A stretch of 64,000 bases of DNA from Bryocella elongata (GTDB lineage: Bacteria; Acidobacteriota; Terriglobia; Terriglobales; Acidobacteriaceae). A model generated the notes under the pieces. It did not search any database and had not been told where the DNA came from. It worked only from the letters and a program-made list of their open reading frames with translations. The position numbers and the translations under genes are program-made. This document shows positions 1 through 64,000 of the stretch, piece by piece. Each line of letters starts with the position of its first letter. Position 1 is the first letter of the stretch. Location of the stretch: positions 434,001 through 498,000 of the forward strand of contig NZ_FNVA01000004.1 in assembly GCF_900108185.1 (NCBI RefSeq), written 5' to 3'.

Positions 1-614
1 CCACGTTGTGGGCGTGCCAGCTGACGCCCGTTGCCGGCTCGACTCCGGCGAAACGGCACACGGCGCTGCGGAGCTTCGATCTCGCCACCGGAGTACCGAA
101 GTGGCGCTGGGATCTTCCAGGCGATACCACCACCTGCAACGACTTCTCGATCGGTCCGGACAAGGCGCTGTATGTGACGGATACAGCCAACTCGAAGATC
201 TATCGCCTCGCTAGCGGAGCGCCGACTCCGGAGCTGTATCTCGAGAACCGCGTGCTAATGGGTGTGGATGGAATCACGTTTCTCGACGGTGTGATGTATG
301 TGAACAACGTCTTCTTCAACAAGCTGTACCGGATTCCTGTCGATGCTGCGGGAAAGCCCGGCGTTCCGGTCGACATCTGGATGGACGCGCCTGTGCGTGG
401 GCCGGACGGCATGCGAGCAGCAAATGGGAAGCTCTACGTCGCGGAGAATGCAGGCGGTAAGATCTCTGCGTTGACGATCGATGGCGACCGGGCGCATGTG
501 ACGGTGATCCGCGAAGGACTCAAGACTCCCACGGGCGTTGAGCCATTCGGTGGGACGCTGTGGTTCACCGAGCGAGGCATGGGCAAGGTGTACGCCGTGC
601 CCATGCCGAAGTGA
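1..614 (+). CDS. SMP-30/gluconolactonase-like beta-propeller protein (5' partial)
   Basis: The reading frame is open from the window edge, so the start lies upstream. About 200 C-terminal residues are visible. They contain repeated short beta-propeller blades with motifs such as GPDKALYVTD, GVMYVNN, AANGKLYVAE and FGGTLWFTERG, typical of SMP-30/gluconolactonase/NHL-like six-bladed propellers. Proteins of this kind are often periplasmic and bind or hydrolyse sugar lactones or similar ligands; the substrate cannot be told here. The next gene, a TonB receptor, starts 268 bases downstream on the same strand. Family assignment is from the blade pattern only; catalytic metal ligands cannot be checked because the N-terminal half is missing. 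Confidence 0.6.
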   Translation, partial: TLWACQLTPVAGSTPAKRHTALRSFDLATGVPKWRWDLPGDTTTCNDFSIGPDKALYVTDTANSKIYRLASGAPTPELYLENRVLMGVDGITFLDGVMYVNNVFFNKLYRIPVDAAGKPGVPVDIWMDAPVRGPDGMRAANGKLYVAENAGGKISALTIDGDRAHVTVIREGLKTPTGVEPFGGTLWFTERGMGKVYAVPMPK

Positions 615-882
615 AGCTGAGGCAGCGAACGGATCCCTTCGCTGCGGATGACGCGGATGAAATGTTTCAAAGCATCGTTTCCGGCCGGCTCGATCGCAAC
701 AAAGGATGGAGCAGCATGGAGATAGGCATCAGCGCCGGATGAATTCCCGACCATATTTCCACCGTTTGGATCGCGAGCCTATCGAAAGGCACTTTGACTT
801 CTGGGCAGCCAGTTCGTAGAGTGAATCCTTCTCGCCATCGCAAGTCAATCCACCTCAACGAGATATATCAGGGGGTTAGACC

Positions 883-3800
883 ATGATCCAAGTGAAGTTG
901 CCGGCTATCTGTATTCGGCCGGTTAAGACTGTTGCAGGGACCAAACGCTCCCTGTATCTCCTTTTGGCGCTCTTCTTGACTGCGCTCATCACCAGCTCCC
1001 CGATCTACGGACAGGCATCGGGAAGTTTCTCGGGCAATGTGCTCGATAAGTCCGGATCCAGCGTTACCGGGGCTGACGTCACAGTCGTTTCGCAGGCTAC
1101 GGGGCTTACTCGCGCGACCAAGACGGACAGTGCAGGGCACTATCTGATTCCGCTGCTGCCCGCAGCGACGTATGTCGTCCGCGTGGACGCGCCGGGGTTT
1201 CGAAGCGCTGCCTCGAAGGACCTGGTGCTCCAGGTACAGGAAGCGCGCGAGCTGGACTTTTCGCTGGTGCCGGCAACCGTTGACACCACGGTACTCGTGA
1301 CCGGGGACGCGGTCGCGGTGGAGACCGGGACCTCTTCTCTGGGGCAGGTCGTCACCGCGCAGCAGGTATCGCAGCTGCCTTTGAATGGGCGCAATTTCGT
1401 TCAACTGGCGACGCTCACCGCAGGTGCGACGGCGGAGACAAACCCGAACAGCTTCTTCACCTCCGGTGCGGACAGCGAAGTGGCAGCGCGCGGTTCCTTC
1501 TCGCTGTCGGTGGGAGGTTCACGTCCCAACAGCACGGACTGGCTGCTGGACGGCGTTGATAACAACGAGTTGACCGGAGGAGGCATTGGCATCTTCTCCT
1601 CGATCGACGACATCCAGGAGTTCAAGGTTCTGACGTACACCTACTCGGCGGAGTACGGTACACGAGCGGGTCCGACGGTGCTGGTCACCACGAAGTCAGG
1701 TTCCAATGATTTTCACGGCTCGCTGTTCGAGTTTGTCCGCAATACCAAGCTCGATGCCCGGAACTACTTCTCTCAAACGCCCACGAAGTTCAACCTGAAC
1801 CAGTTCGGCGGCGCCATCGGCGGCCCCATCGTGAAGGACAAGACCTTCTTTTTCGTCGATGCCGAACAGAAATATCAGCGTCAGGGCCAGACCTTTACCG
1901 GCCTTGTTCCTTCTCTAGCCATGCGCTCCGGCGACTTCACGAACGATCCATTCGGGTCGCCGCTTGCCTCTGGTCGAGCCATCATTAATCCCAACACGGG
2001 TACAGCGTTCCAATGTAATACCTCTGGGGCGCCACTCCCAGCAGGTCCTGGTGGGGTTCAGGGCGTTGGGGTACCTTGCGACAAGATTCCGACGAATCTG
2101 TTCAACAGTATTGGGCAGGCGATGATCAACCTGTATCCAGCGCCGAATGCCAACAACCCCGCTGGAGACTATAACTTCGTCAACTCGCCCGTGCGCAGCC
2201 TGAACGAAACCAAGTTCGACGCACGCGTGGATCAGACGTTCTCCAGCAAAGACAATGCCTTCGCCCGCTTCAGCTACGATCAGGCGACTTCGTATGTCCC
2301 CGGCGGCGGTGGGATCGGATCGCTTGCCGAAGCTGGTGCGTTCGGCAGCAACCAGCGGATCGCGAACCACGCACGGAACATCGCTCTCAGCGAAACCCAC
2401 GTGTTTTCGCCGAAGTTTATCAACCAGGCCAGCTTTGGCTACAACCGGATCTTCGACTACATCCTGTCGCAAGGCACGGGAACTTGCGCCTCGGCTAAGC
2501 TGGGCATTCCCGGCGCCAACCTTGGGTGCGGCGGCGGGACAGGGACCACCTGCGCTGCCGGCGCCTATAGCTGTGGATTGGTCTCGACAGACTTCGAGAA
2601 CGGCGGGTATTGGGCTCTCGGCGATCGCGGTTACTCGCCGTTCCAGGGCGGCACGGATATCTACTCCTTCAAGGACGTGCTCGATCTCATCCTGCGCAAG
2701 CATGAGTTGAGAATGGGCCTCGATCTCCGAGCCAACCAGATGAATGTGGGTTCGGAAGCTTTCGCGGATGGTTTCTGGCTTGAGGGACTCTTCGGAAACG
2801 CTACTGCGGGCACCGGCGCATGTAATGCTCCGAATGCCTCTAAGACTTGCGTGGCTGCGGGCAATGTTGAGGCCGACTTCCTGCTCGGCCTTACGAGCGG
2901 CGGCGCCATTCACGACCAGACGTACCAGGGGGCTGTCACGGGACGCCGCTGGAAGATCTGGCGTCCCTTCATCTCGGATGATTGGAGAGTCTCTCCCTCG
3001 CTCACGCTGAACGTAAGCCTCGCCTATGACATGACGACTCCGATCACAGAGGCGCACGGCAAAATGGCGGACTACATCCCGTCGTCTTCCGGCGGTTCAC
3101 TGCTGATTGCCAATCAAAATGGCGTCGGCGCGTCGGCAGGGATCAACATGGACTGGACGGCGCTCGAACCTCGCGTCGGAGCAGCCTGGAAGGTCTTTGG
3201 CAGCGACAAGACGGTACTTCGCGGCGGTTATGCGCTCTATCACGACTCCGCTTGGAGTCAGGGAGCACAAGGCCTTTGGCAGAACCCACCTTTCCTGGGC
3301 GAATCTGACAACTTCAGCGCTCCCACTCTCTCTGACGGTTTTGCGCTGCTTCCTACACCCTCCACCCTTGCGAACTACCAGGGCGCGTTTACCTATGAGC
3401 CCACAAACCTCAAGTTAGGCCGCGTCCAACAGTACAGCGTCGATGTCGAGCGTCAGTTGTTCGGCAGCCTGGTCCTGACGGGAGGCTACGCGGGTACCCA
3501 CGGTACCCACATCCTGATGCTGGGGAATGACATCAACACGGGCGGCCCTTCTGGTTGCGCTTTGTCTACCTCAAACCACATAGGCTGTGTCGGTTCTTCC
3601 CCGTACACGCCCAACTACGGGACCGGCAGCACGATCCTGGAGGCCGGCGATCTCGGTACGACCAGCTATAACTCGCTGCAGATCAAGGCGGAGACCAAGA
3701 CCCCGAAACATGGTCTTTATGCCCTGGTCGCTTATACCTACTCGAGGACCTATGACAACGGTCTGAGCGACGGCCTCGGTTCCGAGCTCAGTGCCCCCTA

Positions 3801-4470
3801 CTTTCCGCTTCCGAACTGGCAGAGCCTGGACCGTTCGCTGTCGCAGATCAATCTCAATAACAGCTTTGTCGCCAGTGTCATCTACGACCTTCCCTTCGGC
3901 CGTGGAAGGCAGTTCGGCTCCAATTGGAGCGGGGCCACCAATAGTCTTGTGGGCGGCTGGCAGGTGACGCTGATCGAAAGAGGTTCCTCGGGATTCCCGG
4001 TTCCTCTGATCGACAGCAACAATCAATCCGGCGTTTCCTTCAATACCGGCGGTAACAGCTACAACTGGAACCGTCCGGACCAGGTCGCCGGCTGCAACGT
4101 GTACGCCGCAAACCACGGCGCCCACCAGTGGCTCAACCCAGCCTGCTTTGAGGCTCCCGCCGAGGGTCAGCTCGGGAACGCTGCGCGCGTTCCGGTTGTC
4201 GGTCCGGACTTCTGGAACTCCGACTTCTCGCTGATCAAGCAGTTCACTCTTCCGAAGGACGTCGGCCTGAACTTCCGCGCAGAGTTCTTCAACCTCTTCA
4301 ATCATCCGCAGTATGGTATGCCGGTCAACGACATTAACGCCGGTGCAGGTGTCGCGGCTAGCAGCACAACGTCAGACGCGGCTATACCTGCTAACTCTCC
4401 CTTCGGCGCTGTGAACTCCACGGTGAACAATCCTCGCCTGGTGCAGCTTGCACTCAAACTAACGTTCTAA
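883..4470 (+). CDS. TonB-dependent receptor with carboxypeptidase regulatory-like domain (Oar-like)
   Basis: A 1195-residue outer-membrane protein. A basic N-terminus and hydrophobic segment (about residues 23-43) ending near YGQA form a signal peptide. Residues ~46-130 are a carboxypeptidase-regulatory-like beta-sandwich. This is followed by the family-typical QLPLNGRNFVQL motif near residue 165 and a TonB plug with the WLLDGVDNNE segment, then a long beta-barrel ending in a C-terminal Phe (LALKLTF), the usual outer-membrane barrel signature. A GGGG-containing ribosome site precedes the ATG. This class is greatly expanded in Acidobacteria and is thought to import oligosaccharides or peptides; the ligand here is unknown. 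A strong terminator follows directly. Confidence 0.9.
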   Translation: MIQVKLPAICIRPVKTVAGTKRSLYLLLALFLTALITSSPIYGQASGSFSGNVLDKSGSSVTGADVTVVSQATGLTRATKTDSAGHYLIPLLPAATYVVRVDAPGFRSAASKDLVLQVQEARELDFSLVPATVDTTVLVTGDAVAVETGTSSLGQVVTAQQVSQLPLNGRNFVQLATLTAGATAETNPNSFFTSGADSEVAARGSFSLSVGGSRPNSTDWLLDGVDNNELTGGGIGIFSSIDDIQEFKVLTYTYSAEYGTRAGPTVLVTTKSGSNDFHGSLFEFVRNTKLDARNYFSQTPTKFNLNQFGGAIGGPIVKDKTFFFVDAEQKYQRQGQTFTGLVPSLAMRSGDFTNDPFGSPLASGRAIINPNTGTAFQCNTSGAPLPAGPGGVQGVGVPCDKIPTNLFNSIGQAMINLYPAPNANNPAGDYNFVNSPVRSLNETKFDARVDQTFSSKDNAFARFSYDQATSYVPGGGGIGSLAEAGAFGSNQRIANHARNIALSETHVFSPKFINQASFGYNRIFDYILSQGTGTCASAKLGIPGANLGCGGGTGTTCAAGAYSCGLVSTDFENGGYWALGDRGYSPFQGGTDIYSFKDVLDLILRKHELRMGLDLRANQMNVGSEAFADGFWLEGLFGNATAGTGACNAPNASKTCVAAGNVEADFLLGLTSGGAIHDQTYQGAVTGRRWKIWRPFISDDWRVSPSLTLNVSLAYDMTTPITEAHGKMADYIPSSSGGSLLIANQNGVGASAGINMDWTALEPRVGAAWKVFGSDKTVLRGGYALYHDSAWSQGAQGLWQNPPFLGESDNFSAPTLSDGFALLPTPSTLANYQGAFTYEPTNLKLGRVQQYSVDVERQLFGSLVLTGGYAGTHGTHILMLGNDINTGGPSGCALSTSNHIGCVGSSPYTPNYGTGSTILEAGDLGTTSYNSLQIKAETKTPKHGLYALVAYTYSRTYDNGLSDGLGSELSAPYFPLPNWQSLDRSLSQINLNNSFVASVIYDLPFGRGRQFGSNWSGATNSLVGGWQVTLIERGSSGFPVPLIDSNNQSGVSFNTGGNSYNWNRPDQVAGCNVYAANHGAHQWLNPACFEAPAEGQLGNAARVPVVGPDFWNSDFSLIKQFTLPKDVGLNFRAEFFNLFNHPQYGMPVNDINAGAGVAASSTTSDAAIPANSPFGAVNSTVNNPRLVQLALKLTF

Positions 4471-4500
4471 GAAGTCAGTCCATCGAACTGCAATGAGTTA

Positions 4501-4537
4501 CGACTCGCCCCGTCTTCCGGACGGGGCGAGTCGTTTT
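4501..4537 (+). terminator. Rho-independent terminator of the TonB receptor gene
   Basis: Perfect 14-bp inverted repeat (arms 4501-4514 and 4520-4533, loop of 5) followed by TTTT, 30 bases after the receptor stop codon. Confidence 0.9.
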
Positions 4538-4545
4538 GCGGATGG

Positions 4546-4577
4546 AAAAAGGCCCTGACGCGGAGCATCAGGGCCTT
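4546..4577 (-). terminator. Rho-independent terminator of pdxS
   Basis: 10-bp arms (4549-4558 and 4568-4577) with a 9-base loop; on the minus strand the stem is followed by a run of five U. It lies back to back with the receptor terminator, so the two convergent genes are insulated from each other. Confidence 0.85.
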
Positions 4578-4603
4578 CTTGTTGCGGGATGTTGTCGAGC
4601 GAG

Positions 4604-5614
4604 TTACCAGCCGCGGTCCTGCATGCGTTCCTTCGCTTCGATGGCTGCTGCGGCGAGGCCCTTCATGCTGCCGAGAACCTGCTCGCTGGCTTCGACGAGG
4701 ATCTTGGCATCGCTGAAGTGTGTGGCCGCGAGGACGATGGCCTTGGCGCGGGAGACCGCTTCCGCGTGCTCGTCGGGTTCGCTGGGGGTGCCGACTTCGT
4801 CCGACTTACAGAGGCCGATCTCGGCGTCTTCCCTGGTCCAGAGCGACACGTTGAGCGGCGTTGCGCCATCCTTCATGAAGATGCCGGAGCCGACGAAGAC
4901 GGTCTCGGCGCCGAGCTGCATCATGAGGGCGGCGTCAGCCGGGGTGGCGATGCCACCGGCGGAGAAGTTGGGCACGGGGAGCTTGCCGGTCTTGGCGACC
5001 ATGCGGATGAGCTCGTAGGGTGCGCCGTGGAGCTTGGCGGCGTTGTAGAGCTCCTGATCGGAGAGGACGGTGAGGCCCTTGATCTCGCGGGTGATGGTGC
5101 GCATGTGGGTGACGGCGTGGACGACGTCGCCCGTGCCCGGCTCACCCTTGGTGCGGATCATGGCCGCGCCTTCAGCGATGCGGCGGAGGGCTTCGCCGAG
5201 GTTCTTGGCGCCGCAGACGAAGGGCGTGGTGAACGCGTGCTTGTCGATGTGAAACTGCTCATCGGCCGGGGTCAGGACCTCGGACTCGTCGATAAAATCC
5301 ACGCCGAGCTGCTGAAGGACCTGCGCTTCGGCAAAGTGGCCGATGCGGGCCTTGGCCATGACGGGGATGTTCACCGTGGCCATGATCTGCTTGATGAGCT
5401 TGGGGTTGGCCATGCGGGCCACGCCGCCTTCGGCGCGGATCATGGCGGGAACGCGCTCGAGCGCCATCACAGAGACAGCTCCGGCCTCTTCGGCGATCTT
5501 GGCCTGCTCCACGTTCATGACGTCCATGATGACGCCGCCCTTGAGCATCTCGGCCAGGCCGGTCTTGAGCCGCAGGCTGGAACCTGTTCCATCACCATTG
5601 CTGTTGGGATTCAT
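4604..5614 (-). CDS. pdxS: Pyridoxal 5'-phosphate synthase lyase subunit PdxS
   Basis: 336 residues, (beta/alpha)8 barrel of the PdxS/SNZ family. It makes PLP from ribose 5-phosphate, glyceraldehyde 3-phosphate and ammonia supplied by PdxT. Visible motifs are [17 protein letters not shown], the active-site stretch [10 protein letters not shown] with its lysine, and the phosphate-binding [13 protein letters not shown]. The chosen ATG at 5614 is preceded by GGAAGGAG seven bases upstream; an upstream in-frame start would add 12 residues without a better ribosome site. The N-terminus has a short polar extension ([13 protein letters not shown]) compared with most relatives. The glutaminase partner pdxT is not adjacent, which is uncommon but known in some genomes. 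Confidence 0.95.
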
Positions 5615-5919
5615 GGGTACTCCTTCCGGCACACGCACAAGGGGTGCCACGCGGGTCTGCGTTTAGTTCCCAGTTTATCAGCTTGTTTCACCGCAGTTTG
5701 GGCCCCGGAGAATATACCGCTCAGCTAGCTGGACGGAACGCGCAAGCGTTTTCGTCGCGCGGAAGGAACTCTTTGAAGAACTTCGCGCGGCGGATTTGAT
5801 CCTCTCCATCTCGTAGCGTTCCTTTTCGAGTCATCAACGGGTTACGACTGTGTATGGTTCGCGGTTACGGTTGTGGGTTGCACAAAGGTTGAGGCTAGGG
5901 AACAATTCGATCACCCGCT
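5615..5919. other. Divergent intergenic region, pdxS / Ig-repeat protein
   Basis: About 305 bases without a convincing gene. It must hold the promoters for pdxS (minus strand) and the large secreted protein (plus strand). No clear -35/-10 pair, riboswitch fold or repeat could be identified by eye. Confidence 0.5.
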
Positions 5920-8900
5920 ATGCGCTTCCTTCGCCGTCAAAGACTCCTAGGTCCCGCGGTTCTCGCCGCGATGTCGGTGTTGTCGCCTGTAGCGGCTTTC
6001 TCCCAGGTCGCAGATTCTTTGCGCCCTGCTGTAGTTCCGGTAGGCGTGGCCGATCTTGGCTCCCTGCCGGCGGCGCAGTCCGTTACGCTGACGGTCCATC
6101 TTGCGCCCTCCGAGGCGCACGAGGCCGCGCTCGAGCAGTTCGTCTCCGACGTAGAGACGACCGGCTCGAGCTCCTGGCACCGGTGGGTGACACCGGCCCA
6201 GTTCGCTCAAAGCTATGGGCCTGACGCGAACGCCGTCGCTGCAGTGACGACGTTCGCCCAGGCCAATGGCCTGAGCGTCGGTCCGGTCTCGGCATCGGGG
6301 ACTCGGGTAGCGCTGACTGGAACCGTGACGCAGGTTGAGGCGGCCTTTGCAGCCTCTCTGCATAGCTACGCCACCGGGTCAACGACCTACTACGCAAACA
6401 GCTCGGCGGTGAAGATTCCCGCGGCGCTGCGGGCGTATGCGATTACGATTGACGGATTCTCGAACGCTCCCAGTGCGTATCCGCTGACTTTGAGCGCGGA
6501 TGGCGTGGCCTCGACCGCAAATGACGTGCTGGCAGCGTTGGCGACTGTCGTGGAAGCCAATACTGCGCGCGTGGTCACGCTGGATACGGCTGCCTGCGCC
6601 GAAGACTTCGATACACCGACCCGCTCGGCATTAGAGCTGGCGCTGCGCGAGGCAGTGGCGCAGGGCATCACGGTGCTGGCTGCGGCGGAATGCGGCACGC
6701 GCGGCGCTGCCGGGCTTCCGTCCATCTTCCCCGAGATCACCTCGGTGGCGCTCGGGGCTGGCCTGACGCCGACGACCAGCACCGATGCGCTCAGCGACTA
6801 CGCCGGGCTTCGTCCCTCGTGGCAGGTCGCCACCGGACTTCCGTCGGATGCGCTGCGGCATGAGCCGGATGTGACGGCAAGCTCGCTCGCGGACTTCGCC
6901 TCAACGATGCAGACGATCCTCGCGCGTGAGCCTGCGAATCCTGACGGGACGGCTGCTCGGTTGGGCAATATTGCAGGAACGATGTACGCCTTGCGCATGA
7001 CGCCCGGGCTCTACACGCAACCGGACGACGCGAGCAGCACCAACGGTGCTGTAAAGGTCAGCTCGGCGAGCGCAGCCGTCGTTCCAGCCTCATCGGCTGC
7101 CACCGCGACGGCGTCCGGCAAGTGGGAGGCTGCTACGGGGCTCGGCGTCGTGTCGATGGCTCAGCTGGCCAAGGTGTTTCCGGCTGGAGCCTCGTCGAAC
7201 AACGTTCAGATCACGATCGACAATCCCGGCGCGGCCCATGGGCAGAACATCACCTTCACCGCCAACGTGACGAACACCTCGGGGAACAGCTCTCTGGCGA
7301 CTCCGACGGGCACGATCAACTTCGCGCTGAACACGGGCGCGAGTGCAGGTTCGGGATCGCTGACGAACGGCACCTACAGCGTCACGACGAACCAGCTCGC
7401 AGCAGGCAACTATACGGTTGCCGCGCAATACTCCGGCGATGCGAACTACGCGCAGGCCGTTTCGGTGACGGATTCCTTCTCGGTCTCGGCGGAGGCCTCT
7501 AACGTGGGGGCGAGCGCCCCGGCTTCTACCGCGGTCGGGCAGATGATCGCCTTCACGGTCACGGACAGCTCTCCATCCGGCGTAGGGACGCCGAGCGGTA
7601 CGGTCACCGTCATCCCGCAGTATCTTGCCAGCCCGCCGACCTATACCGGGACCCTGAGCGGCTCGGGCGGAACCGCAACCGCGACGGTCCAGGTGCCGGC
7701 GACACAGGCTGGTTATCTCGCCTTCAAGGTGAACTGCGTCAGCGCGGACCCGAGCTTTACCTGCTACAACCCGATCAATGTCTCGGCGAATGTGATCAAG
7801 GGGACTGCGACGATGACGCTCGCGGCGAGCCCCTCGAACCCGGCGGCGGGCACTTCGGTTACGTTTACCGCGACGGTCAGCGGTCCGGGCTCGCCGTATC
7901 CCACGCCGACGGGCAGCGTGACGGTGTATGACTACGCGACCGCGATCGGTACAGCCCAGCTGAACAGCAGTGGCGTGGCCACGATCACCGTCAGCAGCGT
8001 GACCGGCTCGTATCACAGCTTCTCCGCGAACTATGCGGGCGATGGCAACTACAACACCGCGAATGCCACCGCCGGCAGCACAACTGGTAGTACTGCGACC
8101 TCGACGGCGCTGAGTGTCAATCCGAATCCGCCCGTAGGCGGGAGCACCACGAACCTGACCGCGACGCTGACGTACACGAGCGGCAGCAGCGCTCCCACGG
8201 GCTCGATGAGCTTCTACGAGGATGGTGCTCTGCTCGGCACGGCAGCGCTTAGCGGGGCAACGGCGACCTACAGCTCCACTGCGATTAGCGGCACGACGAC
8301 GCACACCTTCTACGCTGTGTACTCCGGCGATGCGAACTTCCAGACCAGTCAGTCACCGGTGATCACGACCTCTGCCTCTGGGTCTGGCGGCAATACCACC
8401 ACCGGCACGCTGACGGTGAATCCGAATCCGCCCGTCGGCGGTAACACCACGACGCTGATCGATACGATCCACTACACGAGCCCTTCGGGAACCTCGACGA
8501 CTCCTTCGGGGACCGTGACGTTCTACGAAGATGGCGTGTCGATCGGATCGAACGGGGTAAATGGCGGTTCGGCGACCTTTACCTCGACGACGATCAGCGG
8601 GAAGACGGCACATACGTTCAATGCGATCTATGCGGGGGACAACACCTTTAGTGGGAACACCTCGAACTCGGTGACGACGGCAGCCTCGACGGCTGGAACG
8701 AGTGTGAGCATCGCGGCGAATCCGACCGTGGTGGCGACGGGTTCGACGACGACCCTGACGGCGACGGTAAATTCGACGACCGGAGGCACCGCTCCGACGG
8801 GCACGGTGACCTTCTCTTCGTCCCTGCAGGGCACGCTGGGCACCGCGAACCTGGCCGGTAACACGGCCACGCTGACGCCGACCCTTACGGCAGCGGGCTC

Positions 8901-10449
8901 GCAGAGCATTACGGCGACCTATAACGGGGATGGAAACTACAACAGCCAGGCGAGCACCAGCCCGGTGACCGTCACGGTAGGGCCGGCAGCGGCAGTGACC
9001 ATCGCCGTCGCTCCGACGACGGCCACCTATGGCCAGACTCTGACGCTCTCGGCCACGGCAACGGGTACCGCGACCTCGGGTACAGGCCCCAGCGGTACGG
9101 TGAACCTCACGCTATATGGAACGGCGACGGTCACTGCGTCGATTCAGCTCAGTCCGACCTCCAGCACCACGGCGACTGGCACAACGACGATCGTCGCTCC
9201 CTCCGTGGGCAGCTACAACATCCAGGCGACGTGCACGGGAACGACCTTCAACTGCAGCAACGTGCAGATCACGGCTGCCCAGCTGACGGTAGGCAAGGCT
9301 GCCACCACGACGGCGCTGACCTCGAATCCTACGAATCCGACCGCGGGGCAGTCGGTGACCTATACAGCGACCGTCGCCAGTTCGACGACAAGCTCGACAG
9401 CCACAGCGCCAACGGGCAACGTTACCTTCTCGAACGGAACCACCACGACCACTGTCACGCTCACGGGCAACGTCGCAACGTGGACGACGACCGCCGTCAG
9501 CGGCGCCACGGTGACGGCAACTTATAACGGCGATGGCAACTACTCGAGCAGTAATTCGACCGGCAGCACGGGAGGAACCACACCGGCCGCTCCACCGGTT
9601 GCTTCGACGACTGCACTGATCTCAAGCTCAACGAGCGGGCTGGCGGATACGCTGGTGCTCCTCACGGCCACGGTCACGGATGCGCCATCGACAGCGAATC
9701 CCACGCCGGGTGCTCCGATTGGCACCGTCACTTTCTATGACACCCGCAACGGCGTGACCGTATCGCTCGGAACAGTGACGGTGACGACGACCGGAAGCTA
9801 CACGGCGACCGCACAGCTTAGCACCACGGGACTTGCTTCTGGCTCGCATTCGGTGACGGCAGTCTTTTCAGGTGGCACGAACACCACGGGTTCGACATCG
9901 AACGCGGTGACGATCGGATTTTCCGATTACACGCTGAGCTTCTCGCCGAGTTCGTTGACGCTGACGCGTGGCAAGAGCGGAAGCTCCACGTTGACGGTGA
10001 CCGCGGTGAACGGCTTCAACGGCACCGTGGCGCTCGCCTGTGTGGCGCCTTCGGGCACGTCGACCACCTGCAGCTTCACGCCGACGGCGATCAGCGGATC
10101 GGGCATCTCGACGCTGGTTATCACGACGCAGCAGGGGGCAGAGCTTGGCGGAGGACTGCGAGCTCAGCTCGAAGGGCGCGCTGGCGGCATTGCCGCAGCG
10201 AGCCTGCTGCTTGGTTGCCTGCTTCCTGGAGTGCGGCGTCGCAGGCCCGCGCTGTTCCTCATCATCGTTGCGAGCCTGGCGATGTTCTCATCGACCGGTT
10301 GCACGACCCTCACTGGAGCAGCTAGCGGAGGCACTGGTCTCGGCAGCGGTACACCGACCGGCGCGTTGAGCTTCATCATCTCGACGACAGGTACCCAGGC
10401 CGGAGCTTCGACCAACCACGACACCACGTTCTCTGTGACGGTTCAGTAG
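5920..10449 (+). CDS. Pro-kumamolisin domain protein with tandem bacterial Ig-like repeats
   Basis: 1509 residues, secreted (signal peptide residues 1-29, cleavage near AAFSQ). Residues ~34-185 match the pro-kumamolisin (S53 propeptide) domain, with the WHRWVTPAQFAQSYG motif typical of that fold. Residues ~190-420 look like a reduced S53 protease domain, but the catalytic SGTS-type motif is not visible, so protease activity is unlikely. From ~425 to ~1370 there are about nine Ig-like (Big_3-type) repeats, recognisable by recurring PTGTVTF, YNGDGNY and YSGDANY motifs. The C-terminus has a further Ig-like domain, a hydrophobic segment with following arginines near residue 1430, and a lipobox-like STGC segment. 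Such proteins are common in Terriglobia; a surface adhesion or matrix role is inferred. Confidence 0.8.
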   Translation: MRFLRRQRLLGPAVLAAMSVLSPVAAFSQVADSLRPAVVPVGVADLGSLPAAQSVTLTVHLAPSEAHEAALEQFVSDVETTGSSSWHRWVTPAQFAQSYGPDANAVAAVTTFAQANGLSVGPVSASGTRVALTGTVTQVEAAFAASLHSYATGSTTYYANSSAVKIPAALRAYAITIDGFSNAPSAYPLTLSADGVASTANDVLAALATVVEANTARVVTLDTAACAEDFDTPTRSALELALREAVAQGITVLAAAECGTRGAAGLPSIFPEITSVALGAGLTPTTSTDALSDYAGLRPSWQVATGLPSDALRHEPDVTASSLADFASTMQTILAREPANPDGTAARLGNIAGTMYALRMTPGLYTQPDDASSTNGAVKVSSASAAVVPASSAATATASGKWEAATGLGVVSMAQLAKVFPAGASSNNVQITIDNPGAAHGQNITFTANVTNTSGNSSLATPTGTINFALNTGASAGSGSLTNGTYSVTTNQLAAGNYTVAAQYSGDANYAQAVSVTDSFSVSAEASNVGASAPASTAVGQMIAFTVTDSSPSGVGTPSGTVTVIPQYLASPPTYTGTLSGSGGTATATVQVPATQAGYLAFKVNCVSADPSFTCYNPINVSANVIKGTATMTLAASPSNPAAGTSVTFTATVSGPGSPYPTPTGSVTVYDYATAIGTAQLNSSGVATITVSSVTGSYHSFSANYAGDGNYNTANATAGSTTGSTATSTALSVNPNPPVGGSTTNLTATLTYTSGSSAPTGSMSFYEDGALLGTAALSGATATYSSTAISGTTTHTFYAVYSGDANFQTSQSPVITTSASGSGGNTTTGTLTVNPNPPVGGNTTTLIDTIHYTSPSGTSTTPSGTVTFYEDGVSIGSNGVNGGSATFTSTTISGKTAHTFNAIYAGDNTFSGNTSNSVTTAASTAGTSVSIAANPTVVATGSTTTLTATVNSTTGGTAPTGTVTFSSSLQGTLGTANLAGNTATLTPTLTAAGSQSITATYNGDGNYNSQASTSPVTVTVGPAAAVTIAVAPTTATYGQTLTLSATATGTATSGTGPSGTVNLTLYGTATVTASIQLSPTSSTTATGTTTIVAPSVGSYNIQATCTGTTFNCSNVQITAAQLTVGKAATTTALTSNPTNPTAGQSVTYTATVASSTTSSTATAPTGNVTFSNGTTTTTVTLTGNVATWTTTAVSGATVTATYNGDGNYSSSNSTGSTGGTTPAAPPVASTTALISSSTSGLADTLVLLTATVTDAPSTANPTPGAPIGTVTFYDTRNGVTVSLGTVTVTTTGSYTATAQLSTTGLASGSHSVTAVFSGGTNTTGSTSNAVTIGFSDYTLSFSPSSLTLTRGKSGSSTLTVTAVNGFNGTVALACVAPSGTSTTCSFTPTAISGSGISTLVITTQQGAELGGGLRAQLEGRAGGIAAASLLLGCLLPGVRRRRPALFLIIVASLAMFSSTGCTTLTGAASGGTGLGSGTPTGALSFIISTTGTQAGASTNHDTTFSVTVQ
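8100..9560 (+). repeat. Tandem Ig-domain coding repeats inside the large secreted protein
   Basis: The DNA recurs in units of roughly 270-300 bases. The clearest pair shares a near-identical stretch around AATCCGAATCCGCCCGT at ~8122 and ~8424, each starting an Ig-like unit. This suggests unit duplication within the gene and is a likely site of copy-number change. Confidence 0.6.
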
Positions 10450-10489
10450 GCTGAGAGCTATGGAGCTTCAAGCCTGCTGAGCCGTCGGC

Positions 10490-12880
10490 TCAGGCCGTAG
10501 GTTTGCGAATCGACCTGGGCCGCGCCGTGGTCTCGTTGGTGCTCTGTGTTGCGGATTGCGTGGAGGCCTGCGTCTGTGCAATGGCCAGCTGCATCAGCCA
10601 GTCCTGCGAACTGAATGCCGACCCGCCGCGTGGGGCACGCACGTAGCTGCCATCGGCCTTCAGGATGCGTGCCTTTACGTTGTCGCGCAGGTACGCTTCG
10701 AGGATCTCGTCACGCAGGCGGCGCTTGAGCTCAGGCTCAAGAACAGGGAAGACGACCTCGCAGCGCTCATACAGGTTGCGCGACATCCAGTCGGCGCTCC
10801 CTGCGTAGACCTCTTCCTCCCCGCCATTGGCAAACCAGAAGATGCGGCTGTGCTCCAGGAATCTTCCGATGATGGAACGCACCCGAATATGGTCGCTGAG
10901 CCCTGGGACACAGGCTCTGAGAGCACACATGCCACGCACGATGAGGTCGATCTCTACGCCCGCCTTTGAGGCGGCATAGAGAGCCTCGATCGTCTTGTTG
11001 TCGAGCAGAGCATTCATCTTCGCGATGATCCGCGCGGGCTTTCCTGCACGAGCGTGCCTGGCCTCGCGGTCGATCAGCGCGAGCACATCGTTGGCCAGCG
11101 TGATAGGAGAGACCAGCAGCGGCCGATAGCTCTTGCTGCCCGTGGCCCACTCCGCCGTGAGGTAACGGAAGACGTGCTGCACGGCGTCGGTGACTTCGGG
11201 ACGGCAGGTCAGCAGGCTGATGTCCGTGTAGAAGCGCGAGGTGACCGGGTTGTAGTTGCCGGTACCCAGATGCGCATAGCTGCGAATGACGTTGTCGGGA
11301 TCGCGCCGGACGACGAGTGAGAGCTTGCAGTGCGTCTTGAGGCCGAAGATTCCGTGGAAGACCTGCACCCCTGCATCTTCGAGCTCGCGCGCCCACCGGA
11401 TGTTGGAAGCTTCATCGAAGCGAGCCATCAGTTCAACGACGACGGTGACGTCCTTGGTTGCTCCCGCTTCCTTCAATGCGCGGAAGATCGCTGAGTCCGC
11501 GCTCGTCCTGTACAACGTCTGCTTGATCGCAATGACTCGCGGATCCAGCGTGCCGCCTTCGATGAAGCTTTCGACGGTGTTGTAGCTGTCGAAGGGATGA
11601 TGCAGCATGATGTCGCCCTGGCGAATGAGCGAGAAGATGTCCTTGCCTTCGGTGACCCGGATGCGGCGGCCGTGGAATTCGGGGAACTTCAGCTCCGGCT
11701 TCTGCACGGCACTATAGACAGCCATCAGGCGCGTGAAGTTGACGGGAGCGTCGATGTGGAAGACCTGCCAGGGATCGAGCTCGAAGTTGACGCGGAGGCG
11801 CTCGACGATCTCGTCGTTGGCGCTGGCCTCGATCTCGAGGCGCACGGCATCGCCCTTGCGGCGGTTGTGGAGCTCTTCACGAACGCTCTCAAGTACGCTG
11901 CGGCTCTCTTCCTCTTCGAGGTAGAGATTCGAGTTGCGTGTAACACGGAAGCTCGCACGGCTGACAATGCGATAGCCGCGGAACATGCCTTCAAGCTGTG
12001 CAGCGATGAGTTCATCGAGCAGCATGAAGTCGCGATGACCGTTGGTCGCCGGTAGAACCAGCAGTCCAGGCAGAGAACGGGGAATGGTGACGACGCCGAG
12101 CACATGCGGCGCCGGGCTACGGCCTTTACGCTTGTGCTGCAGCAGCAGAGCGAGCGTCATCGCCTTGTTGAGCACGCGGGGGAACGGGTGCGATGGGTCG
12201 ATGGTGACGGGGGTCAGCATCGGATCGATCTCGTCATGGAAGAAGCGCGTGGCAAAGCGGCGTTGCGAGTCAGTGGCCTGCTTCCAGCTCACGATGCGGA
12301 TGGAGGCTTCATCGAGCGCGGGAACGAGGACCTTGTTCCAGACGCGGCACTGCTCGTCATGAAAGCGATGCAGGATGTCGGCGAGCCGGACCAGCCTCTG
12401 TTGCGGCGTCAATCCATCTTCATCCGGCTTCTGCGGCAAGCCTTCGTCTTCTTCGATCTGCTGCAACTGGGCGGCAACGCGGATCTCGAGAAACTCATCG
12501 AGATTGCTTGCGGTGATCGCGAGGAACTTGATGCGCTCCAGCACCGGGTTCGCAGGGTCGCTTGCCTCCTCCAGCACGCGACGGTTGAAGAGCATCCAGC
12601 TCTCGTCGCGGTTGTAATAACGGCTTGCGTGCGGGACCGGCGCGTGGTGCGACTTCGCTGTGGCGACGGAGGCCGCGGCGGATTTTGCAGAGGCTGCCTT
12701 CGCGGCCACGTGCGTTGGAGCACGTCGCGCGCGCGTGGCAGGAGCGGCCGCTGATGTGCGCCTGGTCGCGGCCTTCTTCGCGGCGCTTGAAATCCTGACA
12801 CCGCGAACTGCGGGTTGGGTTGCAGGTGTCTTGCCGGTGGCCGACTTCTTCGCGGCAGTTGCTTTCTCGTCCGTTGCCAT
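10490..12880 (-). CDS. ppk1: Polyphosphate kinase 1
   Basis: 796 residues. PPK1 reversibly transfers the terminal phosphate of ATP to polyphosphate. Domain order is normal: N-terminal helical domain starting at YYNRDESWMLFNRR (~residue 88), head domain, then two catalytic PLD-like domains. The autophosphorylated histidine is the one in YAHLGTGNYN (residue 537), and the second catalytic segment SRIFWFANGGEEEVYAGSAD is intact. The first ~86 residues are an unusual Ala/Lys/Arg/Thr-rich tail (AAKK, TRRTS, RARRAP patterns) not part of the enzyme fold, making the protein about 80-100 residues longer than usual. The tail resembles histone-H1-like low-complexity basic tails; nucleic-acid or polyphosphate binding is a guess. 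Confidence 0.95.
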   Translation of the reverse strand: MATDEKATAAKKSATGKTPATQPAVRGVRISSAAKKAATRRTSAAAPATRARRAPTHVAAKAASAKSAAASVATAKSHHAPVPHASRYYNRDESWMLFNRRVLEEASDPANPVLERIKFLAITASNLDEFLEIRVAAQLQQIEEDEGLPQKPDEDGLTPQQRLVRLADILHRFHDEQCRVWNKVLVPALDEASIRIVSWKQATDSQRRFATRFFHDEIDPMLTPVTIDPSHPFPRVLNKAMTLALLLQHKRKGRSPAPHVLGVVTIPRSLPGLLVLPATNGHRDFMLLDELIAAQLEGMFRGYRIVSRASFRVTRNSNLYLEEEESRSVLESVREELHNRRKGDAVRLEIEASANDEIVERLRVNFELDPWQVFHIDAPVNFTRLMAVYSAVQKPELKFPEFHGRRIRVTEGKDIFSLIRQGDIMLHHPFDSYNTVESFIEGGTLDPRVIAIKQTLYRTSADSAIFRALKEAGATKDVTVVVELMARFDEASNIRWARELEDAGVQVFHGIFGLKTHCKLSLVVRRDPDNVIRSYAHLGTGNYNPVTSRFYTDISLLTCRPEVTDAVQHVFRYLTAEWATGSKSYRPLLVSPITLANDVLALIDREARHARAGKPARIIAKMNALLDNKTIEALYAASKAGVEIDLIVRGMCALRACVPGLSDHIRVRSIIGRFLEHSRIFWFANGGEEEVYAGSADWMSRNLYERCEVVFPVLEPELKRRLRDEILEAYLRDNVKARILKADGSYVRAPRGGSAFSSQDWLMQLAIAQTQASTQSATQSTNETTARPRSIRKPTA

Positions 12881-13001
12881 GGATTACGAGAGTAAACGAG
12901 TCCGGCATCCGGGACATGAACATAAGGTCAAGCGTCGGGCCGGAAGTCCGAGCTGGCAGGCAGGTTATCGCTCGGACTCAGCAACAACCTGCCGGGCCGT
13001 C

Positions 13002-13244
13002 CTAGTTTGTTCCTGGCCGATACTTCGTGGTGTAGAAGGCGCCGAAGGTAAGCAGGAGTAGCCCCCACCAGAAGGTGGGGTGCAGGTGGATGAGCCATGG
13101 AAGAAGCAGTTCGTTGGCTGGCGGGTGGTGGGTGAGCCACTGCCAGGCGCCATAGGGCGTCAGCACGAGGCCGTAGAGCAGGGTGATCATACCGACGAAG
13201 AACCAGATGGATAAGGACTCGCCGCGTCCGGTGCCTTCTGCCAT
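13002..13244 (-). CDS. Small two-helix membrane protein downstream of the symporter
   Basis: 80 residues with two hydrophobic segments (about residues 13-34 and 53-70), a hydrophilic N-terminus and the sequence HPTFWWGLLLL in the second helix. No known family is recognised. It lies 100 bases downstream of the symporter gene on the same strand, so it may be part of the same transcript and act as an accessory subunit, but a large hairpin separates the two. GAGG-type ribosome site is present before the ATG. Confidence 0.65.
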   Translation of the reverse strand: MAEGTGRGESLSIWFFVGMITLLYGLVLTPYGAWQWLTHHPPANELLLPWLIHLHPTFWWGLLLLTFGAFYTTKYRPGTN

Positions 13245-13267
13245 GTTCGAACCTCCGGGGTGGGGGA

Positions 13268-13348
13268 AGTGAGTAGAGATCAGTGAGTAGTGAGTAGAGA
13301 GCGAGCAGGGGCTGTGGTCTACTCTCTGCTCACTGTCCTCTACTCACT
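13268..13348. repeat. Long imperfect inverted repeat between symporter and small membrane gene
   Basis: Arms built from repeated GTGAGTAG units on the left and CTACTCAC units on the right form an ~80-base imperfect hairpin directly after the symporter stop codon. It may be an mRNA-stabilising or processing element, or a weak terminator; there is no long U-run. Confidence 0.6.
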
Positions 13349-15092
13349 AGAAGAAGAGGATGTTGAGTCCCACGAAGACTGCGGCGACCACACCGGCCCA
13401 GAAGATCGGCTTCTGCAGCAGTCCCACCGAGCCGTCGTGCGGAATGATGGTCGCGCCATAGACCAGGCCGTTGAGCTCGGCGTCGGTCTTGGGTGTGGTC
13501 ATGTAGCTTACGATGACGGTGACCGCAACGCAGATCAGCCAGCTCCACAGCGCGCGGAACATGTTCTCCGCCATCGGTTGTGCATCGGCCGATAAGGCCA
13601 CCACAGACAGGGCATGAGCCTTGTGGGCTGCCGTGCCGGTGCTGGTGTAGAGGAACATGCCGATCGACGAAAGTGTGCCTGCGAGGAGGCCGTAGAAACC
13701 ACCCCACTTTGTGGCTCGCTTCCACAGCATGCCCAGGATCACCGTGCCGAACAGCGGTGCGATGAAGAAGCTGAACAGCGCCTGCACGTAGTCCATGATC
13801 GATGCTGCGTTCATTACCAGGTACGCGGTGCCGATGGAGATCAGCATGCCGACCACCGTCGACACGCGGCCCATCAGCACATAGTGCTTGTCGTTGGCCT
13901 TCTTGTTCAGGTAGGCGCCGTAGATGTCGTAGGTCCACACCGTCGAGAACGCGCTCACGTTGCCGGCCATGCCGCTCATAAAACCAGCCACCAGAGCCGT
14001 GATACCCAGGCCCAGCAGCCCGGGACCGCAGTAGCGGATCAGCATCAGCGGAAGCACCTGGTCATAGCTGTGCAGCAGAGGGTTGCCCTTCGCCACCTCA
14101 GCAGGCACAAGGTGGAACATCGGATGGCCGTTCTGCATCAGGCCCAGACAGATGAGTCCGGGAAGAATGACGATCAGCGGAACCGCCATCTTGAAGGCCG
14201 CACCGATGACCGGTGCAAGCTTGGCCGAGCGAAGGTTGTTGGCCGACAGCACTCGCTGGACCACGAGGAAATCGGTGGTCCAGTAACCAAAGCTGATGAT
14301 CGCGCCCAGCCCGAAGACGATGCCCACCCAGTTGATGCCCATCGGGTTGTCTTTGAAGTGACCGAGGGTGGACCACATGTGGGTGTAGCTGCTGTTGCCC
14401 ACGTTGACCGCGATGTTGGCCTTGAGCTTGTCCCAGCCGCCGGCTTCAATCAGGCCAAGAATCGGGATCAGCGCCGCTCCTGCCCAGATGAGGATGAACT
14501 GCAGTACCTCGTTGATGATGGCCGAGCGCAATCCGCCCAGCATCACGTAGAGCGCAACCGTCGCGGCTCCCACCCAGATCGAAAACGTCATGTTCCAGCC
14601 GAGAACCGTCTGCATTACGACGGCCATGGCATACATGTTCACGCCGCTCATCAGGATGGTCATCAACCCGAAGCTGACTGCTGCCAGTCCGCGCGCGCCT
14701 TCACCAAAACGAAGCTGCAGATATCCCGGTACGGAGTGCGTCTTCGAGATGTAGTAGAAGGGCATCATCACGATGCCCAGAAACAGCATCGCCGGAATCG
14801 CTCCAATCCAGTACCAGTGCATCGCCAGAATGCCGTACTGATACGCGGATCCCGCCCAGCCCATCAGCTCCAGCGAACCCAGGTTCGCCGAGACGAAGCT
14901 CAATCCCGCAATCCACGCCGACATCTCGCGACCAGCAAGGAAAAACTCCTCGCTCGTGTTCGTCGTGCCCTTTACATAGAAGCCAATGAACACCACTACC
15001 GCGAAATACAAGACCAAAATCAAGATGTCGATCCCGGATAAACTCGTCAACTGTCCGGTCGAAACCACGGCGAGGGCCGCGAGAGGGTGCAT
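13347..15092 (-). CDS. Sodium:solute symporter (SSS family, SGLT-like)
   Basis: 581 residues with about 13-14 hydrophobic segments. Family features include the first helices with DILILVLYFAVVVFIGFYVKG, the FFLAGREMSAWIAGLSF segment and GWAGSAYQYG typical of SSS sugar/solute:Na+ symporters. The substrate is probably a sugar or sugar acid but is not proven by sequence. The ATG at 15092 was chosen because AGGCGG precedes it; a longer form starting at 15185 lacks a ribosome site and adds non-membrane residues. A 12-bp palindrome sits just upstream of the start and may be a LacI-type operator. Confidence 0.88.
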   Translation of the reverse strand: MHPLAALAVVSTGQLTSLSGIDILILVLYFAVVVFIGFYVKGTTNTSEEFFLAGREMSAWIAGLSFVSANLGSLELMGWAGSAYQYGILAMHWYWIGAIPAMLFLGIVMMPFYYISKTHSVPGYLQLRFGEGARGLAAVSFGLMTILMSGVNMYAMAVVMQTVLGWNMTFSIWVGAATVALYVMLGGLRSAIINEVLQFILIWAGAALIPILGLIEAGGWDKLKANIAVNVGNSSYTHMWSTLGHFKDNPMGINWVGIVFGLGAIISFGYWTTDFLVVQRVLSANNLRSAKLAPVIGAAFKMAVPLIVILPGLICLGLMQNGHPMFHLVPAEVAKGNPLLHSYDQVLPLMLIRYCGPGLLGLGITALVAGFMSGMAGNVSAFSTVWTYDIYGAYLNKKANDKHYVLMGRVSTVVGMLISIGTAYLVMNAASIMDYVQALFSFFIAPLFGTVILGMLWKRATKWGGFYGLLAGTLSSIGMFLYTSTGTAAHKAHALSVVALSADAQPMAENMFRALWSWLICVAVTVIVSYMTTPKTDAELNGLVYGATIIPHDGSVGLLQKPIFWAGVVAAVFVGLNILFF

Positions 15093-15103
15093 GGAACCGC
15101 CTT

Positions 15104-15117
15104 TGTAATCGATTACT
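15104..15117 (-). promoter_or_regulatory. Probable LacI-type operator before the symporter gene
   Basis: Perfect palindrome GTAATCGATTAC (15105-15116) with a central CG, the layout of LacI/GalR-family operators. It is 13 bases upstream of the symporter start codon, where a bound repressor would block transcription or its early elongation. No LacI-family gene is adjacent, so the regulator is unknown. Confidence 0.45.
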
Positions 15118-15274
15118 GGAGAGCGCACTTGATTTGAAAGAAAAACTTGGGCCCCAGCATACAGCATCAGCGGCGCGAGATGCATCGAATAGCGATAAGG
15201 CTGGATTCTAGCTCTTGTTTGCGACTCAATGTTTGGGGCCGCTGGGCAGGGACCAGCTTGCTTAAGGAGATCTC

Positions 15275-15637
15275 ATGCGCACGTTTCATAAGACCTTGTC
15301 GGTTCTCGCTGCCGCAGTACTCGCGGTAGCCCTTCCCCTTGGCGCCCAGACAGCTGGCCAGGACATCAAGAATGCCGGCCACGATACCGCTGATGCCAGC
15401 AAGCAGGTGGCGCACAAGACCGCTCACGGAACCAAGAAGGTCTATCACAAGACCAAGCACGCGACGAAGGTTGCAGCCCACAAGACGGGTGAAGGCGTGG
15501 ACACCGCAGCGCACGATACCAAGTACGGTACCGAAGTGGCAGCGAAGAAGACCGCAACCGGAACCCGCAACGTTGGTCGCCGCATCGAAGGCAAGCCGAC
15601 CGTTCCGAACCATCCGGAAGACACGACCCCTCACTAG
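15275..15637 (+). CDS. Small secreted Lys/His/Thr/Ala-rich repeat protein
   Basis: 120 residues with a clear signal peptide (MRTFHKTLSVLAAAVLAVALPLGAQ). The mature part is low-complexity, built from short related units such as HKTAHGTKK, HKTKHATK, HKTGEGVD and KKTATGTR, and is strongly basic with many histidines. It resembles amphipathic LEA/histone-tail-like proteins rather than an enzyme. A role in stress protection, metal or polyanion binding in the periplasm is only a guess. AAGGAG lies seven to eight bases before the ATG, and a strong terminator follows the stop codon. Confidence 0.75.
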   Translation: MRTFHKTLSVLAAAVLAVALPLGAQTAGQDIKNAGHDTADASKQVAHKTAHGTKKVYHKTKHATKVAAHKTGEGVDTAAHDTKYGTEVAAKKTATGTRNVGRRIEGKPTVPNHPEDTTPH

Positions 15638-15652
15638 ACCGCGGGGAGCATA

Positions 15653-15698
15653 CGTAACGCAGCAAGGGCACCCTCGAGGGTGCCCTTGTTGCGTTACG
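15653..15698. terminator. Bidirectional terminator, 46-base palindrome
   Basis: Two 22-bp arms differing at one position around a central CTCGAG, lying between the convergent small secreted protein gene and ctaA. The inner stem AAGGGCACCC is GC-rich and the flanks are symmetrical, so it can end transcripts from both sides. Confidence 0.8.
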
Positions 15699-15712
15699 GA
15701 ACCAGAGGCCGA

Positions 15713-16666
15713 TCAGGTCGTGTGGATCGCGAACTGCAGCGCTGGCGCGGGCCTGCGGATCAGGAGGTGCGAACACGCGACGATGAGGGCGGCCCATACG
15801 GCATCGGCCACAGCGAGATGCGCGACCTGCAGCCAGAGCGGAGCGAGCAGGACCACATCCATCGCGCCAAGCACAAGCTGGAGCGCCATGAGGGCGGCGA
15901 ACCAGCGCGCCGGTGTGGTCCGGAGGCGAACCATGAACCAGAGCGCACATACAAACGCGATGACCGCGGCGGTGGGATGAATCCAGCGCATGCGAATCAG
16001 CAGTGGAGCCGTTGGCGAGAGGTCTGCCCGAAGTCCCTCGACGAATGAGGTCGAGGGAAAGAGCGTGTCGGCGAGGGCAGCGACGGAGCCAGCCGCTCCG
16101 GTGAGGATCGACGCGAGCACCGCGACCCAGGCGACGGTCCGCGTCTCCGGAGGTAGAGGCGTTCCATCCTCTTCGCGGTCGGCTGACCACCACCATGTGA
16201 GCGTAAGAGCTGCGAGCAGCAGCATCGTGTTCGTGAAGTGGATGCCCTGAACGAACACCCGCGCGTTCGAGGTGTTGTGCTCCACATATTGACCGAGGAC
16301 CAGCACCGCCCCAAGCAGAGCTTCCACGAGCAGCAAAACGAGCGTCCAACCCATGGCGCGGCGCGCGGGATGGCCCTTGGGTCGAGAGAAGAACGTCCAC
16401 AGCGCAAGAGTGATGACGAGCGTCGACAGGATCCCCGTCAGAGACCGGTGAGCAAACTCGATGATGGTCGCGACGCGGGGATGGTGCGGGATGATTTGCC
16501 CGTTGCAGAGCGGCCAGTGCTGACCGCAACCGGCGCCGGATCCCGTCGCCCGCACGACGGCGCCTTCGAGGATGACGACGACCATGAATCCCAGGACGAG
16601 CGCCGCATACTTCGACAGCCAGCGGCCCTCGCGCAGCCAGCTGATCGCGTTGCGGGATAGCCTCAT
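15713..16666 (-). CDS. ctaA: Heme A synthase (COX15/CtaA family)
   Basis: 317 residues with eight hydrophobic segments. It oxidises heme O to heme A for cytochrome oxidase in the cytoplasmic membrane. Motifs are VVRATGSGAGCGQHWPLC near residues 37-54, with the cysteine pair of the first extracytoplasmic loop, and conserved heme-ligand histidines in EFAHRSLTG, GIHFTN, RWIHPTA and VAHLAVAD. No ctaB or oxidase genes are next to it. It is convergent with the upstream small secreted gene. Confidence 0.92.
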   Translation of the reverse strand: MRLSRNAISWLREGRWLSKYAALVLGFMVVVILEGAVVRATGSGAGCGQHWPLCNGQIIPHHPRVATIIEFAHRSLTGILSTLVITLALWTFFSRPKGHPARRAMGWTLVLLLVEALLGAVLVLGQYVEHNTSNARVFVQGIHFTNTMLLLAALTLTWWWSADREEDGTPLPPETRTVAWVAVLASILTGAAGSVAALADTLFPSTSFVEGLRADLSPTAPLLIRMRWIHPTAAVIAFVCALWFMVRLRTTPARWFAALMALQLVLGAMDVVLLAPLWLQVAHLAVADAVWAALIVACSHLLIRRPAPALQFAIHTT

Positions 16667-16711
16667 ACGCAGATTCTATGCCTTGCCACGATGCCGGCCG
16701 AGGTAGTCCGG

Positions 16712-17554
16712 TCAGTTACCGGCCAGTTGCCGCGCACGTTCCGTGGCCCGCTTTACGGCCTTGATGAGGGTCACGCGGACACCACCTTCTTCGAGCTCGA
16801 GGATGCCGTCGACGGTGCAGCCTGCGGGGGTGGTGACCTCGTCTTTGAGCAGCGCAGGATGCGACCCGGTCTCAAGCACCATCTTTGCGGCGCCGTAGGC
16901 GGTCTGCGCAGCGAGCTGTGTGGCGATATCGCGTGGCAGGCCCACGTTGACACCGGCCTCGGCGAGGGCCTCGAGGATGATGTAGATAAACGCAGGACCT
17001 GAGCCGGAGAGACCAGTGACCGCGTCCATGTGCTTTTCGTCGACGACCACCGCGCGGCCGACGGTGGCGAAGATGCGCTGAGCGAGGTCGAGCTGCTCGA
17101 GCGTGGCATTGCGGCCGCGGCACAGCGCGGTCATTCCAGCCCCAACGGCGGAGGGTGTATTGGGCATGGCCCGGATCACGGAAAGAGATGCAGGGAGCGC
17201 AGCTTCCTCGATGGCGCGGGTGCCGACGCTGGCGGCGAAGCTGATGAGGAGCTTCTTGTCGGAGAGGACAGGTGAGATCTCGCGGACGAGGTCGGCGACC
17301 TGCGCTGGCTTAACGCCAATGAGGATCACATCGGCTTCGCGCGCCGCTTCGAGATTATTCGTGGTCGCACGAATACCCAGGCGCGAGGCGAGGGCCGTGG
17401 CACGGGCTTCGTGGGCGACGGTCGCCGTGACCTGATCGGAGTTGAAGAGGCCACTCCGGAGGAAGGCCTCCAGGAGGATGCCGCCCATCTTGCCGGTACC
17501 GAGAATCGCTACGCGTAGTCCTGTATTCGCTGCCTGCTGACTGCTTGCACTCAT
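16712..17554 (-). CDS. proC: Pyrroline-5-carboxylate reductase
   Basis: 280 residues. It makes the last step of proline synthesis, reducing pyrroline-5-carboxylate with NAD(P)H. The N-terminal Rossmann motif AILGTGKMGG (residues ~16-25) and the C-terminal signature region LPRDIATQLAAQTAYGAAKM followed by HPALLKDEVTTPAGCT are intact. It stands alone between ctaA and a regulator gene on the same strand, with no proA or proB nearby. Length fits the family. Confidence 0.95.
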   Translation of the reverse strand: MSASSQQAANTGLRVAILGTGKMGGILLEAFLRSGLFNSDQVTATVAHEARATALASRLGIRATTNNLEAAREADVILIGVKPAQVADLVREISPVLSDKKLLISFAASVGTRAIEEAALPASLSVIRAMPNTPSAVGAGMTALCRGRNATLEQLDLAQRIFATVGRAVVVDEKHMDAVTGLSGSGPAFIYIILEALAEAGVNVGLPRDIATQLAAQTAYGAAKMVLETGSHPALLKDEVTTPAGCTVDGILELEEGGVRVTLIKAVKRATERARQLAGN

Positions 17555-17634
17555 GCCTGCAAGGCTATCAAAGGACAGGAGTGGTACGAGACCTGAGACG
17601 GGATCTCGTCACCGCTGTTCTTTGTCGTTCCTTG

Positions 17635-18585
17635 TTATCCCGCGAGAGGGAGCTTGAAGTCCCCGTTTCCTGCGGCCTGTGCGGCATCGAGCATGCGATA
17701 CAGCGTGGACCGGCTGATGCCGAGGATCTCGGCTGCCCGAAGCTTGTTGCCGTTGCAGCCGAAGAGCACGGACCGGATGTGCTCCTGGATCACGGTCTCG
17801 AGTTTGACCATTCGTGGCTCATTGACGGTCCGCGCGGTCGACTCTTCGGTCTGTTCCACGGCGGATTCCAGGTCGGAGCCAGTCAGCGGGTCGCCCTGTG
17901 AGCGGCGGATTAGCGCTTCCAGCACGCTGGTCATCTGCTCGAGGTTGCCGGGCCAGGAGAAGTGCGACGCTGCGGAGAGGAACTCGGCAGTCAGCGGGGG
18001 CGCGGTCTTTCCGAGTGCCTGCGCCCGGCGTTGCAGCACATGGCTGACTAGGAGCGGGATATCCTCAGCCCGCTCACGCAGAGCCGGCAGAGCGATGCGC
18101 AGCGCTGCCAGGGAGCTCGCGAGCTCGGACGAGAAGATGCCGGTGCTTACCGCGGGACGCAGCCCGTGACGAGCAAAGGCCACGACGCGAACGGACTGCG
18201 GCCCGCGATGCCGCAACAGCCGCAGCAGGCTGCTTTGCGCGCTTCGCGAGAGACTCTCGATGTCAGAGAGGAAGAGAGTTCCCTCAGGAGGCGGAGCGGC
18301 AAAGGACTTCTGGCTCAGGTACTGCTCGCTGTCCTGCGAACTCAGGGTAAGGAACGGACGCCAGGTAGCTGGCGACAGGTCGTGCAGTGCCCGGGCTACG
18401 GCCTCGGCTCCCGTGCCACGCTCGCCGGTAAGGAGCGCGGTACGGAAATGAGGAGCTACCCTGCGGATCTGGGCCCAAAGGTGCGCCGCGCCAGCGCTGG
18501 GACCTACCAGCAGTTGGAGCGCGTCAGAGGCGGAGTGCCCAATGGGGGTAGGGGAAACCGCGGGTTGGAAGTTCGCCGTCGACAT
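17635..18585 (-). CDS. Degenerate NtrC-type AAA+/Fis regulator
   Basis: 316 residues arranged as a sigma-54-activator AAA+ domain plus C-terminal Fis-type helix-turn-helix (KLRAAEILGISRSTLYRML, ~residues 279-297). The AAA+ part is altered: the Walker A motif reads GERGTGAE (residues 54-61) with alanine where the ATP-binding lysine should be, the Walker B region reads LFLSDIE, and only ~42 residues separate the two, so the sigma-54-contacting GAFTGA loop is absent. ATP-driven sigma-54 activation is therefore unlikely; the protein more probably works as a DNA-binding repressor or scaffold. FSWPGNLEQM corresponds to the conserved WPGNVREL segment. Confidence 0.82.
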   Translation of the reverse strand: MSTANFQPAVSPTPIGHSASDALQLLVGPSAGAAHLWAQIRRVAPHFRTALLTGERGTGAEAVARALHDLSPATWRPFLTLSSQDSEQYLSQKSFAAPPPEGTLFLSDIESLSRSAQSSLLRLLRHRGPQSVRVVAFARHGLRPAVSTGIFSSELASSLAALRIALPALRERAEDIPLLVSHVLQRRAQALGKTAPPLTAEFLSAASHFSWPGNLEQMTSVLEALIRRSQGDPLTGSDLESAVEQTEESTARTVNEPRMVKLETVIQEHIRSVLFGCNGNKLRAAEILGISRSTLYRMLDAAQAAGNGDFKLPLAG

Positions 18586-18650
18586 ACAGCAGGTCTATCG
18601 GCAGGGGGGACGGGGTGTTTCATCTTTGATATATATGCGCGCAGACGCAG

Positions 18651-18698
18651 AAAACACCACATAGACCCATTATCGAACTGGGTCGTATGTGGTGTTTT
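18651..18698. terminator. Terminator hairpin between regulator and bacilliredoxin genes
   Basis: Outer arms of 12 bp (18651-18662 and 18687-18698) plus an inner 6-bp stem (18664-18669 with 18679-18684). The ends are AAAA/TTTT on the two strands, so it can terminate minus-strand transcripts of the bacilliredoxin gene. Confidence 0.8.
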
Positions 18699-18722
18699 CT
18701 TTTCAGTCAGTTGCAGGGCTGT

Positions 18723-19148
18723 TTATGCGACAGAAGTAGTGCAATACGCGTCGAAAGCGCGCGCCAGCTCCTGGGCGATGGCCGGAGCCGTGGAGCTTTC
18801 GATCGCCGACCGCTGCATGAGATAGATCAACTGGCCGTCGCGCATGAGGGCGATCGCCGGGGATGTGGGGGGCTGGCCTGCAAAATAGCCACGCGCGCGC
18901 TCGGTCGCCTCGCGATCCTGACCGGCGAAGACGGTGACCATGTGATCAGGCTTGGTACCGTTCTGCAGGGCCATCCGGACGCCGGGGCGCATCTTGCCGG
19001 CGGCGCAGCCGCAGATCGAGTTGACGACCACCATGGTCGTGCCGGGCTGGGCGATAGCGGCGTCCACATCCGCAGCGGTGCGGGCCTCCTGAATGCCTGC
19101 CTTGGTCAGCTCTTCGCGCATGGGGATCAGCATGATCTCTGGGTACAT
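18723..19148 (-). CDS. BrxA/BrxB family bacilliredoxin
   Basis: 141 residues of the YphP/YqiW family. In Firmicutes these thioredoxin-fold proteins remove bacillithiol from oxidised proteins. The CGC active site is in VVNSICGCAAG (cysteines 46 and 48). The start MYPEIML at 19148 is typical of the family and is preceded by GGAGGAACG; a longer frame upstream lacks family similarity. A terminator hairpin lies just downstream. Whether this organism makes bacillithiol cannot be told from the window, though Acidobacteria are known to carry such proteins. Confidence 0.9.
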   Translation of the reverse strand: MYPEIMLIPMREELTKAGIQEARTAADVDAAIAQPGTTMVVVNSICGCAAGKMRPGVRMALQNGTKPDHMVTVFAGQDREATERARGYFAGQPPTSPAIALMRDGQLIYLMQRSAIESSTAPAIAQELARAFDAYCTTSVA

Positions 19149-19343
19149 CGTTCCTCCGGTGGGGCAAAAATCTTTCGAGGACGTGTCCTCGGTGCCGATT
19201 TGATTGTAAATGGGAGGGGAAGGATGCGGGGCGCGAGGCGAGGTGAAGGGAAGGATTCCGTTCCGGTTCGGTGTTCTGGCTTTGGGCCACGGGTTTGCTT
19301 TGCGCGCGTCTTGCACTTCGGCGTTCCTGCTACCCTCGAACGC

Positions 19344-20390
19344 GTGAAGGCACTGGTGATTCAGGAGAATGTTCCGCTTGCTCCCATGACCACGTTTGGG
19401 TTGGGTGGCGCGGCGCGGTGGTTTGTCGAGGTGCGCTCCGAGGTGGAACTCGCGGAGGGCCTGGCGTGGGCGGCGGCGCAGGGGATGCCAGTGTTTGTGC
19501 TGGGTGGCGGGAGCAACCTACTGGTGCCGGATGAGGGGTTTCCGGGGCTGGTGCTGCGGATCGACATCCGTGGGGTGCAGCAGGACAAGCCGTGGAGCCC
19601 GGAATTCTTTGTGGGAGCTGGTGAGGCCTGGGACTCCTTTGTGGATGTCGCGGTCGATTCCAATTGTGCCGGAATCGAGTGTCTTGCCGGCATCCCGGGG
19701 CGCGTTGGAGGCACGCCTGTCCAGAACGTGGGGGCCTACGGACAGGATGTGTCGCAGACGATTCGCCAGGTCCGGGTGTTCGACCGCCACAGGTCGGAGC
19801 TTCGCTGGCTAACGAATGACGAGTGCCGATTCCGATATCGCCAGAGCATCTTCAATACGGACGAACCGGGGCGTTACGTGGTCACGGCGGTGGTCTTCCA
19901 GCTGAGGTATGGTCCGCCGACCTTGAGCTATGCCGACCTGCAGAAGAGGTTTTCTGCGCGATGGAAAGCGCCAGGTTTACGCGAAGTCGCCGACGCCGTG
20001 CGCGAGATCCGGCGAAGCAAGGGGATGCTGCTCGTCGATGGTGACCCTGACACGCATAGCGCGGGCTCGTTCTTCAAGAACCCGATCGTCAATGCTGGTC
20101 TGCTGGGTACGATTGCAGCCACTGCAGGTGTCGCTCCAGAGGCCGTTCCCCATTGGCCTGCGGGCGACGGGCGGATCAAACTGGCGGCGGCATGGCTGCT
20201 CGAGCATGCGGGCTTTGTGAAGGGCTTCACCGACGGCGTGGTCGGGATCAGCTCGCGGCACACGCTGGCGCTGATCAATCGCGGCGGCGCGACGTTTGCG
20301 GATGTCGAACGCTTCGAGCAGAGGATCCGTGCGACAGTGGAGGCGAAGTTCGGCGTGACGTTGACGCGCGAGCCGGTCGTGCTGGGATAG
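19344..20390 (+). CDS. murB: UDP-N-acetylenolpyruvoylglucosamine reductase
   Basis: 348 residues. This FAD enzyme reduces the enolpyruvyl group to give UDP-MurNAc in peptidoglycan synthesis. FAD-binding motif VLGGGSNLLV lies near residue 50. GRVGGTPVQNVGAYGQDV and the catalytic region DTHSAGSFFKNP are intact, and the YADLQKRF segment marks the E. coli-like type I enzyme. The frame is open far upstream, but family similarity begins at VKALVIQENVPLAPMTTFG, so GTG at 19344 is preferred. The gene is divergent from the bacilliredoxin gene. Confidence 0.93.
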   Translation: MKALVIQENVPLAPMTTFGLGGAARWFVEVRSEVELAEGLAWAAAQGMPVFVLGGGSNLLVPDEGFPGLVLRIDIRGVQQDKPWSPEFFVGAGEAWDSFVDVAVDSNCAGIECLAGIPGRVGGTPVQNVGAYGQDVSQTIRQVRVFDRHRSELRWLTNDECRFRYRQSIFNTDEPGRYVVTAVVFQLRYGPPTLSYADLQKRFSARWKAPGLREVADAVREIRRSKGMLLVDGDPDTHSAGSFFKNPIVNAGLLGTIAATAGVAPEAVPHWPAGDGRIKLAAAWLLEHAGFVKGFTDGVVGISSRHTLALINRGGATFADVERFEQRIRATVEAKFGVTLTREPVVLG

Positions 20391-20417
20391 GAGCAAGCTC
20401 CGATGTGTCGGCTGGCG

Positions 20418-20942
20418 TCAGCGGCCGCCGGACGCCGCCTCTGGCACGGGTGATTGCAGCATCAGTTGCCAGTATCCGACGTCGACCCAGCGGTTCTCTT
20501 TGAAGCCGACCTGAGAGACATGACCGGCCTTGCGGAAGCCGAAGCGTTCATGGAATGCGATACTGGCGGGGTTCGGCAGGGCGATGGTGGCCAGCGCGGT
20601 GTGGAATCCTCGCTCCCGGAGCGTGGGGAGCAACAGACGGTAGAGGGCGCTCCCGGCACCCTTCGCACCTTGCCCGGCTGCGACGTAGACGGTCACCTCG
20701 GCGGCGTAACGATAGGCGCTCCGGGACCTCCAACGCGATGCGTAGGCATAACCGAGCGTTCTGTCACCGTCGGTGGCCACATACCAAGGCAGTCCGGAGG
20801 CCTGGATGGCCTCGATCCGTGCCGCCATCTCGGCGGCGGCGACCTCCGCTTCTTCGAAGCTGACGGAGGTGGTGGTGACGTAGTGGTTGTAGATCGCCAC
20901 GATCGAAGCGGCGTCCAAAGGAACTGCGTCACGTAGCGTCAT
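20418..20942 (-). CDS. GNAT N-acetyltransferase, phosphinothricin acetyltransferase-like
   Basis: 174 residues of the GNAT fold. N-terminal LRDAVPLDAASIVAIYNHYV and the FEEAEVAAAEMAARIEA segment match the PAT/YncA subgroup, which acetylates phosphinothricin, methionine sulfoximine or related amino acids. The acetyl-CoA loop corresponds to GQGAKGAGSALYRLLL and the C-terminal FHERFGFRKAGH is conserved. Substrate is unproven. The gene is convergent with murB, with 27 bases between stop codons. Confidence 0.85.
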   Translation of the reverse strand: MTLRDAVPLDAASIVAIYNHYVTTTSVSFEEAEVAAAEMAARIEAIQASGLPWYVATDGDRTLGYAYASRWRSRSAYRYAAEVTVYVAAGQGAKGAGSALYRLLLPTLRERGFHTALATIALPNPASIAFHERFGFRKAGHVSQVGFKENRWVDVGYWQLMLQSPVPEAASGGR

Positions 20943-20990
20943 GACCTTGTCTAGTGTACAGGCGTTGCTGTGGGCGCTGGGATGCTGGGG

Positions 20991-21746
20991 TTAGCGCATG
21001 ACGGCGGCGATGCGCTTGACCTCATCGGCGAGCACCTCGCGCGCCGGTCCTTGCGCCATGACTCGACCGGCGTCGATGCGGACTACCTCGGCTTCCAGCC
21101 GCAGGGCTTCTTCGACATCGTGCGTCACGGAGACGACCGGCACGCCACGTTCGGCGGCTACGCGGAGAAGTTCGGGGAGCAGGGCATCGCGGGTGGCGCG
21201 GTCGATGCCGTTGAAGGGCTCGTCGAGCAGGAGCAGCTTTGCGCCGGGTGTGGCGAAGGCTCTGGCAAGGTTGACGCGCTGGGCCTCGCCCCCGGAGAGC
21301 TCGCGGTGCCGACGCTCGGCGAGGGCGTGGAGCTTGAAGAGGCCCAGGGCTTCGTCGACGACGGTAGAGTCCCGGACGGGACTAGCGCAGACCTCGAAGG
21401 GGAAGCTCACATTGCGGCCGACATCGAGATGCGGCAGCAGGGCCGGCGACTGGGGCGCGTAAGCGATATCGCGGCGGCTGGACGGAACGTCGTCAAGCCG
21501 TCTGGAGGTGCCGTCGGAAGCTATGCGTGTGAACTGGATCGATGTTGCAGGACTGCCCACCTCAAAGCCGCACATGGCGCGGAGCAGGGAACTCTTGCCG
21601 CTGCCGGACGGGCCGAAGAGGACGGTCCATGGAGCGTGCAGTTCGAGGTCGGCGGAGAGCAGGAGGGCGCCAAGCGTCGCCGTTACGGCGAGGCGATGGT
21701 GCGGCGCGCGAGGCGCGGTCTCAGGTGAGCTGGTTCTTTCAGGCAA
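20991..21746 (-). CDS. modC: Molybdate ABC transporter ATP-binding protein
   Basis: 251 residues, ABC ATPase. Walker A GPSGSGKSS (residues 45-53), signature LSGGEAQR, Walker B LLLLDEP and the switch histidine in VTHDVEE are present. It lacks the C-terminal molybdate-binding (MOP) domain found in many ModC proteins, giving a short version. It overlaps modB by eight bases, and the order modA-modB-modC on the minus strand supports molybdate (or tungstate) import. Confidence 0.88.
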   Translation of the reverse strand: MPERTSSPETAPRAPHHRLAVTATLGALLLSADLELHAPWTVLFGPSGSGKSSLLRAMCGFEVGSPATSIQFTRIASDGTSRRLDDVPSSRRDIAYAPQSPALLPHLDVGRNVSFPFEVCASPVRDSTVVDEALGLFKLHALAERRHRELSGGEAQRVNLARAFATPGAKLLLLDEPFNGIDRATRDALLPELLRVAAERGVPVVSVTHDVEEALRLEAEVVRIDAGRVMAQGPAREVLADEVKRIAAVMR

Positions 21747-22446
21747 TCCAGCGGCCTCCGTCGTTGCGCCGGGCGCCTCGAGCGTAGAGGGCCAGCAGCG
21801 TAAGAAAGGCCAGCGCGATGAGCAGCAGCGACGTGTGATTCGCGGCGCTGTAGTTCATCTCCTGCACCTGGTCGTAGATGGAGATGGAGAGCGTGCGGGT
21901 GACGCCTGGGATGTCGCCACCGATCATGAGGACGACGCCGAACTCGCCGACGGTGTGGGTGAAGGCGAGGACGGCGGCGGTGAGGAACGACGGCGCGGCG
22001 AGCGGGAGGGTGACGCGGCGAAAGACAGTCCAGCGCGAGGCGCCGAGGACGGCGGCGGTCTCTCGGAGCTCGCGGGGCACGCCTTCAAAGCCGAGGACGA
22101 GCGGCTGCACGGCGAAGGGAAGGCTGTAGAGGATGGAGCCGACGACGAGGCCGGGAAAGCTGAAGGCGAGCGGGTGTCCGAGGATAGCGATGAGAGCGCG
22201 TCCGAGCGAGGTTGCGGGGCCCATGCCAAGCAGAAGATAGAGGCCAAGAACCGTGGGCGGCAGCACGAGGGGCAGAGCGACGGCCGCCTGCGCGATGCGG
22301 CGGGCAAGGATGTGGGCGCGCGTAGTGCGAGACGGGGCTCCGGCAGCATCGGCGATCCACGCGGCCAGCGGCGTGGCGATCACCAGCAGGCAGAGCGTGG
22401 TGACGAACGCGAGGCGCAGCGTGAGCCCGAGTGCGGCTAGGTCCAT
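21739..22446 (-). CDS. modB: Molybdate ABC transporter permease
   Basis: 235 residues with five or six membrane segments. The EAA-type loop ELRETAAVLGASRWTVFRRVTLPLAAP contacts the ATPase, and the TVGEFGVVLMIGG segment is highly typical of ModB. It sits between modA (28 bases upstream) and modC (overlapping), forming one operon. Confidence 0.92.
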   Translation of the reverse strand: MDLAALGLTLRLAFVTTLCLLVIATPLAAWIADAAGAPSRTTRAHILARRIAQAAVALPLVLPPTVLGLYLLLGMGPATSLGRALIAILGHPLAFSFPGLVVGSILYSLPFAVQPLVLGFEGVPRELRETAAVLGASRWTVFRRVTLPLAAPSFLTAAVLAFTHTVGEFGVVLMIGGDIPGVTRTLSISIYDQVQEMNYSAANHTSLLLIALAFLTLLALYARGARRNDGGRWIA

Positions 22447-22474
22447 GGGGTCGAGTCTATAGGGTGCTGAAGCG

Positions 22475-23335
22475 CTATGGGATCGCGGGCTCGAGGCCGA
22501 AGTCTTTGAGGCGGTGCTGGATGGCGGGGCTGGTGAGCCAGGCGACGAAGGCTTTGGCGACGTCGGGGTCTTTGGCGGACCTCATCACCACGGCGCACTG
22601 GATCAGGGGAGCGTAGAGGACGGGCAGAGGGACGAAGGTGCCGAGCTCGCGGAATTTGGGTGAGCTGGCGATGGTGAGCGAGATGAGTCCGGCCTGGGCG
22701 TTGCCGCTGGCGGCGAACTCGGCGGTCTGGGCGATGTTTTCGGCGACGACGAGCTTGGGTTTGAGCTTGTCATCGAGCTTCAGAGCGCGGAGCTCGGTCA
22801 TGGCGGCGAGGCCATAGGGGGCGTGGAGCTCGTTGGCGACGGCGATGCGGGAGACCTTGTCGCGGGTGAGCGACGTGAGTGAGAGGGGCTGCGCGGGCGA
22901 GTCCTTGCGTGCCCATAGGACGAGCACGCCATGCGCGTAGGGGACTGGCTGGGGTGAGGTGGTGAGGCTGGCAGCGACGAGCTGCTCGGGATGCGCACGG
23001 TCGGCGGAGAGAAAGACGTCGAAGGGCGCGCCGCTCTCAAGCTGCTGGGTGAGCGTGGCGGAGGAGCCGAACGAGGGGACGATTTTTATCCCGGAGGCGC
23101 GCTCATACTCTTCCGCGAGCGCGGGAAGCACCGGTTGCAGGTCAGCCGCAGCGGCGACGTGAAGCACACCCTTCGGCGCGGCTACCTGCGCCGTTAGGGG
23201 AGCGTCAGAGAATATCGCTCCCAGAACGGCAGTGAGCATCGAAAAAGATATCAACGACTTGAACAGAACTCTGGACGGAAGGAAAGAGAGACGGCCCTCA
23301 GTACGGTAAACTTGACCTACGCATGCTTTCATCAC
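22475..23335 (-). CDS. modA: Molybdate ABC transporter substrate-binding protein
   Basis: Up to 286 residues; a periplasmic ligand-binding protein. The mature part starts near LHVAAAADLQPVLPALAEEYE, the ModA N-terminal motif, and GSSATLTQQLESGAPFDVFLSAD contains the ligand-contacting serines. The signal peptide is LISFSMLTAVLGAIFSDAPLTAQ. The exact start is unclear: the ATG at 23335 overlaps the start of the divergent thrC gene by 13 bases, and an internal start nearer the signal peptide (ATG at about 23239) is possible although without a clear ribosome site. Confidence 0.88.
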   Translation of the reverse strand: MMKACVGQVYRTEGRLSFLPSRVLFKSLISFSMLTAVLGAIFSDAPLTAQVAAPKGVLHVAAAADLQPVLPALAEEYERASGIKIVPSFGSSATLTQQLESGAPFDVFLSADRAHPEQLVAASLTTSPQPVPYAHGVLVLWARKDSPAQPLSLTSLTRDKVSRIAVANELHAPYGLAAMTELRALKLDDKLKPKLVVAENIAQTAEFAASGNAQAGLISLTIASSPKFRELGTFVPLPVLYAPLIQCAVVMRSAKDPDVAKAFVAWLTSPAIQHRLKDFGLEPAIP

Positions 23336-24714
23336 ACAGCCTTCGATGCACGGGATGCGGGCTTAGGATCGCCCAGAATGAGGCGCGCAGCAACTTCCGT
23401 TGCGCTACCTGCGGTGATCTGTTCGAGATCGAGTACCCCTGGAGCGCGACGCGAGATAAAGCGACCGACGCAGGTGCTGCCGCGAACCAGCCCAATCCGA
23501 ACGCCCTCCGCTACCTGTGGCAGGAGCGCCGCACCTCGACCCTTGCTGCCGACCAGAGCGGTGTATGGCGCTTCCGCGACCTTCTGCCCATTGTGCCCGT
23601 CGACAAGATTGTGACCCTCTACGAGGGCAACACGCCGCTGTATGAGATGCCGCGCTGCGCCGCGTTGCTGGGCATGAACTGGCTGCTGGCCAAGCACCAG
23701 GGCATGAATCCTACGGGCAGCTTCAAGGACACGGGCATGACGGCCGCGCTTTCCGTTGCGGTGGCCAATGGATTTGAGTGGGTGGCCTGTGCTTCGACGG
23801 GCAATACCTCTGCCGCGATGGCGGCGTATGCTGCGCGCGCGGGACTGCGGTCGCTGGTGCTGATTCCCGAAGGCAAGATCGCATGGGGCAAGCTCTCTCA
23901 GGCGATGGACTATGGCTCGACCACCGTGCAGCTGCGGACCGACTTCGACGGTTGCGTGCGCGTGCTGGCGGAGATTGTGCAGCGCGCCCCGGTGTACCTG
24001 CTGAACTCGGTGAATCCGTACCGGCTGGAGGGGCAAAAGACCCCGGCGTTCGAGATCCTGGAGCAGATGGACTGGCAGGTACCGCACCATCTGATCGTGC
24101 CGGGTGGGAATCTGGCGAATTGCTCGGCGCTGGGTAAGGGTTTTGCGGAGCTGCAGCACCTGGGCTTCATCAAGCGGGTGCCGAAGATCAGCGTGATCCA
24201 GGCGGCGGGAGCGAATCCGTTGTACCGCTGGATGCAGGCTGGCGGCGTGGGACCGTTCGAGCCGGTGGAAGCGCACACGCGCGCTACGGCGATTCGCATT
24301 GGGAATCCGGCGTCGTGGAAGAAGGCAGTCAAGGTTCTCGCCACAACTGGCGGCTGGGTGGAGGAGGTCTCCGAGCAGGAGATCGCGCTCGCCAAGGCGG
24401 AGATCGGCGCGGAGGGCATTGGCTGCGAGCCGGCCAGCGCGGTGACGCTTGCGGGGCTGAAGAAGCTGGTGGCGGATGGCCGCGTGGGCAAGGAGGAGAC
24501 GGCGGTGTTGCTGCTGACCGGGCACACGCTAAAGGACCCGGAGTACACGATCCAGTACCACCGCGGAGCGTTGCTGAGCGATAAGGAAGCCGCGGCGGAG
24601 ACCGTGGCACAGCGCGCGGCGAACGCGAAGCTGAGGCGCGAGCCGGTGGTGCTCGACGCCAAGGTGGATGATGTGCTTAAGGTGCTCGACGCGATGCAGG
24701 CACAGCCCGCATGA
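23323..24714 (+). CDS. thrC: Threonine synthase
   Basis: 463 residues. This PLP enzyme converts O-phosphohomoserine to threonine. An N-terminal zinc-ribbon-like part carries CTGCG and CATCGD-type cysteine pairs (residues ~9-27), then GMNPTGSFKDTGM holds the PLP lysine (about residue 136) and CASTGNTSAAMAAYAARAG is the phosphate-binding stretch. The stop codon overlaps the thrB start (ATGA), giving a translationally coupled thrC-thrB pair. The gene is divergent from modA. Confidence 0.94.
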   Translation: MLSSHSLRCTGCGLRIAQNEARSNFRCATCGDLFEIEYPWSATRDKATDAGAAANQPNPNALRYLWQERRTSTLAADQSGVWRFRDLLPIVPVDKIVTLYEGNTPLYEMPRCAALLGMNWLLAKHQGMNPTGSFKDTGMTAALSVAVANGFEWVACASTGNTSAAMAAYAARAGLRSLVLIPEGKIAWGKLSQAMDYGSTTVQLRTDFDGCVRVLAEIVQRAPVYLLNSVNPYRLEGQKTPAFEILEQMDWQVPHHLIVPGGNLANCSALGKGFAELQHLGFIKRVPKISVIQAAGANPLYRWMQAGGVGPFEPVEAHTRATAIRIGNPASWKKAVKVLATTGGWVEEVSEQEIALAKAEIGAEGIGCEPASAVTLAGLKKLVADGRVGKEETAVLLLTGHTLKDPEYTIQYHRGALLSDKEAAAETVAQRAANAKLRREPVVLDAKVDDVLKVLDAMQAQPA

Positions 24715-25634
24715 GTGGAGTGCAGACGCGTGGCCTGCGGTTGAAGCTGCCGGCTACTTCCGCGAACCTGGGTCCTGGGTTCGATGCGGCAGGGCTGGCG
24801 ATGTCGATGCACCTGACGGTGGAGGCGTGTCCCTCTGCTGAATGGGAAATCCATGCGACTGGCAGAGATGCAGAGCTTTGCGCGAAGGTCGACGGAAACC
24901 TCATCATCGATACCTACCGGAAGGTGATTGAGGATGTGTGGGTGGATGCTCCGGCCGCGTTGCGTTTGGAGATTCACAACGAGATTCCACTGGGGATGGG
25001 CTGTGGGTCTAGCGCGGCGGCAATCTGTGCAGGTGTTGCGCTTGCGGATCATTTCGGGGGAATTAGTGGGCTGGGATGGAGTGACGCGGACATCGTCACG
25101 GCAGCGAGCCATCGAGAAGGTCACCCGGATAACGTTGCGGCATGTTGGTTCGGTGGGTTCACGGTTTCGGCTATGGGCGGGAATCGGGGCGTGGTGACGG
25201 CGACGTTTCCCGGCAACCCGGAATGGGAGCTGATGTTGGCTATGCAACCGACTTCACTGGCGACGAAGACGGCACGAGCGCTGCTCCCCGACAGCTATTC
25301 GAAGGCGGATGCGGTTTTCAATGTGCAACGGTCGAGTTTGCTGGTGGCGGCGTTTGCGCAAGGGCGACTCGATCTCCTACGCACTGCAATGCAGGACAAG
25401 ATGCATCAGCCCTATCGGGAGGACGCATGTCCGCTGCTGAAGAAGCTCTTGCCTCTGGCTGAAGAGCCTTGGGTTGCAGGCGTAGCTCTCAGTGGGGCTG
25501 GCCCGAGCGTACTTGTTTTCTTGAGTAAGGATGCGACTCCGCTGGAGAAGACAAAGCTGTTATCTGCAGCTGGGCGAGGCGTGGAGTGGTTGCCGTTGAG
25601 GATTGCGGGCGGCGCGGAGCGCACGATCCTGTAG
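24711..25634 (+). CDS. thrB: Homoserine kinase
   Basis: 307 residues, GHMP kinase family; phosphorylates homoserine in the threonine pathway. Motifs are LPATSANLGPGFDAAG near the N-terminus, the ATP-binding PLGMGCGSSAAAICAG (residues ~93-108) and the C-terminal GVALSGAGPSVLVF. It is coupled by a four-base overlap to thrC, which supplies the next enzyme in the pathway. Confidence 0.95.
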   Translation: MSGVQTRGLRLKLPATSANLGPGFDAAGLAMSMHLTVEACPSAEWEIHATGRDAELCAKVDGNLIIDTYRKVIEDVWVDAPAALRLEIHNEIPLGMGCGSSAAAICAGVALADHFGGISGLGWSDADIVTAASHREGHPDNVAACWFGGFTVSAMGGNRGVVTATFPGNPEWELMLAMQPTSLATKTARALLPDSYSKADAVFNVQRSSLLVAAFAQGRLDLLRTAMQDKMHQPYREDACPLLKKLLPLAEEPWVAGVALSGAGPSVLVFLSKDATPLEKTKLLSAAGRGVEWLPLRIAGGAERTIL

Positions 25635-25840
25635 CGTTGGATCTTGTCCTTTGGCTACTGTGCGACCATAGCCCGGGTCCGAGAATCCGGACCCGGGGCA
25701 CCCGACTTCATACTGACCGAACAAAGCTTGCCGAAGACAATTTCGATCGAGTTTCGGGCTGCGGGTCTGGAGTTTCGAGTTTAGGGCTGGGTTACACTGG
25801 CGCTGACATACCACCACAATCAGTTTCAGGGAGCGTCCTC

Positions 25841-27595
25841 GTGATCCTGCACCGGCTTGCTTCGGTTCTTGCCGTCTCGTCGCTGTTTCTGTATGTCCCG
25901 GCTGTGCTCGGGCAGGCTGCTCCGGCCGGTAGCAGCAATCTTCCTACGACAGCGAACGAGCCTCCCTTCCATGCCGTTCCAGGGCAAGGCAGGTCGATGA
26001 TCGTGTCGAAGTTTGGCATTGTGTCGACGCCGCAGCCGCTGGCGGCGCTGGCGGGTACGCACATCCTGGAGCAGGGCGGGAATGCCATCGACGCGGCCAT
26101 TGCGGCGAATGCGGTGATGGGCGTCGTGCAGCCGTATGTGAACGGGATTGGCGGCGACCTGTTCGTCATCTACTACGAGGCGAAGACGGGCAAGCTCTAT
26201 GGCCTGAACGCGAGCGGATGGACGCCGAAGGCGCTGACGATCGAGGCGGCGAAGGCCAAGGGGCTGACGTCGCTGCCCGCAATTGGCGTGGAGGCGATTG
26301 ATGTTCCGGGCGCGGTGGCGGGATGGGACGCGCTGCGGGTGCGGTTTGGGACGATGCCTTTCTCGAAGACGCTGGCTTCGGCGATCTACTACGCGGACCA
26401 CGGTTATCCGATGGGGGAGCGCAACTCTCGCTACTGGATCGCGAAGGCTCTCATCAATCAGCCGGGGTGGAAGGAGACGTACCTTCCCAATGGCTTTGTG
26501 CCGAGTCCGGGTGCGCTGTTCAAGAATCCGGGGCTGGCGAACTCGCTGAAGGCGATTGCCGCGGGTGGGCGCGACGCGTACTACAACGGGCCGATGACAC
26601 AGAAGATGGTGGACTTCCTGCGGTCGCAGGGTGGGCTGCATACGCTCGAGGACTTCAAGGATTTTCAGCCGGAGTGGGTCGATCCGGTGTCGACGATGTA
26701 TCGCGGGTGGAAGGTCTATGAGCTGCCGCCGAACGGGATGGGCGTGGCGGCGCTTTCGATGCTGAACATCATGGAGCATTTCCCGATGGGCGAGCTGGGG
26801 CACAATACGCCGGACGCGCTGCACGTGATGATTGAAGCGAAGAAGCTGGCGTACTCGGACATGGCCAAATATGTGGGTGATCCGAGGTTCTCGACGGTGC
26901 CTGTCGACGCGCTGATCTCGAAGAAGCTGGCCGAGGAGCGATACAAGCTGATCGACATGAAGAAGGCGAGCTGCCAGGTGCTTCCGGCGGATCTGACGGC
27001 GGAGCTGAACAAGCACGGCAATTCGACCATCTACATGAGCGCGGTGGACAAGGATGGGAACATCGTCTCGCTGATTCAGTCGAACTACAGCGGGTACGGG
27101 ACGGGAATGGTCGCCCCGGGGCTGGGCTTCAGCTTTCACAACCGTGGTGCGGGGTTCCAGCTGACGCCCGGGCTGCCGAACTCCTTGGCAGGGCACAAGC
27201 GGCCGCTGCACACGATCATCCCGGCGTTTATGGAGAAGGGGGACATGCACATCGGGTTTGGAATCATGGGTGGGTGGAACCAGGCGCAGGCGCATGCCCA
27301 GTTCGTGGCCAACGTTGTGGACTACGGGATGAACGTGCAGGCGGCGCTCGAGGCTCCCCGGTTTACCAAGGGAAGCTTCGAGGGCTGCGACGTGGATATG
27401 GAGGAGACGGTTCCGGCCGAGGTCCGGGCCGAGCTGGAGAAGCGGGGCCACAAGATTCAGCTGCTGGAGCCGTTCAGCTTCTCGGTGGGTGAGGGTGCGG
27501 CGGTGGTACGGGATTCGGCACGGCAGGTAAATTTTGCGGCAGGTGACCCGCGGTCGGACGGTGCGGCGATCCCGCAGGAGCCCCCGATGCCGTAG
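25841..27595 (+). CDS. ggt: Gamma-glutamyltranspeptidase
   Basis: 584 residues from the GTG at 25841, preceded by GGAG. The frame is open further upstream but begins inside thrB without family similarity. A signal peptide (about 1-24) exports it to the periplasm, where it cleaves and transfers the gamma-glutamyl group of glutathione and similar peptides. It is made as a precursor that cuts itself before the nucleophilic threonine, here in HGNST|IYMSAVDKDGN (Thr about residue 396). The substrate-binding segments IGGDLFVIYYE and PNGMGVAAL are present; the usual glycine-rich PSSGG-type segment is varied. Confidence 0.9.
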   Translation: MILHRLASVLAVSSLFLYVPAVLGQAAPAGSSNLPTTANEPPFHAVPGQGRSMIVSKFGIVSTPQPLAALAGTHILEQGGNAIDAAIAANAVMGVVQPYVNGIGGDLFVIYYEAKTGKLYGLNASGWTPKALTIEAAKAKGLTSLPAIGVEAIDVPGAVAGWDALRVRFGTMPFSKTLASAIYYADHGYPMGERNSRYWIAKALINQPGWKETYLPNGFVPSPGALFKNPGLANSLKAIAAGGRDAYYNGPMTQKMVDFLRSQGGLHTLEDFKDFQPEWVDPVSTMYRGWKVYELPPNGMGVAALSMLNIMEHFPMGELGHNTPDALHVMIEAKKLAYSDMAKYVGDPRFSTVPVDALISKKLAEERYKLIDMKKASCQVLPADLTAELNKHGNSTIYMSAVDKDGNIVSLIQSNYSGYGTGMVAPGLGFSFHNRGAGFQLTPGLPNSLAGHKRPLHTIIPAFMEKGDMHIGFGIMGGWNQAQAHAQFVANVVDYGMNVQAALEAPRFTKGSFEGCDVDMEETVPAEVRAELEKRGHKIQLLEPFSFSVGEGAAVVRDSARQVNFAAGDPRSDGAAIPQEPPMP

Positions 27596-27785
27596 AGCAG
27601 GCGCCTGGATGGGGAGATCCCCCGGAAGGATTGAGCTATGATCCCCCGGACGCATCGTTTTCCACGCAATCGCATCTAGAATTGAGGGTGCCATCGAGAA
27701 TCGACGGCACTCAGGATGCCCCGGTAGATGGCGGGCACCAACGGGGCGCCAGCCGTCGCAGGTAACGGTGACAAGAGGAGAGAGT

Positions 27786-28118
27786 ATGGCAGGTCAGTTT
27801 GTCTCGGAAGTGAATGATGCGGAGTTTGAACAGCAGGTATTGCAGTCGGAGACACCGGTGCTGGTGGACTTCTGGGCAGCCTGGTGTGGACCGTGTCGCG
27901 CTCTGGCGCCGGTGGTAGACGCCATTGCGACGGAGAATCAGGGCAAGCTGAAGGTCATGAAGATGGACGTCGACCGGAACAACATGACACCGGGCCGCTA
28001 CGGTATCCGTGGCATCCCTGCGCTGCTGTTCTTCAAGGGTGGCAAGGTCGCGCACCAGATCACGGGCTTCGTGCCGAAGGATACCGTGGAAGCTGCTCTC
28101 AAGCAGGTTCTCGCGTAA
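27786..28118 (+). CDS. trxA: Thioredoxin
   Basis: 110 residues with the active site WCGPC (Cys34, Cys37) after LVDFWAAWCGPCR and the cis-proline segment IRGIPALLFF. It is a general disulfide reductant. AGAGGAGAGAG directly precedes the chosen ATG; an in-frame start 18 bases upstream is less likely. It stands alone between ggt and a CNNM-type gene. Confidence 0.95.
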   Translation: MAGQFVSEVNDAEFEQQVLQSETPVLVDFWAAWCGPCRALAPVVDAIATENQGKLKVMKMDVDRNNMTPGRYGIRGIPALLFFKGGKVAHQITGFVPKDTVEAALKQVLA

Positions 28119-28136
28119 GATAAGATACGAGAAGCT

Positions 28137-28250
28137 AGATTCGAGATGCGAGGGTCGGCAAGGCGCCGGCCCTTTCGTCGTTTCCCAGGCGGGATTCGTT
28201 GCAGCGATACGAAATCGCATCTCGCATCTCGCATCCCGCATCTCGAATCT
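28137..28250. repeat. Inverted repeat with 7-bp tandem units after trxA
   Basis: A perfect 14-bp inverted repeat (28137-28150 and 28237-28250). The right side also contains about four tandem copies of the 7-mer CGCATCT/CGCATCC from 28216. Inside lies a terminator-like GC stem (28152-28171) followed by CTTTCG, probably ending the thioredoxin transcript. Confidence 0.65.
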
Positions 28251-28280
28251 GTATCCGCGCTCTAGTAGACTGAATTCCAC

Positions 28281-29690
28281 ATGGTCGAGTGGCTCCTTGT
28301 ACACGGCAGCCTGATCGCCTTCTTCATTCTGGCGAACAGCTTCTTCGTGGCCGCCGAGTTTGCGCTGGTCTCCGCGCGTGAGACGCGGATCGAGCAGTTT
28401 ATTGCGCTCAATCGCCCCGGCGCACGCACGGCGCTGCGGCTCAAGCACAACATCGATGAGTTCCTGCCTGCCGTTCAGTTTGGCGTTACGCTGGCGAGCC
28501 TCGCTCTGGGCGGCATTGGCGAGCATGCACTGGCGGACCTGGTGACGGATGAGCTGGGGCGCATCCCGCATTTTTCGAGCCACGTGACGCTGTACTCGCA
28601 TGCGATCTCGGTCGTGGTGGCGTTTGCGGTGATCACTTACTTCGAGGTCCTGCTCGGCGAGCTGGTGCCGAAGTCGCTGGCACTGCAGCGGGCAGAGCGG
28701 CTGGCGCTGGCGGTTGCGGGGCCGATGGAGGTCTTCATCCGCATCACGCGGCCCGCGGTGAAGGTGATGAACTTCTCCGCGACGCAGGTGCTGCGGGTGT
28801 TTCGCGCGCCGCTGCGGGGCGAGAGCGCGGCGCACTCGCCGGAAGAGCTGAAGCTGATGGCCACGGCGACCCGCCGCATGGGTCTGCTTCCCCCTTTCCA
28901 GGAGGAGATGATCCATCGCGCGATCGAGCTGAACAACGTGACGGCGAGCGAGATCATGACGCCGCGGGGGAAGATCTTCTCGCTACCGGCGGACATGCTG
29001 CTGGAGCAGGCGAGCGCGAAGATCGTCGAGGAGCAGCACTCGCGTGTGCCGGTGTACGACGCGGCCCGCGGGCGCGAGGCGATCATCGGGGTCGTGTACT
29101 CGAAGGATGTGTCGCGGCTGATGCACTTCCGCGGTGTGGCCCGGCCAGTGGCTTCGATGCGGCGTGAGGCGGCGGTGGCCTCTGGCGATGTGAATCTGCG
29201 GCAGGTGATGCGCGAGGTGTTGGTGGTGCCGGAGACCAAGCCCGCGCTGGAGCTGCTGGAGGAGTTCCAGGAGCGGCGGCGGCAGATCGCTATCGTAGTA
29301 GACGAGTTTGGCTCCACGCTGGGCATGGTGACGATGGAGGATGTGCTGGAGCAGATCGTCGGAGAGATGGAGGACGAGTTCGACACCAGCCGTACCTTGC
29401 AGGTGGCTGCTTCCGGTGGCGGACTGATGGTGGAAGGCTCGGCCAGCCTGCGCGATCTTGCAACGCAGCTAGGATGGAAGCTGCCTCGCGAGGCGGGAGT
29501 GGAGACGTTGGCAGGATTCCTGCTCGAGAAGCTTGGGCACATCCCGAAGGTGGGCGAGCGCGTGGACTTTGGCGGACGCTGCTTTGCGGTGATGGAGATG
29601 GACGGCATGCGCATCGCTCGGGTGCGCGTGGATACCGCGACCCCGAAGTTGAAGCCAAAGGCAGCGCAGAGCCCGGCGAATGTCGCGTAG
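28281..29690 (+). CDS. Hemolysin-C/CNNM family membrane protein (DUF21-CBS-CorC_HlyC)
   Basis: 469 residues. N-terminal DUF21 transmembrane domain (residues ~1-190) with the ANSFFVAAEFALVSARETR motif, then two CBS domains starting near EIMTPRGKIFSLP, and a C-terminal CorC_HlyC domain with FGGRCFAVMEMDG. CNNM/CorC relatives take part in magnesium or cobalt efflux; hemolytic activity is a historical name. No close partner gene is evident; the next gene is a peptide-type permease. Confidence 0.9.
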   Translation: MVEWLLVHGSLIAFFILANSFFVAAEFALVSARETRIEQFIALNRPGARTALRLKHNIDEFLPAVQFGVTLASLALGGIGEHALADLVTDELGRIPHFSSHVTLYSHAISVVVAFAVITYFEVLLGELVPKSLALQRAERLALAVAGPMEVFIRITRPAVKVMNFSATQVLRVFRAPLRGESAAHSPEELKLMATATRRMGLLPPFQEEMIHRAIELNNVTASEIMTPRGKIFSLPADMLLEQASAKIVEEQHSRVPVYDAARGREAIIGVVYSKDVSRLMHFRGVARPVASMRREAAVASGDVNLRQVMREVLVVPETKPALELLEEFQERRRQIAIVVDEFGSTLGMVTMEDVLEQIVGEMEDEFDTSRTLQVAASGGGLMVEGSASLRDLATQLGWKLPREAGVETLAGFLLEKLGHIPKVGERVDFGGRCFAVMEMDGMRIARVRVDTATPKLKPKAAQSPANVA

Positions 29691-29765
29691 ATCGATCTTC
29701 GAGGGCGGGAGCCGGGCCAAGTTCCCACAACCCGGTCACTCCCTCCTCACGCTAGACTCAAGCGA

Positions 29766-30731
29766 GTGAGTCAGAAGTCCCCATCACCAGCCTGGACGAC
29801 AGCCAGGAGCATCCTGATGCGTGTCGTGACGACACTGCCCGTGCTGTGGCTGGTGGTCACGATTGTCTTCCTGCTGATTCACCTTGTGCCCGGTGATCCT
29901 ATCGTGCAGATGCTGGGCGACGGAGCGAGCGCGGGCGACGTCGAGAGCCTGCGGCACAGCTTTGGCTTCGACCAGCCTCTGCACACGCAGTATTGGCTGT
30001 ACTGGCGCGGCATTCTGCACGGAGACTTCGGCCGCTCGCTGCGGTTGCATGACTCGGTACTGCATCTTGTACTGCAGCGTTACCCGTACACACTGGCGCT
30101 GACGGTGGCTGGGATGTTGATCGGGGCGGCGCTTGCGATTCCTGCTGGCGTCGCTTCGGCGCGTATGCGGAATCGCTGGCCGGACCGCACGCTGGGGGTT
30201 GCGAGTCTGTTCGGGCTCTCGTTTCCCAACTTCGCACTCGGCCCCATCCTGATCGTTGTGTTCTCCATCGGGCTGGGATGGCTCCCTGTCTCGGGCGCTG
30301 GCGTCGGCGCCGGGCAGTTCCTGGTCCACCTGATCCTGCCTGCCATCACTCTGGGCCTGGGCATGGCGGCGATCCTGACACGCATGGTGCGGACGTCGAT
30401 GCTTGAAGAACTTTCGCAGGACTACATCCGCACGGCGCGCGCCAAAGGCCTCAGCGAGAGCCGCGTCGTCTACGCGCATGCCCTCCGCAATGCGTTGAAT
30501 CCGGTGCTTACCGTGATGGGTCTGCAGTTTGGCTCGCTGCTGGCAGGTGCGATCGTGACGGAGACGATCTTCAGCTGGCCGGGCCTCGGGCGGCTGACGC
30601 TTTCGGCGATCTCCAACCGCGACTACGCGCTGGTGCAGGGAAGCATCCTTGCGATTGGGCTCACCTACGTCGCGGTAAACCTCATTACTGACTCGCTTTA
30701 TGCGCTGGCGGATCCACGCATGCGCCGCTGA
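29766..30731 (+). CDS. ABC transporter permease, OppB/DppB type
   Basis: 321 residues with six membrane segments. LIHLVPGDP near the first helix, LQRYPYTLALT and the EAA loop YIRTARAKGLSESRVVYAHALRNAL are typical of dipeptide/oligopeptide/nickel permeases. The ATG at 29817 has AGGAG eight bases upstream and gives a protein 17 residues shorter, so the start is not fixed. The usual partner permease is not downstream: an OppC-type gene lies 1.4 kb away on the opposite strand, and no binding protein or ATPases are present. Confidence 0.88.
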   Translation: MSQKSPSPAWTTARSILMRVVTTLPVLWLVVTIVFLLIHLVPGDPIVQMLGDGASAGDVESLRHSFGFDQPLHTQYWLYWRGILHGDFGRSLRLHDSVLHLVLQRYPYTLALTVAGMLIGAALAIPAGVASARMRNRWPDRTLGVASLFGLSFPNFALGPILIVVFSIGLGWLPVSGAGVGAGQFLVHLILPAITLGLGMAAILTRMVRTSMLEELSQDYIRTARAKGLSESRVVYAHALRNALNPVLTVMGLQFGSLLAGAIVTETIFSWPGLGRLTLSAISNRDYALVQGSILAIGLTYVAVNLITDSLYALADPRMRR

Positions 30732-30788
30732 GGTGGGTCCTATGGTTTTGCCACGTCGTGTTGACGTGCAATCGGGAGAGATCGGCGA

Positions 30789-31526
30789 ATGAAATTCGTA
30801 GATGCTGGCGGAATGAAGCGCTTGCTGGCTGCAGGGTTTGTGGGGCTCGCGGCGTATGGGGCCGGCGCACAGATCAGCGTTCCTGCGGCCCCGAATCCGG
30901 CCTCCGCCGCGCGTGACTTCAGAGACTCGCGCTACGGCGTCCACCTGGAGGTTCCGGCCGGTTGGACGCTGGCGCGGCGCGATGGGGAGCTCAGTAACTT
31001 CCTGCTCGACGTAAAGGGTTCGCCCGCGTCCAGTGTCGTAAGGGCCGCGTCCAGCATGGACTTCAATCCCTTTCCTCACTCCACCTTTGGCGGAGCCCTG
31101 CTGTATTTCACGGTGCAGCCGAACTCCGACGAACGGAGCTGCGAGAAGCAGGCGGACGCTTCCGCAGGGAAGAGCGAGGTCGTGGGCATCGGGGGCATGG
31201 GATTTACGCATGCTCACGTTGAGCATGGCAGCGAATGTGTGGAAGCCCGCGATGACGTGTACACGGCCTATCGGAAGCACGCCTGCTATCGCTTCGATCT
31301 TGAGGTCAACACCTTCTGCTCAGGATCGAGCGGAGCCCAGGAACTGAGCGCGGGCGAGTTGCACGACATTGAAGCTCGGCTCGCCGGAATCCTGTCGACC
31401 GTGACGTTCTCGTGGGAAAAATCCGGGGCACAAGAGGTGCCGGTATCGGATGCTCCTGTGTCACCGCGGACTCCACTGAAGAGTTCGCTTCCCGACGCTG
31501 CCAAGGGGCCAGGTACGGACCTCTAG
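30789..31526 (+). CDS. Secreted hypothetical protein
   Basis: 245 residues with a short signal peptide (hydrophobic about 12-25, cleavage near GAGAQ). The mature domain has two beta-rich parts, DSRYGVHLEVPAGWTLARR being similar in style to PsbP/DUF1795-like outer-surface domains, and several cysteines that could form disulfides. The C-terminus is a Pro/Ser-rich tail. No function is recognised. GGGAGAG precedes the ATG at a normal distance. It sits between the OppB-type permease and a convergent phosphodiesterase. Confidence 0.7.
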   Translation: MKFVDAGGMKRLLAAGFVGLAAYGAGAQISVPAAPNPASAARDFRDSRYGVHLEVPAGWTLARRDGELSNFLLDVKGSPASSVVRAASSMDFNPFPHSTFGGALLYFTVQPNSDERSCEKQADASAGKSEVVGIGGMGFTHAHVEHGSECVEARDDVYTAYRKHACYRFDLEVNTFCSGSSGAQELSAGELHDIEARLAGILSTVTFSWEKSGAQEVPVSDAPVSPRTPLKSSLPDAAKGPGTDL

Positions 31527-31546
31527 CCGACTTCGCGGGGGGGGCG

Positions 31547-32005
31547 CTAGATCGCTAGATCGAGAAGTTCCGCGGTGGCCTGCCCCTTGTCGATGTTGAG
31601 CCAGGCCATCGCAATCGGCAGGGAGAACCGTCTGGGGCCGCAACTCCCGGGGTTCAGGTAGATCACGCCGTTGCGTTCGCGAATCTCCGGCTGGTGAGAG
31701 TGGCCGAAGATGACGACGCCTACCTGCGCGGCCTCCGGCTTGATGTCCAGATCGGCGATCGAGTGCAGCATGTAGATCAGGGTTCCGCCGAGTTCGATCA
31801 CTTCCGTCGCGGGCAGGAGAGCGCAGGCGCCGCGGGTGTCGACATTGCCTCGGATGGCTGTCACCGGTGCAATCTCCCGCAGCGCGTCGAGGATGCGGAT
31901 GTCTCCCACATCGCCGGCATGAAGGATGTGCTCTGCGCCCTGAACGGTCTGGAGCACCTGCGGTCGCAGCAGGCCATGGGTGTCTGAGAGAACGGCGATA
32001 CGCAT
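31547..32005 (-). CDS. YfcE/MJ0936 family metallophosphoesterase
   Basis: 152 residues, calcineurin-like fold with two-metal site. Ligands are visible in SDTHG (Asp8, His10), HAGDVGD (Asp32), GNVD (Asn54) and GHSHQP. Members hydrolyse phosphodiesters or phosphomonoesters in the cytoplasm; the natural substrate is often unknown. It lies 87 bases downstream of the OppC-type permease on the same strand and may be cotranscribed. Confidence 0.92.
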   Translation of the reverse strand: MRIAVLSDTHGLLRPQVLQTVQGAEHILHAGDVGDIRILDALREIAPVTAIRGNVDTRGACALLPATEVIELGGTLIYMLHSIADLDIKPEAAQVGVVIFGHSHQPEIRERNGVIYLNPGSCGPRRFSLPIAMAWLNIDKGQATAELLDLAI

Positions 32006-32092
32006 CAGTGGCTCCCTTTCTTCAACGTAGCCTGAAGCTGGGGACGTCGTCGTCTCACTGCATAGGAGAAAGCGTACGTCGTCAGCCCGACC

Positions 32093-32992
32093 CTACTCCA
32101 GCCGGGTACGCGGATCGAGGGCATCGCGGAGCCCGTCGCCGACGAGATTGAACGCGAGGACGCAAAGTGCGACGAACGCGGCCGGAAAGACAACAAGGTA
32201 CGGCGCATCAAAGAGATGCGAGCGGGCGTCGTTGAGCATCGAGCCCCAGGTGGCCGTGGGCGGCTGAACGCCCAGCCCCAGGAAGCTGAGGGTGGCTTCA
32301 GCGAGGACGGCCGCCGCCATGCCGACAGCTGCTTGGACCAGGAGCGGTTGCAGGATGTTCGGCAGGATGTGCCGGAGGAGGAGACGCAGATCCGAAGCTC
32401 CGAGAGATCTGGCTGCTGCCACGAACTCTCGTTCTTTCATCGACATGACCTGCGCCCGGACGAGACGGGCGTAATTTACCCAGCCAGCCAGAGCAAGGGC
32501 CAGAATCAGGTTTTCGAGTCCGGGGCCCATGAACGCAACGAAGGCGATCGCGAGCAGGATCCCGGGAAGAGCGAGGAAGACGTTGGACAGGTACACGTTG
32601 ATGACTGTGTCGATCCAACCGCCGTAAAAGCCGGCGAGGGCCCCCAGGAGAAGTCCTGCTCCCAGCGAAAGCCCAACGACGGACACTGCGACCGTCAGGG
32701 AGACGCGGGCGCCGTAGAGCGATCGCGAGAGGACGTCACGGCCAAGCTCGTCGGTTCCGAAGAGGTGCTGCGCTGAAGGGCTTTGCAGGCGAGCGTCCAG
32801 GTTCAGCGCGGCGGGATCGTGCGGAGCAATCCAGGGCGCCAGGAGAGCCATTGCCAGGAAGGCCGCCAGCAGAAAAAAGCCGGCCGCCGCCATGGGGTGA
32901 CGTGCGATTCGATAGCGGTGTCTATCTGCTTTCGACGCGTCGTGCGAAGTTTGCATCCAACGGAAGATGGTGTCCATTCCTTGTCCCATCAT
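32093..32992 (-). CDS. ABC transporter permease, OppC/DppC type
   Basis: 299 residues with the OppC N-terminal domain (RHPMAAAGFFLLAAFLAMALLAPW), the HLFGTDELGRDVLSRSLYGARVSL motif and the EAA loop REFVAAARSLGASDLRLLLRHILPNI. Together with the OppB-type protein encoded at 29766-30731 it could form the channel of a peptide transporter, but the two genes face each other rather than sharing an operon. Several N-terminal ATG codons are possible; the one at 32992 is the longest. Confidence 0.9.
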   Translation of the reverse strand: MMGQGMDTIFRWMQTSHDASKADRHRYRIARHPMAAAGFFLLAAFLAMALLAPWIAPHDPAALNLDARLQSPSAQHLFGTDELGRDVLSRSLYGARVSLTVAVSVVGLSLGAGLLLGALAGFYGGWIDTVINVYLSNVFLALPGILLAIAFVAFMGPGLENLILALALAGWVNYARLVRAQVMSMKEREFVAAARSLGASDLRLLLRHILPNILQPLLVQAAVGMAAAVLAEATLSFLGLGVQPPTATWGSMLNDARSHLFDAPYLVVFPAAFVALCVLAFNLVGDGLRDALDPRTRLE

Positions 32993-33170
32993 AGAGCGCC
33001 GTAAAGGGAACTGTGGCGTATCCAGACGTTTGATTTGACTGCAACATGTTGGAAACTATTGGTTTGAGCGAGTAGAATCAAGACACCCTCAAACCAAAAC
33101 ACTTAGCTCAATCGCCCCGAAAAGAGCACCGAATGAGCGCGCGGCGATCAAAAAACGGGAGTCTTCACGA

Positions 33171-34166
33171 ATGAAGTTGGAAGGATCTACGGCGGTCGTC
33201 TGCGGTGCGGGCGGCTTCATTGGTGGTCACCTGGTCAAGAGCCTTCTGGCAAGTGGGATTAAGGTCCTGCGGGCAGTCGATGTCAAGCCGCTGGACGAGT
33301 GGTATCAGGTTACGGAGGGCGTGGAAAATCTCTCCATCGATCTCAAGGAGATCGAGAGCTGCAGGGTTGCGGTCAAGGGAGTTGACCTGGTGTACCAGCT
33401 CGCCGCCGATATGGGCGGCATGGGCTTTATCGAGAACAACAAAGCGCTTTGTATGCTCAGCGTTCTCACCAACACCCATATGCTGATGGCGGCGAAAGAC
33501 GCTGGTGTAAAGCGCTTCTTCTACTCTTCTTCTGCCTGTGTCTACAACGGTGAGAAGCAGACGAGTCCAGATGTGATTCCGCTGAAAGAAAGCGATGCCT
33601 ATCCGGCGCTCCCGGAAGACGGCTATGGCTGGGAGAAGCTGTTCAGCGAACGTATGTGCAGGCATTTCGAAGAGGACTTCGGCCTCGTCTGCCGCGTCGC
33701 GCGCTATCACAACGTGTATGGTCCGCACGGCACCTGGGATGGCGGTCGTGAGAAGGCGCCCGCAGCTATCTGCCGCAAGGTTATTGAGGCAAAGCTGAGC
33801 GGGAAGCACGAGATTACGATCTGGGGCAACGGCGAGCAGACGCGCAGCTTCATGTATATCGACGACTGCACGCTGGGATCGCAGATGATCATGAGCAGCG
33901 ATATCGACGAACCCATCAACCTGGGCTCGAACGAGCTGGTGACGATCAATCAGCTTGTGGATATCGCCGAAGATATTGCAGGGATCAAACTGAATCGTCG
34001 CTATGATCTCTCCGCTCCGAAGGGTGTGAACGGCCGCAACAGCGATAACACGCTTATTGTGGACAGGTTGAGTTGGCAACCATCCATCCGGCTGCGCGAT
34101 GGGCTCGAAAGGACGTATCGCTGGATCGAAGCCGAGATCAAGGCGAGAGACGCCCGGGGGAACTAA
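33171..34166 (+). CDS. GDP-mannose 3,5-epimerase-like NAD-dependent sugar epimerase
   Basis: 331 residues, extended short-chain dehydrogenase/reductase. NAD-binding GAGGFIGGHL (residues ~12-21), then LAADMGGMGFIENN, SSSACVY, YGWEK (the catalytic YxxxK), RYHNVYGPHGTWDGGREKAPAA and a QTRSFMYIDDC segment. This run of motifs is close to GDP-mannose 3,5-epimerase, which makes GDP-L-galactose and GDP-L-gulose. The exact sugar needs biochemical proof. It is followed after three bases by a WecG/TagA transferase, so the pair probably makes and adds an unusual sugar for a surface glycan. Confidence 0.85.
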   Translation: MKLEGSTAVVCGAGGFIGGHLVKSLLASGIKVLRAVDVKPLDEWYQVTEGVENLSIDLKEIESCRVAVKGVDLVYQLAADMGGMGFIENNKALCMLSVLTNTHMLMAAKDAGVKRFFYSSSACVYNGEKQTSPDVIPLKESDAYPALPEDGYGWEKLFSERMCRHFEEDFGLVCRVARYHNVYGPHGTWDGGREKAPAAICRKVIEAKLSGKHEITIWGNGEQTRSFMYIDDCTLGSQMIMSSDIDEPINLGSNELVTINQLVDIAEDIAGIKLNRRYDLSAPKGVNGRNSDNTLIVDRLSWQPSIRLRDGLERTYRWIEAEIKARDARGN

Positions 34167-34169
34167 AGA

Positions 34170-34931
34170 ATGCTGCGTAGAAAAAAGACGCGCACGACAA
34201 TCCTGGGCGTTGAGTTTTTCTCAGGGACGGTAGAGCAGGCGGTGGCTACCATCGAGCAAGGCGGCCTCCTCGTCGTTCCCGCCGCACCCGCGCTGAAGAA
34301 CCTGACGCACGATCGCGTCTATCGTGAGGCTCTTCTGGGGGCCGATCTTGCGATCACCGATTCGGCATTCATGGTCATGATCTGGAATTTTCTGCAAGGA
34401 GACAATCTCCAGCGGCTATCCGGGTTGCAGTACCAGCGCTATCTGCTGGACCAGCAGAGCGTTCGCGATCCGGGGAATACCGTGTGGGTGATGGCTAACA
34501 AGCCCAGCGCGAAGCGGAATCTCGAATACCTTGCCACCGTCGGAATCAGTGTCCCGGAAGAGTGCGTTTACACGGCGCCTATGTATGGAGAGCACGACGC
34601 GATTGAAGATCAGGAGCTGGTGGATCTCATCGATCGCCTCCGCCCCCATCATGTTGTCATCACGATTGGTGGAGGGTCGCAGGAGAAGCTGGGCTTCTAT
34701 CTGAAGCAGCATCTCAGCTTTCTCCCTGCGATCCATTGCACCGGAGCGGCTATTGCGTTTCTGAGCGGAGACCAGGTGCACATCCCCGGATGGGCCGATC
34801 GCCTGTACATGGGCTGGCTTGTCCGATCGCTCTCGGACCCGATGCGCTTCATCCCGCGGTACTGGGATGCCCGCAAGCTGTTCCAACTGATCGTGCGCTA
34901 TCGTGAGCGCCTGCCCGCCACCGCCGACTAA
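34170..34931 (+). CDS. WecG/TagA/CpsF family glycosyltransferase
   Basis: 253 residues of GT family 26. Typical segments are LTHDRVYREALLGADLAITDS, the LSGLQYQRYLL stretch, GGGSQEKLGFYL and the C-terminal basic/aromatic MGWLVRSLSDPMRFIPRYW that places it at the membrane. Such enzymes transfer a sugar to a lipid-linked acceptor in polysaccharide or teichoic-acid-like synthesis. It follows the epimerase gene by three bases, forming a two-gene operon; no flippase or polymerase is near. Confidence 0.87.
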   Translation: MLRRKKTRTTILGVEFFSGTVEQAVATIEQGGLLVVPAAPALKNLTHDRVYREALLGADLAITDSAFMVMIWNFLQGDNLQRLSGLQYQRYLLDQQSVRDPGNTVWVMANKPSAKRNLEYLATVGISVPEECVYTAPMYGEHDAIEDQELVDLIDRLRPHHVVITIGGGSQEKLGFYLKQHLSFLPAIHCTGAAIAFLSGDQVHIPGWADRLYMGWLVRSLSDPMRFIPRYWDARKLFQLIVRYRERLPATAD

Positions 34932-35020
34932 GCTTTTCCAACTCCTCGCCCACATTACCTTCGGCTGACTTTTTTGCATGTGCCGCGCGTGGAGTTTGCG
35001 GCTCCGGTGTCCAATCAATC

Positions 35021-35794
35021 ATGCTTCGCCTCGGGTCTCTGTTGTGCTCGCTCGCTTGCCTTGCCCTCGCCGGATTGGAAACTTCCGCCGTGGCCCAGCG
35101 TTCGCCCACCTCATTGGCAGAGCAGTACCTGTTCCAGTCTGCGAACCAGGAGCGCGCGTCACGGGGACTTCCTCCACTGCGTTGGGACGCTTCTCTGTAC
35201 CACGCGGCCTATGACCACGCCCGGGAGATGGCGGCCCGCGAGACGATCTCCCACCAGTTTCCAGGGGAGAGCGAACTCGAGGTGCGGGGCCGGTACGAGG
35301 GCGCTCGGTTCAGTCTGATTGCGGAGAATGTGGCGATGGCGCCCAGCGTCGCCGTCGTGCACACGGCATGGATGAATTCGCCGGGGCACAGGGCCAATCT
35401 GCTTGATCCGCGGGTGGACTCGATCGGGATCAGCGTGCTGCGCCGGGGCAACGAGCTGTATGCCGTGCAGGACTTTGACCGGTCAGTGAAGATGCTCTCT
35501 CTGGATGAGCAGGAACAGCGCGTAGCGACGCTCGTGGCGTCAGGCGGAGCGATCGACCTGTTGCCTGCGACAGAAGATGCGCGTCGTACCTGCCAGATGG
35601 AGTCAGGCTATGCTGGAGAGCGGCAGCCGTGGTTCGTGATGCGCTACACAGCCGCAGATCTTGAGCACCTTCCGGATGCGTTGCGAGAACGGCTCGGAAG
35701 CGGTCGCTATCATCAGGCAGCCATCGGAGCTTGTCCGGCACGCGACACGAAGAACTTCTCCGCATTCAACATCGCGGTTTTGTTGTATCCCTAA
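35021..35794 (+). CDS. Secreted CAP (SCP/PR-1-like) domain protein
   Basis: 257 residues with a signal peptide (1-25, SAVAQ). The CAP domain covers ~32-150, with NQERASRGLPPLRWDASLYHAA, then ISHQFPG and HTAWMNSPGHRANLL, which hold the conserved histidines and glutamate of the cavity. The C-terminal ~100 residues are a separate region with two cysteines and no recognised family. Bacterial CAP proteins are extracellular and of mostly unknown role. It is the last chromosomal gene before the tRNA insertion site. Confidence 0.85.
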   Translation: MLRLGSLLCSLACLALAGLETSAVAQRSPTSLAEQYLFQSANQERASRGLPPLRWDASLYHAAYDHAREMAARETISHQFPGESELEVRGRYEGARFSLIAENVAMAPSVAVVHTAWMNSPGHRANLLDPRVDSIGISVLRRGNELYAVQDFDRSVKMLSLDEQEQRVATLVASGGAIDLLPATEDARRTCQMESGYAGERQPWFVMRYTAADLEHLPDALRERLGSGRYHQAAIGACPARDTKNFSAFNIAVLLYP

Positions 35795-35880
35795 AATTGT
35801 GATCTTCGCACCTGCAGACGATCGCCGTGGCCTGCACGTTGACCGCGATGGTGCCGATGAGGTTTGCACAGCGAGGGCCT

Positions 35881-35909
35881 TTGACCCTGCGGCTGTCGTT
35901 TGGTATAAA
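35881..35909 (+). promoter_or_regulatory. Sigma-70-type promoter of tRNA-Asn
   Basis: TTGACC (35881-35886) and TATAAA (35904-35909) separated by exactly 17 bases, about 43 bases before the tRNA gene. Close to the housekeeping consensus. Confidence 0.75.
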
Positions 35910-35951
35910 AGAGATCGAGCGGTCGCCCTGACCGCCGCGTTCCAAGCGCGA

Positions 35952-36140
<189 letters not shown>

Positions 36141-36193
36141 GAGCAATTGGGAGATGGCGGAATTTCGTATCCAAGATCGGTCCGCCGGCCGGG

Positions 36194-36991
36194 TTATGGA
36201 TGTTCTTGCTCACCCGCGAGCACGGAGTCGCTGTTACGGTGGCACTCTCCATACATCTTGTGCCGACCACACCAACAAGGCAGCGTCGGCTTAATCTGAC
36301 GGAGATGCTCCGCCGGCGTCATCGCCTTGGCCGAGCGGCCTGGCCAATAGCCCGACCAGAAATCCATCGCCCGCGCGGGACCGCTTCGCGTCTGTACCCA
36401 TTGGAAGCGCGGAGCATCTTCGACAATCGCCTCGCCGGGTAGCGGCTGATAAAGCGGAGTGACGACGTGGCCGATCTTCCGGCAGAGCCTTCGGGTGCGG
36501 AGCCAGACCAGATGTTTCGCGACGTACTGCGTGAGCTGGTCGAGAAACTGCGTGTAGTAGTCCGCGTCTTCAACGAATCGAAACTCGGCACTTGAAAACA
36601 CGCACAGGCCGGGCAGCGGCCTGCCACTGTAGTCAATGGTTTGGTCGCTCCTCGGGTGCGGGTGGACCGCGGTATCGGCGTAGTACGGCTGGTAGCGCGG
36701 ACTAAGCAGGTAAGCGCGCGGCACGGCGTCCGGCTGCGTGCAGACCATCACCTCGCACGGCGCCGCCATGTTCACTAACAGCGGGTGCGCCCAGTGGCTT
36801 TCTGTAGACGCGCCGGGACGAATCGAGCCAGCAGAGATCCATAGCGTGCGCTCGGCCTCGATGTCGCAAAGGATGGAGCGCGCGGCAGCATCGTCTGAAT
36901 AGGGCTGAATCACACCGCGCCAGGCGGAAACCGTCAGCCCATCGGCTGGCGGCTCCGCCTGGACGAATTGCTGGTAGTCCGGCGTTAGCAT
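36194..36991 (-). CDS. E2 ubiquitin-conjugating-like protein with C-terminal SEC-C motif
   Basis: 265 residues. The middle of the protein follows an E2-like pattern: a proline/aromatic segment PRAYLLSPRYQPYY, then HPHP (residues 110-113), then PLPGLCVF with Cys130 at the position of the E2 catalytic cysteine, and a helical C-lobe DADYYTQFLDQLTQYVAKH ending in WLRTRR. The C-terminus has an intact SEC-C zinc motif, CWCGRHKMYGECH (residues 239-251), found in many proteins that bind other proteins or ribosomes. E2 similarity is by motif only. It is five bases downstream of the DUF3892 gene and probably translated with it. It is placed at the integration end of the element, a common spot for defence cargo. 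Confidence 0.55.
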   Translation of the reverse strand: MLTPDYQQFVQAEPPADGLTVSAWRGVIQPYSDDAAARSILCDIEAERTLWISAGSIRPGASTESHWAHPLLVNMAAPCEVMVCTQPDAVPRAYLLSPRYQPYYADTAVHPHPRSDQTIDYSGRPLPGLCVFSSAEFRFVEDADYYTQFLDQLTQYVAKHLVWLRTRRLCRKIGHVVTPLYQPLPGEAIVEDAPRFQWVQTRSGPARAMDFWSGYWPGRSAKAMTPAEHLRQIKPTLPCWCGRHKMYGECHRNSDSVLAGEQEHP

Positions 36992-36996
36992 CGGCT

Positions 36997-37353
36997 TTAC
37001 TTCAGCAACTTCACGCCGACACAGTGGCCGCGCTGCACCGGCGCGGGACGGTACGGGGCCGGCGACGGCGCGACAGCTTGAGTGTGCCGGCAGATTGGCA
37101 GCCGGCCCAGGTTGTCCGTGACGACCCCGTCGCGGTGGGTTTCGAGGAAACGGCGGGTGCCGTTGTGGGCAACGCGCACGTCAGCTTGGTTGCCCTTGTC
37201 GTCGCGCACGGCAAATCTCTCCGTGCCGGCGTTGATCGCCGCGATGGCCTGCGCCTCGGTGAAGTGTTTCAGCGCGCCGGTGGCGCTGTCCGTGCCCCCG
37301 ACCGCAGCGATGCTGCCATTTGATGCGTGGGTAATACAACCTAGGTAGATCAA
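36997..37353 (-). CDS. DUF3892-like protein
   Basis: 118 residues from TTG at 37353, which has AAGGAG six bases upstream; an alternative GTG at 37380 would add nine residues but has no ribosome site. The pattern fits DUF3892: a first strand with a THASNGSIAAVGG turn, an ALKHFTEAQAIAAINAG helix, FAVRDDKGNQADVRV, and the RFLETHRDGVVTDNLGRLP ending. DUF3892 is small and its function is not known. It is the first gene of a two-gene operon with the E2-like protein; a dyad shared with the sigma operon is 60 bases upstream. Confidence 0.7.
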   Translation of the reverse strand: MIYLGCITHASNGSIAAVGGTDSATGALKHFTEAQAIAAINAGTERFAVRDDKGNQADVRVAHNGTRRFLETHRDGVVTDNLGRLPICRHTQAVAPSPAPYRPAPVQRGHCVGVKLLK

Positions 37354-37412
37354 AGTTTTCTCCTTATTGCGGGCTCCCACCGTATACTCGGCGATGGTAT
37401 GTTCACCCCATC

Positions 37413-37430
37413 TAACGAAGGGGCGTTACA
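37413..37430 (-). promoter_or_regulatory. Dyad operator TAACG-N6-CGTTA, copy 1
   Basis: Inverted repeat TAACG/CGTTA with a six-base spacer, 60 bases upstream of the DUF3892 start and 50 bases upstream of the divergent metalloprotease gene. The 18-base site differs at only one position from a site upstream of the sigma factor gene at 39256-39273. Confidence 0.65.
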
Positions 37431-37480
37431 GGACATCGGCACATGGCTGGAATCGACAGATTTCGTAAGGAGGCTGCCGG

Positions 37481-37993
37481 ATGGGCGAAGTACGTTATCC
37501 GTTTGTGAAGCAGATGGTGAAGAAGGTTTTGAGGGACAGTAAGATTGTCGCTGCTCCCGTAGACCTTGTGGCGATTCTGACCAAGCACGGGATTGAATAC
37601 GAGGAACTGGACGATTTGCCCGACTCAGTTGATGCAATGATCGTCGAAGACGGCGACGGCCAGACCCACGCGATGGTCAACGCAAACCATCACCCTCACC
37701 GCCAGCGTTTCTCGCTCGCGCATGAGTTGGGTCACTACTTCTTACATAAGGGTGCTTCGTTCGGAGAATCCGTGAGTATCGATAACCCTCCGTCCGGCGA
37801 AGAGATAATCATCAATACAAAATCACCCGAAGAAGCGGAGGCGGATTTCTTCGCGGGGGAATTGTTGGTGCCGCTTGAACTCCTCAAGGCTGAGTCCAAC
37901 AAGCAAATTCCTCATCTATCCAAGGTTTTTGCCGTCAGCGAGCAGGTCGTCAGTATCGCTGTCAGCCGACATATGAATGCACTTTTCAAATGA
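37481..37993 (+). CDS. ImmA/IrrE family metallo-endopeptidase
   Basis: 170 residues with the zinc site HELGH (81-85) in RFSLAHELGHYFLH and a third ligand in the EAEADFFAGELLVP segment. ImmA-type proteases cleave phage- or ICE-type repressors to switch on the element; IrrE-type act in stress responses. AAGGAGG precedes the ATG. It is divergent from the DUF3892/E2-like operon and convergent (8-base overlap) with an HTH protein gene that is a natural candidate substrate. Confidence 0.9.
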   Translation: MGEVRYPFVKQMVKKVLRDSKIVAAPVDLVAILTKHGIEYEELDDLPDSVDAMIVEDGDGQTHAMVNANHHPHRQRFSLAHELGHYFLHKGASFGESVSIDNPPSGEEIIINTKSPEEAEADFFAGELLVPLELLKAESNKQIPHLSKVFAVSEQVVSIAVSRHMNALFK

Positions 37994-38648
37994 GCAGATC
38001 TGCCCGGCCCTTGCGTTCTAACTCTTTGGCAAGCTTTTCGATGAATTCCTCTACACCAGCGTTAGCGGGTGGTGCTGCCGACGCTTTGGCTGCTTTCTTC
38101 TGATGAAGCCGGGCGGCAATCACATCTAGCGCTCTCTCGGTGTCCTCGCCTCTTCGGTCATGACGTAAACCGCCATGTGAACGCGCCGCCGCCTTCAAAC
38201 CGTGTTTTGTCGCGCTGACATCGGTGCTTACGTTCATAGTGGCGGATGCTTGGCTGATCGTGACGCGAAAGAGCATTAGCACATTCGCGATATCCGATGG
38301 AGGGAGAGCTGTAGGGTGGACATCTCCTCGCTCAATTCTGGACACGAACGCCTCATCCTTGTACAGCCGATTCGCTATTTCAAGTCTGGTAAGTTTTGCT
38401 TCGTCGCGAATCGCCTCGATGAATCTTCCAAAGGGTAAGATTTTTGAACCGACAGCCGTACGGCCCTTTTCGATAGCGTCATTCTGAATTTGTGTAGTTA
38501 GCCGCGCCTTCAGTCGTTCGAGGCGTTCATTCGGTTCGGGAAGATGTTGACCGAGCAGGCAATCGACCCTTTCGTCAGTCATCTCTAACTCAATCTCCCC
38601 TCGGCTAATCAATTGGCGAAGTCCCGAGTTCAGTTCCCTTTCATTCAT
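37986..38648 (-). CDS. HTH (XRE-like) protein in operon with the sigma factor
   Basis: 220 residues. A helix-turn-helix of the Cro/C1 type lies at about residues 72-130 (FIEAIRDEAKLTRLEIANRL, then AFVSRIERGD). The N-terminal ~60 residues are charged and the C-terminal third is a coiled, Ala/Lys-rich tail. Its start overlaps the end of the sigma factor gene by eight bases, so the two are coupled. It may act as an anti-sigma or as a repressor binding the shared dyad, and be removed by the neighbouring ImmA-like protease; this is inference from context. Confidence 0.7.
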   Translation of the reverse strand: MNERELNSGLRQLISRGEIELEMTDERVDCLLGQHLPEPNERLERLKARLTTQIQNDAIEKGRTAVGSKILPFGRFIEAIRDEAKLTRLEIANRLYKDEAFVSRIERGDVHPTALPPSDIANVLMLFRVTISQASATMNVSTDVSATKHGLKAAARSHGGLRHDRRGEDTERALDVIAARLHQKKAAKASAAPPANAGVEEFIEKLAKELERKGRADLLI

Positions 38649-39135
38649 CTCCGGACACCTCCCTTTCCGTGGCGATTTCGCTTTCTTCCGACTGCTCTAG
38701 CGTGATGTTCAGTTTCTTCATGGCGCGTAAGTGTCGTACTCGTGCTGCTGTTTCTTTGATGCCGAGCCATCCGGCGATGTCGGCATATGAGCAATGATCT
38801 GCCCGCCACAGCACGATGTTCCGATCCCACTGCGTAAGCGCTTCCAACTTTACCTTAAGCTCGTCTAGCAGCGCCCTATTCAGGCCGGCGCATTCGGTCT
38901 TTCCCGGAGGTGGCGCGATCTCCCCGATCTCCTCCAGAGAGACGCTCTGGACGCGACATTGCCTATGAAAGTCGATGGCGCGATTCTTTGCGATTTCAAA
39001 AATCCAAGTGGTGAGTTTCGCGTTGCCCAGGCGAAACGTAGAGATCTTCCTATAGGCGCTATACAGAGCGTCGGAGGCGCATTCCTCTGCGTCAAGTTCG
39101 GGAACGTTCAACGTGGACGCCAGGTAGTTCGCCAC
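38641..39135 (-). CDS. ECF-type RNA polymerase sigma factor
   Basis: 164 residues from the GTG at 39135. Region 2 includes AEECASDALYSAYRKISTF and KLTTWIFEIAKNRAIDFHR; region 4 has LTQWDRNIVLWRADHCSYADIAGWLGIKETAARVRHL. Sigma-like sequence continues in the same frame upstream of this GTG (FVSELKSG, then AWERLFARLLQP) to a stop at ~39247, but no ATG, GTG or TTG occurs there, so the true start may be non-standard or the 5' end damaged. It is coupled to the HTH gene; a dyad shared with the DUF3892 operon lies at 39256-39273. Confidence 0.8.
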   Translation of the reverse strand: MANYLASTLNVPELDAEECASDALYSAYRKISTFRLGNAKLTTWIFEIAKNRAIDFHRQCRVQSVSLEEIGEIAPPPGKTECAGLNRALLDELKVKLEALTQWDRNIVLWRADHCSYADIAGWLGIKETAARVRHLRAMKKLNITLEQSEESEIATEREVSGDE

Positions 39136-39255
39136 GGGCTGGAGAAGACGCGCGAAGAGACGCTCCCAGGCGGACGTGGACCCGCTCTTCAGCTCCGAGA
39201 CAAACTGCGGCGAGTTGATATCGTCGAACGACGTGGCAAAGCCCTCTCAAATCTT

Positions 39256-39273
39256 TAACGTAGGGGCGTTACA
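39256..39273 (-). promoter_or_regulatory. Dyad operator TAACG-N6-CGTTA, copy 2
   Basis: Seventeen of 18 positions match the site at 37413-37430, in the same orientation relative to a minus-strand gene. Directly upstream of the sigma factor frame, pointing to shared control of the sigma/HTH and DUF3892/E2-like operons. Confidence 0.65.
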
Positions 39274-39310
39274 TCCTGGGTCTACCGGCTGTCCCACTAC
39301 TCCTATGCGC

Positions 39311-40462
39311 TCATTGAGCTAGAACGGGTAGCTCTGTGGCGACGCTGGCGGCTTGAGGAATAGGTCGAATCCCATTGCTCTTACTGGCTAGCGGCTTCGG
39401 TTTCGCAGGCTTAGTCACGAGCGATTCCAGAGCGTCGCGTTTCGCTTCCATGCGAATGTGGCTGTAGTGCTTGAGCATGTTCCGCGAGACGTGCCCCGCG
39501 ATATCCATGATCGTCTGCTCGCCAGCGCCGCTCTCAGCGAGATCGGTGATGAGCGTGTGACGGTGATCGTGCCAGCGGCCCGTCACTTTGGAGTTCCGTC
39601 GCACTGTATCCCAAGCTGTCTTGAGCGTGGTCACGGGCCGCGTCGGGTCGCTCGGCCTGGGCTTCCCAAAGGGGAAGAGATACCACTCGGGCCGTATCTC
39701 TGAGAACACGACCTCGTACCATTCGGCGTATTCAGCCAGCGTCTCGGAGAGTGCCGAGTTGAGGGGAATGGTTCTCCCCTCGCCAGCCTCCGTCTTGCTC
39801 TTGCCGACCGTCAGGTATCCCTTCTTGAGGTCTACCTGTGCCCAGGTGAGCTGCTTTAGCTCCGCATCGCGGATACCCGCGTTCAGAGCCAGCATGATTG
39901 CCGGGTAGATGTGTGGCGACTTCGACTTCCGAGCCTCAGTCAGCATTCGGTCTTTTTCTTCCGTGCTGTATGCCTTGCCGATGGGTTTGCCCACCTTCAA
40001 TTTGAGCAGGTTCCGCTTGCGAAGCCGAATCCGCAGCAGGTCCCCCGGATCGCCCATGAGACGCAAGAGGAAGCCAACTTCATCGTTGACAGTCTTTGGG
40101 GCCGCACCACCCGCCAGTCGCTCATTTTGATACGAGGTGACGACCGCTTCGTTGCAGTCGATGAACATCCGGCTCCCGATTACGCGGCTGATGTGTCCGA
40201 CCGCATAGGCAGCGAAGGTTGCAGATTGGGGGTGCCGCAGCTTGTAGGCAATGAGGTATTCATCGGCCAAATCGCTGATCGTCCGAATGCGTTCCTGACG
40301 TGTGTCAGTGATGTTGTTGAAGCCCTGTTCAAGTTCGCGTTTACGATTCTGTTCTGCAGTTTTAGCGAGAGTCTTGGAAGGGCTCTTTGTTGATTCCCGG
40401 ATGCGTCTCCCGGCGAAATAGAACTCGTACCACCAAACATCACCACGAAGAAACAGTGCCAT
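39311..40462 (-). CDS. int: Tyrosine site-specific integrase
   Basis: 383 residues. Catalytic residues of the tyrosine recombinases are visible: Arg198 in NAGIRDAELKQLTW, a lysine in the GKSKTEAGEG beta-hairpin, His298/Arg301 in WHDHRHTLI, His324 in GHVSRNM and the nucleophile Tyr333 in LKHYSH. The N-terminal part (~60-140) is a SAM-like core-binding domain. It is likely to integrate the element at tRNA-Asn, though it lies 3.3 kb from that site with the sigma/E2-like block in between. Just upstream is an excisionase-like gene. Confidence 0.93.
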   Translation of the reverse strand: MALFLRGDVWWYEFYFAGRRIRESTKSPSKTLAKTAEQNRKRELEQGFNNITDTRQERIRTISDLADEYLIAYKLRHPQSATFAAYAVGHISRVIGSRMFIDCNEAVVTSYQNERLAGGAAPKTVNDEVGFLLRLMGDPGDLLRIRLRKRNLLKLKVGKPIGKAYSTEEKDRMLTEARKSKSPHIYPAIMLALNAGIRDAELKQLTWAQVDLKKGYLTVGKSKTEAGEGRTIPLNSALSETLAEYAEWYEVVFSEIRPEWYLFPFGKPRPSDPTRPVTTLKTAWDTVRRNSKVTGRWHDHRHTLITDLAESGAGEQTIMDIAGHVSRNMLKHYSHIRMEAKRDALESLVTKPAKPKPLASKSNGIRPIPQAASVATELPVLAQ

Positions 40463-40475
40463 AGCCGGGCCCCTC

Positions 40476-40724
40476 TTATGCTGTCTTGCGGACGCCCCCG
40501 TGTGAACTTTGCGCCTTGGAAGGTGGAATCCTTCCGAGCTCGCGTGTCCCGCCGGAAGGTTGTGATTCCATCCACTGACTTAAATCGTACTCCCCATAGC
40601 GCACCAATGTACCCAGCTTGCGAAACTTTGGTCCGCGGCTCTCCAGCCTCCACCGGCGCAGCGTTCCGAGGCTGATGTGAAGCCGCTCCGAGATGTCCTG
40701 CTCTGTCAGAAAGTCGTTGTCCAT
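40476..40724 (-). CDS. Excisionase-like HTH protein (AlpA/MerR-type)
   Basis: 82 residues, winged HTH_17 fold: FLTEQDISERLHISLGTLRRWR, RGPKFRKLG and the final VRYGEYDLSQWM. Such proteins act as recombination directionality factors or regulators of element genes. It precedes the integrase by 13 bases on the same strand and is probably cotranscribed. Start ATG at 40724. Confidence 0.85.
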   Translation of the reverse strand: MDNDFLTEQDISERLHISLGTLRRWRLESRGPKFRKLGTLVRYGEYDLSQWMESQPSGGTRELGRIPPSKAQSSHGGVRKTA

Positions 40725-40995
40725 TGATGATTCACCGCGATTGGATTTTTCGTCCTCCCACAGCGTGGCCGTTGTCCATGCTTCTGTCCAATACTTTCTG
40801 ACTATGGCCGTTTCTCGACAGTCATAGTCTTTGACTATGGCCTCAGTCCTGAGCGTTTGGGAACACTTTCACCCGCAGCGTGTTGACTTTGCAGGTACCC
40901 AGGCCGACAATTGCATAACGTTGGGCTTGACTTGTGGCCGCACTTAGCGCATCGACTCTGAGTATGAACGATCACAAGAAAGCGGGCCCCGTAAG
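40725..40995. promoter_or_regulatory. Divergent control region between excisionase and LysR genes
   Basis: About 270 bases without a gene. It contains CATAGTC-TTT-GACTATG (40823-40839), a perfect 7-bp dyad, and another half-site GACTATGG near 40799. A longer version of the same dyad occurs just after the LysR gene at 41975. This is the expected position for LysR autoregulation and for control of the excisionase/integrase genes. Confidence 0.65.
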
Positions 40996-41967
40996 ATGTC
41001 AGACCTCGTAGAGTTAAAGAAACTCAAGAACCTCATTGCGGTCGCAGAAGCAGGAAACATCAGCGTCGCCGCGAAGCGCCTTTATCTCTCGCAGCCCTCC
41101 CTCAGCATTCAGATTAAAGACCTTGAAGACGTGATGCAGGTACCCCTACTGGTGCGCGATCATAAGGGCGTTCGTGCGACTCCTGCCGCAGAGATATTGA
41201 TAACGGGAGGTCGTGAACTTCTGAGGATGCGGGACGAAATGATTGGCATGGCTCGCGCGTTACATCGCGTGACGTTCGTGCCGATGCGACTGGGGTTCTC
41301 TTCCTTCGTAGACCATGCGCTGTACGAGATGGTTTGCTCCATCCACACATCGCTCTTTCCGTCGTGCGAGATCAAGCCGAAGAGTGGCGATCCTGTAGAC
41401 CTTTTGCTCATGCTTGAAAGAGGGGAGATTGACGCTGCATTGGTGACGCTTCCCGCGAGTGGCGCGGGACTCAAGGCATATCCCTTTACGCAGAGTCGGC
41501 TCGTAGTGTGCATGAAATCCAACGATCCATTAGCAAAGCTAAAAGAGATAACCCCGGCAGACTTTGGCTCGAAACTTACGATCTTCCGCGACCCCCGACA
41601 GCATCCCCAAGCGCACGACCGTTTGATCGAGATGCTGGACGTGGTTGGCATTACAGGCGACGTTGCAAGCACGAACAAGACGCCGCACGATCTTCAATGG
41701 ATGGTCGAATCGGGAACTGGCTATGCGCTCATCCGGGAGGGTTCGGAGTTGCAGCCAGGACTTGTAACCCGGCCCGTCGCCGGTGTGACGTGGACTGTCG
41801 ATAGCGCATTGATTGTCGCGAAATCCACTTCGCAGAGAACGATGCCTCACTTGGTGCGTGAGATGCGAAAGAGGTTGCGGCTGCAATCGTCGTTGCCGCA
41901 ATCGAAGAAGCCCGTTCGCTCGGTTCGTCCCAGAATCGGCGACAGAATTCTTCCTCTTTTCGGCTGA
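40996..41967 (+). CDS. LysR-family transcriptional regulator
   Basis: 323 residues. N-terminal winged HTH (residues ~6-65: NLIAVAEAGNISVAAKRLYLSQPSLSIQIKDLE) and a periplasmic-binding-like effector domain (~95-290), plus a basic C-terminal tail. It lies between the integration genes and the conjugation operon, with probable binding dyads on both sides, so it is the likely regulator of transfer. The effector is unknown. Confidence 0.9.
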   Translation: MSDLVELKKLKNLIAVAEAGNISVAAKRLYLSQPSLSIQIKDLEDVMQVPLLVRDHKGVRATPAAEILITGGRELLRMRDEMIGMARALHRVTFVPMRLGFSSFVDHALYEMVCSIHTSLFPSCEIKPKSGDPVDLLLMLERGEIDAALVTLPASGAGLKAYPFTQSRLVVCMKSNDPLAKLKEITPADFGSKLTIFRDPRQHPQAHDRLIEMLDVVGITGDVASTNKTPHDLQWMVESGTGYALIREGSELQPGLVTRPVAGVTWTVDSALIVAKSTSQRTMPHLVREMRKRLRLQSSLPQSKKPVRSVRPRIGDRILPLFG

Positions 41968-41974
41968 ACGTCAG

Positions 41975-41993
41975 CCATAGTCACAGACTATGG
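41975..41993 (+). promoter_or_regulatory. Probable LysR operator before the conjugation operon
   Basis: Perfect 8-bp inverted repeat CCATAGTC-ACA-GACTATGG, 112 bases upstream of the pilin gene start. It is the same dyad as at 40823-40839. Confidence 0.65.
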
Positions 41994-42104
41994 AAAACCC
42001 CATTTAGGCCGATTCGGCCATAGGGAATGAGTATTGGACGCGCGCGCACGCGCGGCCTAGTGTCAGGGGCATATCACGACCGTATCGGTCGTTGGAGGTG
42101 CCAA

Positions 42105-42428
42105 ATGACACGTATTCGAATCATCATCCCAGCAGCAACGATTGAGCGGACAAAGCTCTACTTGATACGCGGAGCAGCCCTGCTCCTATGTGTATTGATC
42201 TTCCCCCTAGCAGCTCATGCCTCGCCATTCGATAGTGGCATTAGCTCCATCCAAACGCTCTTCACCGGGACCGTAGCGAAGGCTGCCAGTCTGATCGCAA
42301 TTGTGATTGGCGGGTACACATTCGCGCACGGCGAGCCCGGCGCGAAGAAGACGCTTGCGGGCGTTGCAGCCGGCACCGGCATAGCAGTGATGGCAACCAA
42401 CATCCTCACTTGGCTATGGGGCTCCTAA
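42105..42428 (+). CDS. virB2: VirB2/TrbC-like pilin subunit
   Basis: 107 residues. A long signal peptide ends near AAHA|SPFDSG; the mature protein has two hydrophobic segments (GTVAKAASLIAIVIGGYTFA and LAGVAAGTGIAVMATNILTWL) joined by a short polar loop, the VirB2/TrbC layout. It forms the conjugative pilus. GGAGGT lies seven bases before the chosen ATG; an upstream start would add 26 residues with no signal-like character. First gene of the transfer operon. Confidence 0.88.
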   Translation: MTRIRIIIPAATIERTKLYLIRGAALLLCVLIFPLAAHASPFDSGISSIQTLFTGTVAKAASLIAIVIGGYTFAHGEPGAKKTLAGVAAGTGIAVMATNILTWLWGS

Positions 42429-42498
42429 CTTCACCACGGCTGCGAATGTCCTGCACTCCAATTCACTTCACTCCAACGACGTTCTATGCGAGGGGCTT

Positions 42499-42795
42499 AT
42501 GCCGGAAACAACTCAGAAGCGCCGCAACCGAGTCTTCAAGAGCCTGCATAAGCCCCTCACCTATATGGGCATCGAACGCACATTATTTTTCATGATTGCC
42601 GTGTCGGCAGTTGGGATGTTCAACCTCTTCAATTCGATCATTGGCGGCATCATCGTTTTCATTGGCGGCTGCATCTTCGGCCACTGGGTGACGAACTCAG
42701 ACCCCGCTTTCCTCAAGATTATTGGACGTTCCGAGAAGTTCAAGCTGCGCTACGACGCCGCGAAACAAAGAGTCCCGAACGTAGAGGTGCGGTAA
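42499..42795 (+). CDS. virB3: VirB3-like inner-membrane protein
   Basis: 98 residues with VFKSLHKPLTYMGIERTLFF, a motif typical of VirB3, two adjacent hydrophobic segments (~30-62) and a polar tail. It helps to assemble the pilus with VirB4. Its stop codon shares one base with the virB4 start. Confidence 0.88.
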   Translation: MPETTQKRRNRVFKSLHKPLTYMGIERTLFFMIAVSAVGMFNLFNSIIGGIIVFIGGCIFGHWVTNSDPAFLKIIGRSEKFKLRYDAAKQRVPNVEVR

Positions 42796-45257
42796 TGCTG
42801 AATCTCTCGCGAGTCATCAAGCCGTGGAAGGAAGCGGACGCATTGAGCGCCCACATCAACCTCTATGGATTTTGGACAGAGACAACGTTTCTGACCAAGA
42901 GCGGCGACCTCGGCATGGTGCTGAGTGTTACCGGCGTGGACTATGAAAGCCTTGACAACGACGAGCAGCAATACGCGGTGAAGCGTCTCGAATCCGCCCT
43001 CAAGTCCTTCGGAGAAGGCTTCCACGTCTATCAATATCTCTTCAAGACGAACCGGCCCGAGATTCCGTTTGCCAGCTACGACGACGCCCTGATAGACGCA
43101 GCGATTGATCAGCGTCGGCAATTCTTCGAGTCCAAGCGCGACCGGCTCTATCAGATCGAACTCTTCTATGTGGTCGTGCTCGAAGGTGCGCGGTCGAAGA
43201 CCGGCATCATGCCCGCTCTCCTGCGTATCCCGCGCGACCCGCAGGGCGGCATCCGCGAACTCAAGGCGCAGTTCACCAGCGACAACATGAAGATTTTGCT
43301 GCGGACGCAGATCGACGCCGACCTGATAAAGCTGGAGCAGCGGGTACAGAACTTTACCCGCCAGCTCGCCGACCTCATGCCGATCGAGGTGCAGGGACAA
43401 CAGGCGCAGTTCAGCTTCTTCCGCCGTCTGCTCAACTTCGATGACTGGCGTATCGCGGGCAAGCCGCAATCGACGCAGTATCTCGACTATCAGGTGGTCA
43501 ACTCCAACATCGAGGCGGAGCGCGATCACCTCCGCATCGGCGACCATTTCGTCCGCATCCTCACGATGAAAGAGGCCATTGCAGAGACACGGCCTCTGAT
43601 CCTTGACCGGCTCTTCAAGATTGAGGGCAACTTCTATGTCGTCACCGAGTGGACGCCACTTTCGATGGCAAAGGCCCGGAAAGAAGTGGACAAACGCCGT
43701 CGCCATTTCAACATGAGCAAGTCCGGTTTCGTGTCGCAGATGGGCAGCGATCCAGCGAAGACGAACCAGCGCGACGTGCTGATAGATGAGTCGAAGCAGG
43801 CCGATATCGAGAACCTTGGCGAGTGCCTGCGGGCGCTCGGCGACGGCCAGACGTTGGGAGATTTCTCGCTTACCGTGGTGCTTTACAGCACTGACCTCCA
43901 GACTATCAATCAAGAGATGGGCGAGTTTACCGGGGTGTTCACGAACGCCGATGGTGCGCTCTTCACCGAGACATACAACCAGCTCAATGCGCTGTTTGCG
44001 ACCGTTCCGGGCAACTACGCCCAGAACCTCCGCAAGATGTACCTGCTCAACTCCAATTACGCCGACCTGTCCTTTCTCTTCACCATCCACCCAGGCGAGA
44101 AGACGAACCCGCATCTCCGCTCAGAGTATCTGGCGGTGTTGGAGACAGACAACGCCACGCCGTACTACCTCAACCTGCATAACGGCGAGGTAGCGCACAC
44201 TCTCATCCTCGGCATGACAGGTTCAGGCAAAAGTTTTCTATGTAATTTTCTTCTCACGAACGCTCAGAAATATCGGCCGCAGACCTACATCTTCGACATC
44301 GGCGGCTCGTTCCAGTCGCTCACGGAGATCTTCGGTGGAACGTACCTAAACGTCGGCCAGGAGAGCCGGGACTTCACCATCAACCCGTTCAGTCTGCCGG
44401 AGAGCAAGGAGAACCTGCAATTTCTTTTCTCATTCTTCCGTGTGCTCATTGAGGGCAACGACAAGCGTTACCGTCTCGACTTCAAAGAGGAGCGCAAGCT
44501 ATGGGAAGCGATCGAGCGGATGTATGTTGTCGCGCCGGAGCAGCGGACTCTATCGACGTTCAGCCAGATCATCGGTGAGTTGAAAGAAAGGCTCCACCGT
44601 TGGACCAAGGAGGGGCAGTACGGATTCCTCTTCGACAACGTAGAGGACACGCTCAGTTTCTCCAAGTTCCAGACGTTCAACTTCGCCGGCTGGGGCGATG
44701 CTCCCGAGGTCTTGGAGCCGCTGCTCTTCTATGTCCTTCACCGGGCCAGCAATGAGATTGCGAACCCCGCGAAGCTGGCGACGTTCAAGACGTTCCTGTT
44801 GGACGAGGCTTGGCTCTTCATCAAGAACGAGACCATCCGCTCTTACATCGTCGCGGCTCAGAAGACTTGGCGGAAGCACAACGCGGCGATGATCCTTGCC
44901 ACGCAGTCCATCAAGGAGCTTGAGGATTCCGGGATGCTGGCGGTTGTCGCCGAGAGCTGCCCGACCAAGATTTTTCTTGCGAATCCCGAGATGAACCGCC
45001 AGGTCTACCGCGAGGCGTTCCATCTCAACGACACCGAACTCGACATCATCGCCGACCTCATTCCACCCGGCGAGATGCTGATTCGCAAGGCGCACTCCAG
45101 CAAGAAGGTACGGCTCAACGTCGATTCCGTCTCGTACTGGATTGCGACCAACAACGCCCGCGACAACCTGCTCAAGCGGGAGGCCTTCGCAGAGTATGGC
45201 ATCGCCGAGGGCGTTCGCCAACTCGCTACCACTCACCCGTTCCAACCGCGCCGCTAA
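42795..45257 (+). CDS. virB4: VirB4 conjugation ATPase
   Basis: 820 residues, the usual length. N-terminal CagE/TrbE-VirB domain and C-terminal RecA-like domain with Walker A GMTGSGKS (residues 473-480), Walker B FLLDEAWLF and the ATQSIKELEDSG segment. It powers pilus assembly and substrate transfer at the inner membrane. Starts inside the virB3 stop codon. Confidence 0.95.
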   Translation: MLNLSRVIKPWKEADALSAHINLYGFWTETTFLTKSGDLGMVLSVTGVDYESLDNDEQQYAVKRLESALKSFGEGFHVYQYLFKTNRPEIPFASYDDALIDAAIDQRRQFFESKRDRLYQIELFYVVVLEGARSKTGIMPALLRIPRDPQGGIRELKAQFTSDNMKILLRTQIDADLIKLEQRVQNFTRQLADLMPIEVQGQQAQFSFFRRLLNFDDWRIAGKPQSTQYLDYQVVNSNIEAERDHLRIGDHFVRILTMKEAIAETRPLILDRLFKIEGNFYVVTEWTPLSMAKARKEVDKRRRHFNMSKSGFVSQMGSDPAKTNQRDVLIDESKQADIENLGECLRALGDGQTLGDFSLTVVLYSTDLQTINQEMGEFTGVFTNADGALFTETYNQLNALFATVPGNYAQNLRKMYLLNSNYADLSFLFTIHPGEKTNPHLRSEYLAVLETDNATPYYLNLHNGEVAHTLILGMTGSGKSFLCNFLLTNAQKYRPQTYIFDIGGSFQSLTEIFGGTYLNVGQESRDFTINPFSLPESKENLQFLFSFFRVLIEGNDKRYRLDFKEERKLWEAIERMYVVAPEQRTLSTFSQIIGELKERLHRWTKEGQYGFLFDNVEDTLSFSKFQTFNFAGWGDAPEVLEPLLFYVLHRASNEIANPAKLATFKTFLLDEAWLFIKNETIRSYIVAAQKTWRKHNAAMILATQSIKELEDSGMLAVVAESCPTKIFLANPEMNRQVYREAFHLNDTELDIIADLIPPGEMLIRKAHSSKKVRLNVDSVSYWIATNNARDNLLKREAFAEYGIAEGVRQLATTHPFQPRR

Positions 45258-45268
45258 GGAGTCCACCC

Positions 45269-46033
45269 ATGAAGCACCTGAAGACAACAGCCATCGCAAT
45301 CATGCTCGCCACGCTCGGCAGTCTGGCATTGCACGCCCAGACCGCCTCGCGCAACGTCTCCTACCACTCCCAGGACATCGTGCCGATCCGGGCGAAGGTC
45401 AAGTACACAACGCTCATCGTTGTCCCAGCCACCGAAAAAATCATGGAGGCCGCGACCGGCGACAAGGACTTCTGGATTGTGGATGTGGTCGGAAACTTCT
45501 GCTTCGTTCATCCGGCCAAGCCGGGCATCAGCTCAAATCTTAACCTCATCACGGACAAGGGCAATATCTACAGCTTCACCTTGACTGACATCACCGCATC
45601 GGGCGGCGATCCCGATCTCAAGGTCATCATCCAGCCAGCGGATGCTTCCAATATCGTTGCGGCAAATGGACCAGCCCAATACGTTCCAGCCGCCCAGCTT
45701 GAACAGGCCCATCAACAGATATCGACGCTTCAGTCACACGTCGGAGCAACCGTCGATGAGTACAAGAGTGCCTACCCACTTGCGTTGAAGTTCGACTATA
45801 CCTTCAAAACGAATGAGGCCCCCTTCGATATCCAGTCGATCTACCACGACGACAAGTTCACCTATATCAAGACCAATGCACCGGAGAAGTTCAGCGTGTA
45901 CGAGATGCGGGACGGCAAACCCAACCTCATCAACTACGACCTGCGGGAAGGGACATACATCATCCCGAAGGTGATGGACAACGGCTATGTCGAACTGGGC
46001 AAGAAAAAGATGGAATTCACAAGGAAGGGGTAA
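45269..46033 (+). CDS. virB9: VirB9/TrbG-like outer-membrane channel component
   Basis: 254 residues with a signal peptide (1-24, LALHAQ). N-terminal beta domain (IVPIRAKVKYTTLIVVPATEKI) and C-terminal VirB10-binding domain with FKTNEAPFDIQSIYHDDKFTYIK and NYDLREGTYIIPKVMDNG. It is placed directly after virB4, unlike the B8-B9-B10 order of the Agrobacterium type, and is followed immediately by virB10. Confidence 0.9.
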   Translation: MKHLKTTAIAIMLATLGSLALHAQTASRNVSYHSQDIVPIRAKVKYTTLIVVPATEKIMEAATGDKDFWIVDVVGNFCFVHPAKPGISSNLNLITDKGNIYSFTLTDITASGGDPDLKVIIQPADASNIVAANGPAQYVPAAQLEQAHQQISTLQSHVGATVDEYKSAYPLALKFDYTFKTNEAPFDIQSIYHDDKFTYIKTNAPEKFSVYEMRDGKPNLINYDLREGTYIIPKVMDNGYVELGKKKMEFTRKG

Positions 46034-46037
46034 CACA

Positions 46038-47330
46038 ATGGCCGATACCGTCACCGCAGACCCGCAGCTCACAGACCACACTTCGCAGCCCAAAGGCGTG
46101 CTGCAGAAGAACCTCAAGATGTTTCTTTATCTCGGGGCAGTCGTTCTCCTCATTCTGGCAACCGTTATCAGTTCCAGAAAGAAGGCCCCCACGGACGCTG
46201 AGAAGGCCAAAGGTGCGCCACCGCAGCCTTACGTTCAGGACAACACAGCAAGCAACGTAGACGCCTTGCAGCGTCAGCTAGGGGCCGACAAGCTGAAGGC
46301 GGAACAGGACGCTCAACTGGCAGCCGCCACCGGCTCACCAGCGGGCGGTACAGGGGCGCAGCAGACCGCCGCAGCGGGGTATGCCCCTAACGGGCAGCAG
46401 AACGGCACCCAGGCGAACGGGCAGCCCCAGCTCACACCGTCGGAACAAGCCGGACAGCAGCTTGCCGCGACGGAGAAGGAGAGGGCGGATGCAGCGCGGT
46501 TTTCGTCCAATATCGCCTTTGCCCGAGGGGAGGAGACGGTTGCTCCGGAGCAGAATGCACCGCCGCGGCCTCCGGCGGCGGCGCAGAATCCCTATGCCGC
46601 CGCTTTACAGGCGGGCCAGCCTACTGCCTTGACCGCTCCCCGCGCCGCCGGAGAGCAGAAGGCGTCGGGAGATCAGATACCGGCGACGGAGTACAAACGT
46701 CCGAGCGAGGCCAATATCGACAATGCCATAGGCCAGCCCTATGTCATCTATGAAGGCCTGACGCTCGATACGGTGTTGATGAATCGGCTTGACGGCGATG
46801 CCGTGGGGCCGGTGAAGGTGCTGGTATCGAATCCGGTGTACTCGCACGATCACCAGCACGTCCTCATTCCCGAGGGAACGATCGTGCTGGGCGAGGCCCG
46901 CAAGATCGGCGCCGCCGGTTTCGGCCAACAGCGCCGTATCTCCGTCGCTTTCCATCGCCTGTTGATGCCGGACGGATACAGCGTTGACCTCGACCAATTC
47001 CACGGCCTCGATCAGATCGGCGAGGAGGGCTTGAAGGATCAGGTCAACAATCACTACCTGCAAATCTTTGGAACGTCGATTGCGCTTGGTGTGATCGCCG
47101 GTGCCGCGCAGATCAGCCAGGGCGGGTCGAATCTCACCAGTTCCGGCCCGCAGTCGTTTACGAACGGTGCGGCGTCCAGCGTGTCGCAATCGGCCACCAC
47201 GATTCTCGACCGGTTCATTCAGATCCCGCCCACGATCACCATCCGGGAGGGACATCGCGTGAAAGTTTATTTTACGCAGGACATGCTGTTGCCAGCCTAT
47301 GAGAACCATCGTATAGCTCAGTCGTTCTAA
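46038..47330 (+). CDS. virB10: VirB10/TrbI-like channel scaffold
   Basis: 430 residues. One N-terminal membrane helix (~28-46), then a Pro/Gln/Ala-rich linker, and a C-terminal TrbI domain with YVIYEGLTLDTVLMNRLDGD, IPEGTIVLGEARKIG and IREGHRVKVYFTQDMLLP. It spans the periplasm and links ATPases to the outer-membrane pore. AAGGGG precedes the ATG chosen; the longer frame begins inside virB9. Confidence 0.92.
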   Translation: MADTVTADPQLTDHTSQPKGVLQKNLKMFLYLGAVVLLILATVISSRKKAPTDAEKAKGAPPQPYVQDNTASNVDALQRQLGADKLKAEQDAQLAAATGSPAGGTGAQQTAAAGYAPNGQQNGTQANGQPQLTPSEQAGQQLAATEKERADAARFSSNIAFARGEETVAPEQNAPPRPPAAAQNPYAAALQAGQPTALTAPRAAGEQKASGDQIPATEYKRPSEANIDNAIGQPYVIYEGLTLDTVLMNRLDGDAVGPVKVLVSNPVYSHDHQHVLIPEGTIVLGEARKIGAAGFGQQRRISVAFHRLLMPDGYSVDLDQFHGLDQIGEEGLKDQVNNHYLQIFGTSIALGVIAGAAQISQGGSNLTSSGPQSFTNGAASSVSQSATTILDRFIQIPPTITIREGHRVKVYFTQDMLLPAYENHRIAQSF

Positions 47331-47340
47331 GGAGACCAAC

Positions 47341-47598
47341 ATGCGTAAAGCCATAGTTATTGTCGTCGCTTTCGTCGCCCTCACCGTCGCCGGATGCAAG
47401 AGTAAGCAAGACCAGCTTGTAGAACTCAACGCGCAATTTGATAGCCAGAACGCGCAGTACCAGAAGAATTGCCTACTCGCCCCCGCCGAAGTCATCCAGC
47501 GCACACAAGCGGAGTGCAAGGCGCAGCGAGACAAAATGAATCCTCTCGGCAAAAAGATCATTGATCTCCAGAACGATATTGCCGCCTCGAAACGCTAA
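47341..47598 (+). CDS. Small lipoprotein of the transfer operon
   Basis: 85 residues with a lipobox VAGC (cysteine at about 19) and a coiled, Gln/Asn/Lys-rich mature part. By size and position near virB9/virB10 it may be the VirB7-equivalent or a TrbK-like entry-exclusion protein; the sequence does not decide. AAGGAG precedes the ATG. Confidence 0.75.
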   Translation: MRKAIVIVVAFVALTVAGCKSKQDQLVELNAQFDSQNAQYQKNCLLAPAEVIQRTQAECKAQRDKMNPLGKKIIDLQNDIAASKR

Positions 47599-47665
47599 AC
47601 GATTCCCATAACCGCCCCTAACCATCCACGCACAACAACCCGAAGGCCCCGACAAGGAGAACCAT

Positions 47666-48472
47666 ATGAAGGGACTCTTAACCACAGCTCTGCTTACCCT
47701 CTCCACGCTTACAATTCCCGCACACGCACAGATCGGCGCGAGCGTCGTGCTTGACCCCACGCAGTCCGCGCACGCCGTGCAGCAAATCATCCAAGGCAGT
47801 CAACTCTATACGACCAACCTCCAAACCCTAACGAACGTCATGGAGACGTACAACCTCGCCCACCGCATGGCAACGGCACCATCCAGCTACTACACCGCTT
47901 TCGCTAACATGGGAGAGCAGATGTGGACGCAGGTGACGCGGCCCGCAAACACTTACGGCAACTCTCTTCCGTGGATGAATGCGGCAACGAACGGCAGCGG
48001 CGCTGCCTCAGCGAACCAGGGAGCGGGCGTCCAGAGGACGGGGCAAATCTCCGGATATACCTCTCTGAATGCTCAAGGACAACAGGCCATTGCAGCGCAA
48101 GGCGCAACCATTGACCTGGGCGATGCGGTGACTTCAACCAGCCTTCAAACGATTGGAACGATTCGCGCGAACTCCACACAGCGCGCAATCGACATCCAGA
48201 CGCTTGAAACTGCCAGCCACTCCATCGACCCAACCCAACAGACCGAACTAGCTACGTTGCAGCGCATCAACCAGGCGATGCTTTTGCAGCTCCGCACGCA
48301 GCAGGAGGCGAGCCAGATGACGCAGGCCCAGAGCTTGCAGCAGATGGTGCAGCAGAAGCAGCAGCAGGACGCATTGAAGATGTCCATGCAAGCGGCTGAC
48401 GGATACGAGACGAACTACAACAGCCACGTCTCGACTGACACAACAGGCATCACCAAAGCACTGAGCTACTGA
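47666..48472 (+). CDS. virB5: VirB5/TrbJ-like minor pilin
   Basis: 268 residues with a signal peptide (cleavage near AHAQ). Mature protein is helical and Gln-rich, with HAVQQIIQGSQLYTTNLQTLT near the N-terminus and long coiled coils, as in VirB5/TrbJ. The pilus tip adhesin role is known for the family. Located between the lipoprotein and virB6. Confidence 0.8.
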   Translation: MKGLLTTALLTLSTLTIPAHAQIGASVVLDPTQSAHAVQQIIQGSQLYTTNLQTLTNVMETYNLAHRMATAPSSYYTAFANMGEQMWTQVTRPANTYGNSLPWMNAATNGSGAASANQGAGVQRTGQISGYTSLNAQGQQAIAAQGATIDLGDAVTSTSLQTIGTIRANSTQRAIDIQTLETASHSIDPTQQTELATLQRINQAMLLQLRTQQEASQMTQAQSLQQMVQQKQQQDALKMSMQAADGYETNYNSHVSTDTTGITKALSY

Positions 48473-48488
48473 TCCGCCGGGGGCGATT

Positions 48489-49349
48489 ATGGGAAATCAA
48501 TTACTCACGTTCATAGCACAACAGTGCGACAGCCTAACCGCAACAATGTCGCCTTCCGTCGATGCAATCGGACTGCACATCGTCCTCTCGCTGGCGACGA
48601 TCATGATGGTGTGGTTTGGAGTGCAAGAGGCGCTTGCGTCGGCGCAAGGCGGACCTGGATTCAACATGGGGAAGTTTCTCAACTTCTTCATGCTCATCAG
48701 CTTCGCTTATATGTTCGTGAAATATTACGACTCCAGCATCCCCGGAATCGGGTACTCGCTTAAAGGCTTTATCAGCCAGGGAACCACCAGTCTCGCGCAG
48801 ACGATTGGGCAGGATGGCATACAGTCGATGTTCCAATCAATCGACGCGGCGTTAGCCAAGTCCGGCCCCGGTATGGCGATGTTCACCGCGCCATATCTAC
48901 TCTTCGCTTATATCAGCACCCAAATCGGACTCTCGGTGCTTTCGGCCATCGCTGCCGTCATCCTGGCATACGGCGCAGTTGCGGGAACGATCATCGGTAT
49001 TCTTGGCCCGATCTTCATTCCATTTCTCATCATCGAGAAGCTGGAATTTCTCTTTTGGGGATGGTTCAAGGCGTACTTGAGTTTCGCTTTCTACAAGGTA
49101 GTCGCAGCAGCGACGATGAGTATTCTGGGGCACCTTTTCATCACCTATTACGCCAATCTTACCGACTTCACCAATCCCCTCACTCTCATCAAGAATCTTC
49201 CATTGCTCATCGTGCTTGTGGTCGTGAACGTCTTCCTGATTCTCAAGATACCGGCTATTACGGCTTCGATCTTCTCGGGCAGCAGCTCCGGTCACGATGC
49301 AGGTATGGGCGCAATCACCGGAGCCATCACAGCCGGAATCATGGGTTAA
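48489..49349 (+). CDS. virB6: VirB6/TrbL-like polytopic membrane protein
   Basis: 286 residues with six or more hydrophobic segments; the central part has YGAVAGTIIGILGPIFIPFL and LEFLFWGWFKAYLSFAFYKVV, a conserved tryptophan region typical of VirB6/TrbL. It forms part of the inner-membrane channel. Start ATG follows GGGGG. Confidence 0.87.
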   Translation: MGNQLLTFIAQQCDSLTATMSPSVDAIGLHIVLSLATIMMVWFGVQEALASAQGGPGFNMGKFLNFFMLISFAYMFVKYYDSSIPGIGYSLKGFISQGTTSLAQTIGQDGIQSMFQSIDAALAKSGPGMAMFTAPYLLFAYISTQIGLSVLSAIAAVILAYGAVAGTIIGILGPIFIPFLIIEKLEFLFWGWFKAYLSFAFYKVVAAATMSILGHLFITYYANLTDFTNPLTLIKNLPLLIVLVVVNVFLILKIPAITASIFSGSSSGHDAGMGAITGAITAGIMG

Positions 49350-49361
49350 CGGAGATCCCCA

Positions 49362-50045
49362 ATGCCAGTTCAAGAGACGAAATCCCCCGAGATCACCCGC
49401 GCAGCGGAACGCTATCTGGAACAGTACGGCGATCCGCTTGTAATGAACACCTATTTGAAGGTCACAATCCTCGTATTGTGCGTCGTCTGCCTGATGCTGG
49501 GTACGCTTACCTTCAAGAGCCAGAAGGCGCTCGCCGGCATGAAACCACTCGTCATTCGCATCAACGACGTAGGCCACGCCGATGCTATCGACTATCGCAA
49601 CTATGAGTACAAGCCGCAGGAGGCAGAGAACAAGTATTACCTCTCGCGGTGGGCCGCGCTTTATTTCCAGCGCAACCGCTACACCATTGAGCGCGACCAG
49701 ACCCAGGCGCTTTACTTTCTCAATTCGGATGTCCAGCAGGCCGTCATCCGGCAGGAGCAGTTGACCAAGACGATTGCTACCTTCCAGCAGGACAGCACAC
49801 TCCCGTATGTCGATATCAATATCAAGAGCGTCATACTCGACGATCTACGGGTGTCGCCCTACTCCGCACGCATTGAGTTCGAGAAGGTCTACACGAACGC
49901 CAACGATCACACGCAACTAAAGACGGAGCGCTGGACTGCCAGCGTGACCTATGTGTTCGCCGATCACGTTGCGAACGATGCTCTGTCATTCAATCCGCTT
50001 GGACTCACTATCGTTCGTTACCGCGCAGACCAGGCGTTTGATTAG
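49362..50045 (+). CDS. virB8: VirB8/TrbF-like inner-membrane protein
   Basis: 227 residues, one N-terminal helix (~32-51) and a periplasmic NTF2-like domain with RWAALYFQRNRYT, NIKSVILDDLRVSPYSARIEFEKVY and the final NPLGLTIVRYRADQ. A scaffold of the secretion complex. Located between virB6 and virB11. Confidence 0.9.
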   Translation: MPVQETKSPEITRAAERYLEQYGDPLVMNTYLKVTILVLCVVCLMLGTLTFKSQKALAGMKPLVIRINDVGHADAIDYRNYEYKPQEAENKYYLSRWAALYFQRNRYTIERDQTQALYFLNSDVQQAVIRQEQLTKTIATFQQDSTLPYVDINIKSVILDDLRVSPYSARIEFEKVYTNANDHTQLKTERWTASVTYVFADHVANDALSFNPLGLTIVRYRADQAFD

Positions 50046-50053
50046 GAGCCTGT

Positions 50054-51097
50054 ATGAACCACGACCTGGACCTTCTCATATCGTTTCTCCAACCAATCAA
50101 GGAACTCTTGCTTGATGACACGGTGAGCGAGATTATGGGCAATCCGAACGGCCAATGGTGGTTTGAGCGCAAGGGCAGGTTGGAACACGCGGAGGTCATC
50201 TTCGATGCGAAGGCGCTCCGCACCGGCCTTGAGGTGATTGCGAACAAACTCAGCCGCAAGTTCGACGAAGCGCACCCGCTATTGAATGCCCAATTGCCGG
50301 ACGGGAGCCGCCTCGCGGCGGTCCTTCCGCCCGTCGTGCGGCCCAATCCCGCCGTCACCATTCGCAAGTTCTCCAAGGTGCGGTTCACCATCGCCGACCT
50401 CATCCAGACCGATGCAATGAGTGTCGAGATAGGCGACATGCTGAGCGGCTATATTGAGGCCGGGAAGACGATTTTGATTAGCGGCGGAACCGGCAGTGGA
50501 AAGACAACGCTGCTAAACGCTCTGGCCGATTTCATTCCCGAAGGCGAGCGCATTGTGGTGATCGAAGACACTTCGGAACTGCGTATCGGTAAGCCGAATC
50601 TATTGGCGTCCGAGTGCCAGACCGAATCGCACACCGGCGCGGTGAGCTTCAACGATCTATTGAAGGCGGCGCTGCGGTGGAGGCCCGACCGGATCATCCT
50701 TGGCGAGGTGCGCGGCGAAGAAGCACGCACGCTGCTCGATTCCTTCAATACCGGCCACGCAGGTTCGATGGCAACAATTCACGCCAGCTCTGCGGTGAAA
50801 GCGCTTCGCAGGTTCGGCGAATTGGCGATGCGTTCGCATCAGCAATCGAATCGCGACGACATCTCGGCAGAGATAGCCGAGACAGTTCAGATCGTCGTCC
50901 AGGTGGGACGATTCGCCAGAGGCCGGAAGATCAGCGAGATTATCGCGGTGCGCGGATACGATCGCGCCGCAAAGCTATTCCTGTATGACACCATCTTCGA
51001 TCTTGCAGGAGAGCGCGACAATGAGCGCGACAACCCAATAGTCCACCCAATCAATTCAACCAGCACGAAGAGGGAGAACGTTCATGCCATTGCTTGA
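50054..51097 (+). CDS. virB11: VirB11/TrbB-like secretion ATPase
   Basis: 347 residues. Walker A GGTGSGKT (144-151), VIEDTSELRI and the Walker B region RPDRIILGEVRGEEA with the downstream GHAGSMATIHASSA are typical. Hexameric ATPase that switches between pilus assembly and DNA transfer. Overlaps the following small gene by 14 bases. Confidence 0.95.
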   Translation: MNHDLDLLISFLQPIKELLLDDTVSEIMGNPNGQWWFERKGRLEHAEVIFDAKALRTGLEVIANKLSRKFDEAHPLLNAQLPDGSRLAAVLPPVVRPNPAVTIRKFSKVRFTIADLIQTDAMSVEIGDMLSGYIEAGKTILISGGTGSGKTTLLNALADFIPEGERIVVIEDTSELRIGKPNLLASECQTESHTGAVSFNDLLKAALRWRPDRIILGEVRGEEARTLLDSFNTGHAGSMATIHASSAVKALRRFGELAMRSHQQSNRDDISAEIAETVQIVVQVGRFARGRKISEIIAVRGYDRAAKLFLYDTIFDLAGERDNERDNPIVHPINSTSTKRENVHAIA

Positions 51098-51407
51098 GAT
51101 CACTACCAGCCGCAAAGTCACAGCCACCGTTTCACTTGAGGAGCCCACAGCAAACCTCGTCAATCAATATGCAGCATTCACCCGTGTTGCCGCAGACGAT
51201 GTGGTGAACAAGGCGCTCGAATATGTCTTCACCAAAGACAAGGACTTCCAGAAGTTCATCGGCTCGCCGAATGATGCAAAGCCGATACATCCGTTGCGTA
51301 TCAAACGGAATGGCGACGATAGGCCGAAGGGAAAGCCGGGACGCAAACCAGCAACGTCAGTGCCGAGTCCAGCACCAATACCGGTAGCGAATGTGGCGGT
51401 TAAGTAA
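51084..51407 (+). CDS. Small RHH-like accessory protein
   Basis: 107 residues. The first ~50 residues (SLEEPTANLVNQYAAF, ADDVVNKALEYVFT) resemble a ribbon-helix-helix DNA-binding fold; the C-terminal half is basic and Pro-rich (RPKGKPGRKPATS). Overlaps virB11, so it is translated in the same operon. A relaxosome or plasmid-type regulator role is inferred. Confidence 0.65.
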   Translation: MPLLEITTSRKVTATVSLEEPTANLVNQYAAFTRVAADDVVNKALEYVFTKDKDFQKFIGSPNDAKPIHPLRIKRNGDDRPKGKPGRKPATSVPSPAPIPVANVAVK

Positions 51408-51615
51408 AGTGAATTACCCCCTCCAATCATTTGTGCCGGGATGGAAGCGGTGCTACGCACCGGATGAATTATGACACTCCATCCCTCTGAGGGTCGTGCT
51501 GGGAATCCTTACGGATTCTTGAAAGCGACCGAACAACCTCAACAACTTACAGTGCTCAGGAATTCTTGAGAATACCCAGGTATTCCCAAGAATTCGTGAC
51601 AGATTGAAGGCCAAT
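51408..51615. other. Candidate oriT/control region with two inverted repeats
   Basis: About 200 bases without a gene, within the transfer operon. A 36-base near-perfect palindrome (51560-51595; 17-bp arms with one mismatch, two-base loop) ends 20 bases before the mobilisation gene. A smaller hairpin GAATCC-TTAC-GGATTC lies at about 51507-51522. Position between accessory and relaxosome genes is as expected for oriT or an RHH operator. Confidence 0.6.
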
Positions 51616-51993
51616 ATGCCCCTTCTCAACGATGACGCGATGGTGGAAAAGGCAGAACAGCGGGCATCCTTTCGGCTCACGAATGTCTCATCGAAACTGA
51701 GCCGGAGTGAAGCGGAGCGACTCGATTTACTCGCCAAGAAGCGCGGCCAGCAACGCGGCGAGTTCATTCGCCGGCTCATCCTTGACGAGCTGATACGAGA
51801 TAGCGGCGCTCCTACCGCAAGTCCTGAGTTGAGCGAGATCGTAGGGGTTCGGCTGATGCTGACGAACCTCCTAAAGCCGCTTGCAACCGGCCTCAAGATT
51901 ACCCCGGAGGTGTTCGACGGAATCATGGTCGAGGTCAAAAAGCGGAAGACAGCATTAGCCGTTGAAACGAAGCAAGACCTGGAGCGTGCGTGA
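51616..51993 (+). CDS. MobC-like ribbon-helix-helix mobilisation protein
   Basis: 125 residues. ASFRLTNVSSKLSRSEAERL and KKRGQQRGEFIRRLILDEL form an RHH DNA-binding domain as in MobC/TraY-type relaxosome proteins. The TTG at 51604 is an alternative start. Its stop codon overlaps the VirD4 gene, so the two are coupled, which supports a DNA-processing role near the palindrome just upstream. Confidence 0.75.
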   Translation: MPLLNDDAMVEKAEQRASFRLTNVSSKLSRSEAERLDLLAKKRGQQRGEFIRRLILDELIRDSGAPTASPELSEIVGVRLMLTNLLKPLATGLKITPEVFDGIMVEVKKRKTALAVETKQDLERA

Positions 51994-54062
51994 TGGCAAG
52001 TCAACAGTGGGGCCGTAAAGAGACGGTCATCTTTCCGCCGCATTCCCCGATCTACACCTATGGCGCGGTGTTCCTCGCATTCGTGCTGACCGGCTGCTTT
52101 CTGTATGTCCGTTTCACCTACGGCCAGACGCCCTTGCAGCAGTTCTACACGCCGATCTATGCACGAACGGCGGCAGGTGCAGCCCTCAACAAGAAGGACA
52201 AGTACCAACTGCTTTACGTTAGCGACGGCACCAAAATGGGCGCACCTGCCGTTGAAGCCGACGTGCAGCAAGGCACGACTCCGGCACCGGGCGGCAAGCA
52301 TATTCCGCTTGCGCTTTCGAGCGCGGCGGCAGGGCGTGGACTCCGCGCTCTCTATCGTGGGCCGGAGCAACCGTACCTCGATAAACCACTGCACGAGTAC
52401 CTGAAGAGCACCGTCTTCGAGGACGAAAAGCTCTGGGACATATACAAACTCCCGCTTCTTTTTGGCTTCCTCACTTTGCTTGCACAGCTCCCGTTTTCCA
52501 TTCGGAAAGACATCAAACGCCGGAAGCAGATGAAGTACGGACGGCTGCTCAAAGGGCCAGTGATGCTCACGCCCAAGGAGTTCAATGAGACCGTCCAGGG
52601 CGACGGTGTCGGCTTCAAAACAACCGAAGCCAAAGAGATGATGCGGATACCACGACAGGCCGAAGCCCAGCACATCGAACTCATGGGCGACACAGGCGCC
52701 GGCAAGACCAGTCTCATCATGCAGATACTCCGGCAGATTCAAGCCAGGGGTGAAATGGCTATCGTCTATGACCCCGCTTGCGAGTTCATCCAGAGGTTCT
52801 ACGACGCCACGCGCGGGGACATTGTGCTCAATCCTTTGGATGCCCGCTGCCCCTACTGGGGGCCGTCCGAGGAGCTTCGTCGCAAGGCCGAAGCCAAGGC
52901 TATTGCCGCCTCGCTCTACCAGCCGACCAGCGACAAGAAGGGTGAGTTTTTCACCGAGACGCCACAGAAAATCTTTGCCCATCTGCTCACGTTTGGACCG
53001 ACGCCGACTCAGTTGGTCGCATGGCTATCCAACCCGGATGAGATCGACAAACGTGTACTCGGAACGGAGATGCAGGCCATGATTGCGAAGGGCGCGCAGC
53101 AGCAGCGCAACGGTGTGCTTGCCTCGCTCGGACTGGTAGCAGACAGCCTACGGATGCTGCCCACCAAAGACCAGGCGAAGACGACATGGAGCGCTACAGA
53201 GTGGGCCGAGACACGCAAGGGTTGGATCTTCATTACCTCCAGCGCGACCGAGCGCGAAGCCTTGCGCCCGCTTCACAGCCTTTGGATCGACCTGTTGGTT
53301 CTGCGACTCTTGACCGCGCCGCAAGGCACCCAGAAGCCAGTTTGGTTTGTATTGGACGAGCTGGCGAGCTTGCAGCGTCTCCCTCAGCTCCACACAGCCA
53401 TTACCGAGAACCGGAAGAGCCAGAATCCTCTCGTCCTGGGCTTCCAAGGCAAGGCCCAGCTTGAGGTCATCTACGGCCACTTGGCCGAGGTTATGCTCTC
53501 GCAGCCCGCCACCAAAATCTTCTTGAAAACCACTGAGCCGAAGGCGGCGGAATGGGTGTCGAACGCCATCGGCAAGATCGAAATCGAGCGCATGAAAGAG
53601 ACACACTTCGACGGCACACGTTCCGGCAAGAACTTCACTTTGGACCGTCAGGTTGAACCGCTGGTCATGGACTCGGAAATCTCCGGCCTTGAGAATCGCC
53701 ATGCCTTTCTCAAGCTGGGAAACAACGTCGCCCGCTTCCATTTCGAGTACATGGACTTGCCTCAGAGGACTCGCGGTTTCATAGCCCGCGATATGGAAGA
53801 TGATGCGCTTGGCTTCGATCCAATCACTCTTGTCCCGAAGGCTCAGACGCCCAGCGAGCCGACGATTGACCTTGAAGCCGACGTGCCAGCAGGGAAGAAA
53901 ATTGTCTCTCCGAAGGTCGAAGATGCCGTCCTGCCGGTGCCCGAAGAGCCGACCGAAGAGGAGCTTGCCGAGGCGGGAACTGACCCGGATACCCCCGTGG
54001 ACTCCAGTGAGGTCGAGAGCGACCAAGAACTCCAGGCAGCGGTTGACTTCGTCGGGCGTTAG
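51993..54062 (+). CDS. virD4: VirD4/TraD-type coupling protein
   Basis: 689 residues. Two N-terminal membrane segments (about 24-42 and 145-165), Walker A GDTGAGKT (232-239) and Walker B VWFVLDELASLQRLPQL. TraD-type DNA-binding domain with the C-terminal acidic tail (EEPTEEELAEAGTD). It brings the relaxase-DNA complex to the channel. A GTG three bases upstream is an equal start option. Followed by the relaxase gene after nine bases. Confidence 0.93.
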   Translation: MASQQWGRKETVIFPPHSPIYTYGAVFLAFVLTGCFLYVRFTYGQTPLQQFYTPIYARTAAGAALNKKDKYQLLYVSDGTKMGAPAVEADVQQGTTPAPGGKHIPLALSSAAAGRGLRALYRGPEQPYLDKPLHEYLKSTVFEDEKLWDIYKLPLLFGFLTLLAQLPFSIRKDIKRRKQMKYGRLLKGPVMLTPKEFNETVQGDGVGFKTTEAKEMMRIPRQAEAQHIELMGDTGAGKTSLIMQILRQIQARGEMAIVYDPACEFIQRFYDATRGDIVLNPLDARCPYWGPSEELRRKAEAKAIAASLYQPTSDKKGEFFTETPQKIFAHLLTFGPTPTQLVAWLSNPDEIDKRVLGTEMQAMIAKGAQQQRNGVLASLGLVADSLRMLPTKDQAKTTWSATEWAETRKGWIFITSSATEREALRPLHSLWIDLLVLRLLTAPQGTQKPVWFVLDELASLQRLPQLHTAITENRKSQNPLVLGFQGKAQLEVIYGHLAEVMLSQPATKIFLKTTEPKAAEWVSNAIGKIEIERMKETHFDGTRSGKNFTLDRQVEPLVMDSEISGLENRHAFLKLGNNVARFHFEYMDLPQRTRGFIARDMEDDALGFDPITLVPKAQTPSEPTIDLEADVPAGKKIVSPKVEDAVLPVPEEPTEEELAEAGTDPDTPVDSSEVESDQELQAAVDFVGR

Positions 54063-54070
54063 AGGGCCGT

Positions 54071-57000
54071 ATGCTTACCATCTCGAAGCCTATCAGCTCC
54101 GGCCAAGCACAGACCTACCACGCCAAAGAGTTCACCTCCGCCGAGCAGAACTACTGGAAGCAGGGCGACACCATTCTCGGAGAGTGGCAGGGGCAGTTGG
54201 CCGAGAAATACGGCCTTGCCGGAGCCATTGACGCCCAGCACTTCGCCCGCCTCAGTGAAGGCCAGAACCCTCATACCGCCGAGCAGTTGGTCCAGCATCG
54301 CAAGGCGCAGGAGTACACCACCGCAGACGGAGCTACCGTAAAGCCCGTTGAGCATCGGGCCGGGTGGGATGCGACGTTCTCAGCTCCAAAGTCCGTTTCA
54401 TTGACCGCTCTGGTAGGAGGCGATGATCGTGTCCGCGAAGCCCACCGGCAGGCTGTGACCATCGCCTTGACGGAGTTGGAGCGTTACACGCAGGCACGCA
54501 TCGGCGGGAACAACCCCGCCGAAACGACGGGCAAGTTCATAGTCGCAAAGTTCGAGCATGACACCGCCCGTCCCGTTGACGGCTACGCCGCTCCCCAGCT
54601 CCATACCCACGCCGTCATCTTCAATATGACCGAGCGCGGAGACGGCTCTACCCGCGCCCTACAAGAGCGCGGATTCTTCGATAGCCAGCAGTTTGCCACC
54701 GCTGTCTACCAATCCGAACTGACCTTCCGGCTCCGCAATCTGGGCTACGAGATTGAGGCCGGAAAGAGTGGTGCTCCCGACGTAAAGGGCTACACCTCCG
54801 AGTACCTTGAAGCGTCCAGTCCGCGCCGCCAGCAGATCGAAGAGGCCATCGCACGGAGCGGTTTCAGCGGGCCGGAGGCCGCGCAGATCGCCGCCCATAA
54901 CACCCGAGACCGGAAGGAAATCCATACTCCCTCTGAAGTTCTTGCCGCTCACAGGCAGATTGCGGCCGAGTTCGGCAATCAGGCAGATCATGTGGTCGCA
55001 GAGGCCAGGGAAAAGGCTGAAGGACTGGCACAGAATCGTGTGCCGGATGCGCCCCAGCGGGCGCAGGAAGCAGTCAGCTTTGCCAAAGATCGCAGCTTCG
55101 AGCGTGAGGCCGTCACCGACGAGCGGGACATTATGCGCGACGCCTTGCGGCGCGGCATGGGCGACCTCACCTATGACCAGGTGCGGACGAACTTCGATCA
55201 AAGGCACGGCAGCGGTGAGTTCCAAATCGTTGACGGCCAGAAGCATGAAACAGGGCGGCAGTTCACCACCCGCGAGACCATCGCTGCGGAGCTGGCGACG
55301 GTAGGACATATGCAACGAGGCCAGAATACCGTCGAACCAGTCCTGCAAAAAGAACAAGCTGCAGCCCATGCCAACAGCCGCGAACTTCTCAATCCGGCGC
55401 AGCGGAAAGCCATCGAGGAGGTGCTGTCTTCCCATGACCGCGTCCACGGTTTGCAGGGCCTCGCAGGGTCAGGTAAGACCAGTACGCTGTCCTCCATCCG
55501 GGAAGGAGCAGAGAGGAACGGCTACGCCGTGGAGGGTTTCGCTCCCACCAGCCGAGCCACCGCCCAGCTACGAGAGGCAGGGATCTCAGCGGACACTCTG
55601 CAAGGTTTTCTTGCACGCGGAGGCCAGGAGCAGACGAAGGGCGACCCCGACCGTAGACACCTTTATATGGTCGATGAGTCCAGTCTCGCCAGCACCCGCC
55701 AGATGCAGAGCTTTATGGAAAAGATTGGGCCGCAAGACAGGGTGTTGCTCGTGGGAGACACCCGCCAGCATCAAGGCGTAGACGCCGGCAAGCCCTTCGA
55801 GCAGATGCAGCAGGCCGGGATGCAGACCGCTCAGCTTGACCAGATCATGCGCCAGAAAGACCCGGAATTGCTTCGCGTCGTTGAGCACTTTGCCAAGAAC
55901 GAAACGGCGATGGGCGTCAGTCTCTTGCAGCAGCAGGGGCGAGTGACCGAGATCCAGGACAACGCCCAGCGCATTGAGGCTATTGCCAAGGACTATGCCG
56001 CCAAGCCGGAGAACACGCTCGTCGTCTCGCCCGATAACGCCAGCCGCCGCGACATCAACGATGCCATCCGCAACGAGCTAAAAAGCTCCGGCATTGTCTC
56101 CGGAGACGACCGCCGGATGGATGTTTTGACACAGCGATCGGAGCTTACCAGTGTCGATAGAGAGTGGGCAGCCAACTATCAGCAGGGTGACATTCTTTAC
56201 TACATGCGTGGCAGCAAGGAGCATGGGATCGAGCCACGCTCGTATGCCACGGTGGCCGCCATCGACGCCGCAGCCAACCGGATTACAGTCTGCAAAGACG
56301 ACGGGAAGCAGGTCATCTACGACCCGGAACGCTTGAGCGGGATCACCGCATACCGCGAGATCAGCCGCGATTTCGCCCAGGGCGACCGCATCCAGTTCAC
56401 GTCCACAAACCGCGAACTGGGTGTCTCCAATCGTGATCTTGGAACCATTGACCGGATCGACGGCAAGCAGATCGACGTGAAGATGGACGGCGAGAAAGAG
56501 CGCAGCGTCAGCTTCGATTCGGCCAAGATGCGGCACTTCGACCACGGCTACACCGTAACCTCTCACAGCTCCCAAGGGCTGACTACTGATCGCGTATTGG
56601 TGAACATGGACACCACCGTTCACCCGGAACTCATAAATACTCGTTTCGCTTATGTCTCCGTCTCCCGTGCGTCACAGGACGCACGGATTTACACCAATGA
56701 TGCCGGAACCCTTGGCGAACGCCTCAGTACGGACGTGACCAAGACCTCGGCGATAGACCTTCAAAGAGCGTCGGTCGAACCGACCGCCAACCAGCACGCC
56801 CCGAACAAGGAGCCACCAATGACCAACAGCAGAGAGCACCCGCAAGATGATCTACGCCGTGAGCCATCTACCGAGGCGATGGTTTCGCTCCCCGAAATCA
56901 TTCATCACGAAGCCGAAGTTGATGCTCGGCACTATGCGCCCATCGAAGCAGCTTTGCCCAAGGAAACGGAAGGGTACGAATGGAAGCGGGAGACAGGCGA

Positions 57001-57205
57001 CATCGAGAGCTATAAGCACGATCAGACAGGAGGTTGGCTGCATATCGACCCACAAAGCAATTTCTACGACAGGGAAGCCCAGCCGATTAGCCGAGAGAAT
57101 GCCCTTGAGCACGCGGCACACGAGCCGTCCCATGCGGTAGCCGACAGTCTCAACGTGCAGCCCGGCAGCAGCGATCAAGGCAACGATCAGGGGATCGGTC
57201 TGTGA
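54071..57205 (+). CDS. MobF-family relaxase/helicase (TrwC/TraA-like)
   Basis: 1044 residues. N-terminal relaxase domain with the metal-binding histidines in LHTHAVIF (177-184) and APKSVSLTALVGGD; the tyrosine region is at the extreme N-terminus. Helicase domain has Walker A GLAGSGKTS (463-471), LYMVDESSLAS, LVGDTRQHQGVDAG and the final TVTSHSSQGLTTDRV and FAYVSVSRAS motifs. C-terminal ~150 residues are polar and not conserved. It cuts oriT and unwinds the transferred strand. A piece of homologous coding sequence occurs again at 63956-64000. Confidence 0.95.
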   Translation: MLTISKPISSGQAQTYHAKEFTSAEQNYWKQGDTILGEWQGQLAEKYGLAGAIDAQHFARLSEGQNPHTAEQLVQHRKAQEYTTADGATVKPVEHRAGWDATFSAPKSVSLTALVGGDDRVREAHRQAVTIALTELERYTQARIGGNNPAETTGKFIVAKFEHDTARPVDGYAAPQLHTHAVIFNMTERGDGSTRALQERGFFDSQQFATAVYQSELTFRLRNLGYEIEAGKSGAPDVKGYTSEYLEASSPRRQQIEEAIARSGFSGPEAAQIAAHNTRDRKEIHTPSEVLAAHRQIAAEFGNQADHVVAEAREKAEGLAQNRVPDAPQRAQEAVSFAKDRSFEREAVTDERDIMRDALRRGMGDLTYDQVRTNFDQRHGSGEFQIVDGQKHETGRQFTTRETIAAELATVGHMQRGQNTVEPVLQKEQAAAHANSRELLNPAQRKAIEEVLSSHDRVHGLQGLAGSGKTSTLSSIREGAERNGYAVEGFAPTSRATAQLREAGISADTLQGFLARGGQEQTKGDPDRRHLYMVDESSLASTRQMQSFMEKIGPQDRVLLVGDTRQHQGVDAGKPFEQMQQAGMQTAQLDQIMRQKDPELLRVVEHFAKNETAMGVSLLQQQGRVTEIQDNAQRIEAIAKDYAAKPENTLVVSPDNASRRDINDAIRNELKSSGIVSGDDRRMDVLTQRSELTSVDREWAANYQQGDILYYMRGSKEHGIEPRSYATVAAIDAAANRITVCKDDGKQVIYDPERLSGITAYREISRDFAQGDRIQFTSTNRELGVSNRDLGTIDRIDGKQIDVKMDGEKERSVSFDSAKMRHFDHGYTVTSHSSQGLTTDRVLVNMDTTVHPELINTRFAYVSVSRASQDARIYTNDAGTLGERLSTDVTKTSAIDLQRASVEPTANQHAPNKEPPMTNSREHPQDDLRREPSTEAMVSLPEIIHHEAEVDARHYAPIEAALPKETEGYEWKRETGDIESYKHDQTGGWLHIDPQSNFYDREAQPISRENALEHAAHEPSHAVADSLNVQPGSSDQGNDQGIGL

Positions 57206-57531
57206 CCGTAGCCGGTCCGGTTCTGGATCATCCTGCACAATACCCGGCATGGGTTGATGATTCGGACATAAATAGAAACGGCCCCCGATGAAGGGGGCCG
57301 TCTCAAACTGCCATGCGCCTCTTGATTATCCCTACACTCGTGGAGACCATTGCTGGCGGGTGACCGGCACCACGGCTTTCGCCGCTGCATTTATATGCCG
57401 TTATTCATACGATGCACCTTGGCGCAACGAAGGCGCAAGCGAAAACCGACGGGACAGCCCAAAATGGACCCAGCGCCCGCTACTGCTTCCGGATCACCGC
57501 CGCCTCTTGACAGGCGCGCTACGCTGAAAGA
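57206..57531. other. Intergenic region after the relaxase gene, with a hairpin
   Basis: About 325 bases without a supported gene. A 9-bp GC-rich stem (57278-57286 with 57293-57301, loop of six) lies 72 bases after the relaxase stop; no U-run follows on the plus strand, whereas the minus strand has a T-rich tail. It probably separates the transfer operon from the cargo. Confidence 0.55.
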
Positions 57532-58095
57532 GTGATCGATACTTCTTCACTGACGGACGAGCAGAAGGCGAGCGCAGATTTCGCGTTCCACCATCAGCGC
57601 ATGATGGACAGGTTGACTACGCCCGATTTCATCGATGCGCTCTGCGTTCACGAGGCAGCCCATGTCATCTACAACGAGCGCAGGGGCCCTTGCTTCTATA
57701 ACGTGCTGAAGACACGAATCACCTGCGATAGCCAGACCGGAATATGGGGCGGCCAGTTTGGCGCTATTGAGCAGCATGAGCCCTTCTGTTGGGATGGGAA
57801 TCACAGCACGTTTGAGCATTGGCTTATGGGAGACGCACAAGCAGGCGCGGCGGGTTCCGTTGCAGCGCAGAGGCTATACCCAGCCTTGGACGATCACGGA
57901 GAAGAAGGAGACAGGCGAAAGTTCTTAGCTCTTTGCGAACAACTGAAAGAGCATCCCTACGCGCCGAGAGTCCACGTTGATATGTTCTGGGCCGTAGCAA
58001 AGGACATCGTGAGACGCCAGCTCGATAGCGAACCAACGCTCATGCAGCGTATACATGAGAAGGCGGTCGAGTTGAGGCCGCGACTCGGCTTCTGA
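57532..58095 (+). CDS. Hypothetical protein with HEXXH motif
   Basis: 187 residues, starting at GTG. Residues 38-46 read CVHEAAHVI, an HEXXH zinc-metalloprotease type motif (His40, Glu41, His44) with helix-like flanks, similar to peptidase-M41-like or stand-alone Zn-protease proteins of mobile elements. No third ligand can be assigned with confidence. No signal peptide. It is the first gene of the cargo after the transfer operon. Confidence 0.6.
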   Translation: MIDTSSLTDEQKASADFAFHHQRMMDRLTTPDFIDALCVHEAAHVIYNERRGPCFYNVLKTRITCDSQTGIWGGQFGAIEQHEPFCWDGNHSTFEHWLMGDAQAGAAGSVAAQRLYPALDDHGEEGDRRKFLALCEQLKEHPYAPRVHVDMFWAVAKDIVRRQLDSEPTLMQRIHEKAVELRPRLGF

Positions 58096-58124
58096 CAGAT
58101 ATGGCAATAAACGGAGGCGTCTAA

Positions 58125-58616
58125 GTGAGTGTAGAGGTTTCAGAATTTATAAATGTGCGTCAGAAGCTCAACGAGCTCGGAGCCGAGTACCCTACCGACG
58201 GAATAGCCCTTCTCCCACTCAACATCTCGACAGCGGAATCCATCGGCGATCTAAAGCAAGCGTCTGAAGCGGCCACGATAAGAAAGCTCCTCCGACAGGC
58301 GGACATTCCGGTCAAAGACATCCTAAGCAAAGAGAAGCGACCGCCATATGTGAAGAACAAGTCGAATGACTGGGTATCACCGATAATCTTCGTCTCCGCT
58401 ACCGTGTGGAACAACAATCCTAAATTGGTATCAGTTGCGTTGAATATCGTGTCGAGCTACATCTATGACGCGTTCAAAGGTGCCACAGGCTCTCGCACTA
58501 CAAAAATATCCGTTGTGGTGGAAGACCCAAACGGCAAATCAACGCGCATCGACTATGAGGGGCCGTCTGAAGCAGTGAAGGACCTTGCAAAGCTGGTCAG
58601 AGAGGCGAAGAAGTGA
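58125..58616 (+). CDS. Hypothetical protein, first of a coupled pair
   Basis: 163 residues from GTG at 58125 (GGAGG nine bases upstream). Middle part has IRKLLRQADIPVKDILS and WVSPIIFVSATVWNNNP, the C-terminal part TTKISVVVEDPNGKSTRIDYEG is beta-rich. No known family. Coupled to the next gene by a four-base overlap. Confidence 0.65.
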   Translation: MSVEVSEFINVRQKLNELGAEYPTDGIALLPLNISTAESIGDLKQASEAATIRKLLRQADIPVKDILSKEKRPPYVKNKSNDWVSPIIFVSATVWNNNPKLVSVALNIVSSYIYDAFKGATGSRTTKISVVVEDPNGKSTRIDYEGPSEAVKDLAKLVREAKK

Positions 58617-59347
58617 TCGTCACACAGGAAGAGGCAAGCTACATAGAAAAGTTCAATGAGGCCGTGACTCACTTCAGTCATTTCTGTTTCTGCACTATCG
58701 ACAGTGGTTTGCAGAAGGAAGCATCTGCACAGATTTACGGCTTCTTACAGCAGCTTGCAGAAGACAAGGCCGCTGCCGTGGCTACAGGCGATGAGAGGTG
58801 GGCGAACTTTTTGCTCGGCTGTGAATGCCGTCTCAAGGGGATGCGAGCCGAAATCCTGATGTGGGTATTGCTCAAAGAAGAGAAGCCGGATGAAGCATGG
58901 CGACTGTTGGTAGATGCACAAGGCTTCACTTCAGACGCGATGAAGTCTGATGACGGTTTCCAGCTTCAACCCTTTATAGATCATCTTGCAAAGATTGAAC
59001 GAGTAGTCTTCCCGCCGCAAGCATTCATGAGCGCGGGAATGGTGTGCGATCACGAGGAATGCAGTATTTGCCATGGAGACTACGAGGACTGCGACCACAT
59101 AAAGTGTAGACCATATATGGGCGAGTTCTGCACTGTTGAGTTGTTCGGGTGCGAGCCCGATCATGTCGCATTAGTTGATGAGCCAGCAAGCAAACATTGC
59201 CGCGTTCATACGGTTTCAACTCCTGAGGGCCGTCGTAGCAAGATGACGCGGCTGGTAGAACCTTACAAAGTGGGCGAAGGGCCGCCAGAAGACGGATCGT
59301 TGCTAGCGTCTGCAACAATACTTCACTTGGGACCTGAGAAGGCCTAG
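58613..59347 (+). CDS. Hypothetical protein with Cys/His-rich cluster, second of a coupled pair
   Basis: 244 residues from GTG at 58613. Residues 1-135 look helical. Residues 145-199 hold a dense metal-site-like set: C145, H147, C150, C153, H154, C160, H162, C165, C173, C180, H184, C196 and H199. This suggests one or two zinc sites, but the spacing matches no family I know. Translationally coupled with the gene upstream, so the two products probably work together. Lower GC than the transfer genes. Confidence 0.65.
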   Translation: MIVTQEEASYIEKFNEAVTHFSHFCFCTIDSGLQKEASAQIYGFLQQLAEDKAAAVATGDERWANFLLGCECRLKGMRAEILMWVLLKEEKPDEAWRLLVDAQGFTSDAMKSDDGFQLQPFIDHLAKIERVVFPPQAFMSAGMVCDHEECSICHGDYEDCDHIKCRPYMGEFCTVELFGCEPDHVALVDEPASKHCRVHTVSTPEGRRSKMTRLVEPYKVGEGPPEDGSLLASATILHLGPEKA

Positions 59348-59471
59348 TCGAACGGCGATATACCGCCGAAGAATTCCATTGGCCGCCCCCCTATGTGTTG
59401 GTCATGCACGACTGCAAAGTGGATGGCGACTAGAGCTTCCATGACTCGCCCTGCATCGTTCCAGCTGCATG

Positions 59472-59753
59472 TCAATTTACCCGTTCGCTTCCGACAAGGG
59501 TGAAGCCCCAATCTTCCAAATCCCTTACCTCGACCGCTGCGTGGAAGAGAGGGCAGCTTTCTTCCGTCATGAGCCTCGTTTGCAACTCCCTCGCGTCTTC
59601 CGCAGTGGCAATACCCGCTTCACTCAATTCGTCCACCACTTCCTGTACCGAATCGTAATTCCGCTTCCAGCATCGTGCGCTGGCATTGCTCTCAAAGACC
59701 AAGGCACTGATGTTGTCCGGTGCGTTGGGAAATAGGATGAGCGAAATTTGCAT
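59472..59753 (-). CDS. Hypothetical small protein
   Basis: 93 residues, acidic, with SVQEVVDELSEAGIATAEDA, and no recognised domain. Alternating hydrophobic pattern suggests a small alpha/beta fold. A GAGGG-type ribosome site precedes the ATG. Transcribed opposite to its neighbours. Confidence 0.55.
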   Translation of the reverse strand: MQISLILFPNAPDNISALVFESNASARCWKRNYDSVQEVVDELSEAGIATAEDARELQTRLMTEESCPLFHAAVEVRDLEDWGFTLVGSERVN

Positions 59754-59903
59754 AGAGCGCCCTCTGGGTAGTTAGAGTCTTCTTCTCCCCTTGGGGATAC
59801 CTGTTCACTCTTCATTGCACGAAATCGTCAGCGGCACGTCACACAACGGTTGATCCCAGCCGAAATGCAAACAAATTCATAGCTAGCAGTGGGATGAGGT
59901 TTC

Positions 59904-60152
59904 CTCCCTGTCTGCGGCCCTCCGGTCCTCCGCCACCCTCCTCAGCAGGGAGGCCCAACCTCCCCGCAACGCCCCTCCGACAAGAGCAAAAGCCATCGCA
60001 ATTTCTCGCGCTCCGCGCCCAGCAAGGAAACCAAGCCTTCTGAGGAGCGCCGCTCCTGGCGCGCGCAAGGCGATGGAAAAAGCTCCGTGCAGCTCCAGGT
60101 ATTCGCTTCCTCCGGCCTGCGGCTGGCCTGAAGGCCACTTTTCCCACACCTT
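59904..60152. repeat. ~250-bp repeat, copy 1
   Basis: Highly similar to 63697-63949 in the same orientation, with an identical core of 134 bases (59998-60131 and 63796-63929). The sequence is GC-rich and has several self-complementary parts, such as AGGAGC-N3-GCTCCT and GGCC-rich arms near its right end. Open frames exist on both strands but no start has a ribosome site. Confidence 0.9.
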
Positions 60153-60237
60153 GCACTTGCCGCCCTCGATGGCGTGGGCCATGGCCAAGGCGTGTCTGGG
60201 TACAGACACAGCACAGCCATTCAAAAACGGAGGAACC

Positions 60238-60522
60238 ATGCGCACCACGCAAACCACACCACCAGACACACCCAACCCGTTTACATGGCGGCGATTCGCC
60301 GACGTGTACATGGGCGACCACCTTCTTGGAGAAGACACCGCAGACCTCGCCAGCTTGGGCTTTTGCGGCGATACCGTCACCGTCTCCTGCCCCGCCTGCG
60401 GGGAGGTTCTTGGGAACGTCCCCGTGGAACTTCTCAGCGATGGGCTGCAAGACCTCACCACAACCCACATCACGCCTGTACTCGATTGGCATTTTGCAAA
60501 ACAGCATCCCCGTTCCACCTAA
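60238..60522 (+). CDS. Small zinc-finger-like hypothetical protein
   Basis: 94 residues. The ATG at 60238 has GGAGGAACC directly before it. It contains VSCPACGEVLG, one CxxC pair, and a His/Glu-containing C-terminus; no recognised family. First of three co-oriented genes with good ribosome sites, ending with the DUF3560 gene. Confidence 0.7.
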   Translation: MRTTQTTPPDTPNPFTWRRFADVYMGDHLLGEDTADLASLGFCGDTVTVSCPACGEVLGNVPVELLSDGLQDLTTTHITPVLDWHFAKQHPRST

Positions 60523-60555
60523 ACCCCCACGACATAACCCCAAGGAGCAACGACC

Positions 60556-60750
60556 ATGCAGAACTCCCACCGCATCACCCTCAACGACCTATTGAAGCAG
60601 GAAGGCCGCAGCTTTGAAGAGATGGCCGAAGCCGTATTGTTCGGCGACGAGAACGCCCTCGCGCTCTGCGATGAGCAATGCGAAGTAGAGCCGGACGGCA
60701 CCTGTCCGCACGGTTGCCCTTCGTTTCTCCGCGCTGCCGGAATCATCTAG
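60556..60750 (+). CDS. Small hypothetical protein
   Basis: 64 residues with four cysteines (CDEQC and CPHGC), AAGGAG upstream. LNDLLKQEGRSFEEMAEAVLFG may be a short helix pair. Sits 33 bases after the previous small gene and 41 before the DUF3560 gene. Confidence 0.7.
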   Translation: MQNSHRITLNDLLKQEGRSFEEMAEAVLFGDENALALCDEQCEVEPDGTCPHGCPSFLRAAGII

Positions 60751-60791
60751 CCCCACGCACCAACCCAACACGACCCAGGAGACGAAACGCC

Positions 60792-62081
60792 ATGATGACC
60801 GCAACCTATTCCCCCGAAGACAACAAGCTCAGACTCTATGCTTCCAGCCGTCTCGACGCTGAACTCTATGCACGAGTCAAGACCGCAGGTTTCAAGTGGG
60901 CACCCCGGCAAGACCTGTTTGTCGCCCCGATGTGGACACCGGGACGTGAGGATTTATTGCTCGAACTGTGCGGCGAGATCGACGACGAAGATACAAACCT
61001 TGTAGACCGTGCCGAGGAGCGCAGCGAACGATTCGCCGAATACAGCGAGAGCCGCACCGAGGATGCAAACCGAGCGCAAAAAACAGTTGCCGCTATTGCG
61101 GACGGCATTCCCTTCGGCCAACCCATTCTTATCGGCCATCACTCGGAACGCCGCCACCGGAAAGACATTGAGCGGATCGACAATGGGATGCGCCGCGCCG
61201 TCAAGATGTGGGACACCGCGAAGTATTGGACAGATCGCGCCGATGCCGCCGTCCGTCATGCCAAGTACAAGGAGCGTCCCGACGTTCGCGCCCGCCGCAT
61301 CAAGACGCTGGAAGCCGACAAGCGCAAACAGGAACGCAGGATTGCCGAGTCGCAGAAGTTTCTTAAGATGTGGCAGCGTGAGGCACTGACCCGCGCTCTG
61401 GCTCTTGCCATCTCCAACCAAGACCATATCACCGTCTATTACACGAAAGAGAAGTACCCGGCATCCACCTATGAAGGCGCGAATACCCTTTGGGGCGGCT
61501 TGGACAAAGGGATTATCAACGAGCAAGAGGCCGCAGTCATCGCCATTCGCGTACACCAGCGCAGCATCGCATTCGTGCAGCGTTGGCTTACTCACTATGA
61601 GAACCGCATCGCCTATGAACGGGCGATGCTGGCCGAGGGTGGCGGAACCATCGCCGACAAGACCGGCCCGGAGAAGGGCGGCGCTTGCCGTTGCTGGGCT
61701 TCGCCTAGTGGCGGTTGGTCTTACATCCAGAAGGTCAACAAAGTTTCGGTCACTGTACTCGAAAAGCCGCCCTATGGCCCGAACACGTATACCCGCACGA
61801 TGCCCTTCGACAAACTCTTCGCCGTGATGTCCGCCGCCGAGGTTCAGGCCAAACGCGAGGCTGGCCTTTTGATCGAGTCCGCCTTTGGCGTCGGCTTCAC
61901 TCTCAACGAGCCATCGCCAGAAGAGCCGAAGGAGCAAGACCCCGAAGCCGCATTGCGCCGCCTCTGGGACGCGCAGGGCGTCTCCCAAGAGCGGCAGGAC
62001 GAGCTTATCGCCGACTTGACCGCGAAGGCGCAGCCAGGGGCGAAGATTGGCCCCTTCACACTCGGCGGCAAGATCGACTGA
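60792..62081 (+). CDS. DUF3560 domain-containing protein
   Basis: 429 residues. LRLYASSRLDAELYARVKTAGFKWAP and QDLFVAPMWTPGRE, then GQPILIGHHSERRHRKDIERI and a long coiled coil (190-240), match the DUF3560 family of plasmid and ICE proteins. Function is unknown. The ATG at 60792 has AGGAGACG upstream; the longer frame overlaps the previous gene. Typical of accessory regions of conjugative elements. Confidence 0.85.
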   Translation: MMTATYSPEDNKLRLYASSRLDAELYARVKTAGFKWAPRQDLFVAPMWTPGREDLLLELCGEIDDEDTNLVDRAEERSERFAEYSESRTEDANRAQKTVAAIADGIPFGQPILIGHHSERRHRKDIERIDNGMRRAVKMWDTAKYWTDRADAAVRHAKYKERPDVRARRIKTLEADKRKQERRIAESQKFLKMWQREALTRALALAISNQDHITVYYTKEKYPASTYEGANTLWGGLDKGIINEQEAAVIAIRVHQRSIAFVQRWLTHYENRIAYERAMLAEGGGTIADKTGPEKGGACRCWASPSGGWSYIQKVNKVSVTVLEKPPYGPNTYTRTMPFDKLFAVMSAAEVQAKREAGLLIESAFGVGFTLNEPSPEEPKEQDPEAALRRLWDAQGVSQERQDELIADLTAKAQPGAKIGPFTLGGKID

Positions 62082-62100
62082 CCTCCCGCAATCAAACCGT

Positions 62101-62140
62101 GCGCGTTCCGTTCTTTCGACACCGGAAGAATGGAACGCGC
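62101..62140. terminator. Hairpin after the DUF3560 gene
   Basis: Two 15-base arms with one GT pair (GCGCGTTCC...TTCTT and AAGAA...GGAACGCGC), loop of 10. No U-run, so terminator or processing site. Confidence 0.55.
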
Positions 62141-62166
62141 CCAACCCTCCATGAGGAATTATCGAA

Positions 62167-62343
62167 ATGACTTTGCGAGAGCTACAAAAGCACATCAACG
62201 CGACCATCGACGCCAACGATAAGGCTGGCAACCAGCGCAATGCAATGCGCGTTTGTGTCCAGATGAAGAGAGACACCAAACGATACCGGCTGCGGCATTT
62301 CGAGGTAGACCTTTTCTATCGTGGTCAGCTCGACATTGGATAG
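62167..62343 (+). CDS. Small hypothetical protein cut by an in-frame amber codon
   Basis: 58 residues (MTLRELQKHINATIDANDKA..., ending FYRGQLDIG). GAGGAATTATCGAA precedes the ATG. After the TAG at 62341-62343 the same frame continues as NHYGAYIHVYECGEIKP to a TGA at 62395-62397, which looks like natural coding sequence. The gene may be a recent pseudogene of a ~76-residue protein. Confidence 0.6.
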   Translation: MTLRELQKHINATIDANDKAGNQRNAMRVCVQMKRDTKRYRLRHFEVDLFYRGQLDIG

Positions 62344-62418
62344 AATCACTACGGTGCTTATATCCACGTCTACGAATGCGGCGAGATCAAGCCATGAGCC
62401 TATCGACTCCTGCGCGGT

Positions 62419-62607
62419 TCAAGCCTGAAACGTCACGCCGCCGTCCCACTCGATCCGAACAGGACAATCACAGGACGCGCAGACCATGACCTCGCCATCG
62501 TGGGAGTCGTCGGCGAAATGAACGTCGCCACGATGTCCGCAGTTCGTACAGCGATAAACGTAGAGCACTTCGGCAGGAGCGGACATCGTGGGGTTGTCGG
62601 ACTTCAT
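62419..62607 (-). CDS. Small zinc-ribbon protein
   Basis: 62 residues with two cysteine pairs (CTNCGH and CASCDCP), forming a rubredoxin-type zinc ribbon. CAGGAGCG precedes the ATG at 62607; a longer start would add 19 residues without a ribosome site. Function unknown. Confidence 0.7.
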   Translation of the reverse strand: MKSDNPTMSAPAEVLYVYRCTNCGHRGDVHFADDSHDGEVMVCASCDCPVRIEWDGGVTFQA

Positions 62608-62772
62608 GGTGTCGCTCCTGATTGCAAGTATCTTACAAAACCTTATTACGCCCGTCTTTCCCATCCCCTAAACGTGCTGTCGCTTTGCGCCAGCGCCGGT
62701 TTTGCCCACCCGCCGGGCTAGGACATCCAACCGCAGAGGACCGCGAGACACGCGCTCCATTCCCTTTCCAAA

Positions 62773-62824
62773 AAAATCCGCCGCGCGGGGAACCCATGAA
62801 CGGTTTCCCCACGCGGCGGATTTT
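62773..62824. terminator. Large terminator-type hairpin after the toxin-antitoxin operon
   Basis: Arms of about 23 bases with two mismatches (left from 62773, right to 62824), A-run on one side and TTTT on the other. It lies 43 bases after the antitoxin stop codon and can end that minus-strand transcript. Confidence 0.8.
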
Positions 62825-62866
62825 AACTTTTAACGACAGCCGCAGCTTGCTCGCTTCGCAAGCGCC

Positions 62867-63250
62867 TTACGCTGAAACCAATTCGCGCCGGCTCTTCGCC
62901 GCTTTCGCCGTGGACACCTTGACCGAGGAGACAGGCTTCGCCGGCTTGGGTGAAGTGAGTTTGACCCGCGCCTCCAGGTTCAGCCTGCCGGCGAACTGAA
63001 TCAGTTTGGTGATGCTGATGCGGGCCAGCTTGCCCCGCAGCAAATTGCTCACGTCCGGCTGGTGCGCCTTGAGCGTCGCCACCAAATACGCTTGCTTGAA
63101 TCCCTGCTCTTCGATGTGCTGTAGCAACGCTTGCCAAATCTCCGCCTTGATCTTCATCTCCAGCGTCTCCGCAGGAGAGAAGCCCAGATCGTCGAAGAGG
63201 TCCCCTTTGGTGACGTGTCCCGGCTTATTGCTTTGGCTTGCGTTTTTCAT
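62867..63250 (-). CDS. XRE-type antitoxin (HigA-like)
   Basis: 127 residues. Central HTH: IEEQGFKQAYLVATLKAHQP and DVSNLLRGKLARISITKLIQFA. C-terminal tail is Lys/Ala-rich. The gene overlaps the 3' end of the toxin gene by 26 bases; toxin-first order and domain type fit HigBA/phage Gp49-like systems. Confidence 0.87.
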   Translation of the reverse strand: MKNASQSNKPGHVTKGDLFDDLGFSPAETLEMKIKAEIWQALLQHIEEQGFKQAYLVATLKAHQPDVSNLLRGKLARISITKLIQFAGRLNLEARVKLTSPKPAKPVSSVKVSTAKAAKSRRELVSA

Positions 63251-63623
63251 GTCTCCGCTCCTCCAGAATCCTTTGCTTCACTTGCGACAACCGGCTCGTG
63301 GCGGTATTGAGATCCTTGCGCTCGGTCTTGGCGGTGTCTTTTTCAAAGCAGTCCAGCACATAGATGGTGTCTTCGATGCGAGCTAAATACACCATTCTGT
63401 ACCAGGTCTTTTCGTCGGCGTCTTTCAGCTCGAACACGCCTGCACCGATGGACTGCATGGGCCTGACCGTCAATCTCGCTGGCCGTCCGTGCTGCATCTC
63501 GCGTAACGAATTGCCAAAGTCCCATTGGATCGGCTTCGGCCACGACTTCAGCACCTTCCATGAGTCGCCCTCCCAGGAGATCGAAGCGATACGGTTTCGT
63601 TCGGGCGGCGGCACACACTCCAC
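63225..63623 (-). CDS. RelE/HigB-like toxin (phage Gp49-like)
   Basis: 132 residues from GTG at 63623; GTG at 63614 is an alternative. Family segments are PIQWDFGNSLREMQHGRPA, SIGAGVFELKDADEKTWYRMVY and IYVLDCFEKDTAKTE. Members are ribosome-dependent mRNA interferases. The start abuts a perfect palindrome that is the likely autoregulatory operator. The antitoxin gene overlaps downstream. Confidence 0.87.
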   Translation of the reverse strand: MECVPPPERNRIASISWEGDSWKVLKSWPKPIQWDFGNSLREMQHGRPARLTVRPMQSIGAGVFELKDADEKTWYRMVYLARIEDTIYVLDCFEKDTAKTERKDLNTATSRLSQVKQRILEERRHEKRKPKQ

Positions 63624-63645
63624 TTTATAGTATCCGTACTATAAA
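63624..63645 (-). promoter_or_regulatory. Operator of the toxin-antitoxin operon
   Basis: Perfect 9-bp inverted repeat TTTATAGTA-TCCG-TACTATAAA directly before the toxin start codon. TATA-like cores make it overlap with a -10 element. Expected site for antitoxin/toxin autorepression. Confidence 0.75.
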
Positions 63646-63696
63646 CGCAAAAGCTGAGACAAACGCTGAGGCCGTGATGCTTTGAGGGCGGAAGTC

Positions 63697-63949
63697 TCCC
63701 CCCTGTCTGCGGCCGCGTGCGCGTCCTCCGCCACCCTCCTCAGCAGGGAGATCCAACCTCCCCGCAACGCCCCTCCGACAAGAGCAAAAACAAAAGCAAT
63801 TTCTCGCGCTCCGCGCCCAGCAAGGAAACCAAGCCTTCTGAGGAGCGCCGCTCCTGGCGCGCGCAAGGCGATGGAAAAAGCTCCGTGCAGCTCCAGGTAT
63901 TCGCTTCCTCCGGCCTGCGGCTGGCCTGACGGCCACTTTTCCACACCTT
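63697..63949. repeat. ~250-bp repeat, copy 2
   Basis: Direct repeat of 59904-60152, 134-base core identical. Differences are confined to small indels in the left 90 bases and to a few bases in the right end. Its right end touches the relaxase fragment at 63956. Confidence 0.9.
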
Positions 63950-63955
63950 CCATGG

Positions 63956-64000
63956 GAATGGGCGGCCAACTATCAGGAGGGCGATGTTTTGTACTACACG
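63956..64000 (+). pseudogene. Fragment homologous to the relaxase (partial at window edge)
   Basis: The last 45 bases encode EWAANYQEGDVLYYT, matching EWAANYQQGDILYYM of the relaxase encoded at 54071-57205 (residues ~698-712). The match starts just after the repeat and runs off the window, so this is either a truncated relaxase copy or a second relaxase gene disrupted by the repeat. The frame stays open upstream through part of the repeat to a stop at 63839-63841. Confidence 0.7.

What the first reader, a model, noticed from the sequence alone, without database searches (positions are those of the whole stretch)
36194..39273. Candidate undescribed module: E2-like/SEC-C protein, DUF3892, ImmA-like protease, HTH protein and ECF sigma
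Five genes in two operons plus one lone gene, all at the integration end of a conjugative element. The E2-like assignment rests on HPHP followed by PLPGLC (Cys130) and a helical lobe; the SEC-C tail is exact. No E1 or JAB gene is next to it, so this would be a minimal or unusual conjugation-type system, or an E2 fold used for another purpose. A dedicated sigma factor, an HTH protein and a protease that could cleave it give a plausible sensing switch (damage or infection, protease activation, loss of HTH, sigma on, E2/DUF3892 expressed). The switch is inference.
Basis: partly seen in the sequence, partly recalled or inferred. Interest (0 to 1): 0.85.

Follow-up and report, generated by a model that had tools for sequence, protein, structure and literature searches.

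The report
Single-E2 tagging module with DUF3892
Next to the integrase of a mobile element in an acidobacterium sits a small stress-controlled gene set that looks like a bacterial protein-tagging system: a ubiquitin-type E2 enzyme like those of the CBASS anti-phage defence, paired here with a small DUF3892 protein in the place where CBASS has its signal-making enzyme.

The parts
35952..36026 (+). tRNA-Asn(gtt), likely integration site; its 3' part 35982-36029 is one of two copies in the genome
   Evidence: ARAGORN; pattern and alignment
36194..36991 (-). single E2 (UBC fold) with C-terminal SEC-C; His112 and Cys130 invariant
   Evidence: SEC-C E=0.017
36997..37353 (-). DUF3892 protein with E2-specific tail (...YRPAPVQRGHC-VGVKLLK); proposed modifier. 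Longest ORF starts GTG 37380
   Evidence: PF13031 E=4.4e-8; tail analysis
37413..37428 (.). operator-like site TAACGAAGGGGCGTTA between M78 and DUF3892
   Evidence: two copies of TAACGNNGGGGCGTTA in the whole genome, both in this module
37481..37993 (+). M78/ImmA-IrrE family protease, CapP-like
   Evidence: PF06114 E=5.6e-16; PADLOC capP E=1.4e-28
37986..38648 (-). 220-aa protein with XRE-like HTH; proposed repressor and protease target
   Evidence: HTH_31 E=1.3e-4, HTH_3 E=3.2e-4, both below cut-off
38641..39246 (-). ECF sigma factor; standard start only at GTG 39135, frame open to 39246
39256..39271 (.). second copy of the operator-like site, upstream of sigma-HTH
39311..40462 (-). tyrosine integrase of the element (setting, not part of the proposed module)
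   Evidence: PF00589 E=1.9e-21
40476..40724 (-). excisionase-like HTH_17 protein (setting)
   Evidence: PF12728 E=1.2e-7; TIGR01764 E=0.001, below cut-off

Best explanation
This is a stress-switched, E1-less protein-conjugation module related to the E2 arm of type II-short CBASS. Shown by sequence: a UBC-fold E2-SEC-C protein with conserved His/Cys; a DUF3892 gene directly upstream, in the position that the CD-NTase holds in type II-short CBASS; an E2-specific C-terminal tail on that DUF3892 which resembles the tails of CD-NTases that sit beside single E2s; a divergent M78 protease plus an HTH regulator; one rare site at both promoters. Inferred: phage infection or DNA damage activates the M78 protease, it cleaves the HTH repressor and both operons are derepressed, with the sigma factor amplifying expression. 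The E2 uses Cys130 to cut the DUF3892 tail at or next to the H-[G/S/A/C] junction without an E1, as recalled for the single E2 of Serratia CBASS, and joins DUF3892 to itself or to target proteins. DUF3892, whose fold has been likened to dsRNA-binding and ribosome-hibernation domains, would then act on RNA or ribosomes and limit infection.
For: E2. DUF3892 directly upstream of the E2 in 8 of 8 readable loci. Tail of 21-30 residues in 8 of 8 E2-linked DUF3892 against 0-8 residues in 16 of 16 measurable stand-alone ones; [S/G]H[G/A/S/C] near the end in 8 of 8, shuffled mean 0.17. [FYH]G near the end in 10 of 12 CD-NTases beside single E2s, 1.1 expected. Small peptides of 40 and 49 residues with like ends directly upstream of the E2 in L051 and L052. 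Regulation: capP 1.4e-28, capH hits in L012 and L013, site twice in the genome, inverted repeats in 6 of 8 divergent regions. No SMODS match in the own genome at E<=0.1. DUF3892 fold and antiviral context: PMC12419801, one passage.
Confidence: 0.48

Rival explanations
1. The DUF3892 tail is only a docking peptide. E2 and DUF3892 form a non-covalent sensor complex, and the E2 conjugates something else or nothing.
For: The junction residue varies (G, S, A, C) and the extension varies from 1 to 9 residues, as a binding motif might; no E1 was seen among the scanned neighbours.
Against: The catalytic-type His and Cys are invariant in 12 of 12 aligned E2s, and the tail end resembles that of CD-NTases beside single E2s.
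Confidence: 0.22
2. It is a control module of the mobile element: the M78/HTH/sigma genes regulate excision or transfer and the E2 pair is accessory.
For: It lies beside integrase and an excisionase-like gene; M78-HTH pairs control some ICEs (ImmR/ImmA of ICEBs1, recalled; TnSmu1 of PMC10233336, search listing only).
Against: The DUF3892-E2/HTH-M78 unit recurs in other settings, for example beside dnaA-like and ribosomal protein genes in L013 (genes read by eye). The rare site occurs only at the module's own two promoters, not at int/xis.
Confidence: 0.12
3. It is a decaying remnant of a type II-short CBASS that lost its cyclase and effector.
For: The E2 is related to CBASS E2s and a frame-broken copy exists in G103:C34.
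Against: Seven other loci keep open frames, active-site residues and the same partner with E2 identities to the window of 30-63%, and DUF3892 bears an E2-specific tail.
Confidence: 0.05
4. The E2 domain is a binding fold and SEC-C the working part; the pair is a toxin-antitoxin-like or transcription-linked device under protease control.
For: HTH-M78 pairs also control such devices (recalled); a spr1629 repressor/antitoxin model matches the M78 protein weakly, far below its cut-off.
Against: Invariant His and Cys in the E2 domain.
Confidence: 0.08

Closest known systems
Type II-short CBASS (CD-NTase plus single E2; Serratia CdnG-E2, PDB 8yjy/8hsb)
   Same: E2 fold with His/Cys, gene order modifier-E2, similar [FYH]G-x(1-4) tail on the upstream protein
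   Different: DUF3892 instead of a CD-NTase; no effector gene recognised; E2 is longer, with an insert between His and Cys and a SEC-C end
Type II CBASS with Cap2 (E1-E2) and Cap3 (JAB)
   Different: no E1 or JAB beside the gene; the partner does not end in Gly or Ala
CapH+CapP regulators
   Same: M78 protease with HTH partner, divergent from the controlled operon; reported to control CBASS and Bub operons (PMC13373217, passages)
   Different: in the window the HTH protein is longer, is translationally coupled to an ECF sigma factor and gave no capH match
Bil/Bub-type ubiquitin-like systems
   Same: bacterial E2 in an operon that can be under HTH-M78 control (L109; Bub in PMC13373217, passages)
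   Different: no E1, JAB or recognised beta-grasp modifier here
DUF3892-Min-Wnt fusions (proposed antiviral; PMC12419801, one passage)
   Same: DUF3892 tied to a proposed antiviral device; its fold likened there to dsRNA-binding and HPF domains
   Different: there fused to a Wnt-like domain; here free-standing with an E2-specific tail

Membership tests
CBASS | CD-NTase gene in the locus | tested here: not met
   None of the eight scanned proteins; SMODS profile finds none in the own genome at E<=0.1 (one profile only, and it scored the true CD-NTase of L004 at just 22 bits)
CBASS | cyclic-nucleotide effector gene in the locus | tested here: not met
   None among the eight scanned proteins from 36.2 to 42.0 kb
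Type II-short CBASS E2 family | UBC fold with conserved His and Cys, homologous to CBASS E2s | tested here: met
   PADLOC E2 models reached by 4 of 8 (PDLC00865) and 3 of 8 (PDLC00872) family members, not by the window member
Type II-short CBASS E2 family | conjugation activity on the partner's C-terminus | not testable with these tools
   needs biochemistry
CapH+CapP | M78 protease with HEXXH, CapP-like | tested here: met
   PADLOC capP E=1.4e-28; HELGH in the sequence
CapH+CapP | CapH-type HTH partner | tested here: inconclusive
   capH hits in L012 (1.3e-8) and L013 (8.2e-10); the window HTH protein hits only HTH_VI, E=0.0035
CapH+CapP | ssDNA-activated cleavage of the HTH protein | not testable with these tools
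   needs biochemistry
Bil/Bub-type systems | E1 and JAB genes beside the E2 | tested here: not met
   None among the eight proteins scanned around the E2; not searched genome-wide

The most novel reading that the evidence does not exclude
Single bacterial E2 enzymes are E1-free tag writers whose tag is exchangeable: the gene directly upstream supplies a CD-NTase, a DUF3892 domain or a 40-49-residue proline/histidine-rich peptide, all ending in a similar short tail code ([H/Y/F]-[G/S/A/C] plus 1-9 residues), and the E2 reads that code. DUF3892 would then be a protein modifier that is not ubiquitin-like, acting without second messengers.
Probability: 0.38. Interest if true: 0.88.

Novelty: new variant of a known kind. 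Interest (0 to 1): 0.74.

Why it matters
Bacterial ubiquitin-like conjugation is known with ubiquitin-like modifiers and with the CBASS cyclase itself. A single E2 that uses another, small modifier would separate E1-free conjugation from cyclic-nucleotide signalling, give DUF3892 a testable function, and predict further modifiers by a simple rule: read the tail of the gene upstream of a single E2.

Tried and rejected
Relatives of the 265-aa protein were not found in plasmids, phages or viral contigs (A6 likewise); the genome-contig scan returned three loci, all already seen. Many weak matches are SEC-C-only proteins (frames of about 950 codons, probably SecA, and small proteins) and were not counted as E2. 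L056, L057 and L059 were taken as SEC-C-only and L058 as a chance match; L055 is a fragment at a contig start. L054 (G105) has an E2 but no DUF3892 or CD-NTase was recognised beside it; not pursued. The DUF3892 model was too poor to use (pLDDT 51.8) and no PDB fold stood out. The repeated TAACG-N6-CGTTA as an ECF promoter: set aside because its halves are far too close for a -35/-10 pair and it is palindromic. Chance control for that site in the window at up to 3 mismatches: mean 0.35, and 3 of 100 shuffles had two or more matches; the exact genome-wide count (2, reversed control 0) is the stronger result. The 150-aa and 146-aa partners in L045 and L053 as anti-sigma factors: no profile supports it. 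Inverted repeats in divergent intergenic regions: 6 of 8 tested beat all 200 first-order Markov shuffles; L047 (40 of 200 as good) and L051 (173 of 200) did not. Tail controls left out: L096, L102, L104 and L128 gave no end motif; L107 lies in a 611-codon frame and was not resolved. Of the 16 controls kept, L093 has a stop inside its DUF3892 match and L131/L132 have the same end.

Full report
WHAT IS THERE. The five ORFs exist as described: E2-like/SEC-C 36194-36991(-), DUF3892 36997-37353 or 37380(-), M78 protease 37481-37993(+), HTH protein 37986-38648(-), ECF sigma 38641-39135(-) in a frame open to 39246. Integrase (39311-40462) and an excisionase-like HTH protein (40476-40724) follow. The tRNA-Asn at 35952-36026 is the likely integration site: its 3' part, 48 bp, occurs once more in the genome, on contig C13, where ARAGORN finds no tRNA. 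T4SS-like and relaxase-like genes lie at 42.8-57.2 kb (read by eye). So the block is the first cargo inside an apparent conjugative element. The window lies at G000:C9:434001-498000 of a 5.67-Mb genome; a relative in the same family is Granulicella sp. S190.

THE MODULE IN OTHER GENOMES. In 8 of 8 loci where both flanks could be read (window, L012, L013, L045, L046, L047, L048, L050) DUF3892 is directly upstream of the E2 and an M78 gene is divergent. In 6 of these an HTH gene precedes M78: by Pfam and capH match in L012 and L013, by similarity to those in L046, L048 and L050, by eye in L047. In L045 a weak sigma-like ORF (Sigma70_r4_2 E=0.003, below cut-off) and a 150-aa protein stand there; in the window the ECF sigma and a longer HTH protein form a second operon convergent with M78. 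The CBASS locus L053 has a similar trio whose first gene is only very weakly sigma-like (PF07638 E=0.11). Not counted: L011, a frame-broken copy without an M78 match, and L049, cut by the contig start. L051 and L052 have an E2 and divergent HTH-M78 but no DUF3892 match. So the unit is DUF3892-E2 plus a protease switch, and a clear sigma factor is particular to the window.

THE TAIL. E2-linked DUF3892 proteins have 21-30 residues after the domain's last Cys, 8 of 8. Stand-alone ones end 0-8 residues after it in 16 of 16 that could be measured: 8 of the 12 matches in the family genomes without an E2 within about 1.5 kb, and 8 of 9 plasmid records opened out of 74 matched. The tails are mostly proline-rich and end in [S/G]-H-[G/S/A/C] followed by 1-9 residues, 8 of 8; shuffling gives a mean of 0.17 and never more than 3 in 20,000 trials. 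The pattern was defined after seeing the data. In L051 and L052 the ORF immediately upstream of the E2 is a 40- or 49-residue peptide ending RPHG-TPPMRCN or RGSHG-DC. CD-NTases next to single E2s end alike: FHG-TEQS, FYG-D, FHG-IDQG, FYG-Q, FFG-RKI, FHG-GRV, TFG-SDE; [FYH]G within 8 residues of the end in 10 of 12 against 1.1 expected, the misses being L143 (FAG) and L144. The 12 are L053, L108, L110 and 9 records that I picked from 77 matched; some are close relatives of each other.

REGULATION. TAACG[A/T]AGGGGCGTTA stands between M78 and DUF3892 (37413-37428) and upstream of sigma-HTH (39256-39271); TAACGNNGGGGCGTTA occurs exactly twice in the genome, both here. So the two operons are probably one regulon. 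In 6 of 8 divergent intergenic regions of other loci an inverted repeat with 10-13-nt arms beats all 200 shuffles. CapP is reported to be activated by ssDNA and to cleave CapH, and CapH+CapP or CapW accompany 219 of 544 Bub operons (PMC13373217, passages); CapP-CapH also lie upstream of a B. cereus CBASS operon (PMC11153139, passages).

HOW IT MOST LIKELY WORKS. In type II CBASS the cyclase is conjugated through its C-terminal Gly or Ala (PMC10097602 and PMC11153139, passages). [quoted passage not shown] The primary paper (Yan et al. 2024) is not held; from recall of its abstract, the E2 itself processes the cyclase tail. If the junction residue is the Tyr, the cut lies before the small residue, which would fit Ser, Ala and Cys in five DUF3892 tails; that is my inference. 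I infer that DUF3892 takes the cyclase's role: the E2 cuts its tail through Cys130 and joins it to itself or to targets. DUF3892's fold has been likened to dsRNA-binding and ribosome-hibernation domains in an antiviral context (PMC12419801, one passage); my own model could not test this. No effector gene was recognised in the operon and the SMODS profile finds no CD-NTase in the genome, so the tag itself would have to act. Conjugation, targets and defence are not shown.

NOVELTY. The held library has three papers naming DUF3892 (listing; one passage read in one of them). No held paper contains both CBASS and SEC-C. One contains M78, sigma factor and CBASS (listing only). I found no description of a DUF3892-E2 pair in these searches; most subscription papers and all preprints are not held. 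The module fails CBASS membership (no CD-NTase, no effector) but on this reading works like the E2 arm of type II-short CBASS.

Noticed in passing
L051:1187-1309(-) and L052:7805-7954(+): Proline/histidine-rich peptides of 40 and 49 residues directly upstream of E2-SEC-C genes, sharing PGRDV and an HG near the end; possible mini-modifiers.
   Followed up: partly
L053:3919-5778: A CBASS locus (SAVED, CD-NTase, E2) divergent from an M78 protease, a 146-aa protein and a very weakly sigma-like gene: possible second type of protease-sigma switch for defence genes.
   Followed up: partly
L109 (Chroococcidiopsis plasmid NZ_CP097481.1): HTH-M78 divergent from multiubiquitin-E2-Mov34 genes, followed after an IS by a second E2 and a SAVED gene.
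   Followed up: no
window 39136-39246: The ECF sigma frame has no ATG/GTG/TTG where region 2 should begin; an ACG preceded by GAGAGGG is a possible start.
   Followed up: no
G103:C34, L011:9091-10102: Frame-broken second copy of DUF3892-E2 in a genome that also has an open copy.
   Followed up: no
plasmid records: Stand-alone DUF3892 genes on 41 Escherichia plasmid records (the one opened is IncY) and on Bradyrhizobium and Xanthomonas plasmids; in Nitrosospira the neighbour is an ImmA/IrrE protease.
   Followed up: no
L052:8697-10256(+): Downstream of the L052 E2 lie a 169-aa possible membrane protein and a 342-aa metallo-beta-lactamase-like protein (read by eye), candidate effectors.
   Followed up: no
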